A DNA stretch of 57,361 nt. Source: Polyangium sp. 15x6 (GTDB lineage: Bacteria > Myxococcota_A > Polyangia > Polyangiales > Polyangiaceae). Positions 1 to 57,361 of the stretch are shown piece by piece (within the stretch, counting starts at the first letter, position 1; each line of letters opens with the position of its first letter). The notes beneath the pieces are model-generated. The model worked only from the letters and a program-made list of their open reading frames with translations, was not told the DNA's origin and did no database searches. The translations under genes were made by a program, and so were the position numbers. Location of the stretch: the NCBI RefSeq assembly GCF_029960785.1, contig NZ_JASBQE010000076.1, positions 1 through 57,361 on the forward strand. Direction: 5' to 3'.

Positions 1-2713
1 GCGCCGCCGCGCCGTCCGCGCCCGCCGCCGCGCCGTCCGCCCCGCCGGCCTTGGCCTGCGCGCCCGCGCCGGCTTGCGCGCCGTCGCCGCCCTTGCGCAC
101 GTCCTGGGCCTCTTTCATCGATTGCATCGCGGTCTTGCCGGCGTCCTTGACGATCTCCTTCGCCTTTTCGAGGCTCTTCGTCAGGTTCTCCGCCGACGCC
201 TTGATCGCGTCGCCCGTCGAATTCGCGGCCTCCACGACCTCCGCGGCCGCGGCCTGCGCGGCCTGCGCCGCCTGCGTGCAGGTGTCCGTCGCCTCCTTGG
301 CGACCGCCGTCATCTTCTCCTTCGCCGCGGCAATGACGTTCTTGGCCTTCTCGCCCTCCGTCCGCACCTCGCCCATCTGCTGGTTGAGGACGTCCGTCAA
401 TGTCTTCGCCGCGCCGTCGAACCCGGCCGCGCTCATCGCGGCCGCCGCCTGCTCCGCCGCATTGTTCACGGCCTCGGCCGCATTCACGCCCGCCGTCACC
501 GCGGCCTGCGCCGCATTCGCCGCCGACGCGATCATCCCTTCGAGGCCGCCCGACACCGCCAGATTGATCGCGCCGGCCGCGTCGAGCCCCGCGCCCGCAG
601 GGACGATGAGCGCGAGCGAGCCCTGCACCGCGCCGAAATCGCCGCGGATGCCGCCGAGGACCCCGTACGCCGCTTTTTTGATCTCCGACAGCGTCGTCCG
701 CGCCTTCAGGAGGATGTCGTCCTTCGTCGCATTGGCGAGCCCCTTGGCCAGCGTGATTTCACGCTCGACGGCCATCCGCGCGACCTCTTCGAGCTTGATG
801 AGCCGCGCCGGGATGTCGTTGACGAGCGCGTTCGTCTTCTCCTCGAACGCGGCGCCGAGATCCTTGAAGCGCTGGATCGAGGTCTCCACCGTCCTGCGAA
901 TGGAGGCGACGAGCTCGAGGACCTGGGTCTCGATGAGGTCCTTCATCTCCGAGGCGAGCTGCTTGAACCGCGCCTCGGCCGCCTTGATCGCCCCCATGAT
1001 GTCGGCGAGCGTCTTCTCGTAGAACGTCTTGCCCGCAAGGGCGAGCGCGTCGGCCGCGGCCTTGATCTGCTTCTTGCAGTTCTCGAGGTAATCGGGGATC
1101 TTCTTCGTGATCGCGTCGACGAGCGTCTTTTGCAGCTCCTCGAACGTCTTCTTGACCGCCTCGCCCTTGTCCTTGATGGACGACGCGATGCTCGTCGCGA
1201 TCTGGACGGCCTGCATCGCGAGCTTCGGCCCGAGCGCGGCGATCTGCGCGACGACCTTGATGCCCTGCGCCTGGATCTTGGGCTTCAGCAGGGTCGCCTG
1301 CATCTCGAAGTCCTTGATCAGCTTCTCCCCTTGGGCCTTCGTCTTGGTCTCGATCTGCTTGATCGCGGCCTCGCCCTTGGCCCGGATCTTGGGGATGACC
1401 GAGGTGTCCTCGGAATAACCAGCGTTGATGAAGTCGGCGAGCGCGTCGTCGTGGCCCTTCGCGCCCTCGGCCACGAGGTCCCGGACAATCTTGTCGGCGT
1501 CGAGGTTCAAGTCGGCCTGGAGCGCCTTGATCGAGGCGTTCATCTTGCCGCCGAGCTCCTCGACCGAGCCGATGACGGACTCCTCCATGGTCTGGAGGAT
1601 CTTCTTGCATTCGGTCTCGAACGTGCCGAGCAGCTCGTTCGCCGCCTTGCGGACGTCCTCGAGCGTGCCGAGGGTCAGGTCGCGGATCTGTTCGAGCAGC
1701 TTGTCGAGGAGGCGATCGAGGTCGGCCTTGATCCCCCGCACGAGCGCGAAGCCGTCGGCGAGGAGTTTGTCGACGGTGCTGGTGATCGTGAGGAGCGCCT
1801 GGTTGAGCAGCTCCGCGGTGCGCGCGACGAGCCCATGCGCGAGGTTCGAGATCTCGTCGATGGTCTTCTGGATCGCGTCATTGACCTTCGCGAGGATGTC
1901 CTGCGCGCACTGGTTGATGCGCGCGGGGACTTCGCCGATCGCGGCGCGCACGTCGCCGATCGTCTGCATGATCGTGTCGTCGGTCTGCTTGACCAGCGAC
2001 TTGAGCGTCTCGCGCGCCTGCTCGATGGAGTCCTTCGTGGCACTGCGAAGCTCGTCGACGACGGCGTCGATGTTCGCCGACATCTCGATCTTGGCGCCGT
2101 CGTGATCGGGCACCTTCGCGAGCGCGGCCTCGAACTTGCCGCGCACGTCGTCGCCAATCGCCTGGATCTTGCCGTCGATCTGGCCTTCGAGATCCCCGAG
2201 CTTCTGGTCGACGGTGTCAGCCTGCGTCTTGACCGCATCGAGGACCTTCTTGGCCTGGTCCTCGCCGAGCTGTCCGATCTCGTCGATCTTGCCCTTCGCC
2301 TGGTCAGCCGCGTTTTGAATCTGATCCTGGGCCGTCTTGACGAGCGCGTCTTTTTGCGATTCGAGCTTGCCCTCGACCTCGTCGACGAGTCCGTCGAGTT
2401 TGTCCTTGGCCGTCTTGATCGCGTCCTCGCCCATCTTCTTGAGCTCGGGCGTGATCCCTTTGAGCTTGCCCTCGGTCTCCTTGATGGCCGTGTCGATGCC
2501 GGAGGAGATGCCGTTCTTGGTCTCGTAGAGGGCCTTGTTGAGCTTGAGGATCTGCTCTTCGGCCTTGCTGATGATCTGGTTCGTGGAGTCACGGACGGTA
2601 GAGACGCCCTTCGTGACCGTGACCTCGGCCTTGTCGATCTGCTCCGTGGCGAACTTCCCGAGCTTGCTCGGAATGCTCTCCGTGGCGCCCTGGCTCTCTT
2701 CTGCAGTCGTCAT
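1..2713 (-). CDS. Very long Lys/Glu/Ala-rich helical (coiled-coil-like) protein, 3' end beyond window
   Basis: The frame stays open from an ATG at 2713 to the left edge, at least 904 codons with no stop in the window. A GAGG lies six bases upstream of the ATG. The product begins MTTAEESQGATESIPSK and is nearly all amphipathic helix, with recurring K/E/D/I/L/A patterns resembling apolipoprotein- or LEA-type helices. No signal peptide is seen. A more hydrophobic Ala/Gly-rich stretch lies about residues 660-720, and the visible end is low-complexity GADGAAA repeats. It lies downstream of tssG on the same strand, separated by a hairpin-rich 0.4 kb spacer, so it may or may not be co-transcribed. 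I do not recognise a family. A structural, cargo or length-determining role linked to the T6SS is only a guess. Codon use is as in the neighbours. Confidence 0.85.
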   Translation of the reverse strand, partial: MTTAEESQGATESIPSKLGKFATEQIDKAEVTVTKGVSTVRDSTNQIISKAEEQILKLNKALYETKNGISSGIDTAIKETEGKLKGITPELKKMGEDAIKTAKDKLDGLVDEVEGKLESQKDALVKTAQDQIQNAADQAKGKIDEIGQLGEDQAKKVLDAVKTQADTVDQKLGDLEGQIDGKIQAIGDDVRGKFEAALAKVPDHDGAKIEMSANIDAVVDELRSATKDSIEQARETLKSLVKQTDDTIMQTIGDVRAAIGEVPARINQCAQDILAKVNDAIQKTIDEISNLAHGLVARTAELLNQALLTITSTVDKLLADGFALVRGIKADLDRLLDKLLEQIRDLTLGTLEDVRKAANELLGTFETECKKILQTMEESVIGSVEELGGKMNASIKALQADLNLDADKIVRDLVAEGAKGHDDALADFINAGYSEDTSVIPKIRAKGEAAIKQIETKTKAQGEKLIKDFEMQATLLKPKIQAQGIKVVAQIAALGPKLAMQAVQIATSIASSIKDKGEAVKKTFEELQKTLVDAITKKIPDYLENCKKQIKAAADALALAGKTFYEKTLADIMGAIKAAEARFKQLASEMKDLIETQVLELVASIRRTVETSIQRFKDLGAAFEEKTNALVNDIPARLIKLEEVARMAVEREITLAKGLANATKDDILLKARTTLSEIKKAAYGVLGGIRGDFGAVQGSLALIVPAGAGLDAAGAINLAVSGGLEGMIASAANAAQAAVTAGVNAAEAVNNAAEQAAAAMSAAGFDGAAKTLTDVLNQQMGEVRTEGEKAKNVIAAAKEKMTAVAKEATDTCTQAAQAAQAAAAEVVEAANSTGDAIKASAENLTKSLEKAKEIVKDAGKTAMQSMKEAQDVRKGGDGAQAGAGAQAKAGGADGAAAGADGAAA

Positions 2714-2860
2714 AAGGCCTCAGCAGAACGATATCCCGGCGCGCAGACGCTTGACAAGCATCACTCCTTGGCTTGGGCCGCCGCGCCGGGGCGCCGCCCC
2801 GGACCCCGCGGGGGCTATTCGCCCCTCGACCCGAACCAGGGCAAGCCCTGGACTCGTGGT

Positions 2861-2889
2861 GGAAGAACTGCGCGATGCGCAGTTCTTCC
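2861..2889. repeat. 13-bp perfect hairpin, left central arm of the element
   Basis: GGAAGAACTGCGC and GCGCAGTTCTTCC form a perfect 13-bp stem around a GAT loop. Its inner core GAACTGCGC-NNN-GCGCAGTTC is shared with the hairpin at 2987-3017. There is no T-run, so it is not a classical intrinsic terminator, but it would be a very stable RNA structure. Confidence 0.85.
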
Positions 2890-2986
2890 AACGGGCCGGT
2901 GCAAGACCACGGGCAGCGTTGCCAGTCGAAATGGCAACGTGGCTGTCTTGGTTGGCAGGGTCGTTCCTGGTCTTGACTCGGCCTGT

Positions 2987-3017
2987 TCGATGAACTGCGC
3001 GGAGCGCAGTTCATCGA
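2987..3017. repeat. 14-bp perfect hairpin, right central arm of the element
   Basis: TCGATGAACTGCGC and GCGCAGTTCATCGA pair perfectly over 14 bp around a GGA loop. The nine inner stem bases equal those of the hairpin at 2861-2889 while the outer bases differ. This suggests two related copies whose stems have changed by compensating substitutions. Confidence 0.85.
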
Positions 3018-3111
3018 GCCCGGGTCCAGCGCTTGCGCTGGTCCGGGTCCAGGGGCGGATAGCCCCGGTGGGGCCTGGGGCGAAGCCCCAGCGAGGCGCC
3101 CGCGGCTTCGC

Positions 3112-4167
3112 CTACGTGGCCTCGCCGAGGCCTTTCCGAATGGCCGCACGCGACAAACGTACCTCGCGCACCCTGCCGCCGTGCTTGTTCACATTCCCGA
3201 GCCAGGCGATCTGGCCGAGGAGCGCGCACGTGGCGCGGCCGAGCTCGATCCGCGGCGCCTCGCCTTCGGCCAGCACGAGGATGAGGCTGAAGTGGAAGCG
3301 TGCGCCTGCATAAAAACGGACGAGGGAGCAGAGGGGGCGGAGCGCGTCGCCGTCGGGGAGGAATCGCAGGAATTCATCGAGCTTCATGGGGCCGATGCGC
3401 AGATCGAACGTGGATTCCTGATCCCAGAAGCGCCCTCCGAGGCATGCGTTGCGGCCGAGCGCGCGGTTCTGGCCGGATCGGCCGATCGCCGTGCGATCCG
3501 TCTCCTCGATGGGGTGAAAGGCGCCCGTCAGCGGGATGGGCTCGATGGGGACGCCGAAATGCCGGCGGAGAATGGCGACCAGACCTTCGAGCGAGCGTGA
3601 CTCGTTCGAGAGGTTCGCGGCGTGTTCGAGCAGGGCGCGATCCTGGACGGCGAGGCGGCCTTCGAGCGCCTGAAAGCCGAGGCCGAGGAGCGCGAAGAGG
3701 TGCCGCGCGGCGCCGTCTTTCTCGGGCGAGGAGACGCCCAGGCCGACGCGATGGCCCTTGCGGATGCGATAGGCGAACGAGACGAGACGGTGGTTGAAGA
3801 TGTCGAGGAAATCGCGCGCTGCGGTGTCGCCGCGGACGGCGCGCATGTAAATCGACTCGACGATCGGCGGCGGCAGCGGGCCGAGGGCGCCGCCGAGGCC
3901 GAGGAAGTTCACTTGCATCTTCGCGGGCTCGCCCTCGCGGTGCGGCGAGCGAATGCGCGCGACGTCGGTCTCGGGGAAGGCGAGCGCGATGTTCCCGGCG
4001 AATCGCACGGACTCGCGCGAGGGATCGGAGCCCTCGCCGACGGGGACGGCGTCGCCTTCCCGAAAGCGTTCGAGGAGGGAGACGGCCTGATAAAAATCGA
4101 AGGCGTGTCCCTCGTCGAAGAGCCAGGCCTCTACAGAAGGGCTCTTTCGCCAGCCGTGGGCGGCCAT
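3112..4167 (-). CDS. tssG: T6SS baseplate protein TssG
   Basis: The 351-residue product has the TssG/VasB/ImpH character: an N-terminal segment with AFDFYQAVSLLERF, then FAGNIALAFPETDV, QVNFLGLGGALGPLPPPIVE (residues about 88-107) and the mid-region GRFWDQESTFDLRIGP. TssG pairs with TssF in the wedge of the T6SS baseplate in the cytoplasm. The chosen ATG (4167) overlaps the end of tssF by 37 bases in another frame, implying translational coupling. It is the last recognisable T6SS gene of the operon; the stop lies at the edge of the hairpin element. The much longer open frame in the same phase, reaching 6162, runs antisense-like through tssF and was discarded. Confidence 0.92.
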   Translation of the reverse strand: MAAHGWRKSPSVEAWLFDEGHAFDFYQAVSLLERFREGDAVPVGEGSDPSRESVRFAGNIALAFPETDVARIRSPHREGEPAKMQVNFLGLGGALGPLPPPIVESIYMRAVRGDTAARDFLDIFNHRLVSFAYRIRKGHRVGLGVSSPEKDGAARHLFALLGLGFQALEGRLAVQDRALLEHAANLSNESRSLEGLVAILRRHFGVPIEPIPLTGAFHPIEETDRTAIGRSGQNRALGRNACLGGRFWDQESTFDLRIGPMKLDEFLRFLPDGDALRPLCSLVRFYAGARFHFSLILVLAEGEAPRIELGRATCALLGQIAWLGNVNKHGGRVREVRLSRAAIRKGLGEAT

Positions 4168-5939
4168 CGTTTCCAGACCTCCGCGCGCGAGGCGCGCTTC
4201 AGGACGAGCTCGGTGAACGCATTGATGTGCGCCTGCAAGGCGAAGAATCGGCTCAGGACCGAGGCCAGGAGGACCGGGCTCGACCCGGCGAACTGTTCGT
4301 CCGCGAGCGTGAGCGTGATTTCGAGGCCCCGGCAATATCCCCGCCACGCGTCGCTGCCGAGGCGGCGCGTGACCACGCGGCTCGAGATTTCGAGGAGCGC
4401 GTCGATCTGGCGCTCGGCGTCGGGCGCGTCGCCGAAGACGTAGGCGCGCAGGATCTCGCGGAGCGCGGCGACGCCGGTCTTGCCGTCCGTGATCGAGAGG
4501 TGGTTCTGCGAGAGGTTCGAGACGAGCCGCCAGAGCGCTTCGCCGCCCATCGGGGCCGCGCGCTGGGGGGTCGGTTTCGTGAGACAAACGATTTTCTTGG
4601 CCGGGACGGGGCGCTCGGGGGAGAGCTGCGTGTCCTTGGCGATCTCGTTCGCGAGGTCGCGGTTCGTGCAGAGGACGCCGGCGTAGACGGTCTCCGACGG
4701 GGGACGCGCGAGCTTGAAGTCGGTGTCGACGAACGTGAGCCAGACGTCGGTGCCCGGCAGGTCCTTGCGGCCCGTGGCGACGCGGCGCGCGTGCCAGAAC
4801 GCGCGGGGTCTCTCGCCCGCGCGGTGGTGCACGAAGGAGAAGAAGGGCGCGTAATCGATCTGCTTGGGCTCGCCGGGCGCCGTCGCCGCGACGCGGGTGA
4901 TCGAATGGACCTCCGTGGTCCGCTCGCGGCGCGCGTCCGCGACGAGGCGATACTCGGGCCGGGTGTGATCGACGCGGATCGGCTCGGCGCTGCGCGGGAA
5001 GAGGTTGATGATCGGGGTGCAGCCGAGCTGCAACGTCGTCTTGCGGACCGCGACGCCGGCCGGCGGCTTCTGATCGAAGAGGACGAGGATCTTCGCGTTC
5101 TTGCGCGGCGGGAGCTTCGGCAGCTCGATGTCGAAGAAATGGAACTTCTCCGGGAACGCGAAATACTCCTGCACGAGGCGATGGCCGCGGTGCGCGTGCG
5201 GCGGATACGGAAGCACGTCCTCGTTCGCCTCGAAGCCGACGGGCCGGATCTTGCCGTACGCCCAGTCCTCCGAGGGTTTTTCCCCGACCACGAGGACCTG
5301 CACGGCGTGCGCCGCGAGCAGATCGTAGAGGCGCGCCGCGCCCATGCCCCCGCCCGCGATGTGGAAGCGCAGCGAGCGCATGCCGAGTTTGTCGAGCGGG
5401 AGGCCGCCCGTCGAGATCTCGATCTCCAGCGCCGCCGCCGCGTTCGTGAGCAGCCACGAGGGGACGTCGAGGTTCTCGGGCGGGACCATGCCCGCATTGA
5501 CGATCTCGATCGGCCAGAGCGTGACCGGATACGCGGTGCGGAAATGACAGACCGGCCCGGTCGCCGAGGCCGCGAAGAGCGGCGTGTGCTTGTCGACCGT
5601 GTACCCGGAGCCGAGCTTGGCCTCCTTCGGGTCGATCTCGAACCCGGCAATCGCCATCGCCGGCACGGGACACGCGAGCTGCGGATAAAGGGCGCCGAGC
5701 AGCGAGGTCGTGTAAATCGGGAGCTCGGCCTCGATGTCCCGCGTGAGGCGCGCCGAGAGGAATGCAAAGGCCTCGACCAGGCGCTCGACGTGCGGATCGG
5801 ACGAGGCCTGGTTCGAGGTGCCGAGGCGCGCCGCGATCTTCGGGTAGTCCTTGGCGAACTCGGCGCCGCGCTCGCGCAGATACGCGAGCTCGCGCGCGTA
5901 GAGCTCGAGCATTTCCCGATCCGGATCTCCCTTGCTCAT
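4131..5939 (-). CDS. tssF: T6SS baseplate protein TssF
   Basis: The 602-residue protein has the classic TssF (VasA/ImpG) start: MLELYARELAYLRERGAEF followed by AKDYPKIAARLG, and DPHVERLVEAFAFLSARLTRDIEAEL in pieces about residues 45-75. The family is usually about 580-630 residues, so this is full length. TssF forms the baseplate wedge with TssE, TssG and TssK. Its start overlaps the tssE stop by four bases (ATGA) and its end overlaps tssG, so the three are tightly coupled. Nothing unusual in the sequence. Confidence 0.95.
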   Translation of the reverse strand: MSKGDPDREMLELYARELAYLRERGAEFAKDYPKIAARLGTSNQASSDPHVERLVEAFAFLSARLTRDIEAELPIYTTSLLGALYPQLACPVPAMAIAGFEIDPKEAKLGSGYTVDKHTPLFAASATGPVCHFRTAYPVTLWPIEIVNAGMVPPENLDVPSWLLTNAAAALEIEISTGGLPLDKLGMRSLRFHIAGGGMGAARLYDLLAAHAVQVLVVGEKPSEDWAYGKIRPVGFEANEDVLPYPPHAHRGHRLVQEYFAFPEKFHFFDIELPKLPPRKNAKILVLFDQKPPAGVAVRKTTLQLGCTPIINLFPRSAEPIRVDHTRPEYRLVADARRERTTEVHSITRVAATAPGEPKQIDYAPFFSFVHHRAGERPRAFWHARRVATGRKDLPGTDVWLTFVDTDFKLARPPSETVYAGVLCTNRDLANEIAKDTQLSPERPVPAKKIVCLTKPTPQRAAPMGGEALWRLVSNLSQNHLSITDGKTGVAALREILRAYVFGDAPDAERQIDALLEISSRVVTRRLGSDAWRGYCRGLEITLTLADEQFAGSSPVLLASVLSRFFALQAHINAFTELVLKRASRAEVWKRWPPTAGERALL

Positions 5940-6412
5940 GCGGCTCCCGGGCCCGCTTCGAGCGGCGCCTCGAACGAGAGAGGCTCACGCACCTCGTCGG
6001 TGACGAGCGTCGCCGAGAGCGCGACCACGAGGCGCGCGTGCGGCGGCGCGTCCTCGCGTCGCTTGATTTCCACGCGTACGTTCTGGAGCCTCGGCTCGTA
6101 CGCCTCGATCGTCTTTTGCACGAGGCGCACGAGGCGGCGAAGCTCCTCCGGGACGAGCGCACGGCCGCCGAGCTCGAGGTCGGGCAAACCGTAATCGATG
6201 GTCGTGCGCTGCCGGGAGAGCGCCTCGTCGCCGGAGATGGGGCTGCGGGTGCCGAGGATTCGACCGAGCTCGCGGGCCACCGAGGCGCGCAGCCCGTCTC
6301 GATCGAGGGTGCAATAGGGGACCGCTTCCTGTTTTTGAGCAGGGTTCTCGTCGACCAGCCGGTCGAACAGGGGAACCCTGCCCGCGCTCGTGGATCCCCA
6401 CGCTTTCGCCAT
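5936..6412 (-). CDS. tssE: T6SS baseplate protein TssE (gp25-like)
   Basis: The 158-residue protein shows the gp25/TssE lysozyme-like fold signature: an N-terminal LFDRLVDENP segment, then SVARELGRILGTRSP, TTIDYGLPDLELGG, and a C-terminal half with LVRLVQKTIEAYEPRLQNVRVEI. TssE joins the sheath to the baseplate. The size is typical. The gene lies 36 bases after hcp and its stop overlaps the tssF start. Confidence 0.93.
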   Translation of the reverse strand: MAKAWGSTSAGRVPLFDRLVDENPAQKQEAVPYCTLDRDGLRASVARELGRILGTRSPISGDEALSRQRTTIDYGLPDLELGGRALVPEELRRLVRLVQKTIEAYEPRLQNVRVEIKRREDAPPHARLVVALSATLVTDEVREPLSFEAPLEAGPGAA

Positions 6413-6448
6413 TCTGTCGTTCCCCTGGGACGATGAGCCGCCCTCGGG

Positions 6449-6943
6449 TTAGAGCTTCTTGTTCTGCTCGTTGTCCCAGCCCGCCTCCGCCGTGCCCTTC
6501 TTGCCGGCCGGCGAAGGTTGGCCCTGCTGGGCGTACGACCACTTGATCTTGCGATAGTTGAACGTGACCGTCTCGACGGGACGACCGCCGCTGCCGCCGC
6601 TCACCGAGACGTTCGTCAAGATCACGTCCTCGAACGTGATCTTGTAATAAAGGACCATGTCGCCGTCGTTCTTGTCGGCCTGGAAGACGGTGAGCTCGGC
6701 CTTCTTGATGTTGTCGCCGCCGCTGCACTTGAGGTTCAGCGTGGGCGAGGCGATGTCGAGGAACTTGCTGAACGTGAAGTCCTGATGCACGCAGCGGCCG
6801 TGCGCGCGCGCGTTCGCCGAGGCGCCCGCCGTGAGGGGCATCGCGACGCCGTGGGCGAAGGAGAGGATCTCGATCTTGTCCTTCCCCTGGCTCGCCGTGC
6901 TCTCGCCCTTGATACCGTCAATCTCCAAAAAACTCGTTTCCAT
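6449..6943 (-). CDS. hcp: T6SS tube protein Hcp
   Basis: The product is 164 residues from the ATG at 6943. That start has GGAGGA seven bases upstream; the open frame could begin 12 codons earlier but without a good ribosome site. The sequence METSFLEIDGIKGES, the LSFAHGVAMPL segment, the C-terminal half with FEDVILTNVSVSGG and VTFNYRKIKWSY are typical of Hcp (TssD), whose hexameric rings stack into the tube expelled by sheath contraction. Three cysteine/histidine-bearing positions (C and H in GRCVHQDF) are not catalytic. No C-terminal effector extension is present. It sits between tssC and tssE; a 103-base gap separates it from tssC. Confidence 0.95.
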   Translation of the reverse strand: METSFLEIDGIKGESTASQGKDKIEILSFAHGVAMPLTAGASANARAHGRCVHQDFTFSKFLDIASPTLNLKCSGGDNIKKAELTVFQADKNDGDMVLYYKITFEDVILTNVSVSGGSGGRPVETVTFNYRKIKWSYAQQGQPSPAGKKGTAEAGWDNEQNKKL

Positions 6944-7046
6944 CGTGCAATCCTCCGCGTCCCCGTGGACGGTCGCCACCCGCGCGCTCCGTTCGAACGC
7001 GGGGCGGCAACATCCTGATATACCCTACACCGATTCGCGAGGCCCG

Positions 7047-8549
7047 TCACGCAGCCGGCGGCGGAAGATCCGCCACGAGTCGCATCGAGACCGTGAGCTC
7101 GTTCAGCTGGAAGTGCGGCTTCAAGAAAACGACGGCACGGTACGCGCCGGGTTTGCCGGGCACGTCCGTCACGTCGATCCGCGCCTCACGCAAAGGCAGC
7201 CGCGCCTTCGTGTCCTGCCCCGCGTCGTCGTTCAGGAGCACGTAGTCCGCGATCCAGTTGTTGAGGTACGACGACACGTTGTCCTTCGTCATGAAGCTGC
7301 CGATCTTGTCGCGCATCATGACCTTGATGTAATGGGCGAACCGGCTCGTCGCGAGGATGTACGGCAGCTGCGCCGACAGGCGCGCGTTCGCCGTCGCCGA
7401 GGGCAGGTTGTACACCTTGGGCTTGTTCGCGGTCGAGCCGCCGAAGAACGCGGCCTGGCCGCTGTTCTTGCGATAGCAGAGACCAATGAAGCCGAGCTCG
7501 GAGAGCTCGTTCTCGCGGCGATCGGTGATCGCCACCTCGGTCGGCGTCTTCACCGCGAGATCACCCTCGCTCGTCTTGAAGACGTGCACCGGGAGGTTCT
7601 CGACGAGGCCGCCGCCCTCGACGCCGCGGATCGCCGCGCACCAGCCATAATGCGCGAACGCGTTCGTGATCCGCTGGCCGAGCGCGTACGCCGCGTTGCC
7701 CCAGAGGAAGTTCTTGTCCTCCGCGCCGACGTTCTCCTCGTAGACGAACCCGTCCACGGGCACGCCCTTCGGGCCATACGGCAGGCGCATGAGGACGTGC
7801 GGCAGGACGAGGCCGACATAACGGCTGTCCTCGCTCTCGCGGAACTCCTTCCACTTGATGAGCTGCGTGCTCTCGAAGAGCTTCGCGAGATCACCGGGCA
7901 CGCCGATCTGGCCGAAGTTCTCCATGTCGAAGAGGTGCGGGCTCGCCGCCGAGATGAAGGGCGCGTGCGCCGCCGCCGCGACCTTCGAAAGCTCGGTCAA
8001 GAGGCCGACGTCCGGGTTCGAACCGTCGAACTCGTAGTCGCCGAGGAGCAGGCCGTAGGGCGCGCCGCCGAACGTGCCGTACTCCTCCTCGTAAACCTTC
8101 TTGAAGAGCGAGCTGCGATCGAACTCGGGCGAGGCCTCGAAATCCTTGCGGAGCTCGTCCTTGCGGACGTTCATCACGCGAATCTTGAGGCGCGTGCTCG
8201 TCTCCGTGTTCATGACGAGGTAGTGCAGCCCCCGCCACCGCGACTCGAGAACCTGGAACTCGGGCGCGTGCAGGATCGCGTCGAGCTGCTTGCCGATGAT
8301 CTCGTCGATCTCGTTGATGCGATCCTGAATGGCCGCGACCGCGCCGAGATCGAGGGCCCGCTGCTTGTCGTTCGGATCGCGCTCGTCGAGGATCTGCTGG
8401 CAGAACTCCCCGATGATGTCGCGCGCGTGCTTCTTCTGGACGGGGTTGTCCCCGCGGACCATCGCGCCCTCGGCGAGGATCTGATCGATGATGGAAGCGC
8501 CGTCCGCGCTCGAGGCGATGAGTTGCTTGACGCTCACTGTGTCCGGCAT
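7047..8549 (-). CDS. tssC: T6SS contractile sheath large subunit TssC
   Basis: The 500-residue protein is a standard TssC (VipB/ImpC): N-terminal DLGAVAAIQDRINEIDEIIG, the motif LESRWRGLHYLVMNTE, GDYEF, LPYGPKGVPVDGFVYEE, and a C-terminal ARFAHYIKVMMRDKIGSFM plus a domain ending VSMRLVADLP. With TssB it forms the cytoplasmic contractile sheath. The ATG has GGAGGG about eight bases upstream. It follows tssB after 20 bases. Confidence 0.97.
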   Translation of the reverse strand: MPDTVSVKQLIASSADGASIIDQILAEGAMVRGDNPVQKKHARDIIGEFCQQILDERDPNDKQRALDLGAVAAIQDRINEIDEIIGKQLDAILHAPEFQVLESRWRGLHYLVMNTETSTRLKIRVMNVRKDELRKDFEASPEFDRSSLFKKVYEEEYGTFGGAPYGLLLGDYEFDGSNPDVGLLTELSKVAAAAHAPFISAASPHLFDMENFGQIGVPGDLAKLFESTQLIKWKEFRESEDSRYVGLVLPHVLMRLPYGPKGVPVDGFVYEENVGAEDKNFLWGNAAYALGQRITNAFAHYGWCAAIRGVEGGGLVENLPVHVFKTSEGDLAVKTPTEVAITDRRENELSELGFIGLCYRKNSGQAAFFGGSTANKPKVYNLPSATANARLSAQLPYILATSRFAHYIKVMMRDKIGSFMTKDNVSSYLNNWIADYVLLNDDAGQDTKARLPLREARIDVTDVPGKPGAYRAVVFLKPHFQLNELTVSMRLVADLPPPAA

Positions 8550-8569
8550 GTTCGTACCCTCCGCGCGGC

Positions 8570-9070
8570 CTAGCTCTGATCCTTGGAGACTTCCGCCGTG
8601 ATCTTCTGGAGAGCATCGGAGCTCTCCATGACCTCACGCAGCGCCGCCGAGAGCTCGTCGTTGCCCTCGAGCTTGGCGAGGAGATCGTTCAGGCGCTCAC
8701 GCGCGCGGAGCAGCTTGCGGAGCTCCGGGATTCGCTCGACGAGGCGCTCGGGCCGGAAATCGTCGAGGTGCGTGAACGTCAGCGGAATCCCGATCTTCCC
8801 CGTGCCCTTGATGACGTCGTCGACCGTCACCTTGATCTCGGGCTTCGTCGAGGCGAGGACGTCGTTGAAATTGTCGCGGTCGATCTCGACGAACTTGCGA
8901 TCCTTCAGCTTGGGCAGCGGGTTCGCCTCGTTCCTCCCCAGGTCGCTGAGCACGCCGACCACGAACGGGATCTCTTTCTTCTCGATTGCGTTGCCCGTCT
9001 CGACGTCATAGGTGATCTGCACACGCGGCGGACGGTTCCGGTCCAGCCAGTGCTGCTTGCTCTCTGCCAT
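8570..9070 (-). CDS. tssB: T6SS contractile sheath small subunit TssB
   Basis: The 166-residue protein matches TssB (VipA/ImpB): NRPPRVQITYDVETG near the start, then EIPFVVGVLSDLGG-like sequence (here SDLGRNEANPLPKLKDRKF), DNFNDVLAS, and LTFTHLDDFRPERLVERIPEL. It pairs with TssC in the sheath. A GGAAGGGAG lies about eight bases upstream of the ATG. The 173-base gap between tssA and tssB is the largest inside the operon, so the sheath/tube/baseplate genes may have their own promoter. Confidence 0.96.
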   Translation of the reverse strand: MAESKQHWLDRNRPPRVQITYDVETGNAIEKKEIPFVVGVLSDLGRNEANPLPKLKDRKFVEIDRDNFNDVLASTKPEIKVTVDDVIKGTGKIGIPLTFTHLDDFRPERLVERIPELRKLLRARERLNDLLAKLEGNDELSAALREVMESSDALQKITAEVSKDQS

Positions 9071-9159
9071 CGATGGCTCCCTTCCTCGGCTCTCGCGGCG
9101 GCGCCGCGGCTTGCGAACTCTCCGAAAACCCGCCCGCGCACGGCGCGTAAGGCTGGCGC

Positions 9160-9190
9160 ATTACCCTTTTACCGTGCCCAGGCTCGTCAA
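9160..9190 (-). promoter_or_regulatory. Possible promoter before tssB
   Basis: In the tssA-tssB gap, read on the minus strand, TTGACG (9190-9185) is followed after 19 bases by GGTAAT (9165-9160). The -35 fits a housekeeping sigma factor well, but the spacing is long and the -10 only partly fits. It lies about 90 bases before the tssB start. Position in the only sizeable internal gap supports it; the match itself is weak. Confidence 0.3.
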
Positions 9191-9243
9191 CACAACACCC
9201 TCGTAGGGGCGGCCTCTCGCACCCCCCCTTTTTCCCCCCGGCG

Positions 9244-10323
9244 TCAATCCTCCCTCCCGCGCATCCCGAGCAAGCGCTGTATCGCCACGAGATCATCGGG
9301 GTTTCCCACGAACTCGTAGAGGAGCTGGGCGAGCGACATGTTGCCCCACTGCACCGCACGTTTGACCAGGTACGGCACAGGGCTGTGCGGTTCGGTCCGC
9401 ATGAGGTACTCGGCCGCCTCGGCGAGCCGATAATAAGCGTCGGCGCGGCTCGTGATCGCAAACGAGCCGCCCGCTCCTCCCCCGGAAGGCGCCGTGAAGG
9501 CCGCGGCAGCCGCAGCCGCCGATCCGAGCGGCGGGGGGCTCGCCGCGGGCGCGCTCGCCACAGGCGCGCTCTCGCCGTTGATGCGCGCCGTATCCCGCGC
9601 GAGCAGCTCGATCTGCGTGAGGACCTCCCGCACGCGGCGGAGCGTGGGCGGGCGCGAGATCTGCGCGGCGATCGCCGCCTCGGCCGCCTCGGCCGCCATG
9701 ATGGCCGTGCCCGCGTCGAGCGCGATGTCGGTCCAGCGCGTGCCCGCGCCGCCGAGCGAGATCTTGGCGAGCAGCGATTCTCGCGTGGGCCGCGCGCCCT
9801 CGCCTTCCCCGTCGGCGGGCCCGGACGCTCCGCCGAGCTCCCAATCGAGCAGCGAAAAAGCTCCGTCGCCGTCCGTGAAAGGCGTGCGGCGCAGGCGATC
9901 CGAGAGGACGTCGTCCATCCACTCGTAAAGCGCGGCGCGCGCCGCGGCGTCCGGGTCGTCAAAGGCCTCGGGGAAGAGGCCGTCCCAGAATCGCTCGCAG
10001 AGCCCGGCGACGAGGGACAAACCATGGCCGAGGCCCTTCACGCGGTAACGCCGGAGCCACGCCTCCACGAGCCAGGCCGCGATCTGGAGGTCCTTCGATT
10101 TCTTGCGCAGCGCTTCCTGGCAAAGTTTGTCCACGAGCGCGAGGTCGGAGACCTTGAGCTTCGTCTCCCATTCGCCCATCGGCAGCGAGGGATCGTCCTC
10201 GCGGCGCGCCTCGCGGACCCGATCGTACGTGCCTTCGTACCGGAGAGACGAACCACTTGGCGCATCCTCGGAGATGGGCTGGAGCAGGGTCTCCAGATCG
10301 ATGAGCGGGGCCTTCGTCGACAT
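9244..10323 (-). CDS. tssA: T6SS protein TssA (ImpA-type)
   Basis: The 359-residue protein starts with the ImpA N-terminal domain: LIDLETLLQPISEDAPSG, DPSLPMGEWETKLKVSD, KDLQIAAWLVEAWLRR and GLGHGLSLVAGLCERFWDGLFPE in pieces across residues 8-120. An Ala/Pro/Gly-rich linker (about 245-285) precedes a short helical C-terminal region with YLVKRAVQWGNMSLAQLL. TssA acts at the baseplate/membrane complex and primes or caps sheath growth. The ribosome site AGGAG overlaps the tssM stop, 14 bases upstream. The C-terminal YLVKRAVQWG segment is typical of the shorter TssA class. Confidence 0.92.
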   Translation of the reverse strand: MSTKAPLIDLETLLQPISEDAPSGSSLRYEGTYDRVREARREDDPSLPMGEWETKLKVSDLALVDKLCQEALRKKSKDLQIAAWLVEAWLRRYRVKGLGHGLSLVAGLCERFWDGLFPEAFDDPDAAARAALYEWMDDVLSDRLRRTPFTDGDGAFSLLDWELGGASGPADGEGEGARPTRESLLAKISLGGAGTRWTDIALDAGTAIMAAEAAEAAIAAQISRPPTLRRVREVLTQIELLARDTARINGESAPVASAPAASPPPLGSAAAAAAAFTAPSGGGAGGSFAITSRADAYYRLAEAAEYLMRTEPHSPVPYLVKRAVQWGNMSLAQLLYEFVGNPDDLVAIQRLLGMRGRED

Positions 10324-10337
10324 CGAGGCTCTGTCTC

Positions 10338-13300
10338 CTAAAGGTTCGGGGCGATCGCCGGAAACTCGGGGTATCGGAGGAGCCGGTCCTTCTCGACGCC
10401 GGTGAGCGCGACGCGGATGAAGACACGGACGGTGCTTTCGTCGGTGCCGACGCGCTCGATGAAGCCGCCCGTGGGATCGGGCGACGATTGCACGACGAAG
10501 CCGAGCACGTGGGATCCGCCCTCGGTCTTCTGCGAGCCGTCACGCGCGGAGGACTGGTGGAACGCGATCATGCGCAGGAGCGCCCACGGGCCGCGCTCCT
10601 CGAACGTGACGGTCCGATCATTGACCAAGACATTGGGGCCCTGCGTCGGCAAGGGGACGTCGAGGCTGCTCTTCGCCCAGCGCAGATCGACGCGGACCGA
10701 GTCGTTCACGCGCCAGCTCGCCTCGGCCTTGGGGCCGTCGCGAAAGAGGCGCTCGTCCGCGAGGCGCACGGCCCACTCGGCGATGCGGTTGCCGCCGACC
10801 TCGAGGCCCGGATTGACGCGGAACTCGACCTTGACGTCGTAGATGCCGTCCTCGGCCGACTCGACCTGCGCCCACATGGGCATCATGAAGGCGCGGACGG
10901 CCTCGATCTTTTCGAGGAATCGCCCGACCTCGCCGGCCGAGGCCTTCGTGTCCTTGCCGAGGACGTAGCCGAAATCGGAGCGGAAATCGGCGGCGTCCTG
11001 GAGGAAACGCCGCACGGTCTCGGGCCGCGCGTCCTCGACGCGGATGCCCGGCTCGATCTTCACGAAGGGGAACTTGCCCGAGAGCTCGCGGTTGAACGTG
11101 CGGCGGAGCGCGGCATAACGATCACGCATCTCCTCGCCGGCGAGGACGCGGCACCGCTCGCGCAGCTCCTCGACGATGTACTTCTGCTTGCCCGCGAAGA
11201 AGCCGCCCGAGCCGTCGACGCCGGCGCGTTTGTCGAGCTCGGCGATGCAGTTCTTCGCCGTGATGAGCGGCAGGTCGGAGAGCATGAAGGTCTCCAGGTT
11301 CGAGACCCCGTTGCCCGCCTTCTTGGTCTCGTAATCCTTGAGCGGCCAGGCGACGTTCTGCCAGAGCGAGACGTTCGGGTCCCCGCTCGCGTCGGCCGCG
11401 ACCTCGGGGCTCTCCATGGCCGCGAGCAGCGGCTCGGCGAGCTCCTTGTGCAGCGTGGCCGCGCGGGTGCGCTGGGCCGCGGCATACTCGGACAAACGCC
11501 CGGCGTCCGGGACGCTGAACGCCTCGAAGGCCGGCGTCGATTTGCCGTCCCACCAGGTGAAGCCGCCCTTCTTGAGGCCGTAGAGGTTCTCGGCGCGCAG
11601 GACGTCCGCCGCGCGGCCGAGGACCTCGGAGCCCTGGCCACGCAAGAGCTCGCGCAGGCGATCGCGGGCGTCGTCCATGCGCAGGCGCACGAACGCGCTG
11701 ATCATCTCGCGAATGGGCGCCATCGCCTGGCCGAGGTTGCCGGCGTCGGCGCGGACGTTCTCGAACTGGCGATTGTTGTTGCCGGACAGCGGCGTGGCCG
11801 GGCGCGCGGCGCGGGCGACGGCGCCGAGGGTGTTCGCCTTGACCTGGCGGAGCGTGAGGTCCGAGATGGTGTTGCGGATGCGGGAGTCGACCGTCTTGAG
11901 GACGCCGCCCTGGAGGAAGGCCTCGTAGTCCTTGGGCAGGCGCGCGGCCTCCTTGAGGACCTCGGCGTCCCAGTCGACGCGGGATCGATCGACGTCGGGC
12001 GTGAGGGTCTTCTCCTCCTCGGCCGTCATGAACGTCTGCTGGCGGAGCGCGTCGATGGGCGCCTTGAGCCCGAGGATGAAGGGCGACAGGCGCATCAAGA
12101 GGACGCCGCCCTTGCGCTCCAGGATGGGCCCGGAGAGGGGCGCGCCCGCGCTCGCGACGTAGGTCTTGAGGTCGAGCAGGCGCGCGTCGACGCCGCCGCG
12201 CAAGGACGCCTCGACGTCGGGGCCGAGCAGGCGCGAGTTCTTGACGGTCTTGAGCAGGTTCGCGATGCCCTCGTTCGGCGGGAGCGCCTCGCCCGAGACC
12301 CAGGAGAGCGTGGGCGCGCCGAGGTGCGCTTCGACGCGCGCGATCGCGTCGCGGAGCGTCCAGAGGTCCTGCACGGTGTAGTCGGCGCCCTTCGTCTCGA
12401 GGTCCTTCAAGCTCTGCACGAGCTGCTCGACGTCGGCGCGGACGACGGCGTCGCTGTAGGCTTCGAGGACACGATCCTGCAGGCCCTTGAAGAGCGCCGT
12501 CGCCTTCTCGCGGGCCGGATCGCGGCGCGGGGCGATGTCAATGGGCTGGCGGCGCGCGCCGCGGGCGAGGGCGGTGCGGTAATAGTCGACCGCGATCGTG
12601 GGCGAGGTCTTGTAGCCGAGGAGGTAATCCGAGAGGTCGGCGACGCTCTGCATGCGCGCGTCGGGCGTGGCGTCCTTGGGCAGCTCGCCGAGCAGGCCGT
12701 CGTGGCGCGCGACGTGGGCCTCGAACGCGGTGAGCTCGCGCAGCCACGTCTCGAGCTGGATGTACTCCTGGCTCTTCTCGACGCTGAGGGGGAAAAACGC
12801 GTCGGGCGGGGGCTGCGGCGGGAGCGGGCGCAAGAGGTGCACGGCCTCCGCGTCGAGGCCGGCGCGGAAGGTGTCGACGAGGACACTCTCGAGGGCGACG
12901 ACGAACGCCTGGTCGACGCGGCGGTCGAGGCGTCCCCACCAGGAGGAGGGGTTCAGCGGGGAGCGCAGGCGGCGCGGCTCTTCGATCGTCTCGAGTTTTT
13001 CGATCAGGGCCTTGGCGCGGAGCTTCTTGGCGTCGAAGCTCGCCTCGGTGCCCGGGGCCTCGCTCTTCGCCGAAAGGACGCTGCTCTGCACCTCGCGGAG
13101 GAACGGCATCAGCGCGTTCGTGTGGCGCTCGAGGCGCGAGGCGTCGATCCAGAGGGCCGCGAGGAAGGCGCCGCCGAGGCAACACGCCACGATCTGGAGC
13201 GCGAGGTTGATACGCCGGCGGCTCCGGAGCGCGGCGGCCGCGGGCTGGCCGAGGTTTCGCTCGGCGAACACTTTGTGCTCGAAGAGATCCTTCGAGAAGA

Positions 13301-14384
13301 GGACCTTGCCCGACGCACCCGCGGCCGCGGGCGGAGGCGCGAGCGCGGCGGGCGTGGCGCCCGGGGCCGTGAGCTGCGGGGGGCCGGGCGGATCGGCGAG
13401 GCCGCAGAAGTAGATGCCGCGCAGGGTGAGCGTGTCCTGGCCGGCGCCTTCGAGGAAGACGGGGTCGACGTAGGTGTGCAGGCCGTCGGTGAGCGACTCG
13501 ATCTCGCTCGGGAAAAGGAAAAAGTCGTCGGGCGCGCGGACGGCGGAGGGGCCGGCGAAGCGCCGCGCCTGGTAACGGAGGAGCGCATCGCGGACCGTGC
13601 CGAGCGCTTCGGCGGCCCAGTCCTCGGAGCCGTCGGTGAAGGGCGGGTGCGGGCTCGACCAACCGAGGATGTCGTCGCGGCGGGTCGGCGCGACCTCCGT
13701 GCCGAGGCTGCGGAAGCCGGCGAGGCGATCGGTCTGCGTGACGATCACGTAGACCGGGACGTTCATGCCGAGGGTCTGCTGCGCCAAGGAGATGGCGGCG
13801 CGCAGGGTCGTGGCCTTGCGCTTGCGCTCGGCGGGCGTGGAGCGCGCGGTCTGCATGATCTCGGCGCACGGGACCGCGAGGAGGATGCCGTCGATGGGGC
13901 GATCGGGGTGGAGGCGCTTGAGCTCCTGGAGCAGGGCGCGATACGGCGGATCGGGCGCGGGTGTGCCGCCTTCGCCGAAGAGGAGGCGGCCGGCGACGTC
14001 GACGACGAGGGCCTTGCCGAGCATCCAGAGGTTGACGGCCGCGGTGTCGCCGGGCGCGGGATCGCCGCCCTCGGTGAGCTGGACGCTGAGGCCGGTGCCG
14101 CCGAGGAGCGTGGTTTTTCCGGACGAGGGTTCGCCGAGGACGAGGTACCGCGGCATCTCCTCGCGCGCGGTCTTGTCCTGGACCTTCTTGACGAGCGCCG
14201 CTTTGGCCTTGGCTACGGAGGCGCGGATCTCGGCGATGGGATCGGGGCTGCCGTCGCGCTTGGCGAGCTCCGCGGCCTTCTGCGCTTTTTTCTTCTGCGC
14301 GAGGACGAACGCGTAGATGCCGACGCCAACGACCGCGAGCGCGATCAGGCCGCCGAGGATCTTGAGGAGGGTGCCGACGGTCAC
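10338..14384 (-). CDS. tssM: T6SS inner-membrane protein TssM (IcmF)
   Basis: The 1348-residue protein has one N-terminal membrane segment (about 5-29), a cytoplasmic NTPase-like domain with a Walker A motif GEPSSGKT at 84-91, a second membrane segment around 392-414 (LALQIVACCLGGAFLAALWI), then a large periplasmic part. The C-terminal part includes WPLKDYETKK-like and DLRWAKSSLDVPLPTQGPN segments. TssM bridges inner and outer membrane with TssL and TssJ. Most TssM proteins have a two-helix hairpin at the N-terminus; here only one helix is evident. The start overlaps the tssL stop by four bases. A long open frame on the opposite strand (10488-14435) is a GC-driven shadow. Confidence 0.95.
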   Translation of the reverse strand: MTVGTLLKILGGLIALAVVGVGIYAFVLAQKKKAQKAAELAKRDGSPDPIAEIRASVAKAKAALVKKVQDKTAREEMPRYLVLGEPSSGKTTLLGGTGLSVQLTEGGDPAPGDTAAVNLWMLGKALVVDVAGRLLFGEGGTPAPDPPYRALLQELKRLHPDRPIDGILLAVPCAEIMQTARSTPAERKRKATTLRAAISLAQQTLGMNVPVYVIVTQTDRLAGFRSLGTEVAPTRRDDILGWSSPHPPFTDGSEDWAAEALGTVRDALLRYQARRFAGPSAVRAPDDFFLFPSEIESLTDGLHTYVDPVFLEGAGQDTLTLRGIYFCGLADPPGPPQLTAPGATPAALAPPPAAAGASGKVLFSKDLFEHKVFAERNLGQPAAAALRSRRRINLALQIVACCLGGAFLAALWIDASRLERHTNALMPFLREVQSSVLSAKSEAPGTEASFDAKKLRAKALIEKLETIEEPRRLRSPLNPSSWWGRLDRRVDQAFVVALESVLVDTFRAGLDAEAVHLLRPLPPQPPPDAFFPLSVEKSQEYIQLETWLRELTAFEAHVARHDGLLGELPKDATPDARMQSVADLSDYLLGYKTSPTIAVDYYRTALARGARRQPIDIAPRRDPAREKATALFKGLQDRVLEAYSDAVVRADVEQLVQSLKDLETKGADYTVQDLWTLRDAIARVEAHLGAPTLSWVSGEALPPNEGIANLLKTVKNSRLLGPDVEASLRGGVDARLLDLKTYVASAGAPLSGPILERKGGVLLMRLSPFILGLKAPIDALRQQTFMTAEEEKTLTPDVDRSRVDWDAEVLKEAARLPKDYEAFLQGGVLKTVDSRIRNTISDLTLRQVKANTLGAVARAARPATPLSGNNNRQFENVRADAGNLGQAMAPIREMISAFVRLRMDDARDRLRELLRGQGSEVLGRAADVLRAENLYGLKKGGFTWWDGKSTPAFEAFSVPDAGRLSEYAAAQRTRAATLHKELAEPLLAAMESPEVAADASGDPNVSLWQNVAWPLKDYETKKAGNGVSNLETFMLSDLPLITAKNCIAELDKRAGVDGSGGFFAGKQKYIVEELRERCRVLAGEEMRDRYAALRRTFNRELSGKFPFVKIEPGIRVEDARPETVRRFLQDAADFRSDFGYVLGKDTKASAGEVGRFLEKIEAVRAFMMPMWAQVESAEDGIYDVKVEFRVNPGLEVGGNRIAEWAVRLADERLFRDGPKAEASWRVNDSVRVDLRWAKSSLDVPLPTQGPNVLVNDRTVTFEERGPWALLRMIAFHQSSARDGSQKTEGGSHVLGFVVQSSPDPTGGFIERVGTDESTVRVFIRVALTGVEKDRLLRYPEFPAIAPNL

Positions 14385-15136
14385 GTGGCGTCCTCGATGC
14401 GGTCGAGCACCGTGTCGAGCTCGGCCGTGCGATAGAGCCAGAGGATCTCACCGATGATGATCCAGCCGAGGATGACGACGAGGAACGGCAGGATGCCTCG
14501 GGAGAGGGAGGGCAAACGCTTCTGGGGTGTGTCGGCCGCGGTGTACTCGTGCGCCTGGGGGCAGAGGTCTTCGCCGCGGACGATCTCGGGATCGGTGCGG
14601 GCGAGGAAGTCGACGATGCGCGCGCGGTAGGTCTCGGGCTCGCCGGTGCCGAGGGGCGCGTATCGGCCGCGGAAGCCGAGGGCGAGGGCCGTGAGGTAGA
14701 CCGTGAGGAGCTGCGACGACGCCATGGTTCGTCCGTTGAGGGCGTCGTCGATGCGGTTGAAGAAACGATCCCCCGAGTCGCGGGTCTGAAAGACGATCGA
14801 CTCGAGCGGTTTGTCTGCCCAGTACTCCTTGCCGAACCAGTCGAGGTGGAGGAAGACCTCGTCGGCCATGGCGATCATGATGTAGCGGGTCTCCTCGAAG
14901 AGGCGGCGCTCGTGCTCGGGGAGCGAGCTCTGGATCTTGCCGGCCTGCTGTTCGAAGGCGTCGAGGAGGCGCTGCTGGACGGCGTCGTGCGGCAGGACGC
15001 CGCCCGAGGCGACGACGACGCGCTTCTGCGTGACGACGTCCGCGTGGAAATTGCAGAACGCGTCGACGAGGACGCGGTTGTCACGCAGGGCGGCCTGCTT
15101 GGGGCCGAGGGCAGAACGTCCCGGAGAAGCAGCCAT
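14381..15136 (-). CDS. tssL: T6SS inner-membrane protein TssL (DotU/ImpK-type)
   Basis: The 251-residue protein carries the DotU domain: FEETRYIMIAMADEVFLHLDW (as two pieces, about 81-101), then KPLESIVFQTRDSGDRFF and a YLTALALGFRGRY motif near 147-159. One C-terminal membrane helix follows (about 213-234, ILPFLVVILGWIIIGEILWL). It lacks the OmpA-like peptidoglycan-binding extension found in some TssL. It sits seven bases after tssK and overlaps tssM, in the usual K-L-M order. Confidence 0.95.
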   Translation of the reverse strand: MAASPGRSALGPKQAALRDNRVLVDAFCNFHADVVTQKRVVVASGGVLPHDAVQQRLLDAFEQQAGKIQSSLPEHERRLFEETRYIMIAMADEVFLHLDWFGKEYWADKPLESIVFQTRDSGDRFFNRIDDALNGRTMASSQLLTVYLTALALGFRGRYAPLGTGEPETYRARIVDFLARTDPEIVRGEDLCPQAHEYTAADTPQKRLPSLSRGILPFLVVILGWIIIGEILWLYRTAELDTVLDRIEDAT

Positions 15137-15143
15137 CGCGCCC

Positions 15144-16472
15144 CTACCCGCTCTTCACGTAGAGGACCGCCTCGGACGGGCCGCTCTGGCCCGTCGGATC
15201 GGCCGTGTTGCACAAGGTGAGCGGCTCGCCCGGGTCGAGGTAGACGCTCTGCTCTTCGAGCTCGAAGAGCAAGGTGCCGGGCGTGGCCACGAGGTCGCCG
15301 TGGCGCTCGACGCGCTTTCGGCCCGCGCCGAGGATGCGGCTCTCCTGCATGGTGCGCAGGCGCCCCGGGGCGCCGATGAGCGCGCCGTTCATCCAGTTGA
15401 GGAGCTGGTCCTCGCGCACGCCGCGCTGGGCGCGGACGGCGAGGACGACGGCGCGCGTGCGGAACTCGCGCTGGAAGAGGACGTTGTACTTGCCTTCCTT
15501 GAGGTCGAACGGGTAGGCCGTGAACGACTCGATGATGCCCTCGTCGACCATGCGGAAGATGTGATCGCGGGCATTCTCGAAGGTCGCGCGGAGGTCGTCG
15601 TGCCGGTACTTCGGCAGGAGCGGCGGCACGGGCGTGCGCGCGAGCGAGGAGATCTGGCCGACGAGGCCGGTGAGCGTGACGAACAGGGAGAACGGATGCG
15701 GGCGCTCGGAGTAGAGGACGGCCTCGAACGGAGGGAGCGCAGCGACGAGGCACTGGATCTGTCGGCGGATCTCGCCGATGAGCTCGCGATCGGTGGTGCG
15801 TGAGAGGAAGTTCGCCTTCTCGGCGAGGCGCATGGCCTTCTCGCGCAGGCGACCGGCAAGGCGTTGACACATCTCGTCGAGGGGCGAGCCCGGGGCGACG
15901 CCGAGGGTGGGCGGGATGTAGTCGGTCGCGACGAACGCCTCGCCTTCGAGGCGGACCTGCGCGATGGGCAAACAGACGAGGCGCGGCGGAGGTTCGGCCG
16001 CGACGAGGAGGCGGACGCTCGGCGCGATGCGCGGGATCTCGAGGGGATCTTCGCCGGTGTGCTCGTCGACGACGGGCGCGCCTTCAGCGGAGCGGTTGCG
16101 CGCGAGGTCGGCGGCGGAGGCGGAGACGGCGGCCTGCGCGCGCGGGACGGCGAGGAAGACGGTGGCGGGTGCGTCGCGGACGAGCGCGGCCTGGGGGCGG
16201 AGGTCGACGGAGAGGTCGTGTTTGCCCCCGGCGTGATGGACGAGGGTGCCATCGGGCATGATGGCTTCGATCTGCTGGACGCGGAGAAGGCCGCTGCCGA
16301 GCGTGCCTTCGGCGAGCTTCAGCGTGACGATGCCGTGGTGGTACGGCGAGGCTTGCTGGAGGTGATAGGCGAGCAGGCGTTCGGACCTGCGATCGGCCTC
16401 CTGGAAGTGCTGCGGCGACAGGAGCATCCCGTCGTGCCATTGAATCGCGAGCGGAATCTCGTCGGCGCGCAT
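15144..16472 (-). CDS. tssK: T6SS baseplate protein TssK
   Basis: The 442-residue product (from ATG 16472) has the TssK start IQWHDGMLLSPQHFQEADRR and the middle motif YRHDDLRATFENARDHIFRMVDEG in pieces. TssK is a trimeric connector between the baseplate and the TssLM membrane complex. I chose the second ATG because GGAGG lies six to seven bases before it; an ATG six codons upstream overlaps tssJ and lacks such a site. The ribosome site lies inside the last codons of tssJ, so the two genes are coupled. Confidence 0.95.
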   Translation of the reverse strand: MRADEIPLAIQWHDGMLLSPQHFQEADRRSERLLAYHLQQASPYHHGIVTLKLAEGTLGSGLLRVQQIEAIMPDGTLVHHAGGKHDLSVDLRPQAALVRDAPATVFLAVPRAQAAVSASAADLARNRSAEGAPVVDEHTGEDPLEIPRIAPSVRLLVAAEPPPRLVCLPIAQVRLEGEAFVATDYIPPTLGVAPGSPLDEMCQRLAGRLREKAMRLAEKANFLSRTTDRELIGEIRRQIQCLVAALPPFEAVLYSERPHPFSLFVTLTGLVGQISSLARTPVPPLLPKYRHDDLRATFENARDHIFRMVDEGIIESFTAYPFDLKEGKYNVLFQREFRTRAVVLAVRAQRGVREDQLLNWMNGALIGAPGRLRTMQESRILGAGRKRVERHGDLVATPGTLLFELEEQSVYLDPGEPLTLCNTADPTGQSGPSEAVLYVKSG

Positions 16473-16473
16473 G

Positions 16474-16938
16474 TCATTCCTCCGGAGCATCGAGGGGGCT
16501 CACGACGAGGTCGTCGTCGCCGAGGTCGACCCGCATCCGGCGTTGCGGGCCAATACGAAAGCGATGATCGCCGGGCGAGCGGTAGTTTGCAAAGATGACG
16601 GCGCCGACGGCCTGGCCCGAGACCTCGACGACCATGGGCGGGGGGGCCTGGCCCGGGACGAATTCCCAATCCCACTCGGTGAACGCGGTGCCGCTCGGGA
16701 AATCCCGGCGCATCTGCTCGCGCTGCTCGTACCACTGCTTGGCGGTGAGCTTGATGATCTGGTCGAAGAGCTTCGCGTCCTGCACCGCGACGAGGGTCAG
16801 GGGGACGGGCGAATTCCGGTTCGCCTTGGCGGTGATTGCGACCTCGACGAGAAACCGAGTCGCCGGAGGCCCCGACGAGCACCCGAGGCCCAAGGGCAAG
16901 GCAAGGAGGAGCGCCGCGATCCATCGCGCCCTGCCCAT
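16474..16938 (-). CDS. tssJ: T6SS outer-membrane lipoprotein TssJ
   Basis: The 154-residue protein has a short basic start, a hydrophobic run and a lipobox-like GLGC with the lipidated cysteine at residue 20. This is followed by a beta-sandwich-like region with TRFLVEVAITAKANRNSPVPL, LVAVQDAKLFDQI and WDWEFVPGQ. These fit TssJ (VasD/Lip), which anchors TssM to the outer membrane. The family is poorly conserved, and the first place in the tssJ-K-L-M order adds support. A start 11 codons upstream is possible; the shorter one gives a normal signal peptide. It is the first core T6SS gene of the operon. Confidence 0.85.
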   Translation of the reverse strand: MGRARWIAALLLALPLGLGCSSGPPATRFLVEVAITAKANRNSPVPLTLVAVQDAKLFDQIIKLTAKQWYEQREQMRRDFPSGTAFTEWDWEFVPGQAPPPMVVEVSGQAVGAVIFANYRSPGDHRFRIGPQRRMRVDLGDDDLVVSPLDAPEE

Positions 16939-17120
16939 CGCTCCGCCCCGAGCGTGCCTACACGAGCCCATGAGTCCCGTAAGGGTAGAGCGATCGTGCG
17001 GGACGGGTCTACAAACTCGCGAAGGCTGGCTACAGACGAGAACGGAATCGATGGGTTAGGCGGGACGGCTGTGGGATGGCCGAGGGGGGACGGGGCAGGC
17101 AGAGGGAGGATGGGCGGGAC

Positions 17121-17621
17121 TCACGTCTCGGAGCTTGACGGGGCTTCCGATTTCGCAGCCTGGTTCTTGCGGCGGGTCTTCGCGCCCTTGAGCGCGGTCT
17201 GGGCGTTGTAGCGGATGGTCTTCTCGAAGGGGGCGAGGATGGCCTTGTCACGGGTGCGCTGGGCGGTGGATTTCGCGACGTCGACGATCTGGGCGATGGT
17301 GTTCTCGCGCTGGTGGGTCTTGAGGCGGCGGGACTCGCGGGTGGCCTCGAGCATCTTTTCGAGGATGGCCTCCTTCTGGGCGAGGGCATCGATGCTCATC
17401 GTCTCGGCGACGAACCGCTCGTAGAGCTTGGGGGAGATGCCGACGGCGTCGCCGAACGCGGCGACGGAGCCCGCGAGCTCGTCGCAGACGCCCTCGATCC
17501 CGGGCTGGACGCCACGGAAGCCCTTGGAGGCTCCAGCGGTGAGGTCGACGAGGTCGTCCTTCACGTCGGCAAGGGTCACGTCGAGGGGGCCTGCATAAGG
17601 GTGATACGTAGCAGTCGTCAT
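17121..17621 (-). CDS. Hypothetical all-helical protein upstream of tssJ
   Basis: The 166-residue product has no signal peptide or membrane segment. It is predicted helical throughout, with a long charged helix about 80-150 (ATRESRRLKTHQRENTIAQI) and a basic, Ser-rich tail. GGAGGT lies seven bases before the ATG, supporting it as a real gene. It lies 182 bases upstream of tssJ on the same strand and could be the first gene of the T6SS operon or an independent gene. I do not recognise a family. Confidence 0.75.
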   Translation of the reverse strand: MTTATYHPYAGPLDVTLADVKDDLVDLTAGASKGFRGVQPGIEGVCDELAGSVAAFGDAVGISPKLYERFVAETMSIDALAQKEAILEKMLEATRESRRLKTHQRENTIAQIVDVAKSTAQRTRDKAILAPFEKTIRYNAQTALKGAKTRRKNQAAKSEAPSSSET

Positions 17622-17708
17622 CGAGCACCTCCGGTTAGGGGTGCGCGAGAGACGCCGGCGATGAATATTTCCTTCAGAGGCAGCACGATCTCGTCATGGG
17701 CGGAGGCT

Positions 17709-17987
17709 GAGGGCAGCCTGCGGGAGGACGAGGATGGGCTCTCGGAGCATGAGGACAGGCTCTCGGAGGCTGAGAATGGCCTGCCGCGTAGGTGATGACA
17801 GCCTACGGAAGGACGAGGACGGCCTGCTGCGTAGGTGACGACGGCCTGCGGAAGGACGAGGACGGCCTGCTGCGTAGATGAGAACGGCCTACGGAAGGAC
17901 GAGGACGGCTTGCCGCGTAGATGACGACGGCCTGCGGAAGGACGAGGGCGGCCTGCCGGCTCGCTGAGGACGACCCGCTGGGTAGCT
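17709..17987. repeat. Tandem repeat, 13 units of 21-22 bp
   Basis: Thirteen diverged units run head to tail, mostly alternating in length. One type is like GACGACGGCCTGCGGAAGGAC (21), the other like GAGGACGGCCTGCTGCGTAG plus two bases (22). Between 17786 and 17957 the pair repeats as a 43-bp unit four times with few changes. The 43-bp period is not a multiple of three and no reading frame crosses it convincingly. It fills the 444-base stretch (17622-18065) between the SUKH gene and the helical protein gene; I see no gene there. Confidence 0.9.
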
Positions 17988-18065
17988 GAGGTGTGCAACC
18001 GATGCGGAGCAGGCACGTGAGCCAAAGCCCGCCGATCTCGCCGCTTGCCCTGGGGCAAGGCATGG

Positions 18066-18935
18066 TCATTCGAGTACGATGGCTCGTGATTCATAGGGCA
18101 ACGACGAGAGCGCACGAGTGAAACCTCGCCAAGCCTCCGTGTCGACCTTCGTCGAAATGAAATAATCGCAGTCGGCGTGCTCAGGATAGCGAAGCGCAAC
18201 CCCGGTCATCCGCGCGGCGAGCTTGGCGTATTCGGGATCCTCCTGCCGCACGAAGCCTCGTTTGACGCGGTTCGGGGTGAGCCACGCCCCCTGTTTGTCA
18301 TCAGCCACCGGGAGGTCGAAATAGAATGCACGATAGCCATATGACTGATCGCCCTGATCTTCGAGTGGGCATCCGCTCGCGTCCGCCAACGCCGCCGCCA
18401 CCGCTTCGATCGGCTGGGATGTGCTGATACCGTAAGCAGGCTCCTGCTCAGCCCGTAGCTCGTGCAGGAACGTAAGGAAGTCGGGGGCGAGGACCTTGTC
18501 GACATCGAAGCATTCCACATCAATGTACGTGATGCATGGTTCGCTCTCGCGCCCGCGCTTCCGATCGTCGAAGCAATAATGGTAGTGCCCGTCTCCGCAG
18601 AACGACACGAGGTCGTCGAGGCGGCGCGGCTTCTTGATCTTGTTCTCGCGCATGAATGCCTTCAACTCCTCCCAGTCGTGTTCGAGAATCGACGGGAAGC
18701 GCGGGCCGATGCCGGCGAGCCAGTCGAAAGGCGCGAGGCGCGAAGGGTGGTCCGACAGGCGCAAGTAGCCCCCGTTCTGTACGCGGAGCGCCGCGAGGTA
18801 GGCGGCCGGCAGCTTCACGCCGAGCTGGGCCTCGGCTTTCTCGATCGCGCGCGGCGTGAGCGTCGGCTGAAGATAGGGCAAATAGACGGGAACCTCGAAA
18901 AGACGCTCTGGTATATCGATGGACGGTGTGGTCAT
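18066..18935 (-). CDS. SMI1/KNR4 (SUKH) family immunity protein
   Basis: The 289-residue protein contains an SMI1/KNR4 domain in its first 170 residues: PTLTPRAIEKAEAQLGVKLP, AAYLAALRVQNGGYLR, FDWLAGIGPRFPSI and DLVSFCGDGHYHYCFDDR (about 28-125). This fold is the commonest immunity protein of bacterial polymorphic toxins and often partners HNH/WHH nucleases. The last 110 residues form an additional, unrecognised region. The gene is directly downstream (90 bases) of a WHH nuclease toxin gene, the usual toxin-immunity order. GAGGG sits six bases before the ATG. Inferred role: neutralising the cognate nuclease in the cytoplasm. Confidence 0.88.
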   Translation of the reverse strand: MTTPSIDIPERLFEVPVYLPYLQPTLTPRAIEKAEAQLGVKLPAAYLAALRVQNGGYLRLSDHPSRLAPFDWLAGIGPRFPSILEHDWEELKAFMRENKIKKPRRLDDLVSFCGDGHYHYCFDDRKRGRESEPCITYIDVECFDVDKVLAPDFLTFLHELRAEQEPAYGISTSQPIEAVAAALADASGCPLEDQGDQSYGYRAFYFDLPVADDKQGAWLTPNRVKRGFVRQEDPEYAKLAARMTGVALRYPEHADCDYFISTKVDTEAWRGFTRALSSLPYESRAIVLE

Positions 18936-19025
18936 TGGGAGCCCTCACTATATCTGCGGGAATCGCTGAATACGTGCGGGACCGGACTGCTCGCGCGGGG
19001 TTTTCCGCGGTCTTTGACTACGATG

Positions 19026-19427
19026 TCATGGTCTTCCTTGCGTGGCGACCCCGCCGGTGTGGCCCGTGGCCCCATGAATGTCCCTGTGCACGAGCTGCAT
19101 CGTCTTCCCGTCCTGGTGATGGTGCCACGTATGGTCTTTCGGCGTCAATTTGTAGTTCGCTGCCTGGTTCGCGCGTTTGATATCCTCACGCCTGTCCCCC
19201 GTCTGGGTGATCTTTACCTCCCTCTTCACGACCCCGGCAGCCTTGAAGTCGGGATACCCCTCGGCATCGAAGGGCACGCCGGTCTTGGGGGCCATCGCCG
19301 CCACCTCCTTGAATCGGAGGTAGCTCTTCACGGCTTTGTCCTTGTGCCCCGTCGTGCGCATCGCCTCGCCGTGGAGGAAATACGCCTGTACCTGGGGCAA
19401 GCGTGACGGCGCCTCGAGCGGCCTCAT
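19026..19427 (-). CDS. Orphan WHH-type HNH/ENDO VII nuclease toxin fused to a TPR-protein tail fragment
   Basis: From the ATG at 19427 the product is 133 residues. Residues about 15-45 (AYFLHGEAMRTTGHKDKAVK and following) match the C-terminal end of the TPR protein encoded at 22825-27195, with two substitutions, and 94 bp of DNA are 94 percent identical. From residue 50 the sequence changes to a toxin domain: GVPFDAEGYPDF, TGDRREDIKRAN, then TWHHHQDGKTMQLV and DIHGATGHTGG. The WHH triad (101-103) and HTGG define the WHH nuclease family, which cuts nucleic acid. No export signal is present. A start at the internal methionine before APKTG would give only the toxin domain. The immunity gene follows. 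The frame upstream to 19694 overlaps a convincing plus-strand gene and is not coding. Confidence 0.8.
   Translation of the reverse strand: MRPLEAPSRLPQVQAYFLHGEAMRTTGHKDKAVKSYLRFKEVAAMAPKTGVPFDAEGYPDFKAAGVVKREVKITQTGDRREDIKRANQAANYKLTPKDHTWHHHQDGKTMQLVHRDIHGATGHTGGVATQGRP
19292..19385 (-). repeat. 94-bp copy of the TPR gene 3' region, inside the toxin gene
   Basis: These 94 bases match 22884-22977 with six mismatches, then similarity stops abruptly on both sides. Reading frame is kept in both genes: three mismatches are silent, one gives Gln to His and two in one codon give Lys to Arg. This is the direct evidence for an exchange or duplication between the TPR gene end and the toxin gene. Confidence 0.9.
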
Positions 19428-19487
19428 CGGGTTCGCCCTGAAGGAACGCCCTTTGCCACCGCGCGAGGACGCAGGGAGGGATGCTCG

Positions 19488-20318
19488 ATGAATCGGATGA
19501 TGTACAGCCTGATCGCTCTGCTCGCTTCGATGGTCCTGTCCTTCGGCCCGCGGGAGGCGCGCGCCGCGGCGCCGCCGAACGACGACATCCGCAACGCCAC
19601 CGAAATCAGGGACTTCCCATCTCACAGGAGGCTCGATACGCGCGACGCGACGACGGCCCCGGGCGACCCGGAATGCTGGGGCTTCGTGGGACATTCAGTC
19701 TGGTTCCGCGTCACCGCGCCGACGAGCGCGAGCCTCCCGCTCACCGTGCATACGATCGGCAGCGACTTCGACACGGTGGTGTCGATTTACACGATGACGG
19801 AGGGGCGCCTCACGGAGATCCGGTGCGACGACAACGCCGTCCACCCCACGTCGGTCGCGATGTTCACCGCGGAGGCGGGGCAGACGTATTACATCATGGT
19901 CGGGTCGAGCGGCAGGGCGCCCGGCGGCGACCTGCAGCTCGGCGTCGAACGAGCCCGTGCCGCGAGCAATGACGCTCTCCGCGACGCGACCGTGATCGAG
20001 GGCTTGCCGTTCGTCGATGCCGTCGAGATGTCACGCACCACGATCAGCCTCGACGAGCCGCCCCTATGCGAGGTCTATGGCACCATCTGGTATTCGTTCA
20101 CGCCCACGGAATCGGACCAGATCTTCGTCGCGGCTTTCGCCGACGCCGAGTTCGAGCCCACCATCGGATTGTACGAGCGGACGCCGTCGGGATGGGAGCT
20201 GGTCTCGCAGAGCTGCGGCTCCCAGTGGAAAGGCGGCGTGGACGCGGGTCGGACGTACGTGCTCGGCGTGGGCACACGCCGGGGCCCGAACCGGGCGGTC
20301 ACGCTCGTGGTGCAATGA
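19488..20318 (+). CDS. Secreted protein with two PPC-like beta domains, function unknown
   Basis: The 276-residue protein has a signal peptide with cleavage likely after AREARA (about residue 26). It then has two similar halves, each opening PPNDDIRNATEI or SNDALRDATVIE and containing a W-F/SFT core: HSVWFRVTAPTSASL and GTIWYSFTPTESDQI. The pattern of a beta-sandwich with a VWF/WYSF strand and a late GQTYYIMVGSS or GRTYVLGVG strand is that of bacterial pre-peptidase C-terminal-like domains. No catalytic domain is present. GGAGGG seven bases before the ATG fixes the start. It is divergent from the toxin gene (60 bases). Confidence 0.85.
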   Translation: MNRMMYSLIALLASMVLSFGPREARAAAPPNDDIRNATEIRDFPSHRRLDTRDATTAPGDPECWGFVGHSVWFRVTAPTSASLPLTVHTIGSDFDTVVSIYTMTEGRLTEIRCDDNAVHPTSVAMFTAEAGQTYYIMVGSSGRAPGGDLQLGVERARAASNDALRDATVIEGLPFVDAVEMSRTTISLDEPPLCEVYGTIWYSFTPTESDQIFVAAFADAEFEPTIGLYERTPSGWELVSQSCGSQWKGGVDAGRTYVLGVGTRRGPNRAVTLVVQ

Positions 20319-20342
20319 CCCCGTTCGAACGGAAGGGCCGCG

Positions 20343-21011
20343 TCATCTGCACGTGGTGCTGGGCTGATCGACGGTGATGCTGCCATCGGCGTTGATCGTG
20401 CCGGTCAGGTAGCGGTCCTCCGCGTCCTCCTCTCTCCCGAAGGCCATGAAGATCCGGTCGCCTTCGATGAAGTAGATCCCCGTGCTCGTGCTGGAGATGT
20501 CCGTACCCGGGGCCGATGACGTGCTCACATACGACGAGCTGAAGCGCCGAACGTGGTGGTGATCGAAGAAGCTGAAGGTGTTCTCGCGCAAGAAGGAGAC
20601 ACCTGAATGGGAAAAGTAGGTGCTCTCGCATTCGAGGGAGCGTGTCCCCATCCCCGGGCCGTGGTGGTGCCTCACCACATGGCACGACAGGCTCGGCGTC
20701 CGGAACGCGATGGGGATCCCCCAATGCATTTCCAGCGCCTCCGAGGTCTCCGACCATGGAGGCCTCGATGAATCCGCATACGGGACCGTCATGCTCACGC
20801 GATCTCCCGTGAACGAATAGGTCCCACGGCGGACAGGCTCGCGGCCCTCGATGTTCAGCCCGAACGAGCCGTCGGCGGAGAAGGTGGCGTGATAGCCGGT
20901 GTTCCCGTGCTGCCGGTCGGCGCACCAGAACTGCAGGTTCAATTGCGCCAGCGCGAGCGAGGTCGTCGTCGTCGCGCCGAGCACGACGAGCACCGGGAGA
21001 AATGTCTTCAT
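20343..21011 (-). CDS. Exported His/Ser-rich protein of unknown function
   Basis: The product is 222 residues from the ATG at 21011, with a signal peptide ending near LALAQ. It shows lipocalin-like or extracellular beta features such as GYHATFSADGSFGLNIEG and GTYSFTGDRVSMTVPY, repeated later as GIYFIEGDRIFMAFG and LTGTINADGSITVD. Histidine clusters (HVVRHHHGPG, FFDHHHVRR) might bind metal, but this is speculative. Its start overlaps the stop of the upstream lipoprotein gene (TGATG), so both are made from one mRNA. I do not recognise a family. The longer open frame reaching 21203 is rejected because it covers the upstream gene. Confidence 0.75.
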   Translation of the reverse strand: MKTFLPVLVVLGATTTTSLALAQLNLQFWCADRQHGNTGYHATFSADGSFGLNIEGREPVRRGTYSFTGDRVSMTVPYADSSRPPWSETSEALEMHWGIPIAFRTPSLSCHVVRHHHGPGMGTRSLECESTYFSHSGVSFLRENTFSFFDHHHVRRFSSSYVSTSSAPGTDISSTSTGIYFIEGDRIFMAFGREEDAEDRYLTGTINADGSITVDQPSTTCR

Positions 21012-22102
21012 CACCGCGTCTCCGCGCCTGTTTCGGGGACCTCGAGGGCGAACGTCTCTTCGTGGTCGCCCGCCTTGACACGGAGCGACGCGCGCCCGGC
21101 CTCCTTCGCAACGAGCTTCACGCAGCTCGGCGACTGCCAGGAGGGCGGTTCCGACGCATCCGGGCGCTCGATCGTGACGAGCTCGGACGGCCAAAACCTC
21201 CACGTCGCCCCAACGACGGTGGTGTCTCCCGATTTTGCACGGAAGCAGAGCATCGTGCCGGTCGATCCGGGCCAGACCGTGATGGGCCTCTCCGAAGTCT
21301 CCTGGGTTTGCTCGACGATATCATCGATCGACTTGGCGCCCCGAACGTCGGCCGAATAGAAACGGCCGCCTGACCGTACCGCGAGCGTCACCCTTTCCTC
21401 GGAGGCCACCCGGACCCCGTAGATGTCCCACGCATGCCGCGAGACGTCGGCCGCATGGGCGCGCACCTCGAGCGCCTCGTCGACGACCTGGCGGTCGTTC
21501 GCGTCGAAGAGCAGAATGCCGATCGCCGCCGTGTTTCCGACGAGCACCGCCCAATTCGCGTTGTCCGGGTCCTCGTTCTCGAGCTCCCGCGGGAGCAGGG
21601 CGACACGCGCGACCGGCATGGCCGAGACCAAGACCCTGTCGAGCAGCTTCGTCGTCCCCGGTTCGAGGAGCCGCAGCAAGGTATTCCCCTCGGCGACACC
21701 TCGTAGGACGATCGTGGCGGGACCACTCGATTCGAACGCGACGACCCTGGAATCGACGAGCTTCGGCTCGAAGGCGGACACGTAGTGCGCATAGGGCGAC
21801 TCCGGGTAGTAGACGTTCACCGTCTGTATGCCCCCGAGGGCCGTGGGGAGGAGGGTCTCCTTTTCCGCATTGTTGAATGTGCCCGCGCCCGCGAATGCCA
21901 GGCCGTTCGGCGTCTGATCCGAGCAGATCTCCCCGGGCGGGCACTGGCCCTTCGCAGCCGCTCGCTCCCCATACTTGCAGGCCACGAGCGACAGCCCCGC
22001 GAGCATCAAGCCCAGCGAGATCGTCCATCGATGCTCCCGGTCCGCGCTCGGGCGTGCTTCGGCCACGCGCGGCAACGACGGCTTTCTCGATTGGATTGTC
22101 AT
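21011..22102 (-). CDS. Predicted lipoprotein of unknown function
   Basis: The product is 363 residues from the ATG at 22102, which has GGAGGA five bases upstream. A hydrophobic run (27-41) ends in LVAC with the lipidated cysteine at 42. The N-terminal region before it is unusually long. The mature part seems all beta: TVNVYYPESPYAHYVSAFEP, VVAFESSGPATIVLRG, LRLLEPGTTKLLD and a last domain with VKLVAKEAGRASLRVKAG. The repeats of about 90 residues resemble Ig-like folds. It is translationally coupled to the exported protein gene downstream. No family recognised. Confidence 0.78.
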   Translation of the reverse strand: MTIQSRKPSLPRVAEARPSADREHRWTISLGLMLAGLSLVACKYGERAAAKGQCPPGEICSDQTPNGLAFAGAGTFNNAEKETLLPTALGGIQTVNVYYPESPYAHYVSAFEPKLVDSRVVAFESSGPATIVLRGVAEGNTLLRLLEPGTTKLLDRVLVSAMPVARVALLPRELENEDPDNANWAVLVGNTAAIGILLFDANDRQVVDEALEVRAHAADVSRHAWDIYGVRVASEERVTLAVRSGGRFYSADVRGAKSIDDIVEQTQETSERPITVWPGSTGTMLCFRAKSGDTTVVGATWRFWPSELVTIERPDASEPPSWQSPSCVKLVAKEAGRASLRVKAGDHEETFALEVPETGAETR

Positions 22103-22242
22103 CGTGATCCTCCTCGTGTGCTGTCCCATGGAGCCACGAAGGGCGATTTGCCCCGCCGCCGCCCCATTCCGTCACGACCGAACGTTGAGCCGCGCGCCTA
22201 GGGCCGCAAGCCGGCCGTCCAGAGCAGTTGCTTCGGCGATCG

Positions 22243-22264
22243 ATGCATCCCTGCATGGATGCAT
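22243..22264. promoter_or_regulatory. Inverted repeat in a divergent intergenic region
   Basis: ATGCATCC-CTGCAT-GGATGCAT is a perfect 8-bp inverted repeat with a 6-base centre. It lies in the 214-base gap between the lipoprotein gene (minus, starting 22102) and the DUF2085 gene (plus, starting 22317). It could be an operator for a dimeric regulator. There is no T-run for a terminator. Confidence 0.35.
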
Positions 22265-22316
22265 TGCCGCCCGACGCAGGAGCCATGCGCCGCCGTATCG
22301 CGCGGGGAGGATGGGC

Positions 22317-22811
22317 GTGATACGCGAAAAAACGACCTCCTTCGAGAAGGAGATCGGCGAGAATGCCATGCGCAGATGGAGCATCCCCCGGGCCGCTTTC
22401 GTCGTGGTGGGCCTCTCGCCGTGGCTCCTTTCGCCCGCACGCGCGTGGCTGCCGCTCGGCGAGGCGGGCGCCCTGCTCGACGCGGCGTTCGGGGCGATAT
22501 GCCATCGAATCCCCGAGCGCACGCTCACGCTGGCGGGCGTGGCAATGCCCGTCTGCAGCCGATGCGCCGGGATCTTCGCCGGCGCCGCCGCGGGCGCGCT
22601 CGTCGCGCGGCCAGCGCTCTCCCCAGGCGCGTGGCGGCTCTGGATGATCGCGGCCAGCCTGGCCATGCTGGCCGATGTGGTGGCTCGGGGCGCCGGGCTG
22701 TACCCGGGATGCCACGCGGCGCGGCTCGCGACCGGCTTTTCCTTCGGATACACGATCGCCGCCGCGTGTGTGGACATGCTGCGGCGCGAGCGTGGCCAGC
22801 CTTCTGCGTAG
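22317..22811 (+). CDS. DUF2085 family membrane protein
   Basis: The C-terminal part has the DUF2085 signature FGAICHRIPERTLTLAG followed by VCSRCAGIFAGAAAGAL. Cysteines and histidine in CHRIPER and CSRCAG are conserved in the family, whose function is unknown. Three or four membrane helices are visible: AAFVVVGLSPWLL, AGIFAGAAAGALV, MIAASLAMLADVV and FSFGYTIAAACVD. A GTG at 22317 has GGGGAGG six bases upstream and gives 164 residues. An ATG two codons earlier is too close to that site, and an ATG at 22368 would give 147 residues. It converges on the TPR gene with a 13-base gap. Confidence 0.8.
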   Translation: MIREKTTSFEKEIGENAMRRWSIPRAAFVVVGLSPWLLSPARAWLPLGEAGALLDAAFGAICHRIPERTLTLAGVAMPVCSRCAGIFAGAAAGALVARPALSPGAWRLWMIAASLAMLADVVARGAGLYPGCHAARLATGFSFGYTIAAACVDMLRRERGQPSA

Positions 22812-22824
22812 GCAGCTCCGTTCT

Positions 22825-25800
22825 CTACGGCCCGTGCCCCAGCGACAGAAGCGCCCGATCCACGTCGATGCGGTACGCGTGATCCATCGCCGCCACCTCC
22901 TTGAATTTGAGATAGCTCTTCACGGCCTTGTCCTTTTGCCCCGTGGTGCGCATCGCCTCGCCGTGGAGGAAATACGCGTCGGCGTGCCAGCTCTCCGCCG
23001 GCCCGCCCTTCTGCAAGAGCAGCTCCACGGCCTTGTCGAGCTCCGGCGTCGCCGCGAGCTTGTTCCCGTTCGATTCGAAGATCTTCCCGAGCCGGTAATG
23101 CCACTCGGCGACCGAGCCATTGCCGGTGATCGCCTTTTGCCACGCCGTCTGCGCCTCCGGCCAGCGGCCGAGCTCCTGGTAACAAAGCGCCATCGTGGCG
23201 TGCGCCTCGTGCCGGGAGGGGCGCTTCTGCAAGGCGATTTCCAGGTCCGCGAGGGCGTCGATCGTGCGGCCTTGCTTGTGGAGCAAGACGCCGCGTTGCC
23301 AGTAGGCGTCCGCGAGCTCGCGGTCGAGCTCGAGCGCGCGCTTCAAGGCCGCCTCGGCCTTCGGGAACTGGCCGAGGACGTTCGCCGCCCAGCCGACGTA
23401 AAGGTAATATTCGGCGCGATTGCCGTCGATCTCCGTGGCCCGCTCGAGGAAGCGGATCGCATCGGCCGCCGCCGTCGTGCCGCCCTTCAAGAGGAGGGCT
23501 CGGCCGAGGAAATGGTTCGCATCCGAGGAGCTCGCGCGCTCCTTCAACACGTCGCGCAGAATGGGCTCGGCCTGCGCCGCGTGGCCCGCCATGACCTGCG
23601 CCGAGCCGACGCGCATCTTGAGGTCGATGTCGTTCGGCGCCTTCTCGAGCGCCGCCGCATACATCTCGAGCGCGCGCTCGCTCTGGCCCGTCTCCTCGTA
23701 CAGCAGGCCGCGCTCCAGCGAGAGGCCCGGGAATTCCTTGTCGATGGTCGCGATCTGGTCGAAGACCTTCTGCGATTCCTCGAACGAGCCCATGCGACGG
23801 AGCGTGACGCCGAGGCGAAAGCGCGTGCCGAGGTCGTCCGCCTTGGCGAGCGCGGCCTCGAATTCGGTGCGCGCCTCGGCATAACGGCCCGCCTGCGAGA
23901 AGACCTCGCCCTTGGCGCGGTGGAGCGCCGGGAGATCAGGGAACTTGGCGCTGGCGTCGGCGAGCTTGGCCTGCGCCTCGTCATTGCGGCCGGCCGCCGA
24001 GAGGAGCGAGGCGAGCGCGACGTAGGCCTCGACGGCCTCGGTCTGCACGCCGCCGAGCTTGATGGCCTCGGCGTAGAGGGCCTCGGCTTCCTTCTTGCTC
24101 CCGAGCGCATCCTCGACGCGGCCGAGCCAATAAGCGGAGGCGGCGATGTCGGGTTTGTCGGCGCGGAGCTTTTCGGCGAGGGTCTTGGCGTCCTTGAGGC
24201 GCTCGAGCGCGAGGAGGGTCTTCGTGGCGCCGACGCGGGCCGGGAGGCTGGTCTCGTCGACACGCATGGCCTCCTCGAAGCGGAGGAGGGCCTGGGAGAA
24301 GCGGCTCGATCGATAAAACAGCTCGCCGTCGCCGATGAGCGCGGCCGCGCTGCGCGGGTCGATCTTGAGCGCCGCGGCGAAGGCCTGCTCGGCCGCGGTG
24401 ATGCGGGAGCGGCCGAGGTGGATGCGGCCGATTTCGAGGTAGGCGTCGACGAGCTCGCGTTCGCTGGCAGAGGCGCGAATGTCGCCGTCGGCGGTGACCT
24501 TGCCGAGGAGGTCGAGGGCCTCGGTTTCTTTTGCAGGGTCGCGGCCGAGGATCGAGGCGAGCAAGGTGCGCGCGCCGGCATGCTTGGGGGAGGCTTCGAG
24601 CGCGGCGCGGGCGGTCTTTTCGGCGCTCGCGGCGTCGCCTTTGGCGAGCTCGGCGCGGGCGAGGCCATGAAGGGAGCGGGCGCCCTTGCGGATGGAGGCG
24701 GCGCGCTTCCACGCGACGAGCGCGTCGGCAGTCGCGCCGGAGGCGAGCTCGATCTCGCCGATCAGGACGGCGGCGTCGATGTCGTTCGCGTCGGCATCGA
24801 GCGCGTCCTTGGCGAGGCGGCGGGCCGGATCGAGGCGGCCGGCGAGCGCGTGTTGCGCGGCGACCGCGAGGGTGCGCTCGCGGCTCGGGCTCTCGGTCTG
24901 TCCGAGGAGCTGCTTGCCGAGGGTCTCGTCGTCGCCGCGGCGGCCATGGCGGAGGCTCCGCGAGAAGGCGACGTATGCGGCGTACGCGGCCGTCGCGCGG
25001 TGGCGCGGGCGCGAGGCCTGCGCGGCCTTGGCGGCGTCGAGCGCGCGCGCGGCGGCTGCGGCGGTGTCCTCGTCGAGCGTGGCCTGCGTGTTCTTTTCGA
25101 GCCCGGTGAGCGCCTCGGCATGCGCGGAGGCGTTCACGAGATCACTCACGGCGTGCACGCCGAACGGGCCGATGTCGGGCAGGAGGGCGAGCGCGCCGCC
25201 GCCGATGGCGATGAGGACGGCCGCGCCGACGCCGTAGACGCGGCCACGGCCGCGGGGACGCTGTTCACTCGGGGGTCTCGCGATGCTCTTCGGGGCCTTG
25301 TCGCGCTTGGCGAGCGCGTCGGCCCCGTCGGACTCGCCCGGCGCGAGGTCGACCTCGTCCCCGATGCCCGCGCTGTCATCCGGAGGCGGCTGGGGCGCGC
25401 GGGGCGCGGCGGCGGCGGGGACCTCGGCGCGCTGGGTCGGCGCGCCCACGCTGATCGGCGCGCTCGCCGCGAGGTCGATGGCCGGCTCGAGGGAAAACTC
25501 CTCGCCCGGCTTGGAGACGGGGGCCGCGGCGCGCGTGCTGTTCGGCGGCTGCGGCGTGGCCTTGGGCGCGGCCGCGGTTTTGTTCGGCGGGGGATCGGCG
25601 AACGCGGCGTCGAAGGCCGCGTCGTCGAGCTCGAAGCTGGGCGTCGAGGGCTGAATGGCGCGCGGCGGTGGTGCGGGCGCGGCGGCGGGCGGAGGTGGAG
25701 GGTCGCTCGCGAGGGGAAACTCGAGCTCGCCGAGGTCGCCCGGATCAAAGGCCGCGATCGCGGCGGACGGGACGGTCGCGCCAGGATCCATCCGGCGGGT

Positions 25801-27195
25801 CGTGTCGTTCCGGGTCGCGGAGGCCGCGGGCGGCGGCAGGGGGAGCTCGAGGTCGCCGAACGGCGGGCCTTCGGGCGCTGGCAGGTCGAGCTCGCCGAAG
25901 CCGACGAGATCGGGCGCGGGGAGCTCGATTTCGCCGAAGTTGCCGAGGTCGGCGTCGGCGGAGACGGCGGGCAGGTCGAAGCTGCTCAAGGGTTTTCCGC
26001 GCAGCGCCGTCATCGCGCCGGAGGAGCGGTGCTTCGGGCCGGGCGAGGCCGGCGCGGGGGGAGCAGCGGGCTCGTTCTTCGCGGGAGCACGGGCCGGCGC
26101 GGGGAGATCGATCTCGCCGAAGCCCTTTGCCGCGGGCGGCGCGGGGCGCGCGGCGGCGGGCCGCGCCGGCGCGGGGAGATCGATCTCGCCGAAGCCCTTC
26201 GCCGCGGGCGCGGGGCGCGCGGGGGCCGGCAGATCGAGCTCGGGCGTGCTCTTCTTCACGGGGCGCGCCGCCGGGCTCGGCAGATCGATCTCCGGTTCGG
26301 GCGCGCTCTTCGCGACGGGACGCGTGGGCGCGGCGAGCTTTTCGTCCGGCTTCGGCGGCGGCGGCTTCGGCGCGGCGGGGCGCGCGGGCGAGGGCAGGTC
26401 GATCTCGCCGAAGCCCTTGGCCGCGGGGCGCGCGGGTGCGGTCGGTTTGTCTTCCGGCTTCGGAGGGCCGGGCTTGGCCGCGGCCGAGCGCGTGGGCGAG
26501 GGCGACGGTGACGGCAGATCCACTTCGAGCGACGACGCCGGCGCCGCGACGGCCTTCATCTGCCGGACCGTCGGCTTGGTCGAGGGTATCCCGGGGGGCA
26601 GCTCGATCGCCGCGAGCGCCGCGTCCTCCTCCTCTTCATCATCGAGGGGGAACTCGTTCACGGCCGCCGCGGGCATCTGCCGGACCGTGGGCTTCGCGGG
26701 CACCGGCAGATCCGCGAGCTCTTCCTCTTCGGCCGCGGGCGAGGCGACCGGCATCTGCCGGACCGTGGGCTTCGCGGGCGAGGGAAGATCGATCTCGCCG
26801 AACCCAGGATCGTCGACTTCACCCCACAGATCGAGCTCCGTGGCTTCAGCGGGCTTCCGAGCGGGCGCGATGGGCTTCGCGGGCGCGGCAGGCTTCGCGG
26901 GCGCGGCGGGCTTCGGCTGGGCGGGGAGCACGGGCGGCTTCGGCGCGAGCGGAGCGGCCGGCGCCTTGCCCGCCACGGGTCGAGGGAGCAGCGGCTCCGA
27001 GCCGGCTTTCGCGCGCGGCGCGACCGGCGAGGGGAGATCGATCTCTTCGCCCTCCGCCGGCTCCGCGGGCTTGCGAACCAAGAGGCTCGTGCCGCACTTC
27101 GAGCAGCGCATCTTGAGCCCCGTCGCCGGGATCCGTCGTTCCTCCACCTGGTACGGCGACTTACACGAGTCGCACTCGACCTTGACCATGCTCAT
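22825..27195 (-). CDS. Zinc-ribbon / single TM / TPR protein
   Basis: The product is about 1456 residues. It begins with an MJ0042-type zinc ribbon (CDSCKSPYQVEERR and CSKCG, about residues 8-40). A long Pro/Ala-rich region with many copies of FGEIDLPSPA-like motifs follows to about residue 640, with several KPTVRQMP motifs. A membrane helix lies near 650-675 (GVGAAVLIAIGGGALALLP). The rest is tetratricopeptide repeats (for example EALYAEAIKLGG and ELADAYWQRGVLLHKQGR), presumably in the periplasm. The plan recalls zinc-ribbon/TPR proteins of myxobacterial gliding machinery such as AgmK/GltI; that link is only by architecture. The start is not certain: a GTG at 27240 and an ATG at 27189 are alternatives. 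Its last 30 or so residues are echoed in the toxin gene. Confidence 0.88.
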   Translation of the reverse strand: MSMVKVECDSCKSPYQVEERRIPATGLKMRCSKCGTSLLVRKPAEPAEGEEIDLPSPVAPRAKAGSEPLLPRPVAGKAPAAPLAPKPPVLPAQPKPAAPAKPAAPAKPIAPARKPAEATELDLWGEVDDPGFGEIDLPSPAKPTVRQMPVASPAAEEEELADLPVPAKPTVRQMPAAAVNEFPLDDEEEEDAALAAIELPPGIPSTKPTVRQMKAVAAPASSLEVDLPSPSPSPTRSAAAKPGPPKPEDKPTAPARPAAKGFGEIDLPSPARPAAPKPPPPKPDEKLAAPTRPVAKSAPEPEIDLPSPAARPVKKSTPELDLPAPARPAPAAKGFGEIDLPAPARPAAARPAPPAAKGFGEIDLPAPARAPAKNEPAAPPAPASPGPKHRSSGAMTALRGKPLSSFDLPAVSADADLGNFGEIELPAPDLVGFGELDLPAPEGPPFGDLELPLPPPAASATRNDTTRRMDPGATVPSAAIAAFDPGDLGELEFPLASDPPPPPAAAPAPPPRAIQPSTPSFELDDAAFDAAFADPPPNKTAAAPKATPQPPNSTRAAAPVSKPGEEFSLEPAIDLAASAPISVGAPTQRAEVPAAAAPRAPQPPPDDSAGIGDEVDLAPGESDGADALAKRDKAPKSIARPPSEQRPRGRGRVYGVGAAVLIAIGGGALALLPDIGPFGVHAVSDLVNASAHAEALTGLEKNTQATLDEDTAAAAARALDAAKAAQASRPRHRATAAYAAYVAFSRSLRHGRRGDDETLGKQLLGQTESPSRERTLAVAAQHALAGRLDPARRLAKDALDADANDIDAAVLIGEIELASGATADALVAWKRAASIRKGARSLHGLARAELAKGDAASAEKTARAALEASPKHAGARTLLASILGRDPAKETEALDLLGKVTADGDIRASASERELVDAYLEIGRIHLGRSRITAAEQAFAAALKIDPRSAAALIGDGELFYRSSRFSQALLRFEEAMRVDETSLPARVGATKTLLALERLKDAKTLAEKLRADKPDIAASAYWLGRVEDALGSKKEAEALYAEAIKLGGVQTEAVEAYVALASLLSAAGRNDEAQAKLADASAKFPDLPALHRAKGEVFSQAGRYAEARTEFEAALAKADDLGTRFRLGVTLRRMGSFEESQKVFDQIATIDKEFPGLSLERGLLYEETGQSERALEMYAAALEKAPNDIDLKMRVGSAQVMAGHAAQAEPILRDVLKERASSSDANHFLGRALLLKGGTTAAADAIRFLERATEIDGNRAEYYLYVGWAANVLGQFPKAEAALKRALELDRELADAYWQRGVLLHKQGRTIDALADLEIALQKRPSRHEAHATMALCYQELGRWPEAQTAWQKAITGNGSVAEWHYRLGKIFESNGNKLAATPELDKAVELLLQKGGPAESWHADAYFLHGEAMRTTGQKDKAVKSYLKFKEVAAMDHAYRIDVDRALLSLGHGP
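22884..22977 (-). repeat. Source copy of the 94-bp segment, 3' end of the TPR gene
   Basis: Matches 19292-19385 with six mismatches in 94 bases. It encodes the last full TPR-like helix pair (residues AYFLHGEAMRTTGQKDKAVK and following) just before the natural C-terminus. Confidence 0.9.
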
Positions 27196-27380
27196 GCCTT
27201 CGAGGGGCCCTGGGGCGCGCGATGGTTCCGCGTTGCTCACTTCTACCAGGGTTTGAGGCTTCGCGGCTCTTTTGCGACAACGCGGTGGGCGGCGAGCAAG
27301 GGTCGAGCGGGCGGCCGAGCGGCGCGGATTCGTCCTCTCGCTTCCGCTGGGCCGGGGAAATGTGCTAACGCGCTCGCCTC

Positions 27381-27968
27381 ATGCAGAAAGCGACCGCCTT
27401 CCTCTTCGCCGTGTTGGTCCTCGGGGCCATCGCGCTCGTCGTCGTCCCGCGCGGTCGCGGCGGAAGCTCGTCCACCGAGACGGCGACGGCCGACGCAGGC
27501 GCGCCGAGCGACGCGGGCGCGGCGACGGCGGACGCAGGCGCGGAGCCGTCGGACGCAGGCGCGAGCGGCGAGCCCGGCAGCGAGGTGGAGCCGGGAGGTC
27601 CGGTCGACGCGGGCGGGACGTTGCTCCTCACGGGCGAGGCGCCGCCGGCGCTCGCGGGCGAGGCGCCGAAGTCGGTCGTGTTCGGGGTGATCCTCGTGCA
27701 GTACAAGGGCGCGCAGGGCGCATTGCCGAACGCGCGGCCGCGTGAGGAGGCGCTGACGCTCGCGAAGCAGCTCGCCGAGGAGGCGAAGACGGACTTCAAG
27801 GCGGCGGTGGCGAAGGGCGACAAGGGTTCGATGGAGAACGCGGGGCGGCTGCCGCGCGGAATTTTGGAGCCCGCGCCGGAGTATGTTCTCTTCAGCCTGG
27901 CCAAGGGCGCGGTGAGCGAGGTCGTCGACACGCCGCGCGGCTACTGGATCGTGACGCGGATCGAGTAG
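27381..27968 (+). CDS. Membrane-anchored parvulin-type peptidyl-prolyl isomerase
   Basis: The 195-residue protein has an N-terminal hydrophobic signal/anchor (residues 5-23). A linker rich in DAGA repeats (35-75) follows, then a C-terminal parvulin (PpiC) domain: VFGVILVQYKGAQGA, ARPREEALTLAKQLAEEAK, ENAGRLPRGILEPAPEYVLF and KGAVSEVVDTPRGYWIVTRIE. These cover the start, middle helix and final strands of the rotamase fold. It probably assists folding of exported proteins in the periplasm. It is divergent from the TPR gene (185 bases to its preferred start) and 25 bases upstream of a small PHA-family gene. Confidence 0.85.
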   Translation: MQKATAFLFAVLVLGAIALVVVPRGRGGSSSTETATADAGAPSDAGAATADAGAEPSDAGASGEPGSEVEPGGPVDAGGTLLLTGEAPPALAGEAPKSVVFGVILVQYKGAQGALPNARPREEALTLAKQLAEEAKTDFKAAVAKGDKGSMENAGRLPRGILEPAPEYVLFSLAKGAVSEVVDTPRGYWIVTRIE

Positions 27969-27993
27969 GCACGAGACGAAGGGGACGGACGCG

Positions 27994-28290
27994 ATGGCGC
28001 AGATCGACATCCTGAGGCCCCACGGCATGAGCGAGGACGCGGCGCGACGGCGCGCCGAGGATCTGGCGCGGCGGCTGGAGCAACGCCGCGGGGTGCGCTG
28101 GCGCTGGGAGGGCGACGAGCTCCGGCTCGACGCACCGAGCGGGCCGGCGAAGGGGACGCGGGGGTCGGTGCGCGTGACCGCGGAGGCCGTGCGGATCCGG
28201 GTGGAGCTGCCGCTCCTGCTCCGCGCGATGCGCCCCGTGGTCGAGTCGAAGCTGCACGAGAAGCTCGACGCGATGCTCGGCAAGGCCTGA
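27994..28290 (+). CDS. Polyhydroxyalkanoate-system family small protein
   Basis: The 98-residue protein shows the pattern of the PHA granule-associated/regulatory family (PF09650): PHGMSEDAARRRAEDLARRL, RWEGDELRL, GSVRVTAEAVRIRVELPLLLRAM and a helical end VVESKLHEKLDAMLGKA. The family is found near polyhydroxyalkanoate genes, but its biochemical role is unknown, and no other such genes are here. AAGGGGA lies about nine bases before the ATG. It probably shares an mRNA with the isomerase gene. Confidence 0.78.
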   Translation: MAQIDILRPHGMSEDAARRRAEDLARRLEQRRGVRWRWEGDELRLDAPSGPAKGTRGSVRVTAEAVRIRVELPLLLRAMRPVVESKLHEKLDAMLGKA

Positions 28291-28439
28291 GCGAGCGAGC
28301 AGGCAAGGCCGGGAGGACCGGGGTCCGCGGGCGGGGCTCTCGCCCACGATCGGGGCCGGCCGCGTCGAACCCGTGCCGCACGGGAATACCCCCGCATCGC
28401 GGCAGGGCGCGCGATCGTCGCGATCCGTCGCGAGCACGC

Positions 28440-28469
28440 TTTACTCCCGACGCACCGTTTGGCTAGTCT
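28440..28469 (+). promoter_or_regulatory. Possible promoter before the giant repeat-protein operon
   Basis: TTTACT (28440-28445) and TAGTCT (28464-28469) are separated by 18 bases in the 195-base gap between the PHA-family gene and the first giant gene. The start of transcription would fall about ten bases before the chosen ATG. The match is fair only. The gap holds no other feature that I can see. Confidence 0.3.
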
Positions 28470-28485
28470 CCCCACGCAGCATGCA

Positions 28486-31400
28486 ATGGACCAGAAACCC
28501 GTCTCCGCGGGAGGCGCGTCGAGCCCAATGACGGTAGAGACACCCATGCCCACGGGGCAGGCCGAGGATGCGGCGGCCTTCCTCAATCGTTTACGGTCCG
28601 AGCACGCCTCGCAGGAGGACAACGCGCTCCAAGCGCTGCTCCTGCACGAGTGCGGCGTCCTCGAAGAGAAGCACGGGGAGGAGCCGTCCGCCGCGCGGGA
28701 CTACCTCGCCGCCTTCAACGCGGATCCGCAGAACCGCGAGTCGCTCGAGGCTCTCGTCCGGATCTTGACCCGACGCAAGTCCATCAAGAACCTCGGGAAG
28801 CTGCTCGAAGCGCTGACGCGCGCCTCCGTGACCCCGGAGGAGCGCGCCCGCGCGTTCTGGGAGCGCGCCGCGTTCCTGCAGGACTACGAGCAGAATCTTC
28901 CGGGCGCAAAAGAAGCGCTCGAAGAGGCCGTCGGCGCGAGCCCCGAGGACCCGACGCCGTGGCTCGAGCTCGAGCTCATCGCAGCGAAGGACGGCGATCT
29001 GCCCGGCCGCATGCGCGCCATCGAGGCGCGCGCCGAGCTCGCGTCCGACCCGACGTGGAAGGCGTTTCTGTTCATCGAGCTCGCGGAGCTGTCGGCGAAG
29101 GCCGGCGACACGCAGCGCGCCTACGATCTGATCGACGCCGCCGCCGCGCTGGATGGTCAGGGCCGTTTCCGGTCGCAGGTGACGCTCGAAGCGATCGCAG
29201 CGCGGGAGGACAACCCGACGGCGCTCGCGCGGGCCCTCGAAGGTCAAGCGCAGCTCATCGAGGAGGCGCTCGAAGACACGGAGCGCGGCGACGCGAGCGG
29301 CGTGCCCCGCTACGCGCGGCGCGCCGAGTACGCGGCCGACGCGTGGCTGCGCGCGGCAGAGCTGAAGCGGCGCGCGGGTGATCAAGAAGGCTGGGTGAAG
29401 CTGCTCGCGCGGGCCGCCGAGCAGCTGCCGCAGTCGTCGCTCATCGCGCGCTCGCGGCTCGCATCGCTGGAGACGAACGGCGACGCGAAGGGCGCAGCCG
29501 ATCTCGCGCGGGCCGAGCTCGCGCGCGGCACGCCGGGCCCGGCCGCGGCGGCGCTCTGGCTGCGCATCGCCGAGGCGGCGATGCTCGACAACGACCGGGA
29601 CGGCGCGCTCGCCGCGTTGCGCAGCGGGCTCGAAGCGGACCCGGCGTCGATCATGGCGCGCGCGCTCGAGCTCGACCTCTTGAGCGACGCGCAGGATCCG
29701 GCGGCGCTCGCGCGATCGCTCGAAGCCTCTGGCGCGTCGTGCCCGACGAACGAGGCGAAGGCGCGCGCGGAGATCATCGCGGCCTACGTGTGGGCTTGCC
29801 AGGCCGGAGACTCGGACGCCGCGAAGGCGGCGCTCGGTCGGGCCGCGGCGCTCGGCACGCCGGCGCCGCTGCTCGCGCGGATCGCGCGCACGCTCGCCTC
29901 GGTTCGAGGCGACGCGGCGTGGTACGAGCAGGTGACGGCGGAGCTCGTGGCGAGCGGCGCGGAGCCGGGCGAAGAGGCGAGCCTCTGGTTCGAGCTCGGC
30001 CGGAGCCGCGCGCTGCGGGGCGACGCGGACGGCGCGGCCGAGGCGTTCTCGAAGCTCGCGACGCTCGACGGCGATGCCTCGACGTGGCTCGGCCGCGTGC
30101 TCGCGGCCTACGCGCTCGGCGCGAAGCAGGCAGCGCCGGGCGAGGTGAGCGTGTTCCGCCCGATCGCGGCGACGATCGAGGAGCTCGCGAAGGTCGAGAC
30201 GGACCCGAGCCTCGCGCGGGGCCTCTGGGTGGTCGCTGCGCTGCGCAGCACGCGCGCGGGTGACCTGGATGCGGCGCGCGCGCGTCTGCGCGAGCTGCAC
30301 GAGGCGCAGCCGTCGGACGAGGTGGTCGCGCTCTTCCTCGCGGACCTCGAGCGCCGCGCGGGGGACCTCGCGTCCGCGTCGAACATCCTGTCGGCGTGCG
30401 CGACGGCGACCGAGGACATCGATCTCGGCGCCGCGCTCTACCTGGAAGCCGCGCTTCTCACGTGGCGGATCGGCGATCGGCAGAAGACGATCAAGCTCAT
30501 CGAGCAGGCGCGCGACAGCGCTTCGAAGGCGGCCGCGGCGCTGCTCGCGTGGGCGCTGCGCGGGGCCGATCCCGACAGCCTCGACGGTCGTCGCCGCGCG
30601 CTGCTCACGGCAGCGGAGGCGGGCGCGGATCCGGCGAGCATCGCGATCGAGCGCTTCGGCCTGGAGGTTGGCCAGGGCGAGGCAGGTGATCGCGCCGAGG
30701 CGCTCACGGCGCTGGAGACGGCGGAGGCCGAGGGCTCGGGCGACATCACGGTCGCAGCAGGGCTCGCGCGGCTCACGTGGCCCGAGGCGCAGAGCGATCG
30801 GGGGGCGATCGATCGCGCGCTCGATCGTCTGGAAGACCAGGGCGACGAGGCGACGGCGATCGCCCGCGCGGAGCGGTATCGCCTCGCGCGCGCGGTCGAT
30901 CAGGACCCGGGCGCGGCGGTGTCGCGCGCGGCGGCCTGGGCGGACGCGGAGCCGAAGCTCTACGCCGCGCTCGAGTGGCTCGGGGCGTCGCTCGCCGCGA
31001 AGGATCGCGAGGCCGAGGTGGCCGCGCGCAGCGCGGTGGGATCGTTCCTCGACGACGAGCCGTGGTCGGCGATGGAAGCATCGGCCGCGCTCGTGGCGAT
31101 GCTGGATCAGCCGAGCACGCCGCAGCCCTTGCTCGCCGGCACGTCGGACGCGACGCGCCTCGCGAACCTGGAGCTCGCGATGCCCGGCTGCGATCCGCGC
31201 CGCCGCGCCTTCGCCCTGCAGAACGTGGGCGGGGCGCTCGGCGAGGAGGCGGGCAGCGATGCGTCGGCGCTCTCCGGCTGGTCGGAGCTCGCGGCGGGCA
31301 ACGTGGAGGCGGCGCTCGCCACCTTCCGCGCGGCCGTCGAGCACCGTCAGGACGACATCGTGTCGTGGGAAGGCGTGCGCGCGGCGAGCGAGGCGCTCGG

Positions 31401-33288
31401 CGACCACGTCTCCACGGCGCTCGCGCTCGCGCAGCTCGGCGCACTCAGCAAGGACGACACGCGCGGCGCGGCGTTCTGGGAGTCCGCGGGCATCATCCTG
31501 CTCGAGCACACCGACGCGCACGACGACGCGGAGATCTCGTTCGCCCGCGCGTTCGATCGGGATCCGAGCCGTTCGATCGCCTTCGACAAACTCTTCCGCC
31601 GCGTGCGTTCGCGCAACGAGGACGACAAGCTGCTCGACATCATCGGGCGGCGCCTCGACGTGGCTGACGACGAGGCGGAGATCGGCAAGCTCTTCTGGGA
31701 GCGCGCGCGCGTGCTCCGCAAGAAGGGCGATCGCGAGGGCGCGCTCTCGGCGCTCGAGAACGTCACGATGCTCGAGCCCGATCACGTCGGCGCGCTCGCG
31801 CTCGCCGGCGAGATCTCGATCACGATGGGCAAGTTCGCCGAGGCGGCGGACCTGCTCGGCCGGCTCTCGGGCATCGGCGAGGCGCCGGCGCAGCAGCGGC
31901 TGATGTCCGGCGTCGCGGCGGTGGACATCTACGAGAACAAGCTGAACGCCCCGGAGAAGGCGCTCAAGGTGCTCGTGGGTCTGCACGAGGCGGGCCTGTC
32001 CACGCCGCCCGTGCGCGAGCGCCTCGCGCGCGTCGCGGCGAAGACGGGCGCGTGGTCGCGCGCGACGTCGATCCTCGAGCAGCTCATGCAAGAGCGCGAC
32101 AAGCGCGAGGGGCGCATGGAGGCCTCGCGGCTCGCGATGGCCATCTGGCGCGACAAGCTGAACGATCCGCTCAAGGCCGAGAGCGCGGTCGTGAAGCTGC
32201 TCGACGAGTCGCCGGACGACGGCGAGGCGCTCGATCTCGTGCTCACCACGAGCTACGAGGCGTCGCTCCGCCAGCGCCTGCTCGGCCGCGCGAAGAGCGT
32301 GCTCGTGCAGAAGCTCTCGGAGGATCCGTGCGACGCAGACCGCGTCGAGCGGCTCGCGAAGATCGCGCAGGCCGGGCAGGACGCGGCGCTCCGCCAGGCG
32401 ACGCTCGGCTGCCTCGTCTCGCTCGGTCGCGACGACGACGCGATCTCGACGGAGCTCAAACGGATCGACGGTCGCGTCGCGACGCGGCCGCAGATCGTGC
32501 TCGACGCGAAGGCCATGGCCGAGGTCGCCGATCCGGAGGACAACGGCCCGATCGCGGAGCTCTTCGTGCTCATGGCCGAGACGGTGACGCTCGCGCTCGG
32601 CCCGACGCTCGGCTCGCTGAACGTCGGCAAGAAGGAGCGCGTCGACTCGCGCGGCGGCCACCCGCTGCGCGTGGCGGTCGCCGAGTGGATGGGCGCGGTG
32701 GGCTTCGAGGGCGACTTCGAGCTCTACGTGGGCGGCCCCGAGCCGAAGGGCGTGCACGGCGTCGCCGGCGAGGTGCCCGCGATCGTCGTCGGGTCCGGGA
32801 TCACGACGCCGCTCGACGCGGCGGCCCGCTCGGCCATCGCGCGCACGGTCTTCGCCCTGCGGCGCGGGATCACCTCGCTCCGCACGCGCGACGAGGCCAC
32901 GGTCGCGTCCGTGGTCATCGCGGCGTGCAACGAGGTGGACATCAAGGTCGCTAACCCCGGCTACGCGGTCTACGGCGAGATCCAGCGCGCGGTGCACAAG
33001 GAGATCTCGCGCAAGATCCGCAAGAGCATCGGCGAGGTCTGCCAGAAGGTCGTGTCGAGCAAGCAGGACGCGCGCGCGTGGACGAACGCGGCGCGGCGCA
33101 GCCTGGATCGCATGGCGGTGATCGCCGCCGGCGACGTCTCGATCGTTCTGAGCGACATCTTGAGCGTGCCGCGTGATCAGCTCGGCTCGGTGGTCACCGA
33201 GAGCGAGCGCTCGCGTCGCCTTCTCTCGTTCGTGCTTTCCCCCAGCTACCTCGAGCTGCGCAAGAAGCTCGGCATGGGTGTCCGGTGA
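28486..33288 (+). CDS. Giant helical-repeat (TPR-like) protein 1
   Basis: The product is about 1600 residues, without signal peptide or membrane helix. It consists of TPR-like helical pairs with signatures such as AARDYLAAFNADPQ and AEISFARAFDRDPSR. Its last 210 residues form a separate domain (from PLRVAVAEWMGAVGF, about 1391) with VPAIVVGSGITTPLDAAARS, LDRMAVIAAGDVSIVL and LLSFVLSPSYLELRKKLG. The same domain ends the next protein. The start is uncertain: ATG 28486 lacks a good ribosome site, and in-frame ATGs follow at 28528 and 28546. The stop overlaps the next gene by four bases. A scaffold role in the cytoplasm is plausible but inferred. A minus-strand open frame covering it (28591-33306) is a GC shadow. 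Confidence 0.88.
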   Translation: MDQKPVSAGGASSPMTVETPMPTGQAEDAAAFLNRLRSEHASQEDNALQALLLHECGVLEEKHGEEPSAARDYLAAFNADPQNRESLEALVRILTRRKSIKNLGKLLEALTRASVTPEERARAFWERAAFLQDYEQNLPGAKEALEEAVGASPEDPTPWLELELIAAKDGDLPGRMRAIEARAELASDPTWKAFLFIELAELSAKAGDTQRAYDLIDAAAALDGQGRFRSQVTLEAIAAREDNPTALARALEGQAQLIEEALEDTERGDASGVPRYARRAEYAADAWLRAAELKRRAGDQEGWVKLLARAAEQLPQSSLIARSRLASLETNGDAKGAADLARAELARGTPGPAAAALWLRIAEAAMLDNDRDGALAALRSGLEADPASIMARALELDLLSDAQDPAALARSLEASGASCPTNEAKARAEIIAAYVWACQAGDSDAAKAALGRAAALGTPAPLLARIARTLASVRGDAAWYEQVTAELVASGAEPGEEASLWFELGRSRALRGDADGAAEAFSKLATLDGDASTWLGRVLAAYALGAKQAAPGEVSVFRPIAATIEELAKVETDPSLARGLWVVAALRSTRAGDLDAARARLRELHEAQPSDEVVALFLADLERRAGDLASASNILSACATATEDIDLGAALYLEAALLTWRIGDRQKTIKLIEQARDSASKAAAALLAWALRGADPDSLDGRRRALLTAAEAGADPASIAIERFGLEVGQGEAGDRAEALTALETAEAEGSGDITVAAGLARLTWPEAQSDRGAIDRALDRLEDQGDEATAIARAERYRLARAVDQDPGAAVSRAAAWADAEPKLYAALEWLGASLAAKDREAEVAARSAVGSFLDDEPWSAMEASAALVAMLDQPSTPQPLLAGTSDATRLANLELAMPGCDPRRRAFALQNVGGALGEEAGSDASALSGWSELAAGNVEAALATFRAAVEHRQDDIVSWEGVRAASEALGDHVSTALALAQLGALSKDDTRGAAFWESAGIILLEHTDAHDDAEISFARAFDRDPSRSIAFDKLFRRVRSRNEDDKLLDIIGRRLDVADDEAEIGKLFWERARVLRKKGDREGALSALENVTMLEPDHVGALALAGEISITMGKFAEAADLLGRLSGIGEAPAQQRLMSGVAAVDIYENKLNAPEKALKVLVGLHEAGLSTPPVRERLARVAAKTGAWSRATSILEQLMQERDKREGRMEASRLAMAIWRDKLNDPLKAESAVVKLLDESPDDGEALDLVLTTSYEASLRQRLLGRAKSVLVQKLSEDPCDADRVERLAKIAQAGQDAALRQATLGCLVSLGRDDDAISTELKRIDGRVATRPQIVLDAKAMAEVADPEDNGPIAELFVLMAETVTLALGPTLGSLNVGKKERVDSRGGHPLRVAVAEWMGAVGFEGDFELYVGGPEPKGVHGVAGEVPAIVVGSGITTPLDAAARSAIARTVFALRRGITSLRTRDEATVASVVIAACNEVDIKVANPGYAVYGEIQRAVHKEISRKIRKSIGEVCQKVVSSKQDARAWTNAARRSLDRMAVIAAGDVSIVLSDILSVPRDQLGSVVTESERSRRLLSFVLSPSYLELRKKLGMGVR

Positions 33289-36200
33289 GCCACGACTCTG
33301 GAGCAAAGGATCAAGATCCCGTGAGCGAGCCCCAAGACGAGATCGACCTCGTAGAGGACGCGATCGACGACGACGACGACGACGCTGCGACCATCATGGC
33401 GCACGTGCCCGACGAGCTGATGGCGTCGCTGCGGAACTCCAGCAGCGAGCCCGAGATCGGCGAGGTGACCGCGCGCATGAAGGAGGACGTGCGGCACGAG
33501 ATGCCCACGAGGCCCGAGGACGATGGGCTCGTGGAGGCCCTCGTCGACGAGACGACGACGCCGCCGGCCGCGGACGCGAGCGCCCACGACGCGGTGACGC
33601 CCGCAGGACCTTCCGTCGTGGAGACGCCGGTGGCCGGGGTCGTGGCCGAGGTGGAAGCCCAGGACGACGTCCCGATCGCGCCGTCGCGACGCGAGCGCGC
33701 GCCCGTCGCGGGAGCGCCCAAGTTCGACGACGAGCAGGACGCGAGCGCGCACCTCGTGCGCACGCAGCAGCGTGACGCGTGGGCCGAGCGGGCCGCGTGG
33801 CTGCGCGCCGAAGCCGAGGCGATGGAGGACAAGGCCGCGCGCGCGCGAGCGCTCGTGGCGGTGTCCGAGATCTACGTGATGGCGGGCGAGGAGCAGACGG
33901 CGCGCGCGATCGCGGCCGAGGCGCGCGAGCTCGCGCCGAGCTCTCCGCTCGCGCATCGCCAGATCCGCGGCCTCCTCGCGCGTGATCAGGACTGGCAAGG
34001 CACGATCGAGGTGCTCGACACCGAGGCGCGCATCGCGCCGACGCCGGCCGCGCGTGCACACGCCGCCGTGCTCGGCGCCGAGGTCCTGCGCATCCGCCAG
34101 GAGGACGAGGAAGGCGCGCAGAAGCGCATGGATCTCGCGCAGCGTTCGCTGCACACGGATCCGCGCCCGCACGTGCAGCGCTTCTGCGAGGCGCTCGGCA
34201 GCGCCGATGACGCCTTCACGAAGGTCCGCGCGCCGGAGACGAGCGAGCTCTCGGCGCTGCGCGACGCATTCACGCAGGTCGCGATCCACCGCGGCGTGGT
34301 GCCGCGCAGCGTCCGCGGTGTCGTCTCCGCGTACGACGCGCTCCTCCGCGCGCGCGCCGCACTCGAAGCGGGCGACGTGTCCCTCGCGGTGTCGAGCCTC
34401 GGGCGCCTGCGCAGCACCGCCTCCCTCAAGGGCGGCGCGGGCTGGCTCGCGGGCATGCTCGCGGCCGCGCGCAAGGACACGCGCCCGGGCTCGATCGAGG
34501 CCCTGCGCGGCGCGCTCGACGGCACGCACGACGCCGACGCGCGGCGCGCCCTCGCGGCCCGCGCGATCGAGCTCGGCGACGCCGCCGCGGCGCGCGCGGC
34601 CGTCGAGGGCAGCGACACGATCGCGTTCTCGGCCGCCGACCGCCTCTCCTTGACGGCGCTCACCGGAGGCTCGCGCGAGCTCTTCGAGCAGGCCGTCGAC
34701 GCGGCCGCGGGCGACGACGAGCTCTCGCCGCTGCTCGCGGCGGCGAGCGCGGCCTCCCGCGAAGCCGACGCGCCTTCGAGCAGCGTCATCAGCGCAGGCA
34801 GCCCGAGCGCGCGTACTTCCGCGGCGCTTGGCCGCGCCCTCGCCGACGCACGCCCCGACGGCAAGCCCCTCGGCGAGAGCGAAGCCCTCGCGGCGGCGAT
34901 CCTCGGCTACACCGAGCACGCCGAAGGCAGCGGCACGGGCCGCGCGCTCAAGCTCGAGCTCGACCTCGAGTCGAAGGCCGGCGCGAATGTCGCCCGTGCC
35001 GTCGCCGCGTGGCGTGGTGAGCAGGACGGGGATCGCGACAGCGCGCTGGCGAGCGCGCTCCTCGCCGAGCTCGCGGGCGACGCCGAGCTCGCGGCCGAAG
35101 GGTACGATCGCGCGCGTCAGTCCGATCCGGCCCACGAAGGCGCCGCGCGCGCTCGCGCGACGGGCGCCGATGCTGCCACCGCGTCGAGCGTCCTCGCCGG
35201 CCTCGCGCAGTCGATCGAGCCGGGCACGCGCGCCGCGCTCTTGCTCACGGAGGCGGCGATCCGCTTGCTCGAGGTCGAGGTCCCCGACACCTCGATCGAC
35301 GACGAGCGCGACAAACTCCTCCGCGGCGCGGCCGAGATCGACGCGCGCCTCCCGCTCTCCGTGCACCTCGGCGAGCGCACGGCGCGCGGCGTGGGTGATC
35401 GCGACGGCCTCATCGAGTGGCTCCACCTCCGCCGTCAGGCGAGCGAGGATCCGATCGAGCAAGCCCGCGACTTCGTGCGCGAAGCCCTCATCACGCCGGA
35501 AGGCGCCGCGCACGCGGCGGGCCTGCTCGCGCAGGCGCTCACGGCGCGGCCCGACGACATCGGCCTGCGGGAGCTCTACGAGCGCCTCTCACCGGAGCGC
35601 CCCGCGGATCGCGCGGCGTGGCGCGCCGAGCGAGCGGCCGCCTCCACGGGCTCCGACGCCGCGCGCTTCTCGCTCGAAGCCGCGCTCGAGTACGAGCGCG
35701 ACGGCGACCTCGAGAAGGCCGCGGCCCTCTCGCGGCAAGCCATCGCCGCGGGCGAGACGCTCCTCGCGCCGCTCTGCGCGTACCGCGCTGCGCTCGCGGG
35801 CCATGGCACGAGTGATCTCGTCGACGGCCTCCTGCAGTACGCCCGCGCGACGGAGGATTCCGTCGAGCGGCTCCAGGCGTACGAGCGCCTCGCCGAGCTC
35901 GACGAGGTCGGTCGCGGCGACGCGGCGAGCGGCCTGCTCTGGCGCCGCACGATCCTCGAAGAGACGCCCACGCACCTGCCGACGCTCCGCCGCGTCGCGA
36001 GCGCCCTCATCGCGGGCGGCCGCGACGAGGAGCTCGAGCCGGTCGTCTTCACGCTCGCGAGGACGCTCGAAGGCCCCGAGGCCATCGCGCACGCGCACCT
36101 CTCCGCGCGCCTCCGCCTCCGCATCCACGGCTGGGACGAGACGCGCGAGCCGGTCGAGATCGCCTATCGCAACGAGCCTCGCGGGCTCTGGGCGCTCCGC

Positions 36201-38318
36201 CAGACGGCGGCGCATGCCCGCGCGCGCGGCGACGAGGCGACGGCGCTCGAAGCCGACCTCGAGCTCGCGAACCGGACCGAGCGCGCCTCCGAGATCGCCA
36301 CGCTCTCGCTGCGCGCCGCCGAGTCCGCGACGCGCGCGGGGCAAACCGAGAAGGCCCGCGAGCTCCTCGAGAAGGCGATCGAGCTCGTGCCTGGTCACCT
36401 CGTGGTGCACCTCGAGCGCGCCCGCGCCCTCGAGGAGAGCGGAGACTTCGTCGGGGCCGCGACCGCGCTCGAAGCTGCCGCGCAGACCAGCGCGACGGCC
36501 GAGGAGCGCGTGCGCAACCTCTACCTCGCCGCGGTCCTCTGGGCCGACAAGACGAGCGAGACCGAGCGCGCGCGCGGCGCCTTCGAGAGCGTCTTCGCGG
36601 TCGATCCCTCGTACCTCGACGTCTTCCAGCGCTTGCAGGCGATCTACGTCGCGAGCGGCGCGCGGGCCGAGCTCGCCGCGCTCCTCGAACGTCGCCTCGA
36701 CGCCGTCACCGATCCGGCCGAGCGTGTCGAGATGGAGGTCCTGCGTGGCCGCGCGCTCGCCGACGTCGGCGATGCGGCGGCGGCGAAGCAGGCCCTCGCG
36801 GCGGCGCTCGATCAGAACCCCGACCACGTCGAGGCTCTGACGGCGTTTGCCGACGTCTGCGCGAAGGAAGACGACTGGGGCGGCGCGGAGCAGGCCTGGA
36901 TCCGACTCGCGCGCCTCGTCGCGGAGCCCGAGCGTCAGGCCGAGCTCTACATGCGCCTCGGCGACCTCTACAACGGCCCCTTGCCGAACGCCGAGCGCGC
37001 CGAGCTCTCCTACCAGGAGGTCTTGAAGCGCTTCGCGAGCAACGAGCCCGCACGCGAGCGCCTCGTCGACCTCTACAAGAACCTCGGCGACACGGCGAAG
37101 GCCCTCGAGCAGCAGACGATCCTCATCAACAACGTCGAGGAGCCCGAGGCGAAGTGCCGTCGCACGACGCAGCTCGCCGAGATCTACGAGGCGATGGGCG
37201 ACCTCAAGAAGGCCGAGCAGACCTTGCTCCAGGCGCGCAAGACCTGGCCCAAGGACGACGTCGCGCTCGGCGCGCTCGCGAGCTTCTACCAGCGCACCGA
37301 TCAGGCGCAGGCTGCGAACGTCCTGCTCGATCGTGCCGTCGCCGACGCGCGCCGCGCGCTCGGCACCGGCCGCTTCGAGCCGTACCTCTTCAGCACCGTC
37401 GCCACCGTCGCCGATCTTCGCGGCCGTCCCGAGGTCGCGCGCATCGCGCGTGGCAGCGTGTCGGCCCTCGACGGCGGCGCGGTCGATCTACCGGGCGCGG
37501 GCGCGGCGGCCGGCGACCTCTCGCTCGACGAGCTCGTCGCGCCCGACGTGATGACGCCTGCGTTCCGCGACCTCCTGCAGCGCACCGGGCCGATGCTCGA
37601 CACCGCCGTGCCGTTCGACGTCACGTCGGTCCGCGCGACGCCCTTCCCGCCCCCGCAGGCGCACCTCGCCGAGGAGATCAAGGAGCTCGCGCGCGCCTAC
37701 GGGATCGAGGACCTCAAGGTGCTGCAATCGTCCACGCTCGGCGCGGTGTGCGTCGCCGCGAGCGCGCATCCGCCGACGATCGTGCTCGGCGCGCCGCTCG
37801 TGGCCTCGCCGAACGAGGCGGTCCGCACGTTCCTCGTTCACCGCGCGCTCAAGGTCGTCCAGGCGAATGCCACGGCCTTCGCGCGCACCGCGCCGATCGA
37901 CCTCTGGCCGCTGCTCGCCGCGTACCTCAAGGCGCTGAGCCCTGGGTTTGCCCCGCAAGGTGTCGACCCGGCCAAGCTCAACGATGCTTCGGCGCGCGTC
38001 GCCAAGGCGCTCCCGGCGAGCCTCGACCCGCAGGTGCGCACGCTCGCGACGGACGTCATCGCCAACATCGGCAACCGCGCCTCGACCCTCAACACCGCGG
38101 TGAACGGCTGGGGTGCGCGCGCGGGCTTGCTCGCGGTCGGTGATCCCAACATCGCGCTCACGGGCATTGCCTGGGCCGGCGGCCACACGAACCAGCCTCC
38201 GGCGTCCGGCAAGGAGCGCCTCACCTGGATCGGCCGCAACGCCGAGGCCCGCGAGCTCATCGTCTTCTCGGTGAGCGACGCGTACGCCGACGCCCGCGCG
38301 CGCCTCGGCCTCGACTGA
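33285..38318 (+). CDS. Giant helical-repeat (TPR-like) protein 2, paralogue of protein 1
   Basis: The product is 1677 residues, starting at a GTG that overlaps the previous stop (GTGA). An acidic N-terminal region (EIDLVEDAIDDDDDDAAT, 18-35) is followed by a low-complexity linker to about 150. Long TPR-like repeats then run to about residue 1400, clearest near 1150-1340 (for example EQAWIRLARLVAEPERQAEL and ETILINN-type turns). The C-terminal domain (1459-1677) parallels that of protein 1: HPPTIVLGAPLVASPNEAVR, RAGLLAVGDPNIALTGIAW and ELIVFSVSDAYADARARLGL. No export signal. The two are almost surely co-translated and may form one complex. Confidence 0.88.
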   Translation: MSHDSGAKDQDPVSEPQDEIDLVEDAIDDDDDDAATIMAHVPDELMASLRNSSSEPEIGEVTARMKEDVRHEMPTRPEDDGLVEALVDETTTPPAADASAHDAVTPAGPSVVETPVAGVVAEVEAQDDVPIAPSRRERAPVAGAPKFDDEQDASAHLVRTQQRDAWAERAAWLRAEAEAMEDKAARARALVAVSEIYVMAGEEQTARAIAAEARELAPSSPLAHRQIRGLLARDQDWQGTIEVLDTEARIAPTPAARAHAAVLGAEVLRIRQEDEEGAQKRMDLAQRSLHTDPRPHVQRFCEALGSADDAFTKVRAPETSELSALRDAFTQVAIHRGVVPRSVRGVVSAYDALLRARAALEAGDVSLAVSSLGRLRSTASLKGGAGWLAGMLAAARKDTRPGSIEALRGALDGTHDADARRALAARAIELGDAAAARAAVEGSDTIAFSAADRLSLTALTGGSRELFEQAVDAAAGDDELSPLLAAASAASREADAPSSSVISAGSPSARTSAALGRALADARPDGKPLGESEALAAAILGYTEHAEGSGTGRALKLELDLESKAGANVARAVAAWRGEQDGDRDSALASALLAELAGDAELAAEGYDRARQSDPAHEGAARARATGADAATASSVLAGLAQSIEPGTRAALLLTEAAIRLLEVEVPDTSIDDERDKLLRGAAEIDARLPLSVHLGERTARGVGDRDGLIEWLHLRRQASEDPIEQARDFVREALITPEGAAHAAGLLAQALTARPDDIGLRELYERLSPERPADRAAWRAERAAASTGSDAARFSLEAALEYERDGDLEKAAALSRQAIAAGETLLAPLCAYRAALAGHGTSDLVDGLLQYARATEDSVERLQAYERLAELDEVGRGDAASGLLWRRTILEETPTHLPTLRRVASALIAGGRDEELEPVVFTLARTLEGPEAIAHAHLSARLRLRIHGWDETREPVEIAYRNEPRGLWALRQTAAHARARGDEATALEADLELANRTERASEIATLSLRAAESATRAGQTEKARELLEKAIELVPGHLVVHLERARALEESGDFVGAATALEAAAQTSATAEERVRNLYLAAVLWADKTSETERARGAFESVFAVDPSYLDVFQRLQAIYVASGARAELAALLERRLDAVTDPAERVEMEVLRGRALADVGDAAAAKQALAAALDQNPDHVEALTAFADVCAKEDDWGGAEQAWIRLARLVAEPERQAELYMRLGDLYNGPLPNAERAELSYQEVLKRFASNEPARERLVDLYKNLGDTAKALEQQTILINNVEEPEAKCRRTTQLAEIYEAMGDLKKAEQTLLQARKTWPKDDVALGALASFYQRTDQAQAANVLLDRAVADARRALGTGRFEPYLFSTVATVADLRGRPEVARIARGSVSALDGGAVDLPGAGAAAGDLSLDELVAPDVMTPAFRDLLQRTGPMLDTAVPFDVTSVRATPFPPPQAHLAEEIKELARAYGIEDLKVLQSSTLGAVCVAASAHPPTIVLGAPLVASPNEAVRTFLVHRALKVVQANATAFARTAPIDLWPLLAAYLKALSPGFAPQGVDPAKLNDASARVAKALPASLDPQVRTLATDVIANIGNRASTLNTAVNGWGARAGLLAVGDPNIALTGIAWAGGHTNQPPASGKERLTWIGRNAEARELIVFSVSDAYADARARLGLD

Positions 38319-38334
38319 TCCCATCCGGCCGCGC

Positions 38335-39330
38335 TTGGCCTCGCGCCTGCTCCTCGCCGCGGCGGCCCTCCTCGGGGCCGCCGCCTGCTCCTCCCCGGAC
38401 GCCTCTCCCGCGCCCACCCCGTCCGCGTCTGCGGCCGTTCCGCCGCCGGCGCCCTCTCCCCTCCCCTCGGCTGCGCCCCCGCCTGAACCTTCCCGCTGCG
38501 CCGGCATCACCTGCGCATCGATCGAGCGCTGCGACGAGGCCACGGGCGCGTGCGTCCCGCATTGCCCGGCGGGCGAGGTTTACATCCCGAAAACCGGCCC
38601 CGACGGGTTCGTCATGGGCAAAGGTTTCACCTTGAATGGCGGCGCGCGCCGCCTCCGCAAGGGACACCAGCCCGACTCCGATCGCCCGCACCGCGTCGTC
38701 CTCACCCGCCCATTTTGCATGGACGAGACCGAGGTCACCGTCGGCGCCATGAAACCATGCGTCGACGCGAAGGCCTGCGACCCGCCGAAGAGCCTCGAAG
38801 TCTTTGCGAACTACCCTCGCCGCCCCGATCACCCCGCCAACGAGGTCTCCTGGGACAAGGCGAAGAAGTATTGCAAGGCCCAAGGCAAAGACCTCCCCAC
38901 CGAAGCGCAATGGGAATGGGCGGCGACCGGCGGCGACGGACGCAAATGGCCCTGGGGCAACGACGACCCCACCTGCGAGCACGCCGATTTCACGATTGGC
39001 GTCCTCGTCTCGCCCGGCGGCGACTCCGGCTGCCACGGCGGCGGCACCTCGCCCGTCCGTTCGCATCCGAAGGGCGCGCGAAGCTGGCCCACCGGCACGC
39101 TCCACGACCTCGCGGGCAACGTCTGGGAGTGGTGCGACGACACCTACGCCAAATATGGCGAAGGCCCTGTCACGGATCCCCACGTGCAAAAGCGCGGCGT
39201 GCTCGTCCACGTCGTGCGCGGAGGCGGCTGGAATCGCTCGAACCTCGGCATCCAGACCGCCTTCCGCGGCGCCGCCATTCACACCTACGAGGTCCCCGGG
39301 CTCGGCTTTCGTTGCGTCCGGAACCCGTGA
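38335..39330 (+). CDS. Lipoprotein with formylglycine-generating-enzyme (SUMF1) domain
   Basis: The product is 331 residues from a TTG; no ATG or GTG fits the signal peptide. The lipidated cysteine is likely residue 18. After a Pro/Ala/Ser linker there is a small Cys-rich segment (CAGITCASIERCDEATGACV, about 56-75), then an FGE/SUMF1 domain: PFCMDETEVTVGAMKPCVDA, NEVSWDKAKKYCKAQGKDLP, TEAQWEWAATGGDG, LHDLAGNVWEW and the family ending GLGFRCVRNP. The paired copper-binding cysteines of true formylglycine-generating enzymes were not identified, so this may be a binding or structural relative. It follows the giant genes after 16 bases. Confidence 0.87.
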   Translation: MASRLLLAAAALLGAAACSSPDASPAPTPSASAAVPPPAPSPLPSAAPPPEPSRCAGITCASIERCDEATGACVPHCPAGEVYIPKTGPDGFVMGKGFTLNGGARRLRKGHQPDSDRPHRVVLTRPFCMDETEVTVGAMKPCVDAKACDPPKSLEVFANYPRRPDHPANEVSWDKAKKYCKAQGKDLPTEAQWEWAATGGDGRKWPWGNDDPTCEHADFTIGVLVSPGGDSGCHGGGTSPVRSHPKGARSWPTGTLHDLAGNVWEWCDDTYAKYGEGPVTDPHVQKRGVLVHVVRGGGWNRSNLGIQTAFRGAAIHTYEVPGLGFRCVRNP

Positions 39331-39337
39331 ACGCCTG

Positions 39338-39365
39338 GGGGAGGGCCCCGCGCGGAGCCCTCCCC
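39338..39365. terminator. Probable terminator hairpin between convergent genes
   Basis: GGGGAGGGC (39338-39346) and GCCCTCCCC (39357-39365) form a 9-bp GC stem between the FGE-like gene (plus, stop 39330) and the HAD gene (minus, stop 39381). A short TTCACGTTT follows on the plus strand, a weak T-tract. Its position between converging stops supports terminator function in both directions. Confidence 0.55.
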
Positions 39366-39380
39366 TTCACGTTTCCGCGA

Positions 39381-40826
39381 TCAGAACACCGTATCCATCT
39401 GATCCGGGATCACCTCACCCACCTCGCTCATGCACGAAACGGAGGCGCCCGCCGCATCCTTGCAGCCCGTCGTCGCACACGGGTACGGCGCGGCCTTCTG
39501 CGGGTTTGGCAGGATGAACATCGGGTTCACGAGCCACTTGTTCATGTAGTTCGCGTACGCGTTGCACATGATCTCGTTCTTGTTCCGGTTGATCGCGAGC
39601 TTCAGCACCGTCGCGTCGTGCAGGAACGAGATATCCGTATCCGAATCGCCCGCGCCGAACACCGGCCGCTTCTTCATGTCCGCGTTCGGCTTCTCCGCGT
39701 CGGCCCCGGTCACCCCGTAGATCACCTTGTTCATCCAGCAGCGTTTGCCCTCGATGTACGTGATCATCGTATTGCCGACGGGATTCGCGCCGTTCCCCGA
39801 TCCATCCACCACCGACCCGCAGCCTTCGAAGTCGTACGTCAGCTTTCCGGCCCCGTCGAGCAGGTTCCGGATGGCGATCACGTGCTCCGCGCCAATGTTC
39901 ACGCGCTCCGCGAACGCCTCCACGTTCGGCTGCGCCGACGCTGAAATCACCCACACGTCGAGCCCGTTCTTCTGCATCACGTCGATCAGATCGCTGATCT
40001 GCTCGTAGATCCGCACGTAAGCATTGACCGACGTCGTCCCGATCGTCTGCTTCGTCCCCTCCGCCGCGGCGAGCCCCTCTTCGATCGCCGTGTTCGCGAA
40101 TGCCTTCATCTCGGCCGGCGTGTATCCCGCCTGCACCTGCGCAGCCCAGGCGTACGCGGGCTCCATCGTGCGATAGTTCCACGCCTCGAACGCCGCCTTC
40201 GCGCCCACCGTCTTCCCCGTCGTATACACCGCGAGGATCTCGTCCGCGCATTCCGCGTTCGTGCTCGTCGGCAGCGGCATCCCCGCGTCGACCAGCGCTC
40301 CGCACGCCTTGTCCAGCGCGTTTTGCGCTTCATTCGTCAGGAAACGGCTCGTCGTGCGCCAGTCCTTGTTCGGCGGCTGCATGATCTTGTCGTTCTTCAC
40401 GAGCCAGAAGAACACGAGATCCCCCACGTCGTTCTTGATGACCGTGTTGTCCCAGTCGAAAATCGCGACGGGCTTCTGCGCCGGATCGTACGACGCGCTG
40501 TTCACCCCGACCTCGTCGATCATCTTGTCGAGCGCCTCGCGATTCTGCCCGTACCACATCAGATTCGGATCCAGGTCGGGCGCGGCCATCGAGCCACCCG
40601 CGCCACCCGCGCCGCCCATCCCGCCGGCGCCGCCCATTCCACCGATGCCGCCCATTCCACCCGCGCCGCCCATTCCACCGGTGCCGCCCGTACCGCCCGT
40701 GCCGCCGGTCGCGCCTGCTCCCCCGTTGCCTCCGGAGCCGTTCTCTCCCTCGTCCGTGCAAGCCGCCGAGAGCGTCGCCATCCCCACGAGGAGCGCGACG
40801 GGAAGAAAAGATCGAATCTTGATCAT
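39381..40826 (-). CDS. HAD-superfamily phosphatase lipoprotein
   Basis: The 481-residue protein has a signal peptide with the lipidated cysteine near residue 23 (LSAAC). A Gly-rich linker of GGTGG/GGMGGAGG repeats (about 30-80) follows, then a HAD domain. The nucleophile motif is FDWDNTVI (about 121-128), motif II is WVISASAQP (about 300), and the acidic motif is GDSDTDISFL (about 393). The order and long cap between motifs I and II fit class IB phosphatases such as phosphoethanolamine/phosphocholine or phosphoserine types. The substrate is unknown. It is exported and anchored, so it probably acts on external phosphate esters. AGGGGA lies ten bases before the ATG. Confidence 0.87.
   Translation of the reverse strand: MIKIRSFLPVALLVGMATLSAACTDEGENGSGGNGGAGATGGTGGTGGTGGMGGAGGMGGIGGMGGAGGMGGAGGAGGSMAAPDLDPNLMWYGQNREALDKMIDEVGVNSASYDPAQKPVAIFDWDNTVIKNDVGDLVFFWLVKNDKIMQPPNKDWRTTSRFLTNEAQNALDKACGALVDAGMPLPTSTNAECADEILAVYTTGKTVGAKAAFEAWNYRTMEPAYAWAAQVQAGYTPAEMKAFANTAIEEGLAAAEGTKQTIGTTSVNAYVRIYEQISDLIDVMQKNGLDVWVISASAQPNVEAFAERVNIGAEHVIAIRNLLDGAGKLTYDFEGCGSVVDGSGNGANPVGNTMITYIEGKRCWMNKVIYGVTGADAEKPNADMKKRPVFGAGDSDTDISFLHDATVLKLAINRNKNEIMCNAYANYMNKWLVNPMFILPNPQKAAPYPCATTGCKDAAGASVSCMSEVGEVIPDQMDTVF
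40585..40740. repeat. Gly-rich linker repeats inside the HAD lipoprotein gene
   Basis: Short repeats such as GCCGCCCATTCCACC on the plus strand encode GGMGG, GGIGG and GGTGG units on the minus strand. The same style of linker is used in the M36 protease gene at 42960-43310. Such low-complexity DNA is prone to slippage. Confidence 0.8.
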
Positions 40827-40993
40827 GGCAAGGATCCCCTTTCTGAGATCACCCTACCACGGAAAGCTCGAATCCCGCGAACACCATTTTCACGACATCA
40901 TGGTAACACGGTGATCCATTCGCCATTTCCACACGCAAAAGCCGCTCCGAGGCGCGAGCGCGTCTGCTCGATTCGATCCACGCTCCGACCTCC

Positions 40994-42643
40994 ATGGCCT
41001 TGCCCCCGGCCCCTCGATTCGCGCCCCGATCCCTCGTCCGCTTCGCGCTCCTCGGCTTCGCCGCGTGCTCCGCCTCGCCGAAGCCCGTTTCGCAAACGAG
41101 CGCCCCGCTCCTCGAGCCCGCGCCCGCCGCGGACGCCATGAAGCCCGCGGCCACGCAAAGCTCCTCGTTCGAGCGTGAAGCCCGCGGCACGAAGCTCCGC
41201 CTCGTCTTCCACGCCGATCCCCTCCCGAACCTCGTCTACCAGCTCGATTGCATGGCCGGCCGGCACCCCTGCTCCCGCGCCGCGTACGAGGCTCTCTGGC
41301 AGGACGAGCTCGGCTGGGACGACGAGGACCGCCGCACCCTCGAAGCTTTTCGCAAGAGCCGCGAATCCTGGAGAGGCCGCATCGAGCTCCATCCGAAGGC
41401 CCCCGCCGCGCCCCTCCCCTTGCCCCACGCCGATCGCACCGTCGCCGCGCGCCTCTCCATCGCCGGCCTCGTCGCTCGCACGCCCGACGAGCACGTCCGT
41501 TTCCTCGGCCTCGTCACCACGCCCGCCGACGCCCAGCGCGCCCAGGCCCTCATCGACCATTTCCGCCCTCGATTCGATCGATACTGGGAGCGCGAGGGCC
41601 GTGCCCATTGCGAAGAGTCCGCCGAGAACCTCGCCGCCCTCTTCCAGCGCGAGGGCATCACGGGCCACGTCGAGGCGCTCGTCGGGTTTTACAAGGCCGA
41701 TCTCCCCGAGGGCGCCCCGCTCCATTTCCACCTCATGGCCCGGCCGGCCCACCGCTCCGTCGACGCCGCCCGCCAGATCGGCGGCCACGCCGTCATCGAG
41801 ATGCCGGCCGGCGCCAAACCCGAGGACCGCGCCCCCGTCGTCGTCCACGAAATGCTCCACCACCTGCACGCCGCCGCCACCGACGAGCGGCTCGCCGCCC
41901 TCTCCCGATCGTTCGTCGAGACGAACGACCCGCTCGCCCCGGCTTCTTATGCGGTCCTCGACGAGGCCCTCGCCACCGCGCTCGGCACCGCGAAGGCCAT
42001 GGGGCGCCTCGATCCGCCCGGTTTGTCGAAAAAGCTCGAAGCGCCGATGGGCCTTTATGCCGAGCCCACGATCGACCGCGTCGCCAAGGCCGTGCTCCCC
42101 TTCCTCGACGCCCGCCTCGCCGAAGGAAAGAGCTTGCACGACCCCGGCTTCGCCCCCGGCTTCCTCGCCGCCGTCCACGAAGCCTTCCCCGACGGCCTGC
42201 CGCCCCTCGCGCACGCCCGCCCCCTCGTCGCCGTCGTCGCGCCCGGCCTGTGGCCGGCCTTCCACGCCTTCGACGGCGCCGCGATGGCCTCCTCGCTCGG
42301 CGGATCCACCGCCTCCGACGCCATGCGCGCCCCCGAGACCCTGAACCTCTTCGCCTCGCGCCCCCACTGGGGCGGCGCGTTTTTCGTGACACACGCCGAG
42401 ATCGCCGACCTCGCCCGCTTCGAGGGCCCGATCGGCGCCGCCGCGGTCGCCGCCATCACCGCCGAGGCCCGGCGCACGCGCGCCTTCGTCTATTCGACGC
42501 AAAAAAGCCCCGGCGTGTATCGATTCGTCTTCGTCGCCGACGACCTGCCCTCGATGAACGACCTCGTCCGCGCCCTCGCGGCCCAGCGCGCGCCGTTCGA
42601 GGGCGCGCTGGAGGTCGTCGCGCGCCGACCGGCCTCGCATTGA
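40994..42643 (+). CDS. Putative zinc metalloprotease-like lipoprotein
   Basis: The 549-residue protein has a twin-Arg-free signal peptide ending GFAAC (cysteine 25). A region with EDRRTLEAFRKSRESWRGRI precedes a VVVHEMLHHLHA motif, an HExxH zinc-protease signature at residues 285-289. A downstream E in VLDEALATALG (about 315) could be the third ligand, about 28 residues later. The middle part (ALVGFYKADLPEGAPLHFHL) and the C-terminal third (GGAFFVTHAEIADLARF and following) are not recognised. No known protease family could be assigned. Divergent from the HAD gene, with a 167-base gap that holds no clear promoter. Confidence 0.8.
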   Translation: MALPPAPRFAPRSLVRFALLGFAACSASPKPVSQTSAPLLEPAPAADAMKPAATQSSSFEREARGTKLRLVFHADPLPNLVYQLDCMAGRHPCSRAAYEALWQDELGWDDEDRRTLEAFRKSRESWRGRIELHPKAPAAPLPLPHADRTVAARLSIAGLVARTPDEHVRFLGLVTTPADAQRAQALIDHFRPRFDRYWEREGRAHCEESAENLAALFQREGITGHVEALVGFYKADLPEGAPLHFHLMARPAHRSVDAARQIGGHAVIEMPAGAKPEDRAPVVVHEMLHHLHAAATDERLAALSRSFVETNDPLAPASYAVLDEALATALGTAKAMGRLDPPGLSKKLEAPMGLYAEPTIDRVAKAVLPFLDARLAEGKSLHDPGFAPGFLAAVHEAFPDGLPPLAHARPLVAVVAPGLWPAFHAFDGAAMASSLGGSTASDAMRAPETLNLFASRPHWGGAFFVTHAEIADLARFEGPIGAAAVAAITAEARRTRAFVYSTQKSPGVYRFVFVADDLPSMNDLVRALAAQRAPFEGALEVVARRPASH

Positions 42644-42666
42644 TGCAACCCTGAGATCGCAAACCA

Positions 42667-42713
42667 CAAAAAGACGCCGCCCGCGCCGTCGCGAGGACGA
42701 CGCGGGCGGGTTT
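42667..42713. terminator. Bidirectional intrinsic terminator between convergent genes
   Basis: CCGCCCGCG (42676-42684) and CGCGGGCGG (42700-42708) form a strong stem. On the plus strand it is followed by GTTTT, and on the minus strand by CGTCTTTTT derived from the A-run at 42667-42671. It lies between the stops of the metalloprotease-like gene (42643) and the M36 gene (42754), so it serves both. Confidence 0.85.
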
Positions 42714-42753
42714 TCCGGGGCGCGAGGAGCTCGCGCCTCGGCCTTTCGGGGTC

Positions 42754-45700
42754 TCAGGACCGCTTGCTGCTGCGGCGGCGCTTGGCCAGGAAGGCGCCCA
42801 CCATCGCGAGGAAGCCGCCCACGGCGCCCACGCCGCGCGCCGGCGCCTCGTCGCCCGGCACCGAGCAACCGCAACCGCCGACGACGATCGGCTCATCGTC
42901 GCCACCGGCGCCACCGGCGCCCGTGGTGACGGTGGTGACGGTGGAGCCGGAGCCACCCTCGCCGCCCTCGCCGCCAGCGCCGCCGGCGCTGATGCCACCG
43001 CCGGCACCACCCTCGCCGCCCATGCCACCGGCGCCGCCGATGCCACCTTCGCCGCCGAAACCACCTTCGCCGCCGACGCCACCGGCACCGCCGATGCCAC
43101 CTTCGCCGCCGGCACCGCCCATTCCGCCAGCGCCACCAGCACCGCCCATGCCGCCGGTGCCCATGCCGCCTTCACCGCCGGCGCCACCGGCACCGCCCAT
43201 TCCACCAGCGCCACCAGCACCGCCCATACCGCCGGTGCCCATGCCGCCTTCACCGCCGGCGCCGCCCATTCCACCGGCACCACCAGCGCCGCCCATACCG
43301 CCGACACCGGTCGAGCTGCTGCTCGTCCCGCCCGACGGCTGCACGATCACGGTGACCTTATCCGTCGCCGACGCCTGGCCGTCGCTCACGGTCAGCTCGA
43401 ACATGAGCGCATGAAGATTGATGCCTTGGTTTATCGCGACAAACTGGGTGCTGACGCTGTTCGGCGTGTCCAGCGTCACGGCAGTCCCGCCCGTCTGCTT
43501 CCAGGTGTACGTCAGCGGATCGTTATCGGGATCCGAGCTCCCCGACGCGTCGAGCATCACGGTCTCACCGTTCGCCACGATCTGATCCGGACCGGCGTCC
43601 GCGACCGGCGGCTCGTTCGGTTCGCCGCAGGACCCCTGATCCGACACGATGCTCGAGAACGGCTTGTTCGCGAGACCGTTGACGGTCAGGCTCTCGATGA
43701 ACCAGCCCTGGGTGCCGACCTCCTCGTCCGTGCCGATGCGGAAGCGGATCTTGATGGTCTTGCCGACGAACTGATTGCCGAGGTTGATGCTCGTCGTGAT
43801 GTTCGTGCCGTTCGCGAAACCCGTGCTCTGCCCGGTGAAACCCTTCTGGCCGAAGAGCGGATTACCGGCGGCCGCGGTGCCGATGTTGCCGTTGTAGACC
43901 GTGCCGAGGTTCGCGTACGTGTTGATGTTGACCCACGTCTGGCCGCCGTCCTGGCTCAGCTCGATGATGCCGCCGTCCCAGTTCGTGGCCGGCGTCCCGC
44001 TCCGCTCGAACTGGTAGCGGTGCACGAGCGACATCGTCAGGTTGCCGCTGCCCACCACGAAGTCGGGCGACTCGTAACGCTCGTCGGAGACGCCCGCGTT
44101 CGCCTCGCCGTGGGCGAGCACGTTCGACGACGTCGTGAGCGGCCGGATCCGCGCCCACTTGTCGCTCGGGCCCGACGCGTTCTTCGCCGTCCAGGTCTCG
44201 ATGTTGCTCTCCCAGAGCTCCTGCGTCGCCGCGTTCGGGATGCTGTCGAAATGGGCCTTGCGCACGCTCGTGTCGCTGATCGTCGGCGAGCAGGACCCGG
44301 GCGCGGCCACGTCGACCTTGAGCTGCAGGTCCGTGACCGACGCGACCGAGTCCGCGAGCGCGATCTGCACCGTCGTCGTGCTCGACGCGAGGATGTTCGT
44401 CGACGGCAGCACCGCGGACGCGCCGTTCGGGAACGACACGTTCGGGTTCGTCGAGCTCACCGTGACCGTACCGCCGACGAGCGGCCCCCAGCCCTGATTG
44501 CGCACCTCGACGGTGACCTTGCCGATCTCGCTGTTGTCGAGGATGCCGTCGTTATCGCAGGACAGCACGCTGTCGTCGAAGTCCACCGAGACGAGCACCG
44601 GCTGCGGCGCCGCCTCGTAGCTCTCGATCACGCCCACGTTGTCGGTCGAGTTGCGCGGCGGCGAGACCGCGCAGGAACCGGCGCCGCGGATGGTGAAGCC
44701 GGCCGCGAGATCCGCGAAGTCGTCCACGTTCGCCGCGATCGCCGTCGCCAGGATGCCGTCGCGCTGCTCGGTGAACGTCGGGTTCGCCGGGGCGAGCTGC
44801 ATGCCGCCGGTCAGGTAATTGGCCATCTTGCGCTTGGCCTCGTCGAACGTGTGGCGCGGCGTCGCCGTGTATGCGTCCTCGAGGAGCTTCGCGTACCCCT
44901 CGAGCACCATCGTCGCCCAGATCTCGCCGGTGTTGTGCACCTCTTCGTTCTCGGCGGCGAGCGGCTGCGTCGGCATGCCGGTCGGGAGCGCCTCACCGGC
45001 CTGGATGTGCTTGAACGTGAGCGCGTTCTTCGTGAAGTCGGTCGTGTACGGATACCGCCGGATCCCGAAGTACGCGCTGTCGCCGAACGTCGCGCCGCCG
45101 TACACCGCCGTCGCGTACACGCCATTCGGATCATCGCCCTCGCGAATGAGCGTGTGGAGCGCCACGGTATCGCCCCAGCCCTCGCCCATGCCGCGGGCCT
45201 GGATCGAGTTCACCGCGACGAGGCGATTGTGGATGTAGTGACCCCACTCGTGCGCGGCGACGCCGTTGTCGATCGTCCCGTCGCGCTTCGTGTTGTCGGC
45301 GCGGAACATCGTGGCCGTGACCGGACCGCTCTGGAGGGCCTCCTTCAGGGCCGCGCCCACGTCCTTCGTGACGCCGAGCGCCCCGATGCCGACCGGGATG
45401 GGCGGGTTCGATTCGCCCATCGGGCTCGGCGGCAGGCCGGGCGTCAGGTGGTTCGCGATGATGATGCCCGCCGCGCCGGCGTTCTCGGCGTTGTCCGCCT
45501 TCACGTTGAAATCGCACGAGCCGCGGTCCGCGAGCACGATCTTCCCGGCGTAGTTGCCCACGAGCGCCTGGCAGGCGTCGTTGAACGTGCCCGGCGTGTC
45601 ATTCGTCGTGTCCGTGGAGTTGTCGACCGCGAGCGCGACCTCCGCCGTCGTGTTGAACGTCTGCAGACCGAAGCTCGCGACGCCGGTCGGGTACGTCGCG

Positions 45701-47184
45701 CCGCCCGGGTTCACCGTCAGGCTCGCGTTCGGCGGGCCGCTCCAGACGAACATCTGCATCCGCGGCTGGGTGCCGTCGGACGGCGTGCTCATGTTCGCGT
45801 TGTCGAGCGAAGGCGTCGCGTTGTGATATCCGTCCTGCGCCTCGGCCAGGATCGCGTCGTTGCCGAAGCCGCCGCGGCCGTAGTTGTTCACCTGCGCGTT
45901 GCCCGCGGCCTCGTTGAACCCCGAGTCGTACCAGTAATCGTGCAGGTAGTTGTTCAGGAAGAAGAGCTGCGTGATCGCCGCCTTCACCTGATCCTGCGTG
46001 ACGTCGGGGTTCTGCGCCGTGTCGTAGACGCGATCGAAGACGCCCGGCGCCGTCACGTTCGCGCGATATTCACCGGCGGAGAGGCCCTGCGGATCCTGGT
46101 GATCGGCGTACGCGTCGACGTTGTTGCCCGACGTCTCCGTCGCGCCCGCGGGCAGCCACGGATCGAACGTCCCTTGCGGGTTCGTGTTGAAGCCGTCGAT
46201 CGTGACCAGGATCGGCGAGATGAACGCAGGCGCCGAGCCGTCGGGCACGCCCGTCGGGTGCGGCGCGTAGTCGGCCATCGGGCCCTCGGTCGGCGTGTAC
46301 TTCGGCGCGCCGTCCGACCAGACGCGGTACGAGAACGCCGCGTCGTGCGTCCGGTCCGCGCGCATGAGCAGCCGCCCGTCGTCCGCGGCGATCACGTAGG
46401 CGTAGAGCTCGTCGTTGTGCAGGCCCTTCTGGCCGCCCCAGATCTCGACGTAATACGCCGACACCAGCCGATCCGGCATCGGGAAATAGACCTTCTTGAT
46501 GCGCGCCGGCCGCGTCAGCTCGATGTGCGCCGTCTCGGCCGAATCGACGAGGTCGTAGAAGGCATACCCGTGCTCGGGCTTCTTCTTGTCCCTGAACGAG
46601 CTCGCGGGCACCTTCGTCGCGAAGAAATCGTTGAACGCGCGGGAGACGGCCGTGGCGGCGTCGAGCTTGAAGTTCTTGCCGCGCTTCATGCCCGGCGTCG
46701 CCGACGGGTGCAGGTTGCCGCCGATCGCCACGAGCTCGCGGCTCCGCGTCATCAGCACCTTCACGTCGTTCTGGAAGACCTCGATCCCGTCGACGTTCTG
46801 GCGGAACACCACGATGATGCCCCCGCCCGTCACGTCGTTCACCACCACGGGCACGGCCGCGTCGATCGCCCTCTTGCCGACGCCGTAGAGGTACGCGTAG
46901 TGCTCGAGGTAGAGCCGCGCCGACGCCGCCGGCGTCGCCGTCTGCGCGCCCGGCGCCTTCCAGCCGCCCTTCGGGGCCCAGAAGAACGTCGGCACGCCGC
47001 GCTTCTCGTCCACGCCCGTCACGCCGCCGACGCCGGTCTCGTGCAGGCTTTGCAGCGGGCTCACCTCGACGGCCGGGGCGTCGTCGTACGCATGGTAATT
47101 CGGCAGATCCAGGTCACCCGCGCGCGCCGCGGAGCCGGCGAGCAGCGTGATCAGAGCCGTGGCATATCGAGCAGAGCGCTTCAT
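42754..47184 (-). CDS. M36 (fungalysin) metalloprotease with PKD domain and MYXO-CTERM signal
   Basis: The 1476-residue protein starts at ATG 47184 with GGAGG upstream; the open frame beginning 47265 is rejected. After the signal peptide (ending SAARA) comes a fungalysin/thermolysin propeptide and the M36 catalytic domain. HEWGHYIHNR (about 644-653) supplies two zinc histidines and the catalytic Glu, and EVHNTGEIWATMVLEG (about 746) the third ligand. A PA domain (IVLADRGSCDFNVKADNAE) is inserted about 545-610. A jelly-roll-like region, a PKD-type domain from about 1188 (PPVADAGPDQIVANG) and a Gly-rich stalk follow. The end (GGCGCSVPGDEAP, helix, KRRRSSKRS) is MYXO-CTERM, anchoring the protein at the surface through its cysteine. 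Likely an extracellular protease for predation. Confidence 0.93.
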   Translation of the reverse strand: MKRSARYATALITLLAGSAARAGDLDLPNYHAYDDAPAVEVSPLQSLHETGVGGVTGVDEKRGVPTFFWAPKGGWKAPGAQTATPAASARLYLEHYAYLYGVGKRAIDAAVPVVVNDVTGGGIIVVFRQNVDGIEVFQNDVKVLMTRSRELVAIGGNLHPSATPGMKRGKNFKLDAATAVSRAFNDFFATKVPASSFRDKKKPEHGYAFYDLVDSAETAHIELTRPARIKKVYFPMPDRLVSAYYVEIWGGQKGLHNDELYAYVIAADDGRLLMRADRTHDAAFSYRVWSDGAPKYTPTEGPMADYAPHPTGVPDGSAPAFISPILVTIDGFNTNPQGTFDPWLPAGATETSGNNVDAYADHQDPQGLSAGEYRANVTAPGVFDRVYDTAQNPDVTQDQVKAAITQLFFLNNYLHDYWYDSGFNEAAGNAQVNNYGRGGFGNDAILAEAQDGYHNATPSLDNANMSTPSDGTQPRMQMFVWSGPPNASLTVNPGGATYPTGVASFGLQTFNTTAEVALAVDNSTDTTNDTPGTFNDACQALVGNYAGKIVLADRGSCDFNVKADNAENAGAAGIIIANHLTPGLPPSPMGESNPPIPVGIGALGVTKDVGAALKEALQSGPVTATMFRADNTKRDGTIDNGVAAHEWGHYIHNRLVAVNSIQARGMGEGWGDTVALHTLIREGDDPNGVYATAVYGGATFGDSAYFGIRRYPYTTDFTKNALTFKHIQAGEALPTGMPTQPLAAENEEVHNTGEIWATMVLEGYAKLLEDAYTATPRHTFDEAKRKMANYLTGGMQLAPANPTFTEQRDGILATAIAANVDDFADLAAGFTIRGAGSCAVSPPRNSTDNVGVIESYEAAPQPVLVSVDFDDSVLSCDNDGILDNSEIGKVTVEVRNQGWGPLVGGTVTVSSTNPNVSFPNGASAVLPSTNILASSTTTVQIALADSVASVTDLQLKVDVAAPGSCSPTISDTSVRKAHFDSIPNAATQELWESNIETWTAKNASGPSDKWARIRPLTTSSNVLAHGEANAGVSDERYESPDFVVGSGNLTMSLVHRYQFERSGTPATNWDGGIIELSQDGGQTWVNINTYANLGTVYNGNIGTAAAGNPLFGQKGFTGQSTGFANGTNITTSINLGNQFVGKTIKIRFRIGTDEEVGTQGWFIESLTVNGLANKPFSSIVSDQGSCGEPNEPPVADAGPDQIVANGETVMLDASGSSDPDNDPLTYTWKQTGGTAVTLDTPNSVSTQFVAINQGINLHALMFELTVSDGQASATDKVTVIVQPSGGTSSSSTGVGGMGGAGGAGGMGGAGGEGGMGTGGMGGAGGAGGMGGAGGAGGEGGMGTGGMGGAGGAGGMGGAGGEGGIGGAGGVGGEGGFGGEGGIGGAGGMGGEGGAGGGISAGGAGGEGGEGGSGSTVTTVTTGAGGAGGDDEPIVVGGCGCSVPGDEAPARGVGAVGGFLAMVGAFLAKRRRSSKRS
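42960..43310. repeat. Gly-rich stalk repeats inside the M36 protease gene
   Basis: The minus strand encodes runs of GGMGGAGG, GGEGGMGTGG and similar units. A block of about 26 residues (EGGMGTGGMGGAGGAGGMGG and following) occurs nearly twice in tandem. It connects the PKD domain to the MYXO-CTERM signal. Confidence 0.85.
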
Positions 47185-47398
47185 GATTCCTCCACGCCAG
47201 AATCTTCGTGGTGATCCCGCAGGCAGGCGCCGCGAGCGATGTACGGTTTTGGTGATATCGGACAAGGATTGGGCGCTCGTCGCGCCGCGTACACCCCTGT
47301 ACCCCGTTCCCGCACGGAAGGGAAGCCGTTCCAGGCTCGCCCGAGCGCGTATCCCGCCCCGCCGTTTCCGTGCTCGCGCGCCTGGATCCCCGGTGACG

Positions 47399-48244
47399 CT
47401 AGCGCCCGAGGACGAGCGCCCCGATCACCGCCGCGATCAGCGCCGCCGCGAGCATCACGGTGCGAACGATCCCCTGATTCCGCGCGGCGCGTCGCACCTC
47501 GACCGCCTCGTCGTTCCCGTCCACGAAAGATTCACCCACGACGAACGTGACAATCTGGTCACCGCGGTGGTCCCCGACGCTCCGTGAACGATATGGATCG
47601 GCCGTTACCTCCGCGGGAATGGGCACGGCCTCGGCGCCGAGGCGCACGGCGCCAAACCCCGCGAGCCGCAGCTCGGCCCCGGTCACCGTCCCCGCGGGCA
47701 CCCCGACCGTGCGCTCGCCGTCGAGCACCGGCACCTTCACGCGCCCCCCGCGCCGCGCGGTCTCCGCGTCGATCTGCACCTCGACGAACAGGTCCACGCC
47801 ATGGCGACGCAGGCGCGGGTGCGGCGCCACGATCACCTCGACCATCAAATCCCCGGGTCGCCCGACGCCGAGCGGCGCCTCGTCACCTTGCCCCGCGAGC
47901 CTGAGGACCTGCCCCTCGTCGATCCCCGCCGGCACCTTCACCGTCAGCGTCCGTTCCTGCAATACACGCTGTTTGCCCAGACATACGGGGCACGAAAAGC
48001 CGGGCGGATCGCCCTGAAAAACGCCGCTCCCTTTGCAGGCCGCGCAACGCGCCTCGAACGTCGCCTTGATCACCTTGCTCGCGCCCGAGGCCGCCTCCTC
48101 CAGCGACACGAGCATCGGAATGCGACGATCCCGCCCTGAACCCACCGCCGGATGGCGGAAGAAATCTTCGAAGATCGCCTGGAATTGATCCTCGATCGGC
48201 CCGAAGCCCTCGGGCTCCCCCTTTTTACCGTCCTCGGCCCCCAT
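47399..48244 (-). CDS. DnaJ C-terminal-domain protein without J domain, tail-anchored
   Basis: The 281-residue protein has no J domain and no HPD motif. It carries a truncated zinc-finger region with only two CxxC pairs (C67/C70 and C85/C88, as CAACKGSG and CPVCLG). It then has the substrate-binding DnaJ C-terminal domain: RTLTVKVPAGIDEGQVLRLA, GDEAPLGVGRPGDLMVEV, PHPRLRRHGVDLFVEVQI and VPVLDGERTVGVPAGT. The last 23 residues form a hydrophobic tail anchor. Such a protein could bind clients but cannot stimulate DnaK. It lies 154 bases... on the opposite side of the M36 gene start, separated from it by 214 bases, on the same strand and upstream of it. Confidence 0.87.
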   Translation of the reverse strand: MGAEDGKKGEPEGFGPIEDQFQAIFEDFFRHPAVGSGRDRRIPMLVSLEEAASGASKVIKATFEARCAACKGSGVFQGDPPGFSCPVCLGKQRVLQERTLTVKVPAGIDEGQVLRLAGQGDEAPLGVGRPGDLMVEVIVAPHPRLRRHGVDLFVEVQIDAETARRGGRVKVPVLDGERTVGVPAGTVTGAELRLAGFGAVRLGAEAVPIPAEVTADPYRSRSVGDHRGDQIVTFVVGESFVDGNDEAVEVRRAARNQGIVRTVMLAAALIAAVIGALVLGR

Positions 48245-48270
48245 ATCGACTCACGAAGCCTTTGCGAAGC

Positions 48271-48693
48271 TCACGCCGTGCGGCCTCGCTGCTGAATGCA
48301 TTCGCGCAGCGCGGCCTCGAAGTCTGCGCGGGTATGGTGCACGCGCACGCCCGACATCACCACGCTCGCCGCCTCGATGCCGAGCGCCACGAGCTTCGAC
48401 CGCACGAGAAAATGGGCCCCCTCGTTCCCTTTCCCCATGTCGCGCGCCATCTCGGTCAGGCGCGCGCGGGCCCGCGCATCGTAATCGGTCATCTCCTCCC
48501 AGTCGTGAAAGCCCATGAGGCGCCCCCCCTCGGCGGCGACCCTGCGCGCCACCGCCTCGATCAACGTCGCGCACTGATCGTCGAGATAACCCGTCACCTG
48601 CGTCACCAGCACCCGCCGTGCGGGCCGCCACAGCCGCACCGTCGCTCGCGCCGTCGTCGTGGTTTCGGCCTTGTCGACCGGGAGAAGCTCCAT
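48271..48693 (-). CDS. STAS-like (SpoIIAA-like) small protein, tentative
   Basis: The 140-residue protein has no signal peptide. Its core RVLVTQVTGYLDDQCATLIE, AVARRVAAEGGRLMGFHDWE and VVMSGVRVHHT alternates strands and helices like a STAS/SpoIIAA domain or a myxobacterial relative. No family is firmly recognised. It lies 26 bases upstream of the J-less DnaJ gene on the same strand, so the two may be one transcript. Its N-terminus overlaps nothing once the downstream PDZ gene start is set at 48905; the 211 bases between are the divergent promoter region. Confidence 0.7.
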   Translation of the reverse strand: MELLPVDKAETTTTARATVRLWRPARRVLVTQVTGYLDDQCATLIEAVARRVAAEGGRLMGFHDWEEMTDYDARARARLTEMARDMGKGNEGAHFLVRSKLVALGIEAASVVMSGVRVHHTRADFEAALRECIQQRGRTA

Positions 48694-48904
48694 CCCGAAC
48701 GACTACCGCGCGGGGCACAACGCGTCAATTCCGTCGGAACGCCCGCCATGGTCGGAATCCTGCCGCTCCGGAAACGCTTGTCATTTTGGCAGCGCCCTGC
48801 CGCGCCTCACGCCGGATTGTCGCGATCCCGACGCACCGGGCGCGTGTTTCTCTGCAAAACGCGCTCGTCCCGGCCTGGCACCGAACTTGATATCCCCCCG
48901 CTCC

Positions 48905-49756
48905 ATGTCGACCGAGCCTTACCGCACCCCCTCGTGCCCCACCTGCGCTGGCCCTCACGTCGAGCAAACACACATCTGCGCGCTCTGCGAAGAGCCGTTC
49001 GTCCCCAGCGGCGCGGGCGTCGAAGCCTGCGACCCTTGCCTCCGCAAAGCTTGCCGCGTCGTCGCGCGCGCCAGCGCCGAAAAACCCGCCCCGCGGCGCG
49101 CCAAGGCCGTCCTCCGCTGGCTGCCCGTCGCGCTCGCCGTCCTCTCCGTGGGCATTCTGTCGTTCAATACGCTCGTCGTCGTCGAGACGAGCCAGCACCT
49201 CGCCATGCTCGGGTCGTTCCTCGCCGAACAGCACCGCGCGAAGTCCAGGGGCAAACCCAGGACGCCCGCGCCGCCCAAGCAAACCGCCGCGCTCCCGGCC
49301 CCGCCTCCGCCGCGCGAAGAGAACTCCTTCGACGACACGAACGTCCCGGCGTTCACGAGCGTCCTTGCCGCGCTCCACCCCGAGGTCCACGATCCGGACG
49401 CCTTGCTCGCGCGGGTCCAGAAGCTCCGCGAGGCGGGCCTCGACATCTTCCTCGTCCGGACGAACCTCGGCAAGAACGTCTTCGACGGCGGCAGCGACCT
49501 CCGCACGCGCATCAGCCCGGTCCAGAAGGGCGGAAAGACCGTCGGCGTGCGCTACTCTCGCCTCGGCCCCGACGCGATCGAATCCCTCGCGGGCGTCCAG
49601 CCGGGCGACGTCCTCGTCTCCATCAATGGATTCGGCATCGATAGCCCCGACCGCGCGCTGAGCGGCTACGCGTCCTCCCGCGAAAAGGGCGGCGCCGTCT
49701 TCGAGCTCTTCCGCAATGGCCGCCGGGTCGTCCTCGACGTCCGCTGGCCCAGGTGA
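48905..49756 (+). CDS. Zinc-ribbon, single TM, PDZ protein
   Basis: The product is 283 residues from ATG 48905; the frame upstream reads through noncoding sequence. Residues 1-50 hold a treble of Cys pairs (CPTC, CALC, CDPC) typical of a cytoplasmic zinc ribbon. A membrane helix follows (about 65-87, WLPVALAVLSVGILSFNTLV), a Pro/Ala linker and a C-terminal domain. The last 60 residues read as a PDZ domain (LAGVQPGDVLVSINGFGIDS and GAVFELFRNGRRVVLDVRW), similar to the end of GspC. It might link an internal signal to a periplasmic partner. Not recognised further. Confidence 0.78.
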   Translation: MSTEPYRTPSCPTCAGPHVEQTHICALCEEPFVPSGAGVEACDPCLRKACRVVARASAEKPAPRRAKAVLRWLPVALAVLSVGILSFNTLVVVETSQHLAMLGSFLAEQHRAKSRGKPRTPAPPKQTAALPAPPPPREENSFDDTNVPAFTSVLAALHPEVHDPDALLARVQKLREAGLDIFLVRTNLGKNVFDGGSDLRTRISPVQKGGKTVGVRYSRLGPDAIESLAGVQPGDVLVSINGFGIDSPDRALSGYASSREKGGAVFELFRNGRRVVLDVRWPR

Positions 49757-49821
49757 TCCGCGCCGCCGGGGACGTCCACGAAAGCCTGGAGTCGCCCTCC
49801 GGGTTTTGGTAGACGTTCTCC

Positions 49822-50814
49822 ATGGCGATCTTCCGAACCTCGTCGATCGCGCCCCTTTTGCTGCTGGCGCTCGCCTGCGGCTGCGGCGGCGCGGGCGCCC
49901 AGACGACCCCCGAGACCCCGACCGAGGCCCCCACCGCCGAGGCCCCCTCCTCCACGCCCCCCGCTTCGCCGCCCGCGAACACGGACGAGGCCCCGAAGCC
50001 GCCTCCACCCGAGGAGGCGAAGACCGAGCCTGCCCCGGACAAACCCGCGCCGACGGAGCTCGCGGAGGCCCCGAAGGCGCCGTCGATCACGTGCGAGCCC
50101 AAGGCCGGCGCGGCCGCGGGCCCGAAAAAGAAGCTCGAGATCAGCGTGGATCGCTCCCGCGTCGACCTCGAAGGCCACAAGCTCGAGGTCAAGCTCACGC
50201 GGGCCGCGTGCAAGGTCGAGCTCCAGGTCATCGGCGAATCCGGCAAGATCCTCGCGAACGCGGCGAAGGCCTTCGACGGCGCGGCGCCGGGCACGGTGCT
50301 CGCGATCGACTGGAGCCCGATCCGTGCCGAGACGGTCTCGCGCATCGAGGTCTGGGGCCACGACACCGAGGGCAGCTACGTCGGGGTGGCGATCACGCCG
50401 TGGAACGTGAAGATCGACCACGAGGAGGTCAATTTCGAGACCGACTCGGACAAGATCCGCGACTCCGAGGTGCCGAAGCTCGAAGCGAGCCTCGACAAGG
50501 TCAAGGCCGCGCTCACGAAGCACCAGGATTTGAAGGGCATCTCGCTCTTCATCGCGGGTCACACGGACACGGTGGGCAGCCCCGAGCACAACCTCACGCT
50601 CTCGCGCAAGCGCGCGCGCGCGATCGCCGCCTGGTTCCGCGGCCGCGGCCTGAAGATCCCGGTCGCGTGGGAAGGGTTCGGCGAGCACAGCCCGATCGTC
50701 AAGACGGGGGACGAGGTCGCCGAGGCGAAAAACCGCCGCGTCGATTACATCCTCGCCCTCGACCCGCCGCGATTGCCGCAAGGCGCGGTCACATTCGGGT
50801 GGAAGGCGCTCTAG
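49822..50814 (+). CDS. OmpA-family lipoprotein
   Basis: The 330-residue protein has a signal peptide with candidate lipidated cysteines at 19 and 21, then an acidic Pro/Glu/Ala linker (25-90). A beta domain (about 100-190, KKKLEISVDRSRVDLEGHK) precedes a C-terminal OmpA-like peptidoglycan-binding domain (about 203-312) with VNFETDSDKIRDSEVP, IAGHTDTVGSPEHNLTLSRK and EAKNRRVDYIL. It should tie the outer membrane to the cell wall. Its stop is one base from the stop of the convergent gene. Confidence 0.9.
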   Translation: MAIFRTSSIAPLLLLALACGCGGAGAQTTPETPTEAPTAEAPSSTPPASPPANTDEAPKPPPPEEAKTEPAPDKPAPTELAEAPKAPSITCEPKAGAAAGPKKKLEISVDRSRVDLEGHKLEVKLTRAACKVELQVIGESGKILANAAKAFDGAAPGTVLAIDWSPIRAETVSRIEVWGHDTEGSYVGVAITPWNVKIDHEEVNFETDSDKIRDSEVPKLEASLDKVKAALTKHQDLKGISLFIAGHTDTVGSPEHNLTLSRKRARAIAAWFRGRGLKIPVAWEGFGEHSPIVKTGDEVAEAKNRRVDYILALDPPRLPQGAVTFGWKAL

Positions 50815-50815
50815 C

Positions 50816-51262
50816 CTAATCGAAGAACGGGTTGCAGCACGTGGTGTCGAGCCCACACGAATACCCGCCGTTCGGGTGCGTGCACATCCCGATCTCGACC
50901 CCATCGACGAAGCAATAGCATCTCGCCTCGCCCGTCGCCCATCCACAAACGATCCTGACGGATTGGCCGTTGCACGTGCCACTGCAGGAGCAATTGCCGC
51001 CGGACGATTCGTGGCAAAAGTCGTCGACGACGCACGAAAGCGAACCCGCTTCGCCCCCGCCTTCACCGCCTGGCTCACCGGATCCGCCGGGTTCACCGGA
51101 TCCGCAGCCTCCACCTTCGCCCGTCTCGGGCGGCGCTACGATCGAATTCGCGCTCTCGCCTCGTCCGTCGGTTCCGCCCTCGCCGCTCACGTCGACGTCG
51201 TCGCAAGCCGCGACGGATCCGATTCCGAGCGCGATGACCAATCCGGCCAAGATTTTCTGCAT
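50816..51262 (-). CDS. Small Cys-rich lipoprotein
   Basis: The 148-residue protein has a signal peptide with lipobox VAAC (cysteine 20). A Gly/Glu/Ser-rich linker (about 45-72, GSGEPGGSGEPGGEGGGEAG) is followed by a compact Cys-rich domain of about 70 residues (CVVDDFCHESSGG, CSCSGTCNGQS, CYCFVDGVEIGMC and CGLDTTCC), with 13 or so cysteines that are likely disulfide-paired. Function unknown; similar small modules are frequent in myxobacterial surface lipoproteins. It converges with the OmpA gene with one base between stops. Confidence 0.8.
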   Translation of the reverse strand: MQKILAGLVIALGIGSVAACDDVDVSGEGGTDGRGESANSIVAPPETGEGGGCGSGEPGGSGEPGGEGGGEAGSLSCVVDDFCHESSGGNCSCSGTCNGQSVRIVCGWATGEARCYCFVDGVEIGMCTHPNGGYSCGLDTTCCNPFFD

Positions 51263-51348
51263 GGCAGCCGAGGCTAGATCGTCGCGCGCATTCGTCGATC
51301 AGAGGCTGCCCGACGCGGGTGGAGAAAATGCGTAGGGGAGGAACCGCG

Positions 51349-52899
51349 TCAGCTCTCCGCCTCGATCTCCACGCTCCACATCTCGTTTCCGTCGCCGTCG
51401 TGCAGCGACGCGCGGAGCCGCCCGCTTTTCCCGTCGATCGCGAGCACCCCGAACGACTGTTTTCCCCCGGCGGGTCCGATCGGCGGATCCCCCTGCTTTC
51501 GATTCTGGAATTTCACCTCTGGCCCGAACGTCTCGTCGAGCGGCGCCGGCCCGAACGTACCTGCATGCAAAGGCCCGGCGACGAGCTCCCAGAACGGATC
51601 GAACTTCGCGAACTTCGCCCGCGAAGGATCGTAATGGTGCGCCGCTGCGTAATGCACGTCCGCCGTGATCCACAGGACGTTCCGGATCCGTTTCTCCTGA
51701 AGGAACGACAGAATCGAAGCAATCTCCAGCTCCCGCCCGAGCGGCGGCCCCTCCCCGTTCGCGAACCCCTCCTGCGCCGTGGGGCCATCCGGGATCACGA
51801 GCCCGATCGGCTGGTCGCAGGCGATGATCTTCCACGTCGCCCGGGACCGCGCGAGCGCCTCCTCGAGCCACGCGACCTGCTCTTGCCCGAGGATGACGGC
51901 GGGCTCCTTCTCCTCGCGATTCGGCCCATTCGATCCTCGAAAGCTCCGCGCGTCGAGCACGAAAACATCCACGCGCGGCCCGTACGACAGCACCCGATGA
52001 ACGTGCCCTTGCCGCATCGGCGCATACTCGAACATGGCCTGCTTCGCGAACGCCGCGAGCACCGACGCCCGCCGCTCCTTGTACCTCGGATCCGAAAGGA
52101 CCTGCCCCGGGAACCAGTTGTTGCGCACCTCGTGATCGTCCCATTGCACGATCGTCGGCACGGCCGCGTGCAGCCGCCGCACGTGCTCGTCGAGGAAGTT
52201 GTACGCGAAATTCCCCCGGAACTCCTCCAGCGTCTCGGCCACCTTCGATTTCGCCGGCGTCACGAGGTTTTTCCAGACGGACCCATCGTCGAGCTCGATC
52301 ACCTCCGGCAAGGGATTGTCCGCGTAGATCCGGTCCCCCGAATGAATGAACAGATCCGGCGCGAGCCGCGCGATCGACGCGTACGTCTTCATGCCGCCGC
52401 GGTCCACGTCGATCCCGAACCCTTGCCCCGCCGTATCCCCCGACCACACGATCTTCACATCCTCCCCTGGCCCCGGCGGCGCGCGGAGCGACCCCACGGC
52501 CGGCTCGCTCCGCGCGTGCCCCGCGTCGTCCGCCTCGAAGACCACGCGATAATGGATCCGTTTCCCGGCCGGCAGCCCCGTGAGCTCCACGCGCGCCGTG
52601 AAATCGTTCTCCGCCGTGGCCACGGGCCCTTCGAGCTTCCGCGCGTCGCTGAGCCGCTCGTCGGTCCCCCATTCCACGAAAAGTCGCGCCGGCCGATCCG
52701 TCTTGCTCCAGAGCACGACGCCCGACGCCGTGGGATCGCCGGTCTGCACGCCAAACGGAAGCGTCGGCCGCGCGGACTCGGGCGTCACCACGCCGGGCGA
52801 GCCACACTGCCCGGCGCAGGAGGGGAGCGCGAGGGCGGAGAGGGAGCCGAGGAGGAAATCGCGTCGGGGGAGGAGGAGCGTGCGAGGAGGGGTCGGCAT
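51349..52899 (-). CDS. phoD: PhoD-type alkaline phosphatase/phosphodiesterase, Tat-exported
   Basis: The 516-residue protein has a Tat motif (PRRDFLLGS, 11-19) and a possible lipobox LPSC (cysteine 28). An N-terminal PhoD_N beta domain has TGDPTASGVVLWSKT. The calcium/iron active-site motifs of PhoD follow: WSGDTAGQGFGID, IHSGDRIYADNP, QWDDHEVRNNWFPG, VFVLDARSF and WITADVHYAAAHHY. It should release phosphate from external esters, outside the cytoplasm. The length fits the family (about 500). It is divergent from the serine hydrolase-NamZ gene, sharing a 52-base promoter region. Confidence 0.93.
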   Translation of the reverse strand: MPTPPRTLLLPRRDFLLGSLSALALPSCAGQCGSPGVVTPESARPTLPFGVQTGDPTASGVVLWSKTDRPARLFVEWGTDERLSDARKLEGPVATAENDFTARVELTGLPAGKRIHYRVVFEADDAGHARSEPAVGSLRAPPGPGEDVKIVWSGDTAGQGFGIDVDRGGMKTYASIARLAPDLFIHSGDRIYADNPLPEVIELDDGSVWKNLVTPAKSKVAETLEEFRGNFAYNFLDEHVRRLHAAVPTIVQWDDHEVRNNWFPGQVLSDPRYKERRASVLAAFAKQAMFEYAPMRQGHVHRVLSYGPRVDVFVLDARSFRGSNGPNREEKEPAVILGQEQVAWLEEALARSRATWKIIACDQPIGLVIPDGPTAQEGFANGEGPPLGRELEIASILSFLQEKRIRNVLWITADVHYAAAHHYDPSRAKFAKFDPFWELVAGPLHAGTFGPAPLDETFGPEVKFQNRKQGDPPIGPAGGKQSFGVLAIDGKSGRLRASLHDGDGNEMWSVEIEAES

Positions 52900-52951
52900 G
52901 GTGTGTTCGCGAGGATAAACCGAGGCGGGGGCACCATGCTAACATCCGAAC

Positions 52952-55333
52952 ATGGGTAGCGCGGCCCGCAACCTCGAAGCTCTGACCCTCGCGCTCACCC
53001 TGTGCGCCGCCTGCACCGAACCTCCGCGCCCCGAAGAGAACCGAACGGCCACAACCGCTCCCGCATCCGCATCCGCTCCCGCTTCCGCCACCATTCCCGC
53101 CTCCGCATCCGCCCCCGCCCTTCCCACCTTCCCCCCCGACGCCGAAGCTCGCCTCGACGCAGCCATCCGCGGCGCCGTCGATCGCGGCGAAGTCCCGGGC
53201 GCCGTTCTCCTCGTCGTCAAAGCGCACCACGTCGTCCTCCGCAAAGCTTACGGCCTCCGCGCGAAGGAACCTTCCCCCTCGCCGATGGCCCTCGGCACCG
53301 TCTTCGACCTCGCCAGCCTCACGAAGCCCATTGCCACGGCGAGCTCCATCCTCCTCCTCGTCGAACGCAATTCCCTGCGCCTCGACGATCCCGCGCAGAA
53401 ATGGCTCCCCGATTTCACCGACGACGATCGCGAGCGCGTCACCATCCGCCACCTCCTGCTCCATACCTCCGGCCTCCCCGCCGGCGACGCGATCACCTCG
53501 TACGCCGACGGCGAAGCCCGCGCCCTCGCCCGCATCCAGAAAACCAAGCTCCTCCACCCTCCCGGCGAGGCCCACGTCTACAGCGACCTCGGCTACATCC
53601 TCCTCGGCGAAATCATCCGTCGCGCCTCGGGTGAGCCCCTCGACGAGTTCGCCCGGAAAAACCTCTTCGAGCCCCTCGGCATGATGGACACCACCTTCCG
53701 CCCCGGGCCCCGGCTCGCCGCGCGCGCGGCGCCCACCGAGCGCGTCGCGGACGAACTGCTCCTCGGCGAGGTCCACGACCCGCGCGCCCGCGCCCTCGGC
53801 GGCGTGGCCGGGCATGCGGGGCTCTTCTCCACCGCCGACGATCTCGGCCGGTTCGTCCGGATGCTCCTCGGCGGCGGCGAATTCGAGGGACGCCGGATCC
53901 TCGCGGAAACTTCGGTCCGGGCCATGACCGCGCTCGAGCCCTTGCCGCTCCCCGAAGGCAGCCCCGACAAACCTTCGTCCCGCAGCCTCGCCCTCGGCTC
54001 GCTCTTCGGCGGGGTCGGGCATACCGGCTTCACGGGCACGGCCTTCTGGCTCGACGTCCGCCGCGGCGACGCCGTCGTCCTGCTCGCGAGCCGCCTCCAC
54101 CCGGACGGCAAAGGCGACGCCGCGCGCCTGCGCCGCGACGTCGCGAATGCCGCGGCCGCGATCCCCCAAGGCCCGCCCGCCGCCCGCGTCCGCGTCGGCA
54201 TCGACGTCCTCGAAGCGCGCGGTTTCGGCGTCCTCGCCGGGCGCAAGATCGGCCTCATCACGAATCACACGGGCAAGGACGCGCGCGGCGAGCGCACGAT
54301 CGACGTCCTCGCCGCCTCGAAATCGTTCGAGCTCAAAGCCATCTTCAGCCCCGAGCACGGCCTCGGCGCCGACAAGGATGCCCTCGTCCCCGGCGGAAAA
54401 GACGCCCGCACGGGATTGCCCATCCATAGCCTCTACGGCACCGATCGCCGCCCCACGGACGCCATGCTCGCCGGACTCGACACGCTCGTCTTCGACCTGC
54501 AGGACGCGGGGACCCGGTTTTACACGTACATCAGCACGATGGGATATGCGCTCGAAGAGGCCGCGAAACGCCGCTTCCGCTTCGTCGTGCTCGATCGGCC
54601 GAATCCGCTCGGCGGAATCGTCGTGGAGGGCCCGCTCGTCGACCCCGGCCGCGCCTCGTTCGTCGCGTACCATTCGATCCCCGTGCGCCACGGCATGACC
54701 GTCGGCGAGCTCGCGCGGCTCTTCGACGCCGAAAAGAAGCTCGGCGCCGATCTCCACGTCGTGCCCCTCGAAGGCTGGGATCGTTCCTTCCGCTTCGACA
54801 AGACGGGCCTCCCCTGGATCAACCCCTCGCCCAATCTGCGCAGCATCACCGAGGCCCTGCTCTATCCCGGCGTGGGCCTGCTCGAATTGACGAACGTCAG
54901 CGTCGGGCGCGGCACCGAAAAGCCCTTCGAGCGCGTGGGCGCGCCCTTCCTCTCCGGCGCGCGCTTCGCCGCCGAGCTCGCGCGTTTCGGCCTCCCCGGC
55001 GTGCGATTCTCCCCGATCCGCTTCACCCCCACGTCGAGCACCCACGCCGGCGTGCCTTGCGAAGGCGTCGCCCTCGACGTCACCGATCCCGCGAAGATCG
55101 AGCCCGTCCGCGTGGGACTCGCGATTGCGGTCGCTTTGCGCAGGCTGTATCCCGAGGAATGGAAGCCCGCCGGCGTCCTCACCTTGCTCGGCAGCGCCCG
55201 CGTCCACGAGGCGCTCGTCCGCGGCGAGGACCTCTCGCATCTCGTCGCGCTCTATGAGCAGGATCTCAAGGCTTTTTCGGAGCGCCGCCGGCCCCACCTG
55301 CTCTACCCCGAGTTCGACAAGGACAATCGGTAG
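52952..55333 (+). CDS. Serine hydrolase (AmiE-like)-NamZ fusion, peptidoglycan-fragment enzyme
   Basis: The 793-residue protein has a probable lipoprotein signal (cysteine 21) and a Ser/Ala/Pro linker. A beta-lactamase-family serine hydrolase (about 60-400) shows the nucleophile motif SLTK (122-125), YSD (210-212) and HTSGLP (171-176). A DUF1343/NamZ exo-N-acetylmuramidase domain (about 411-793) shows VLAGRKIGLITNHTG, FSPEHGLGAD, SLYGTDRRPT, DLQDAGTRFYTYI and VLDRPNPLGG. In Bacillus, the separate proteins AmiE (YbbE) and NamZ (YbbC) act in sequence on peptidoglycan fragments; here both are in one chain. Assigning the hydrolase half to AmiE rather than another class C-like enzyme is inference. 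Confidence 0.9.
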   Translation: MGSAARNLEALTLALTLCAACTEPPRPEENRTATTAPASASAPASATIPASASAPALPTFPPDAEARLDAAIRGAVDRGEVPGAVLLVVKAHHVVLRKAYGLRAKEPSPSPMALGTVFDLASLTKPIATASSILLLVERNSLRLDDPAQKWLPDFTDDDRERVTIRHLLLHTSGLPAGDAITSYADGEARALARIQKTKLLHPPGEAHVYSDLGYILLGEIIRRASGEPLDEFARKNLFEPLGMMDTTFRPGPRLAARAAPTERVADELLLGEVHDPRARALGGVAGHAGLFSTADDLGRFVRMLLGGGEFEGRRILAETSVRAMTALEPLPLPEGSPDKPSSRSLALGSLFGGVGHTGFTGTAFWLDVRRGDAVVLLASRLHPDGKGDAARLRRDVANAAAAIPQGPPAARVRVGIDVLEARGFGVLAGRKIGLITNHTGKDARGERTIDVLAASKSFELKAIFSPEHGLGADKDALVPGGKDARTGLPIHSLYGTDRRPTDAMLAGLDTLVFDLQDAGTRFYTYISTMGYALEEAAKRRFRFVVLDRPNPLGGIVVEGPLVDPGRASFVAYHSIPVRHGMTVGELARLFDAEKKLGADLHVVPLEGWDRSFRFDKTGLPWINPSPNLRSITEALLYPGVGLLELTNVSVGRGTEKPFERVGAPFLSGARFAAELARFGLPGVRFSPIRFTPTSSTHAGVPCEGVALDVTDPAKIEPVRVGLAIAVALRRLYPEEWKPAGVLTLLGSARVHEALVRGEDLSHLVALYEQDLKAFSERRRPHLLYPEFDKDNR

Positions 55334-55393
55334 GACATTTTTCGTCCTCGGAACGGCCCGGACATTGTTCATCACGGCATAAGATGAAAAACC

Positions 55394-55421
55394 GTGACGG
55401 ACGGAGGTTCCGTGTTATCAT
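55394..55421 (+). promoter_or_regulatory. Possible extended -10 promoter
   Basis: GTGACG (55394-55399) and TGTTATCAT (TG at 55413-55414, TATCAT at 55416-55421) give a weak -35 and a good extended -10 with 16 bases between hexamers. It lies in the 155-base gap before the gene starting at 55489, in a locally less GC-rich stretch. Confidence 0.4.
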
Positions 55422-55488
55422 CTGGAAACGACACGGACGGCGCGTGACGGTGATGGCCGAGAGCGCCTCCGCGGCAGAGGAGGATCCG

Positions 55489-56082
55489 ATGGACAAGGTC
55501 TCGCTGACGTACTTCGTCGATTTCGTTCTGAAGTCCGGGACGCCCAAGCTCACCGGCGTGCGCGAGTACAAGGAGCGCAAGGACGAGCTCAGCACGGACT
55601 TTTATCGTCCGATCCGGGAAGCCATCGTCGAGATGCACAAAAGCGGCCTCCCGGCCTCCACGCTTTCGGACGTCGCGCGCGCGCAGGACGACGAGAAGCG
55701 GCAGAAGCATTATCCGCTCGTCGTCGCCGGATATCGCGCGTTCCTCGCCGAGGGCCCGATGAATTTCTTCGAGCCCCCGCGCGCGGGCCTCTCGCTCGGC
55801 GCGCTCGAGATCGACGTGAACCCCGAGCTCGGGCTCGTCATCTCGGGCAAACCGCATCTGATCAAGCTCTATTTCCGCAGCGAGCCGCTCACGCCGCGCC
55901 GCACCGCGGTGATCCTCGCGCTTCTTTCACGCGGTCTCTGCGAGGGCCACCCCGAATACGTGCCCGCCGTGCTCGACGTGCGCAATGGCAAGCTGCACAC
56001 CTCCGCGAACACGAGCTCGCGCATCGACATCCTGCTGCGGGGCGAAGCCGCGGCGTTCGCCGCGATGTACGGTTCCGTTTGA
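55489..56082 (+). CDS. Hypothetical protein
   Basis: The product is 197 residues from ATG 55489, which has GAGGAGG six bases upstream; earlier in-frame starts lack such a site. It begins MDKVSLTYFVDFVLKSGTP and has an N-terminal helical part (REYKERKDELSTDFYRPIRE, about 20-40). A mixed alpha/beta part follows, with LSLGALEIDVNPELGLVISG and LIKLYFRSEPLTPRRTAVIL. The conserved-looking middle with I/V-D-V-N-P-E-L-G-L resembles no family I know. No signal peptide. Convergent with the membrane protein gene. Confidence 0.75.
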   Translation: MDKVSLTYFVDFVLKSGTPKLTGVREYKERKDELSTDFYRPIREAIVEMHKSGLPASTLSDVARAQDDEKRQKHYPLVVAGYRAFLAEGPMNFFEPPRAGLSLGALEIDVNPELGLVISGKPHLIKLYFRSEPLTPRRTAVILALLSRGLCEGHPEYVPAVLDVRNGKLHTSANTSSRIDILLRGEAAAFAAMYGSV

Positions 56083-56095
56083 CGTCAGCAGGCTG

Positions 56096-57106
56096 CTAAA
56101 GAGCTCCGTCCGCGCGCCGGATCCACACCGGCCCCTGCGGACGGAGCTCGATCACTCCCTTTTTCACGCGCAGCACGAGCGCCCCGTCCAGCAGCGCCTC
56201 GCCTTTCTCGGGCGTCGCGGGGATCGGCCGCATCGGAATCTTTCCCGTCTCCCAGAAGACGTAGGTCCACGGTAGCTCCGCCGACGAGAAGACCCCGCTC
56301 TTCTCCGCTCGGATCATCGCCGCGTTGCAACGCTGCTCGGGCTCGACGCCCCACTTCTCCGACGGGGCGATCGCCTGGTTTTCCCCCGCGAACACGACCC
56401 CCACGCCGCCGCGCTTCTCGTCGAACGTCTCCGGCCGGAGCCGGCTCGGATCCGCGAGCACGGCATCACAATCGAGCGGGGCCTTCGGGCGTCGGACCAT
56501 CACGTGCATCTCCGGCTCCTCCGAAGGCACGTGCACGAACACGTCCGCGAGGACCATGCCCCGCGGACCCGTCAGCCGCACCTGAGGGAGCCGCGCCACC
56601 GACGTCGCCATGCAGAACACGAGCCCCACGGCGGCCGCCACGAGCTCGATCGGACGCAGAGGACGCCGCGGTTTGTCTGGTCGAACCTCCCGCATCGACG
56701 GCGCGAGCACCCGGTAGCCGAGCGCCACGAAAGGAAGCGCGAAGAGATCCGTCGGATCCGCCCAGGTTTGGAAAGGCAAACCGAGCGCCCCGAGCGCCGC
56801 GTCCCACGCCGCGGCGAGGCCTCCCGAGAGCTCGAGCGCCGCGAACACCACGGCCACGGCCACGTGACAGCCGATCACGGCGCGCCGCCCGCGCGCGCGG
56901 ACGAGCGTCGCGAGCAGCGCGGGCGCGAGGAACAGCCCCGCCGCGTCGCTCAGCTTGCCCGTCACGAGCCCGGGGACCAGGCCGCTGCCCTTCAAAACGT
57001 GATCGTTCACCGCGAGCACGGCGAGCGCGACCCACCACGCGGGATGCGCGAGCGCGCGCGCCGGGCGCCACGCGGCCTCGTGGATTCGAGCTTCGATCGT
57101 TTTCAT
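56096..57106 (-). CDS. Polytopic membrane protein with a soluble C-terminal part
   Basis: The product is 336 residues from ATG 57106. Four or five membrane helices occupy the first 190 residues (WWVALAVLAVNDHVL, LFLAPALLATLV, VIGCHVAVAVVFAALELSGG, LFALPFVALGYRVL and VAAAVGLVFCMATSV). A C-terminal domain of about 135 residues (VFVHVPSEEPEMHVMVRR, GVVFAGENQAIAPSEKWG and VFWETGKIPMRP) is predicted outside the cytoplasm. Function unknown. The frame extends to 57271 but overlaps the start of a divergent lipoprotein gene. Confidence 0.78.
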   Translation of the reverse strand: MKTIEARIHEAAWRPARALAHPAWWVALAVLAVNDHVLKGSGLVPGLVTGKLSDAAGLFLAPALLATLVRARGRRAVIGCHVAVAVVFAALELSGGLAAAWDAALGALGLPFQTWADPTDLFALPFVALGYRVLAPSMREVRPDKPRRPLRPIELVAAAVGLVFCMATSVARLPQVRLTGPRGMVLADVFVHVPSEEPEMHVMVRRPKAPLDCDAVLADPSRLRPETFDEKRGGVGVVFAGENQAIAPSEKWGVEPEQRCNAAMIRAEKSGVFSSAELPWTYVFWETGKIPMRPIPATPEKGEALLDGALVLRVKKGVIELRPQGPVWIRRADGAL

Positions 57107-57188
57107 TTGCCCGGCAAGATACGCGGAATCGCGACATCCGAAAACCATCGATCGCACACCTCGACACGTGCGCCCGCTCTCTGCGACA

Positions 57189-57361
57189 ATGCCCACGACC
57201 ATGCGACGCGCGACCTTCTCCCCTCGCCTCCTCGGCCCCGCGGCCCTCCTGCTCCTCGCGGCTTGCAGCAAAGACCCGTCGCCCCCCGCGCCCGAAGCCG
57301 CGAGCGCCGCGCCCGCCGCCGCGCCCGCGCCGAGCGCTGCCGCGCCGAGCGAGACCGCGCC
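57189..57361 (+). CDS. Lipoprotein, only the N-terminus in the window
   Basis: An ATG at 57189 (another at 57201) opens a frame to the right edge. The first 26 residues form a signal peptide with lipobox LAAC (cysteine 26), followed by a Pro/Ala/Ser-rich linker. This is typical of the other lipoproteins here. At least 57 codons are visible. No clear ribosome site is seen, so the start is provisional. Nothing can be said of its function. Confidence 0.6.
   Translation, partial: MPTTMRRATFSPRLLGPAALLLLAACSKDPSPPAPEAASAAPAAAPAPSAAAPSETA

Follow-up and report, generated by a model that had tools for sequence, protein, structure and literature searches.

A mirror-ordered hairpin array downstream of tssG in Polyangium sp. 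15x6: probably an old copy of a Tn5/IS50-type MITE, possibly kept as a two-way mRNA 3'-end module

Introduction

In Polyangium sp. 15x6, the gap behind the type VI secretion gene tssG is filled by a dense array of small hairpins, which raises the question of what kind of element this is, how it came to lie there, and whether it plays a role at the ends of the genes it follows. The window analysed here is the whole stretch of 57,361 nucleotides of contig NZ_JASBQE010000076.1 (assembly GCF_029960785.1). An earlier note on this DNA had described the array as nine hairpins in mirror order and had named a REP-type (Y1) transposase as its possible mover. According to our analysis, the feature is probably an old copy of a MITE of the IS4-family Tn5/IS50 type, old copies of which may be kept as two-way modules at mRNA 3' ends.

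Organization of the hairpin array

The array (2786-3091) consists of small perfect hairpins, which are arranged in mirror order about a central one (Table 1). Seven are palindromes with arms of 7-14 bp (H1, H4 to H8, and H11), and three are weaker stems with 4-bp arms (H2 and H3, which overlap each other, and H9), read by eye, the pairing of their family counterparts being scored across other copies. The array of the earlier note is thus real; its total of nine hinges on the 4-bp stems. Both pairs of arms that it quoted (those of H4 and H8) are exact, and the whole element does form an imperfect inverted repeat, its halves (2776-2924 vs. 2953-3101) being 77% complementary. When the family consensus core was shuffled 200 times by mononucleotides, palindromes with arms of at least 7 bp numbered 0.48 on average and 3 at most. 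The predicted RNA fold of the stretch reaches -242 kcal/mol (z = -19), and none of 100 shuffles was as low. Rfam gave no match at gathering score (three weak microRNA matches lay far below it), and a known Rfam RNA was accordingly rejected.

The conserved core extends from about 2780 to 3100. Complete copies elsewhere continue on both sides to transposon ends, both of which the window copy has lost, as a comparison of the flanks of 41 copies indicates.

Table 1. Positions of the element, its hairpins and the neighbouring features in the window
Feature	Position	Strand	Basis
Whole element, family orientation	2780-3100	+	39 other scored copies 88-93% identical; flanks of 41 copies
H1, hairpin, arms 8 bp in window	2786-2802	.	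palindrome scan and family pairing
H2, small palindrome CCCCGCGGGG	2804-2813	.	by eye; family pairing in 396/396 cells
H3, small stem GGGG..CCCC, overlapping H2	2811-2825	.	by eye; family pairing
H4, hairpin CCAGGGC/GCCCTGG; in other copies landing site of the partner insertion sequence	2836-2851	.	
H5, hairpin, 14-bp arms, loop GAT; family maximum of compensatory changes	2860-2890	.	
H6, central hairpin, arms 8 bp, loop 7; element centre variable across family	2917-2939	.	
H7, hairpin, 14-bp arms, loop GGA; nearly invariant, basis of copy counts	2987-3017	.	
H8, hairpin CCAGCGC/GCGCTGG	3026-3041	.	palindrome scan and family pairing
H9, small stem GGGG..CCCC	3052-3066	.	by eye; family pairing
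H11, hairpin, arms 7 bp	3075-3091	.	palindrome scan and family pairing
tssG, type VI secretion operon; name from earlier note and gene order	3112-4167	-	stop codon 12 bp from element
Sigma-70-like promoter of next gene (TTGTCA, 18, TATCGT)	2728-2757	-	same gap in all six genus genomes (by eye)
Next gene downstream (long helical gene of earlier note)	2-2713	-	gene call; start region conserved

Copies in the genus Polyangium

A search for further copies and their boundaries, as the earlier note had proposed, found many copies throughout the genus and boundaries that can be defined by the transposon ends CTGAGCATTGGTCTCATCT. The genomes compared are drafts. The DNA search yielded 428 candidates in the window's own genome, which comprises 13.4 Mb in 275 contigs, and all 40 that were scored (that of the window and 39 others of 88-93% identity) are copies; across 59 genomes, copies were found in six, all of them Polyangium. 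The H7 stem with at most one mismatch, a count that includes partial elements, occurs 283 times in the own genome; the counts for the other five genomes of the genus are 226, 177, 126, 110 and 24. It is absent from 177 other genomes of the order, and the reversed control pattern likewise gave none. When as many as three mismatches are allowed, so that H5 is counted as well, the number in the own genome rises to 428. The family is known here from the soil-dwelling genus Polyangium only, and no description of it was met in the literature searched, most subscription journals lying outside that search.

Complete copies (those with both ends readable) measure 317-371 bp between the ends CTGAGCATTGGTCTCATCT; they are short, numerous and without coding capacity, as is characteristic of MITEs. 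Nineteen nearly full-length copies found via their ends are 71-91% identical to the consensus and carry 4-7 palindromes with arms of at least 7 bp. The end motif CTGAGCATTGGTCTC (at most one mismatch) is present at 41 sites in the own genome, compared with none for the reversed control, and 29 of the 30 sites fetched are in contact with a whole or partial element. A long element with the same ends was rejected for this genome, no end pair being more than 371 bp apart among these 30 sites within their 3-kb loci. The exceptional site (L212, 1435-1515) consists of two transposon ends at a distance of 81 bp, which enclose no element core, and is perhaps a further shortened copy.

Concerning target duplications, 17 rows had both ends readable; as two are repeats, they represent 15 distinct copies. 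The flanking 9-mers are identical in three of these and one base off in four, and they match at six positions or fewer in the remaining eight, which show no clear duplication; 255 offset controls never exceeded 6 of 9. Sites without the element were found in all seven relatives examined at two loci, L213 (relatives from four genomes of five) and L081 (the three relatives that reach the site, out of four matches in five genomes). When the flanks are projected onto these empty sites, they overlap by 9 bp in six cases and by 8 bp in one, as expected where the target duplication is absent. The element has thus been mobile in the past and bears the marks of Tn5-type movement. Hairpins as the target of the element itself were considered and rejected, a clear hairpin being present at only one of seven of its own insertion targets. 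The copy of L213 (1501-1862), which is complete and has an 8-of-9 duplication, differs from most copies in lying directly ahead of a start codon.

The partner insertion sequence

When four genomes of the genus were searched for DDE_Tnp_1 and the resulting loci scanned for the ends of the element, an insertion sequence of 1503-1504 bp was found which has these ends in common with it. Five complete copies exist (one in genome G002, four in G005), three of them with identical 9-bp duplications, one with 8 of 9 and one with none. The transposase (475 aa) comprises the domains Tnp_DNA_bind, Dimer_Tnp_Tn5 and DDE_Tnp_1, scores above the cut-off of the NCBIfam IS4 family model, and is homologous to the Tn5 transposase of solved structure (E 8e-31), with which the DREAD and Y-2-R-3-E-6-K stretches align. 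Since the insertion sequence combines the same ends with a Tn5-like transposase, the element is almost certainly a Tn5-type MITE, which the partner transposase presumably moves, or moved, in trans.

The organization found here is most similar to that of the Tn5/IS50 group (IS4 family): the partner transposase is homologous and has the Tn5 dimerisation and DNA-binding domains, duplications are of 9 bp, and the ends start with CTGA, about 19 bp being common to element and insertion sequence. Tn5 ends are likewise 19 bp long. Despite this similarity, the element carries no transposase gene, and its interior mirror array of hairpins is unrelated to the insertion sequence, with which it shares only about the outer 19 bp.

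Intact transposase genes exist within the genus in G002 and G005, and fragments in G000, G001 and G003 (several of those of G003 at contig ends). G004 gave no transposase match at threshold, and no intact partner transposase was found in the window's own genome, the one with the highest copy number. The transposase family extends beyond the range of the element: of 108 genomes of the taxonomic family, 21 carry a match, and 16 of these belong to other genera. There, long matches are up to 47% identical and short pieces up to 57%. If the explanation offered here is right, myxobacteria have a Tn5-type transposase together with its MITE family.

REP elements are linked to RAYT (Y1) transposases, and such a transposase had been the mover suspected in the earlier note. 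Like the REP/BIME/REPIN group, the Polyangium element is built of small palindromes in mirror order and reaches a high copy number. It also shares its location after genes and between convergent genes, as well as its use as an insertion-sequence target, with what two sources say of REPs, namely their placement after genes (PMC3733652) and their role as targets of insertion (PMC1525189). However, it is a single unit of 317-371 bp with terminal inverted repeats, 9-bp target duplications and a DDE instead of a Y1 partner. The suspicion was not borne out: a search of the own genome for a Y1 gene flanked by palindromes gave a single Y1_Tnp match, whose 3.2-kb locus does not contain the element, and mobilisation by Y1/RAYT was rejected. 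That the element is a REP/BIME-type repeat moved by such a transposase is, in our view, extremely improbable. The Y1 match itself (L110) adjoins an ORF that, as read from its translation, resembles a tyrosine integrase.

Four of the five complete insertion sequences are nested in copies of the element (L249, L250, L254 and L262), three of them in H4, each with identical 9-bp duplications, and one in the right half (L254), without duplication. Although L250 and L262 hit the same 9-mer, the sequences further out bear no relation to each other, so that they represent separate insertions. The hairpins might therefore serve the transposon as a decoy landing site for the partner insertion sequence, by which genes would be spared, and REP sequences are described as insertion targets (PMC1525189). 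This explanation is nevertheless unlikely: it is based on five copies from two genomes, it accounts for H4 but not for the conservation of all stems, and the element's own targets show a clear hairpin in one case out of seven.

Conservation of the stems

Pairing was compared among 99 aligned copies from six genomes (41 from the own genome, 58 from relatives), the set comprising the best-scoring copies with four partial matches dropped. H4 was excluded from the main count because about 13 of the 99 rows look misaligned there. In the 57 local pairs that remain, 99.71% of the cells are paired; 97 cells show double changes, 9 are one-sided and 16 broken. Column shuffles reach a mean of 97.37% (maximum 97.61%) with 19 double changes. 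Inclusion of H4 lowers the paired cells to 98.55%, and sliding the partners by one or two bases lowers pairing to 37-47%. Among the nine variable local pairs, double changes account for 92 cells, one-sided changes for 8 and broken pairs for 6; 14 further Watson-Crick types occur. As the double changes are partly common to subfamilies, independent events are fewer than cells. Departures from the majority base amount to 2.4% in stem columns and 18.2% in the other columns of the core.

For the large inverted repeat, the picture is different. The folded consensus has 123 long-range pairs, and these are paired in 89.84% of cells (shuffles: 89.85%). Double changes number 130 (115 in shuffles) and broken cells 1184, and the repeat was rejected as a conserved unit. 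The earlier proposal that each small stem is maintained, as compensating changes imply, is therefore upheld, but the long repeat pairs no better than shuffled columns. The outcome named in advance as speaking against that proposal, i.e., no other copies and stems that are not conserved, did not occur.

Covarying stems would also suit a family of structured non-coding RNA genes that was spread by transposition and acts in trans. We regard this as very unlikely, as the element follows genes in both orientations (in tandem gaps, 20 copies with and 15 against the direction of the genes), no promoter was found inside the element region of the window, and no Rfam family matches at gathering score.

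Concerning the loops, H5 has GAT, TCC or GGT in 112 of 130 oriented copies, and H7 has the complements ATC, GGA or ACC in 118 of 138. The loops are thus polarised, and frequent inversion of single hairpins was rejected; possible inversions are limited to six GAT and two TCC at H7 and one ATC at H5. The loops belong to few types which are common to both arms and to several genomes, and this suggests exchange.

Genomic placement and loss of the transposon ends

Gene calls were made by an uncurated script based on codon usage, which assigned a gap type to 125 of the 132 distinct full copies (7 unclassed). Convergent gaps hold 79 of these copies, tandem gaps 35 and divergent gaps 11, compared with 144 convergent pairs among all 577 gene pairs of the fetched loci, element-bearing pairs included. 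Of the 250 neighbouring gene ends, 193 are 3' ends; their median distance to the core is 18 bp, and 162 of them lie within 50 bp of it. For the 57 gene starts, the median is 168 bp. Both transposon ends are lost in 99 of the 125 copies, one is kept in 18 and both in 8, the ends being mostly either nearly intact or at chance level. Copies without ends are convergent in 64 of 99 cases, and those with both ends are distributed over three convergent, three tandem and two divergent gaps, a sample (n = 8) too small for a test. The stems have thus been under constraint or repair as single units after the transposon ends were lost. Hairpins that stay intact while the ends disappear indicate that the element may have been put to use after genes.

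The main rival to such a role is a functionless, harmless MITE, which lands anywhere and of which only the copies in harmless gaps after genes survive, its stems being rewritten by conversion between copies or by quasi-palindrome correction, i.e., hairpin-templated copying. The distribution of the two-ended copies over all three types of gap, and the copy of L213 just before a start codon, are what one would see if insertion had no bias and the distribution were shaped by loss. The few loop types common to both arms and several genomes suggest the exchange that conversion between copies would bring about, and placement after genes could reflect mere survival in harmless gaps, which counts against a 3'-end role. 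On the other hand, the same copies lose their ends yet keep their stems paired, stop codon and core have come to lie a median of 18 bp apart through trimming but the core is kept, and any correction acting locally on palindromes would need to leave out the long arms, whose pairing does not exceed that of shuffles. We consider a functionless MITE a real, if not a likely, possibility.

Fifteen orthologous pairs with both sites filled (three of which share one site) were drawn from loci fetched because they hold elements. The two elements have the same orientation in seven pairs and opposite orientations in eight; one of the seven, L188/L129, is unclear (72.3% vs. 72.9%). Except for L099/L103, identity within the pairs is near that of unrelated copies. 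Candidate explanations are independent insertions into one and the same gap and an exchange of elements on site.

The gap after tssG and a putative role at mRNA 3' ends

In the window, the element is situated between tssG and the promoter of the next gene. The same gap contains the element in opposite orientation in G002, a different C/T-rich hairpin, CCCCTC...GAGGGG (identified by eye), in G003, G004 and G005 (L270, L271 and L273), and neither of them in G001. With contents that differ in this way among relatives, the gap looks like a slot for different hairpins or none. The G002 element (L272, 2543-2912) shows, by eye, a tandem duplication of its centre.

An intrinsic terminator, i.e., a G+C-rich hairpin followed by a T run, was found nowhere in 2400-3400, where shuffles average 1.1, and no stem is followed by a U-tract, so that the element is not a textbook intrinsic terminator. 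As a U-tract is lacking, hairpin-only termination, Rho-linked termination and a block to 3' exonucleases all stand as candidate routes.

A useful role at 3' ends in a good share of the copies is offered as putative, and we hold it quite possible without leaning towards it. Under the explanation that we prefer overall, the Tn5-type transposase of the partner would have acted in trans and inserted the element across the genus; copies have accumulated just behind stop codons, most of all in convergent gaps; and the mirror-symmetric hairpin array, transcribed from either side, would make or protect the mRNA 3' end and limit read-through. In the window, the copy would keep the type VI secretion operon apart from the next gene's promoter. 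Against this explanation weigh the eight two-ended copies without a clear duplication and the failure to find an intact partner transposase in the own genome.

More tentatively, the family may represent a mirror-symmetric hairpin module borne by a transposon, a portable two-way transcript 3' end that was spread genus-wide by a Tn5-type transposase, settled after genes and was stripped of its ends, its single stems coming under selection. The 3' ends of many convergent gene pairs of Polyangium would then derive from one mobile family, and the gaps could also be filled by unrelated hairpin repeats. We treat this wider proposal as doubtful but worth stating: if true, gene-end signals have arisen from a transposable element over and over, in parallel, in genomes that are large and G+C-rich.

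MITE-like intergenic repeats that fold when transcribed are familiar from other bacteria as NEMIS/Correia, ERIC and BOX. By description, the Polyangium element resembles them as a MITE-like repeat between genes; it is set apart from them, again by description, by its many separate covarying stems and by its strong excess at convergent gene ends. A hairpin resembling the C/T-rich CCCCTC...GAGGGG was also met at another locus (L029), where a complete copy of the element is inserted in its loop.
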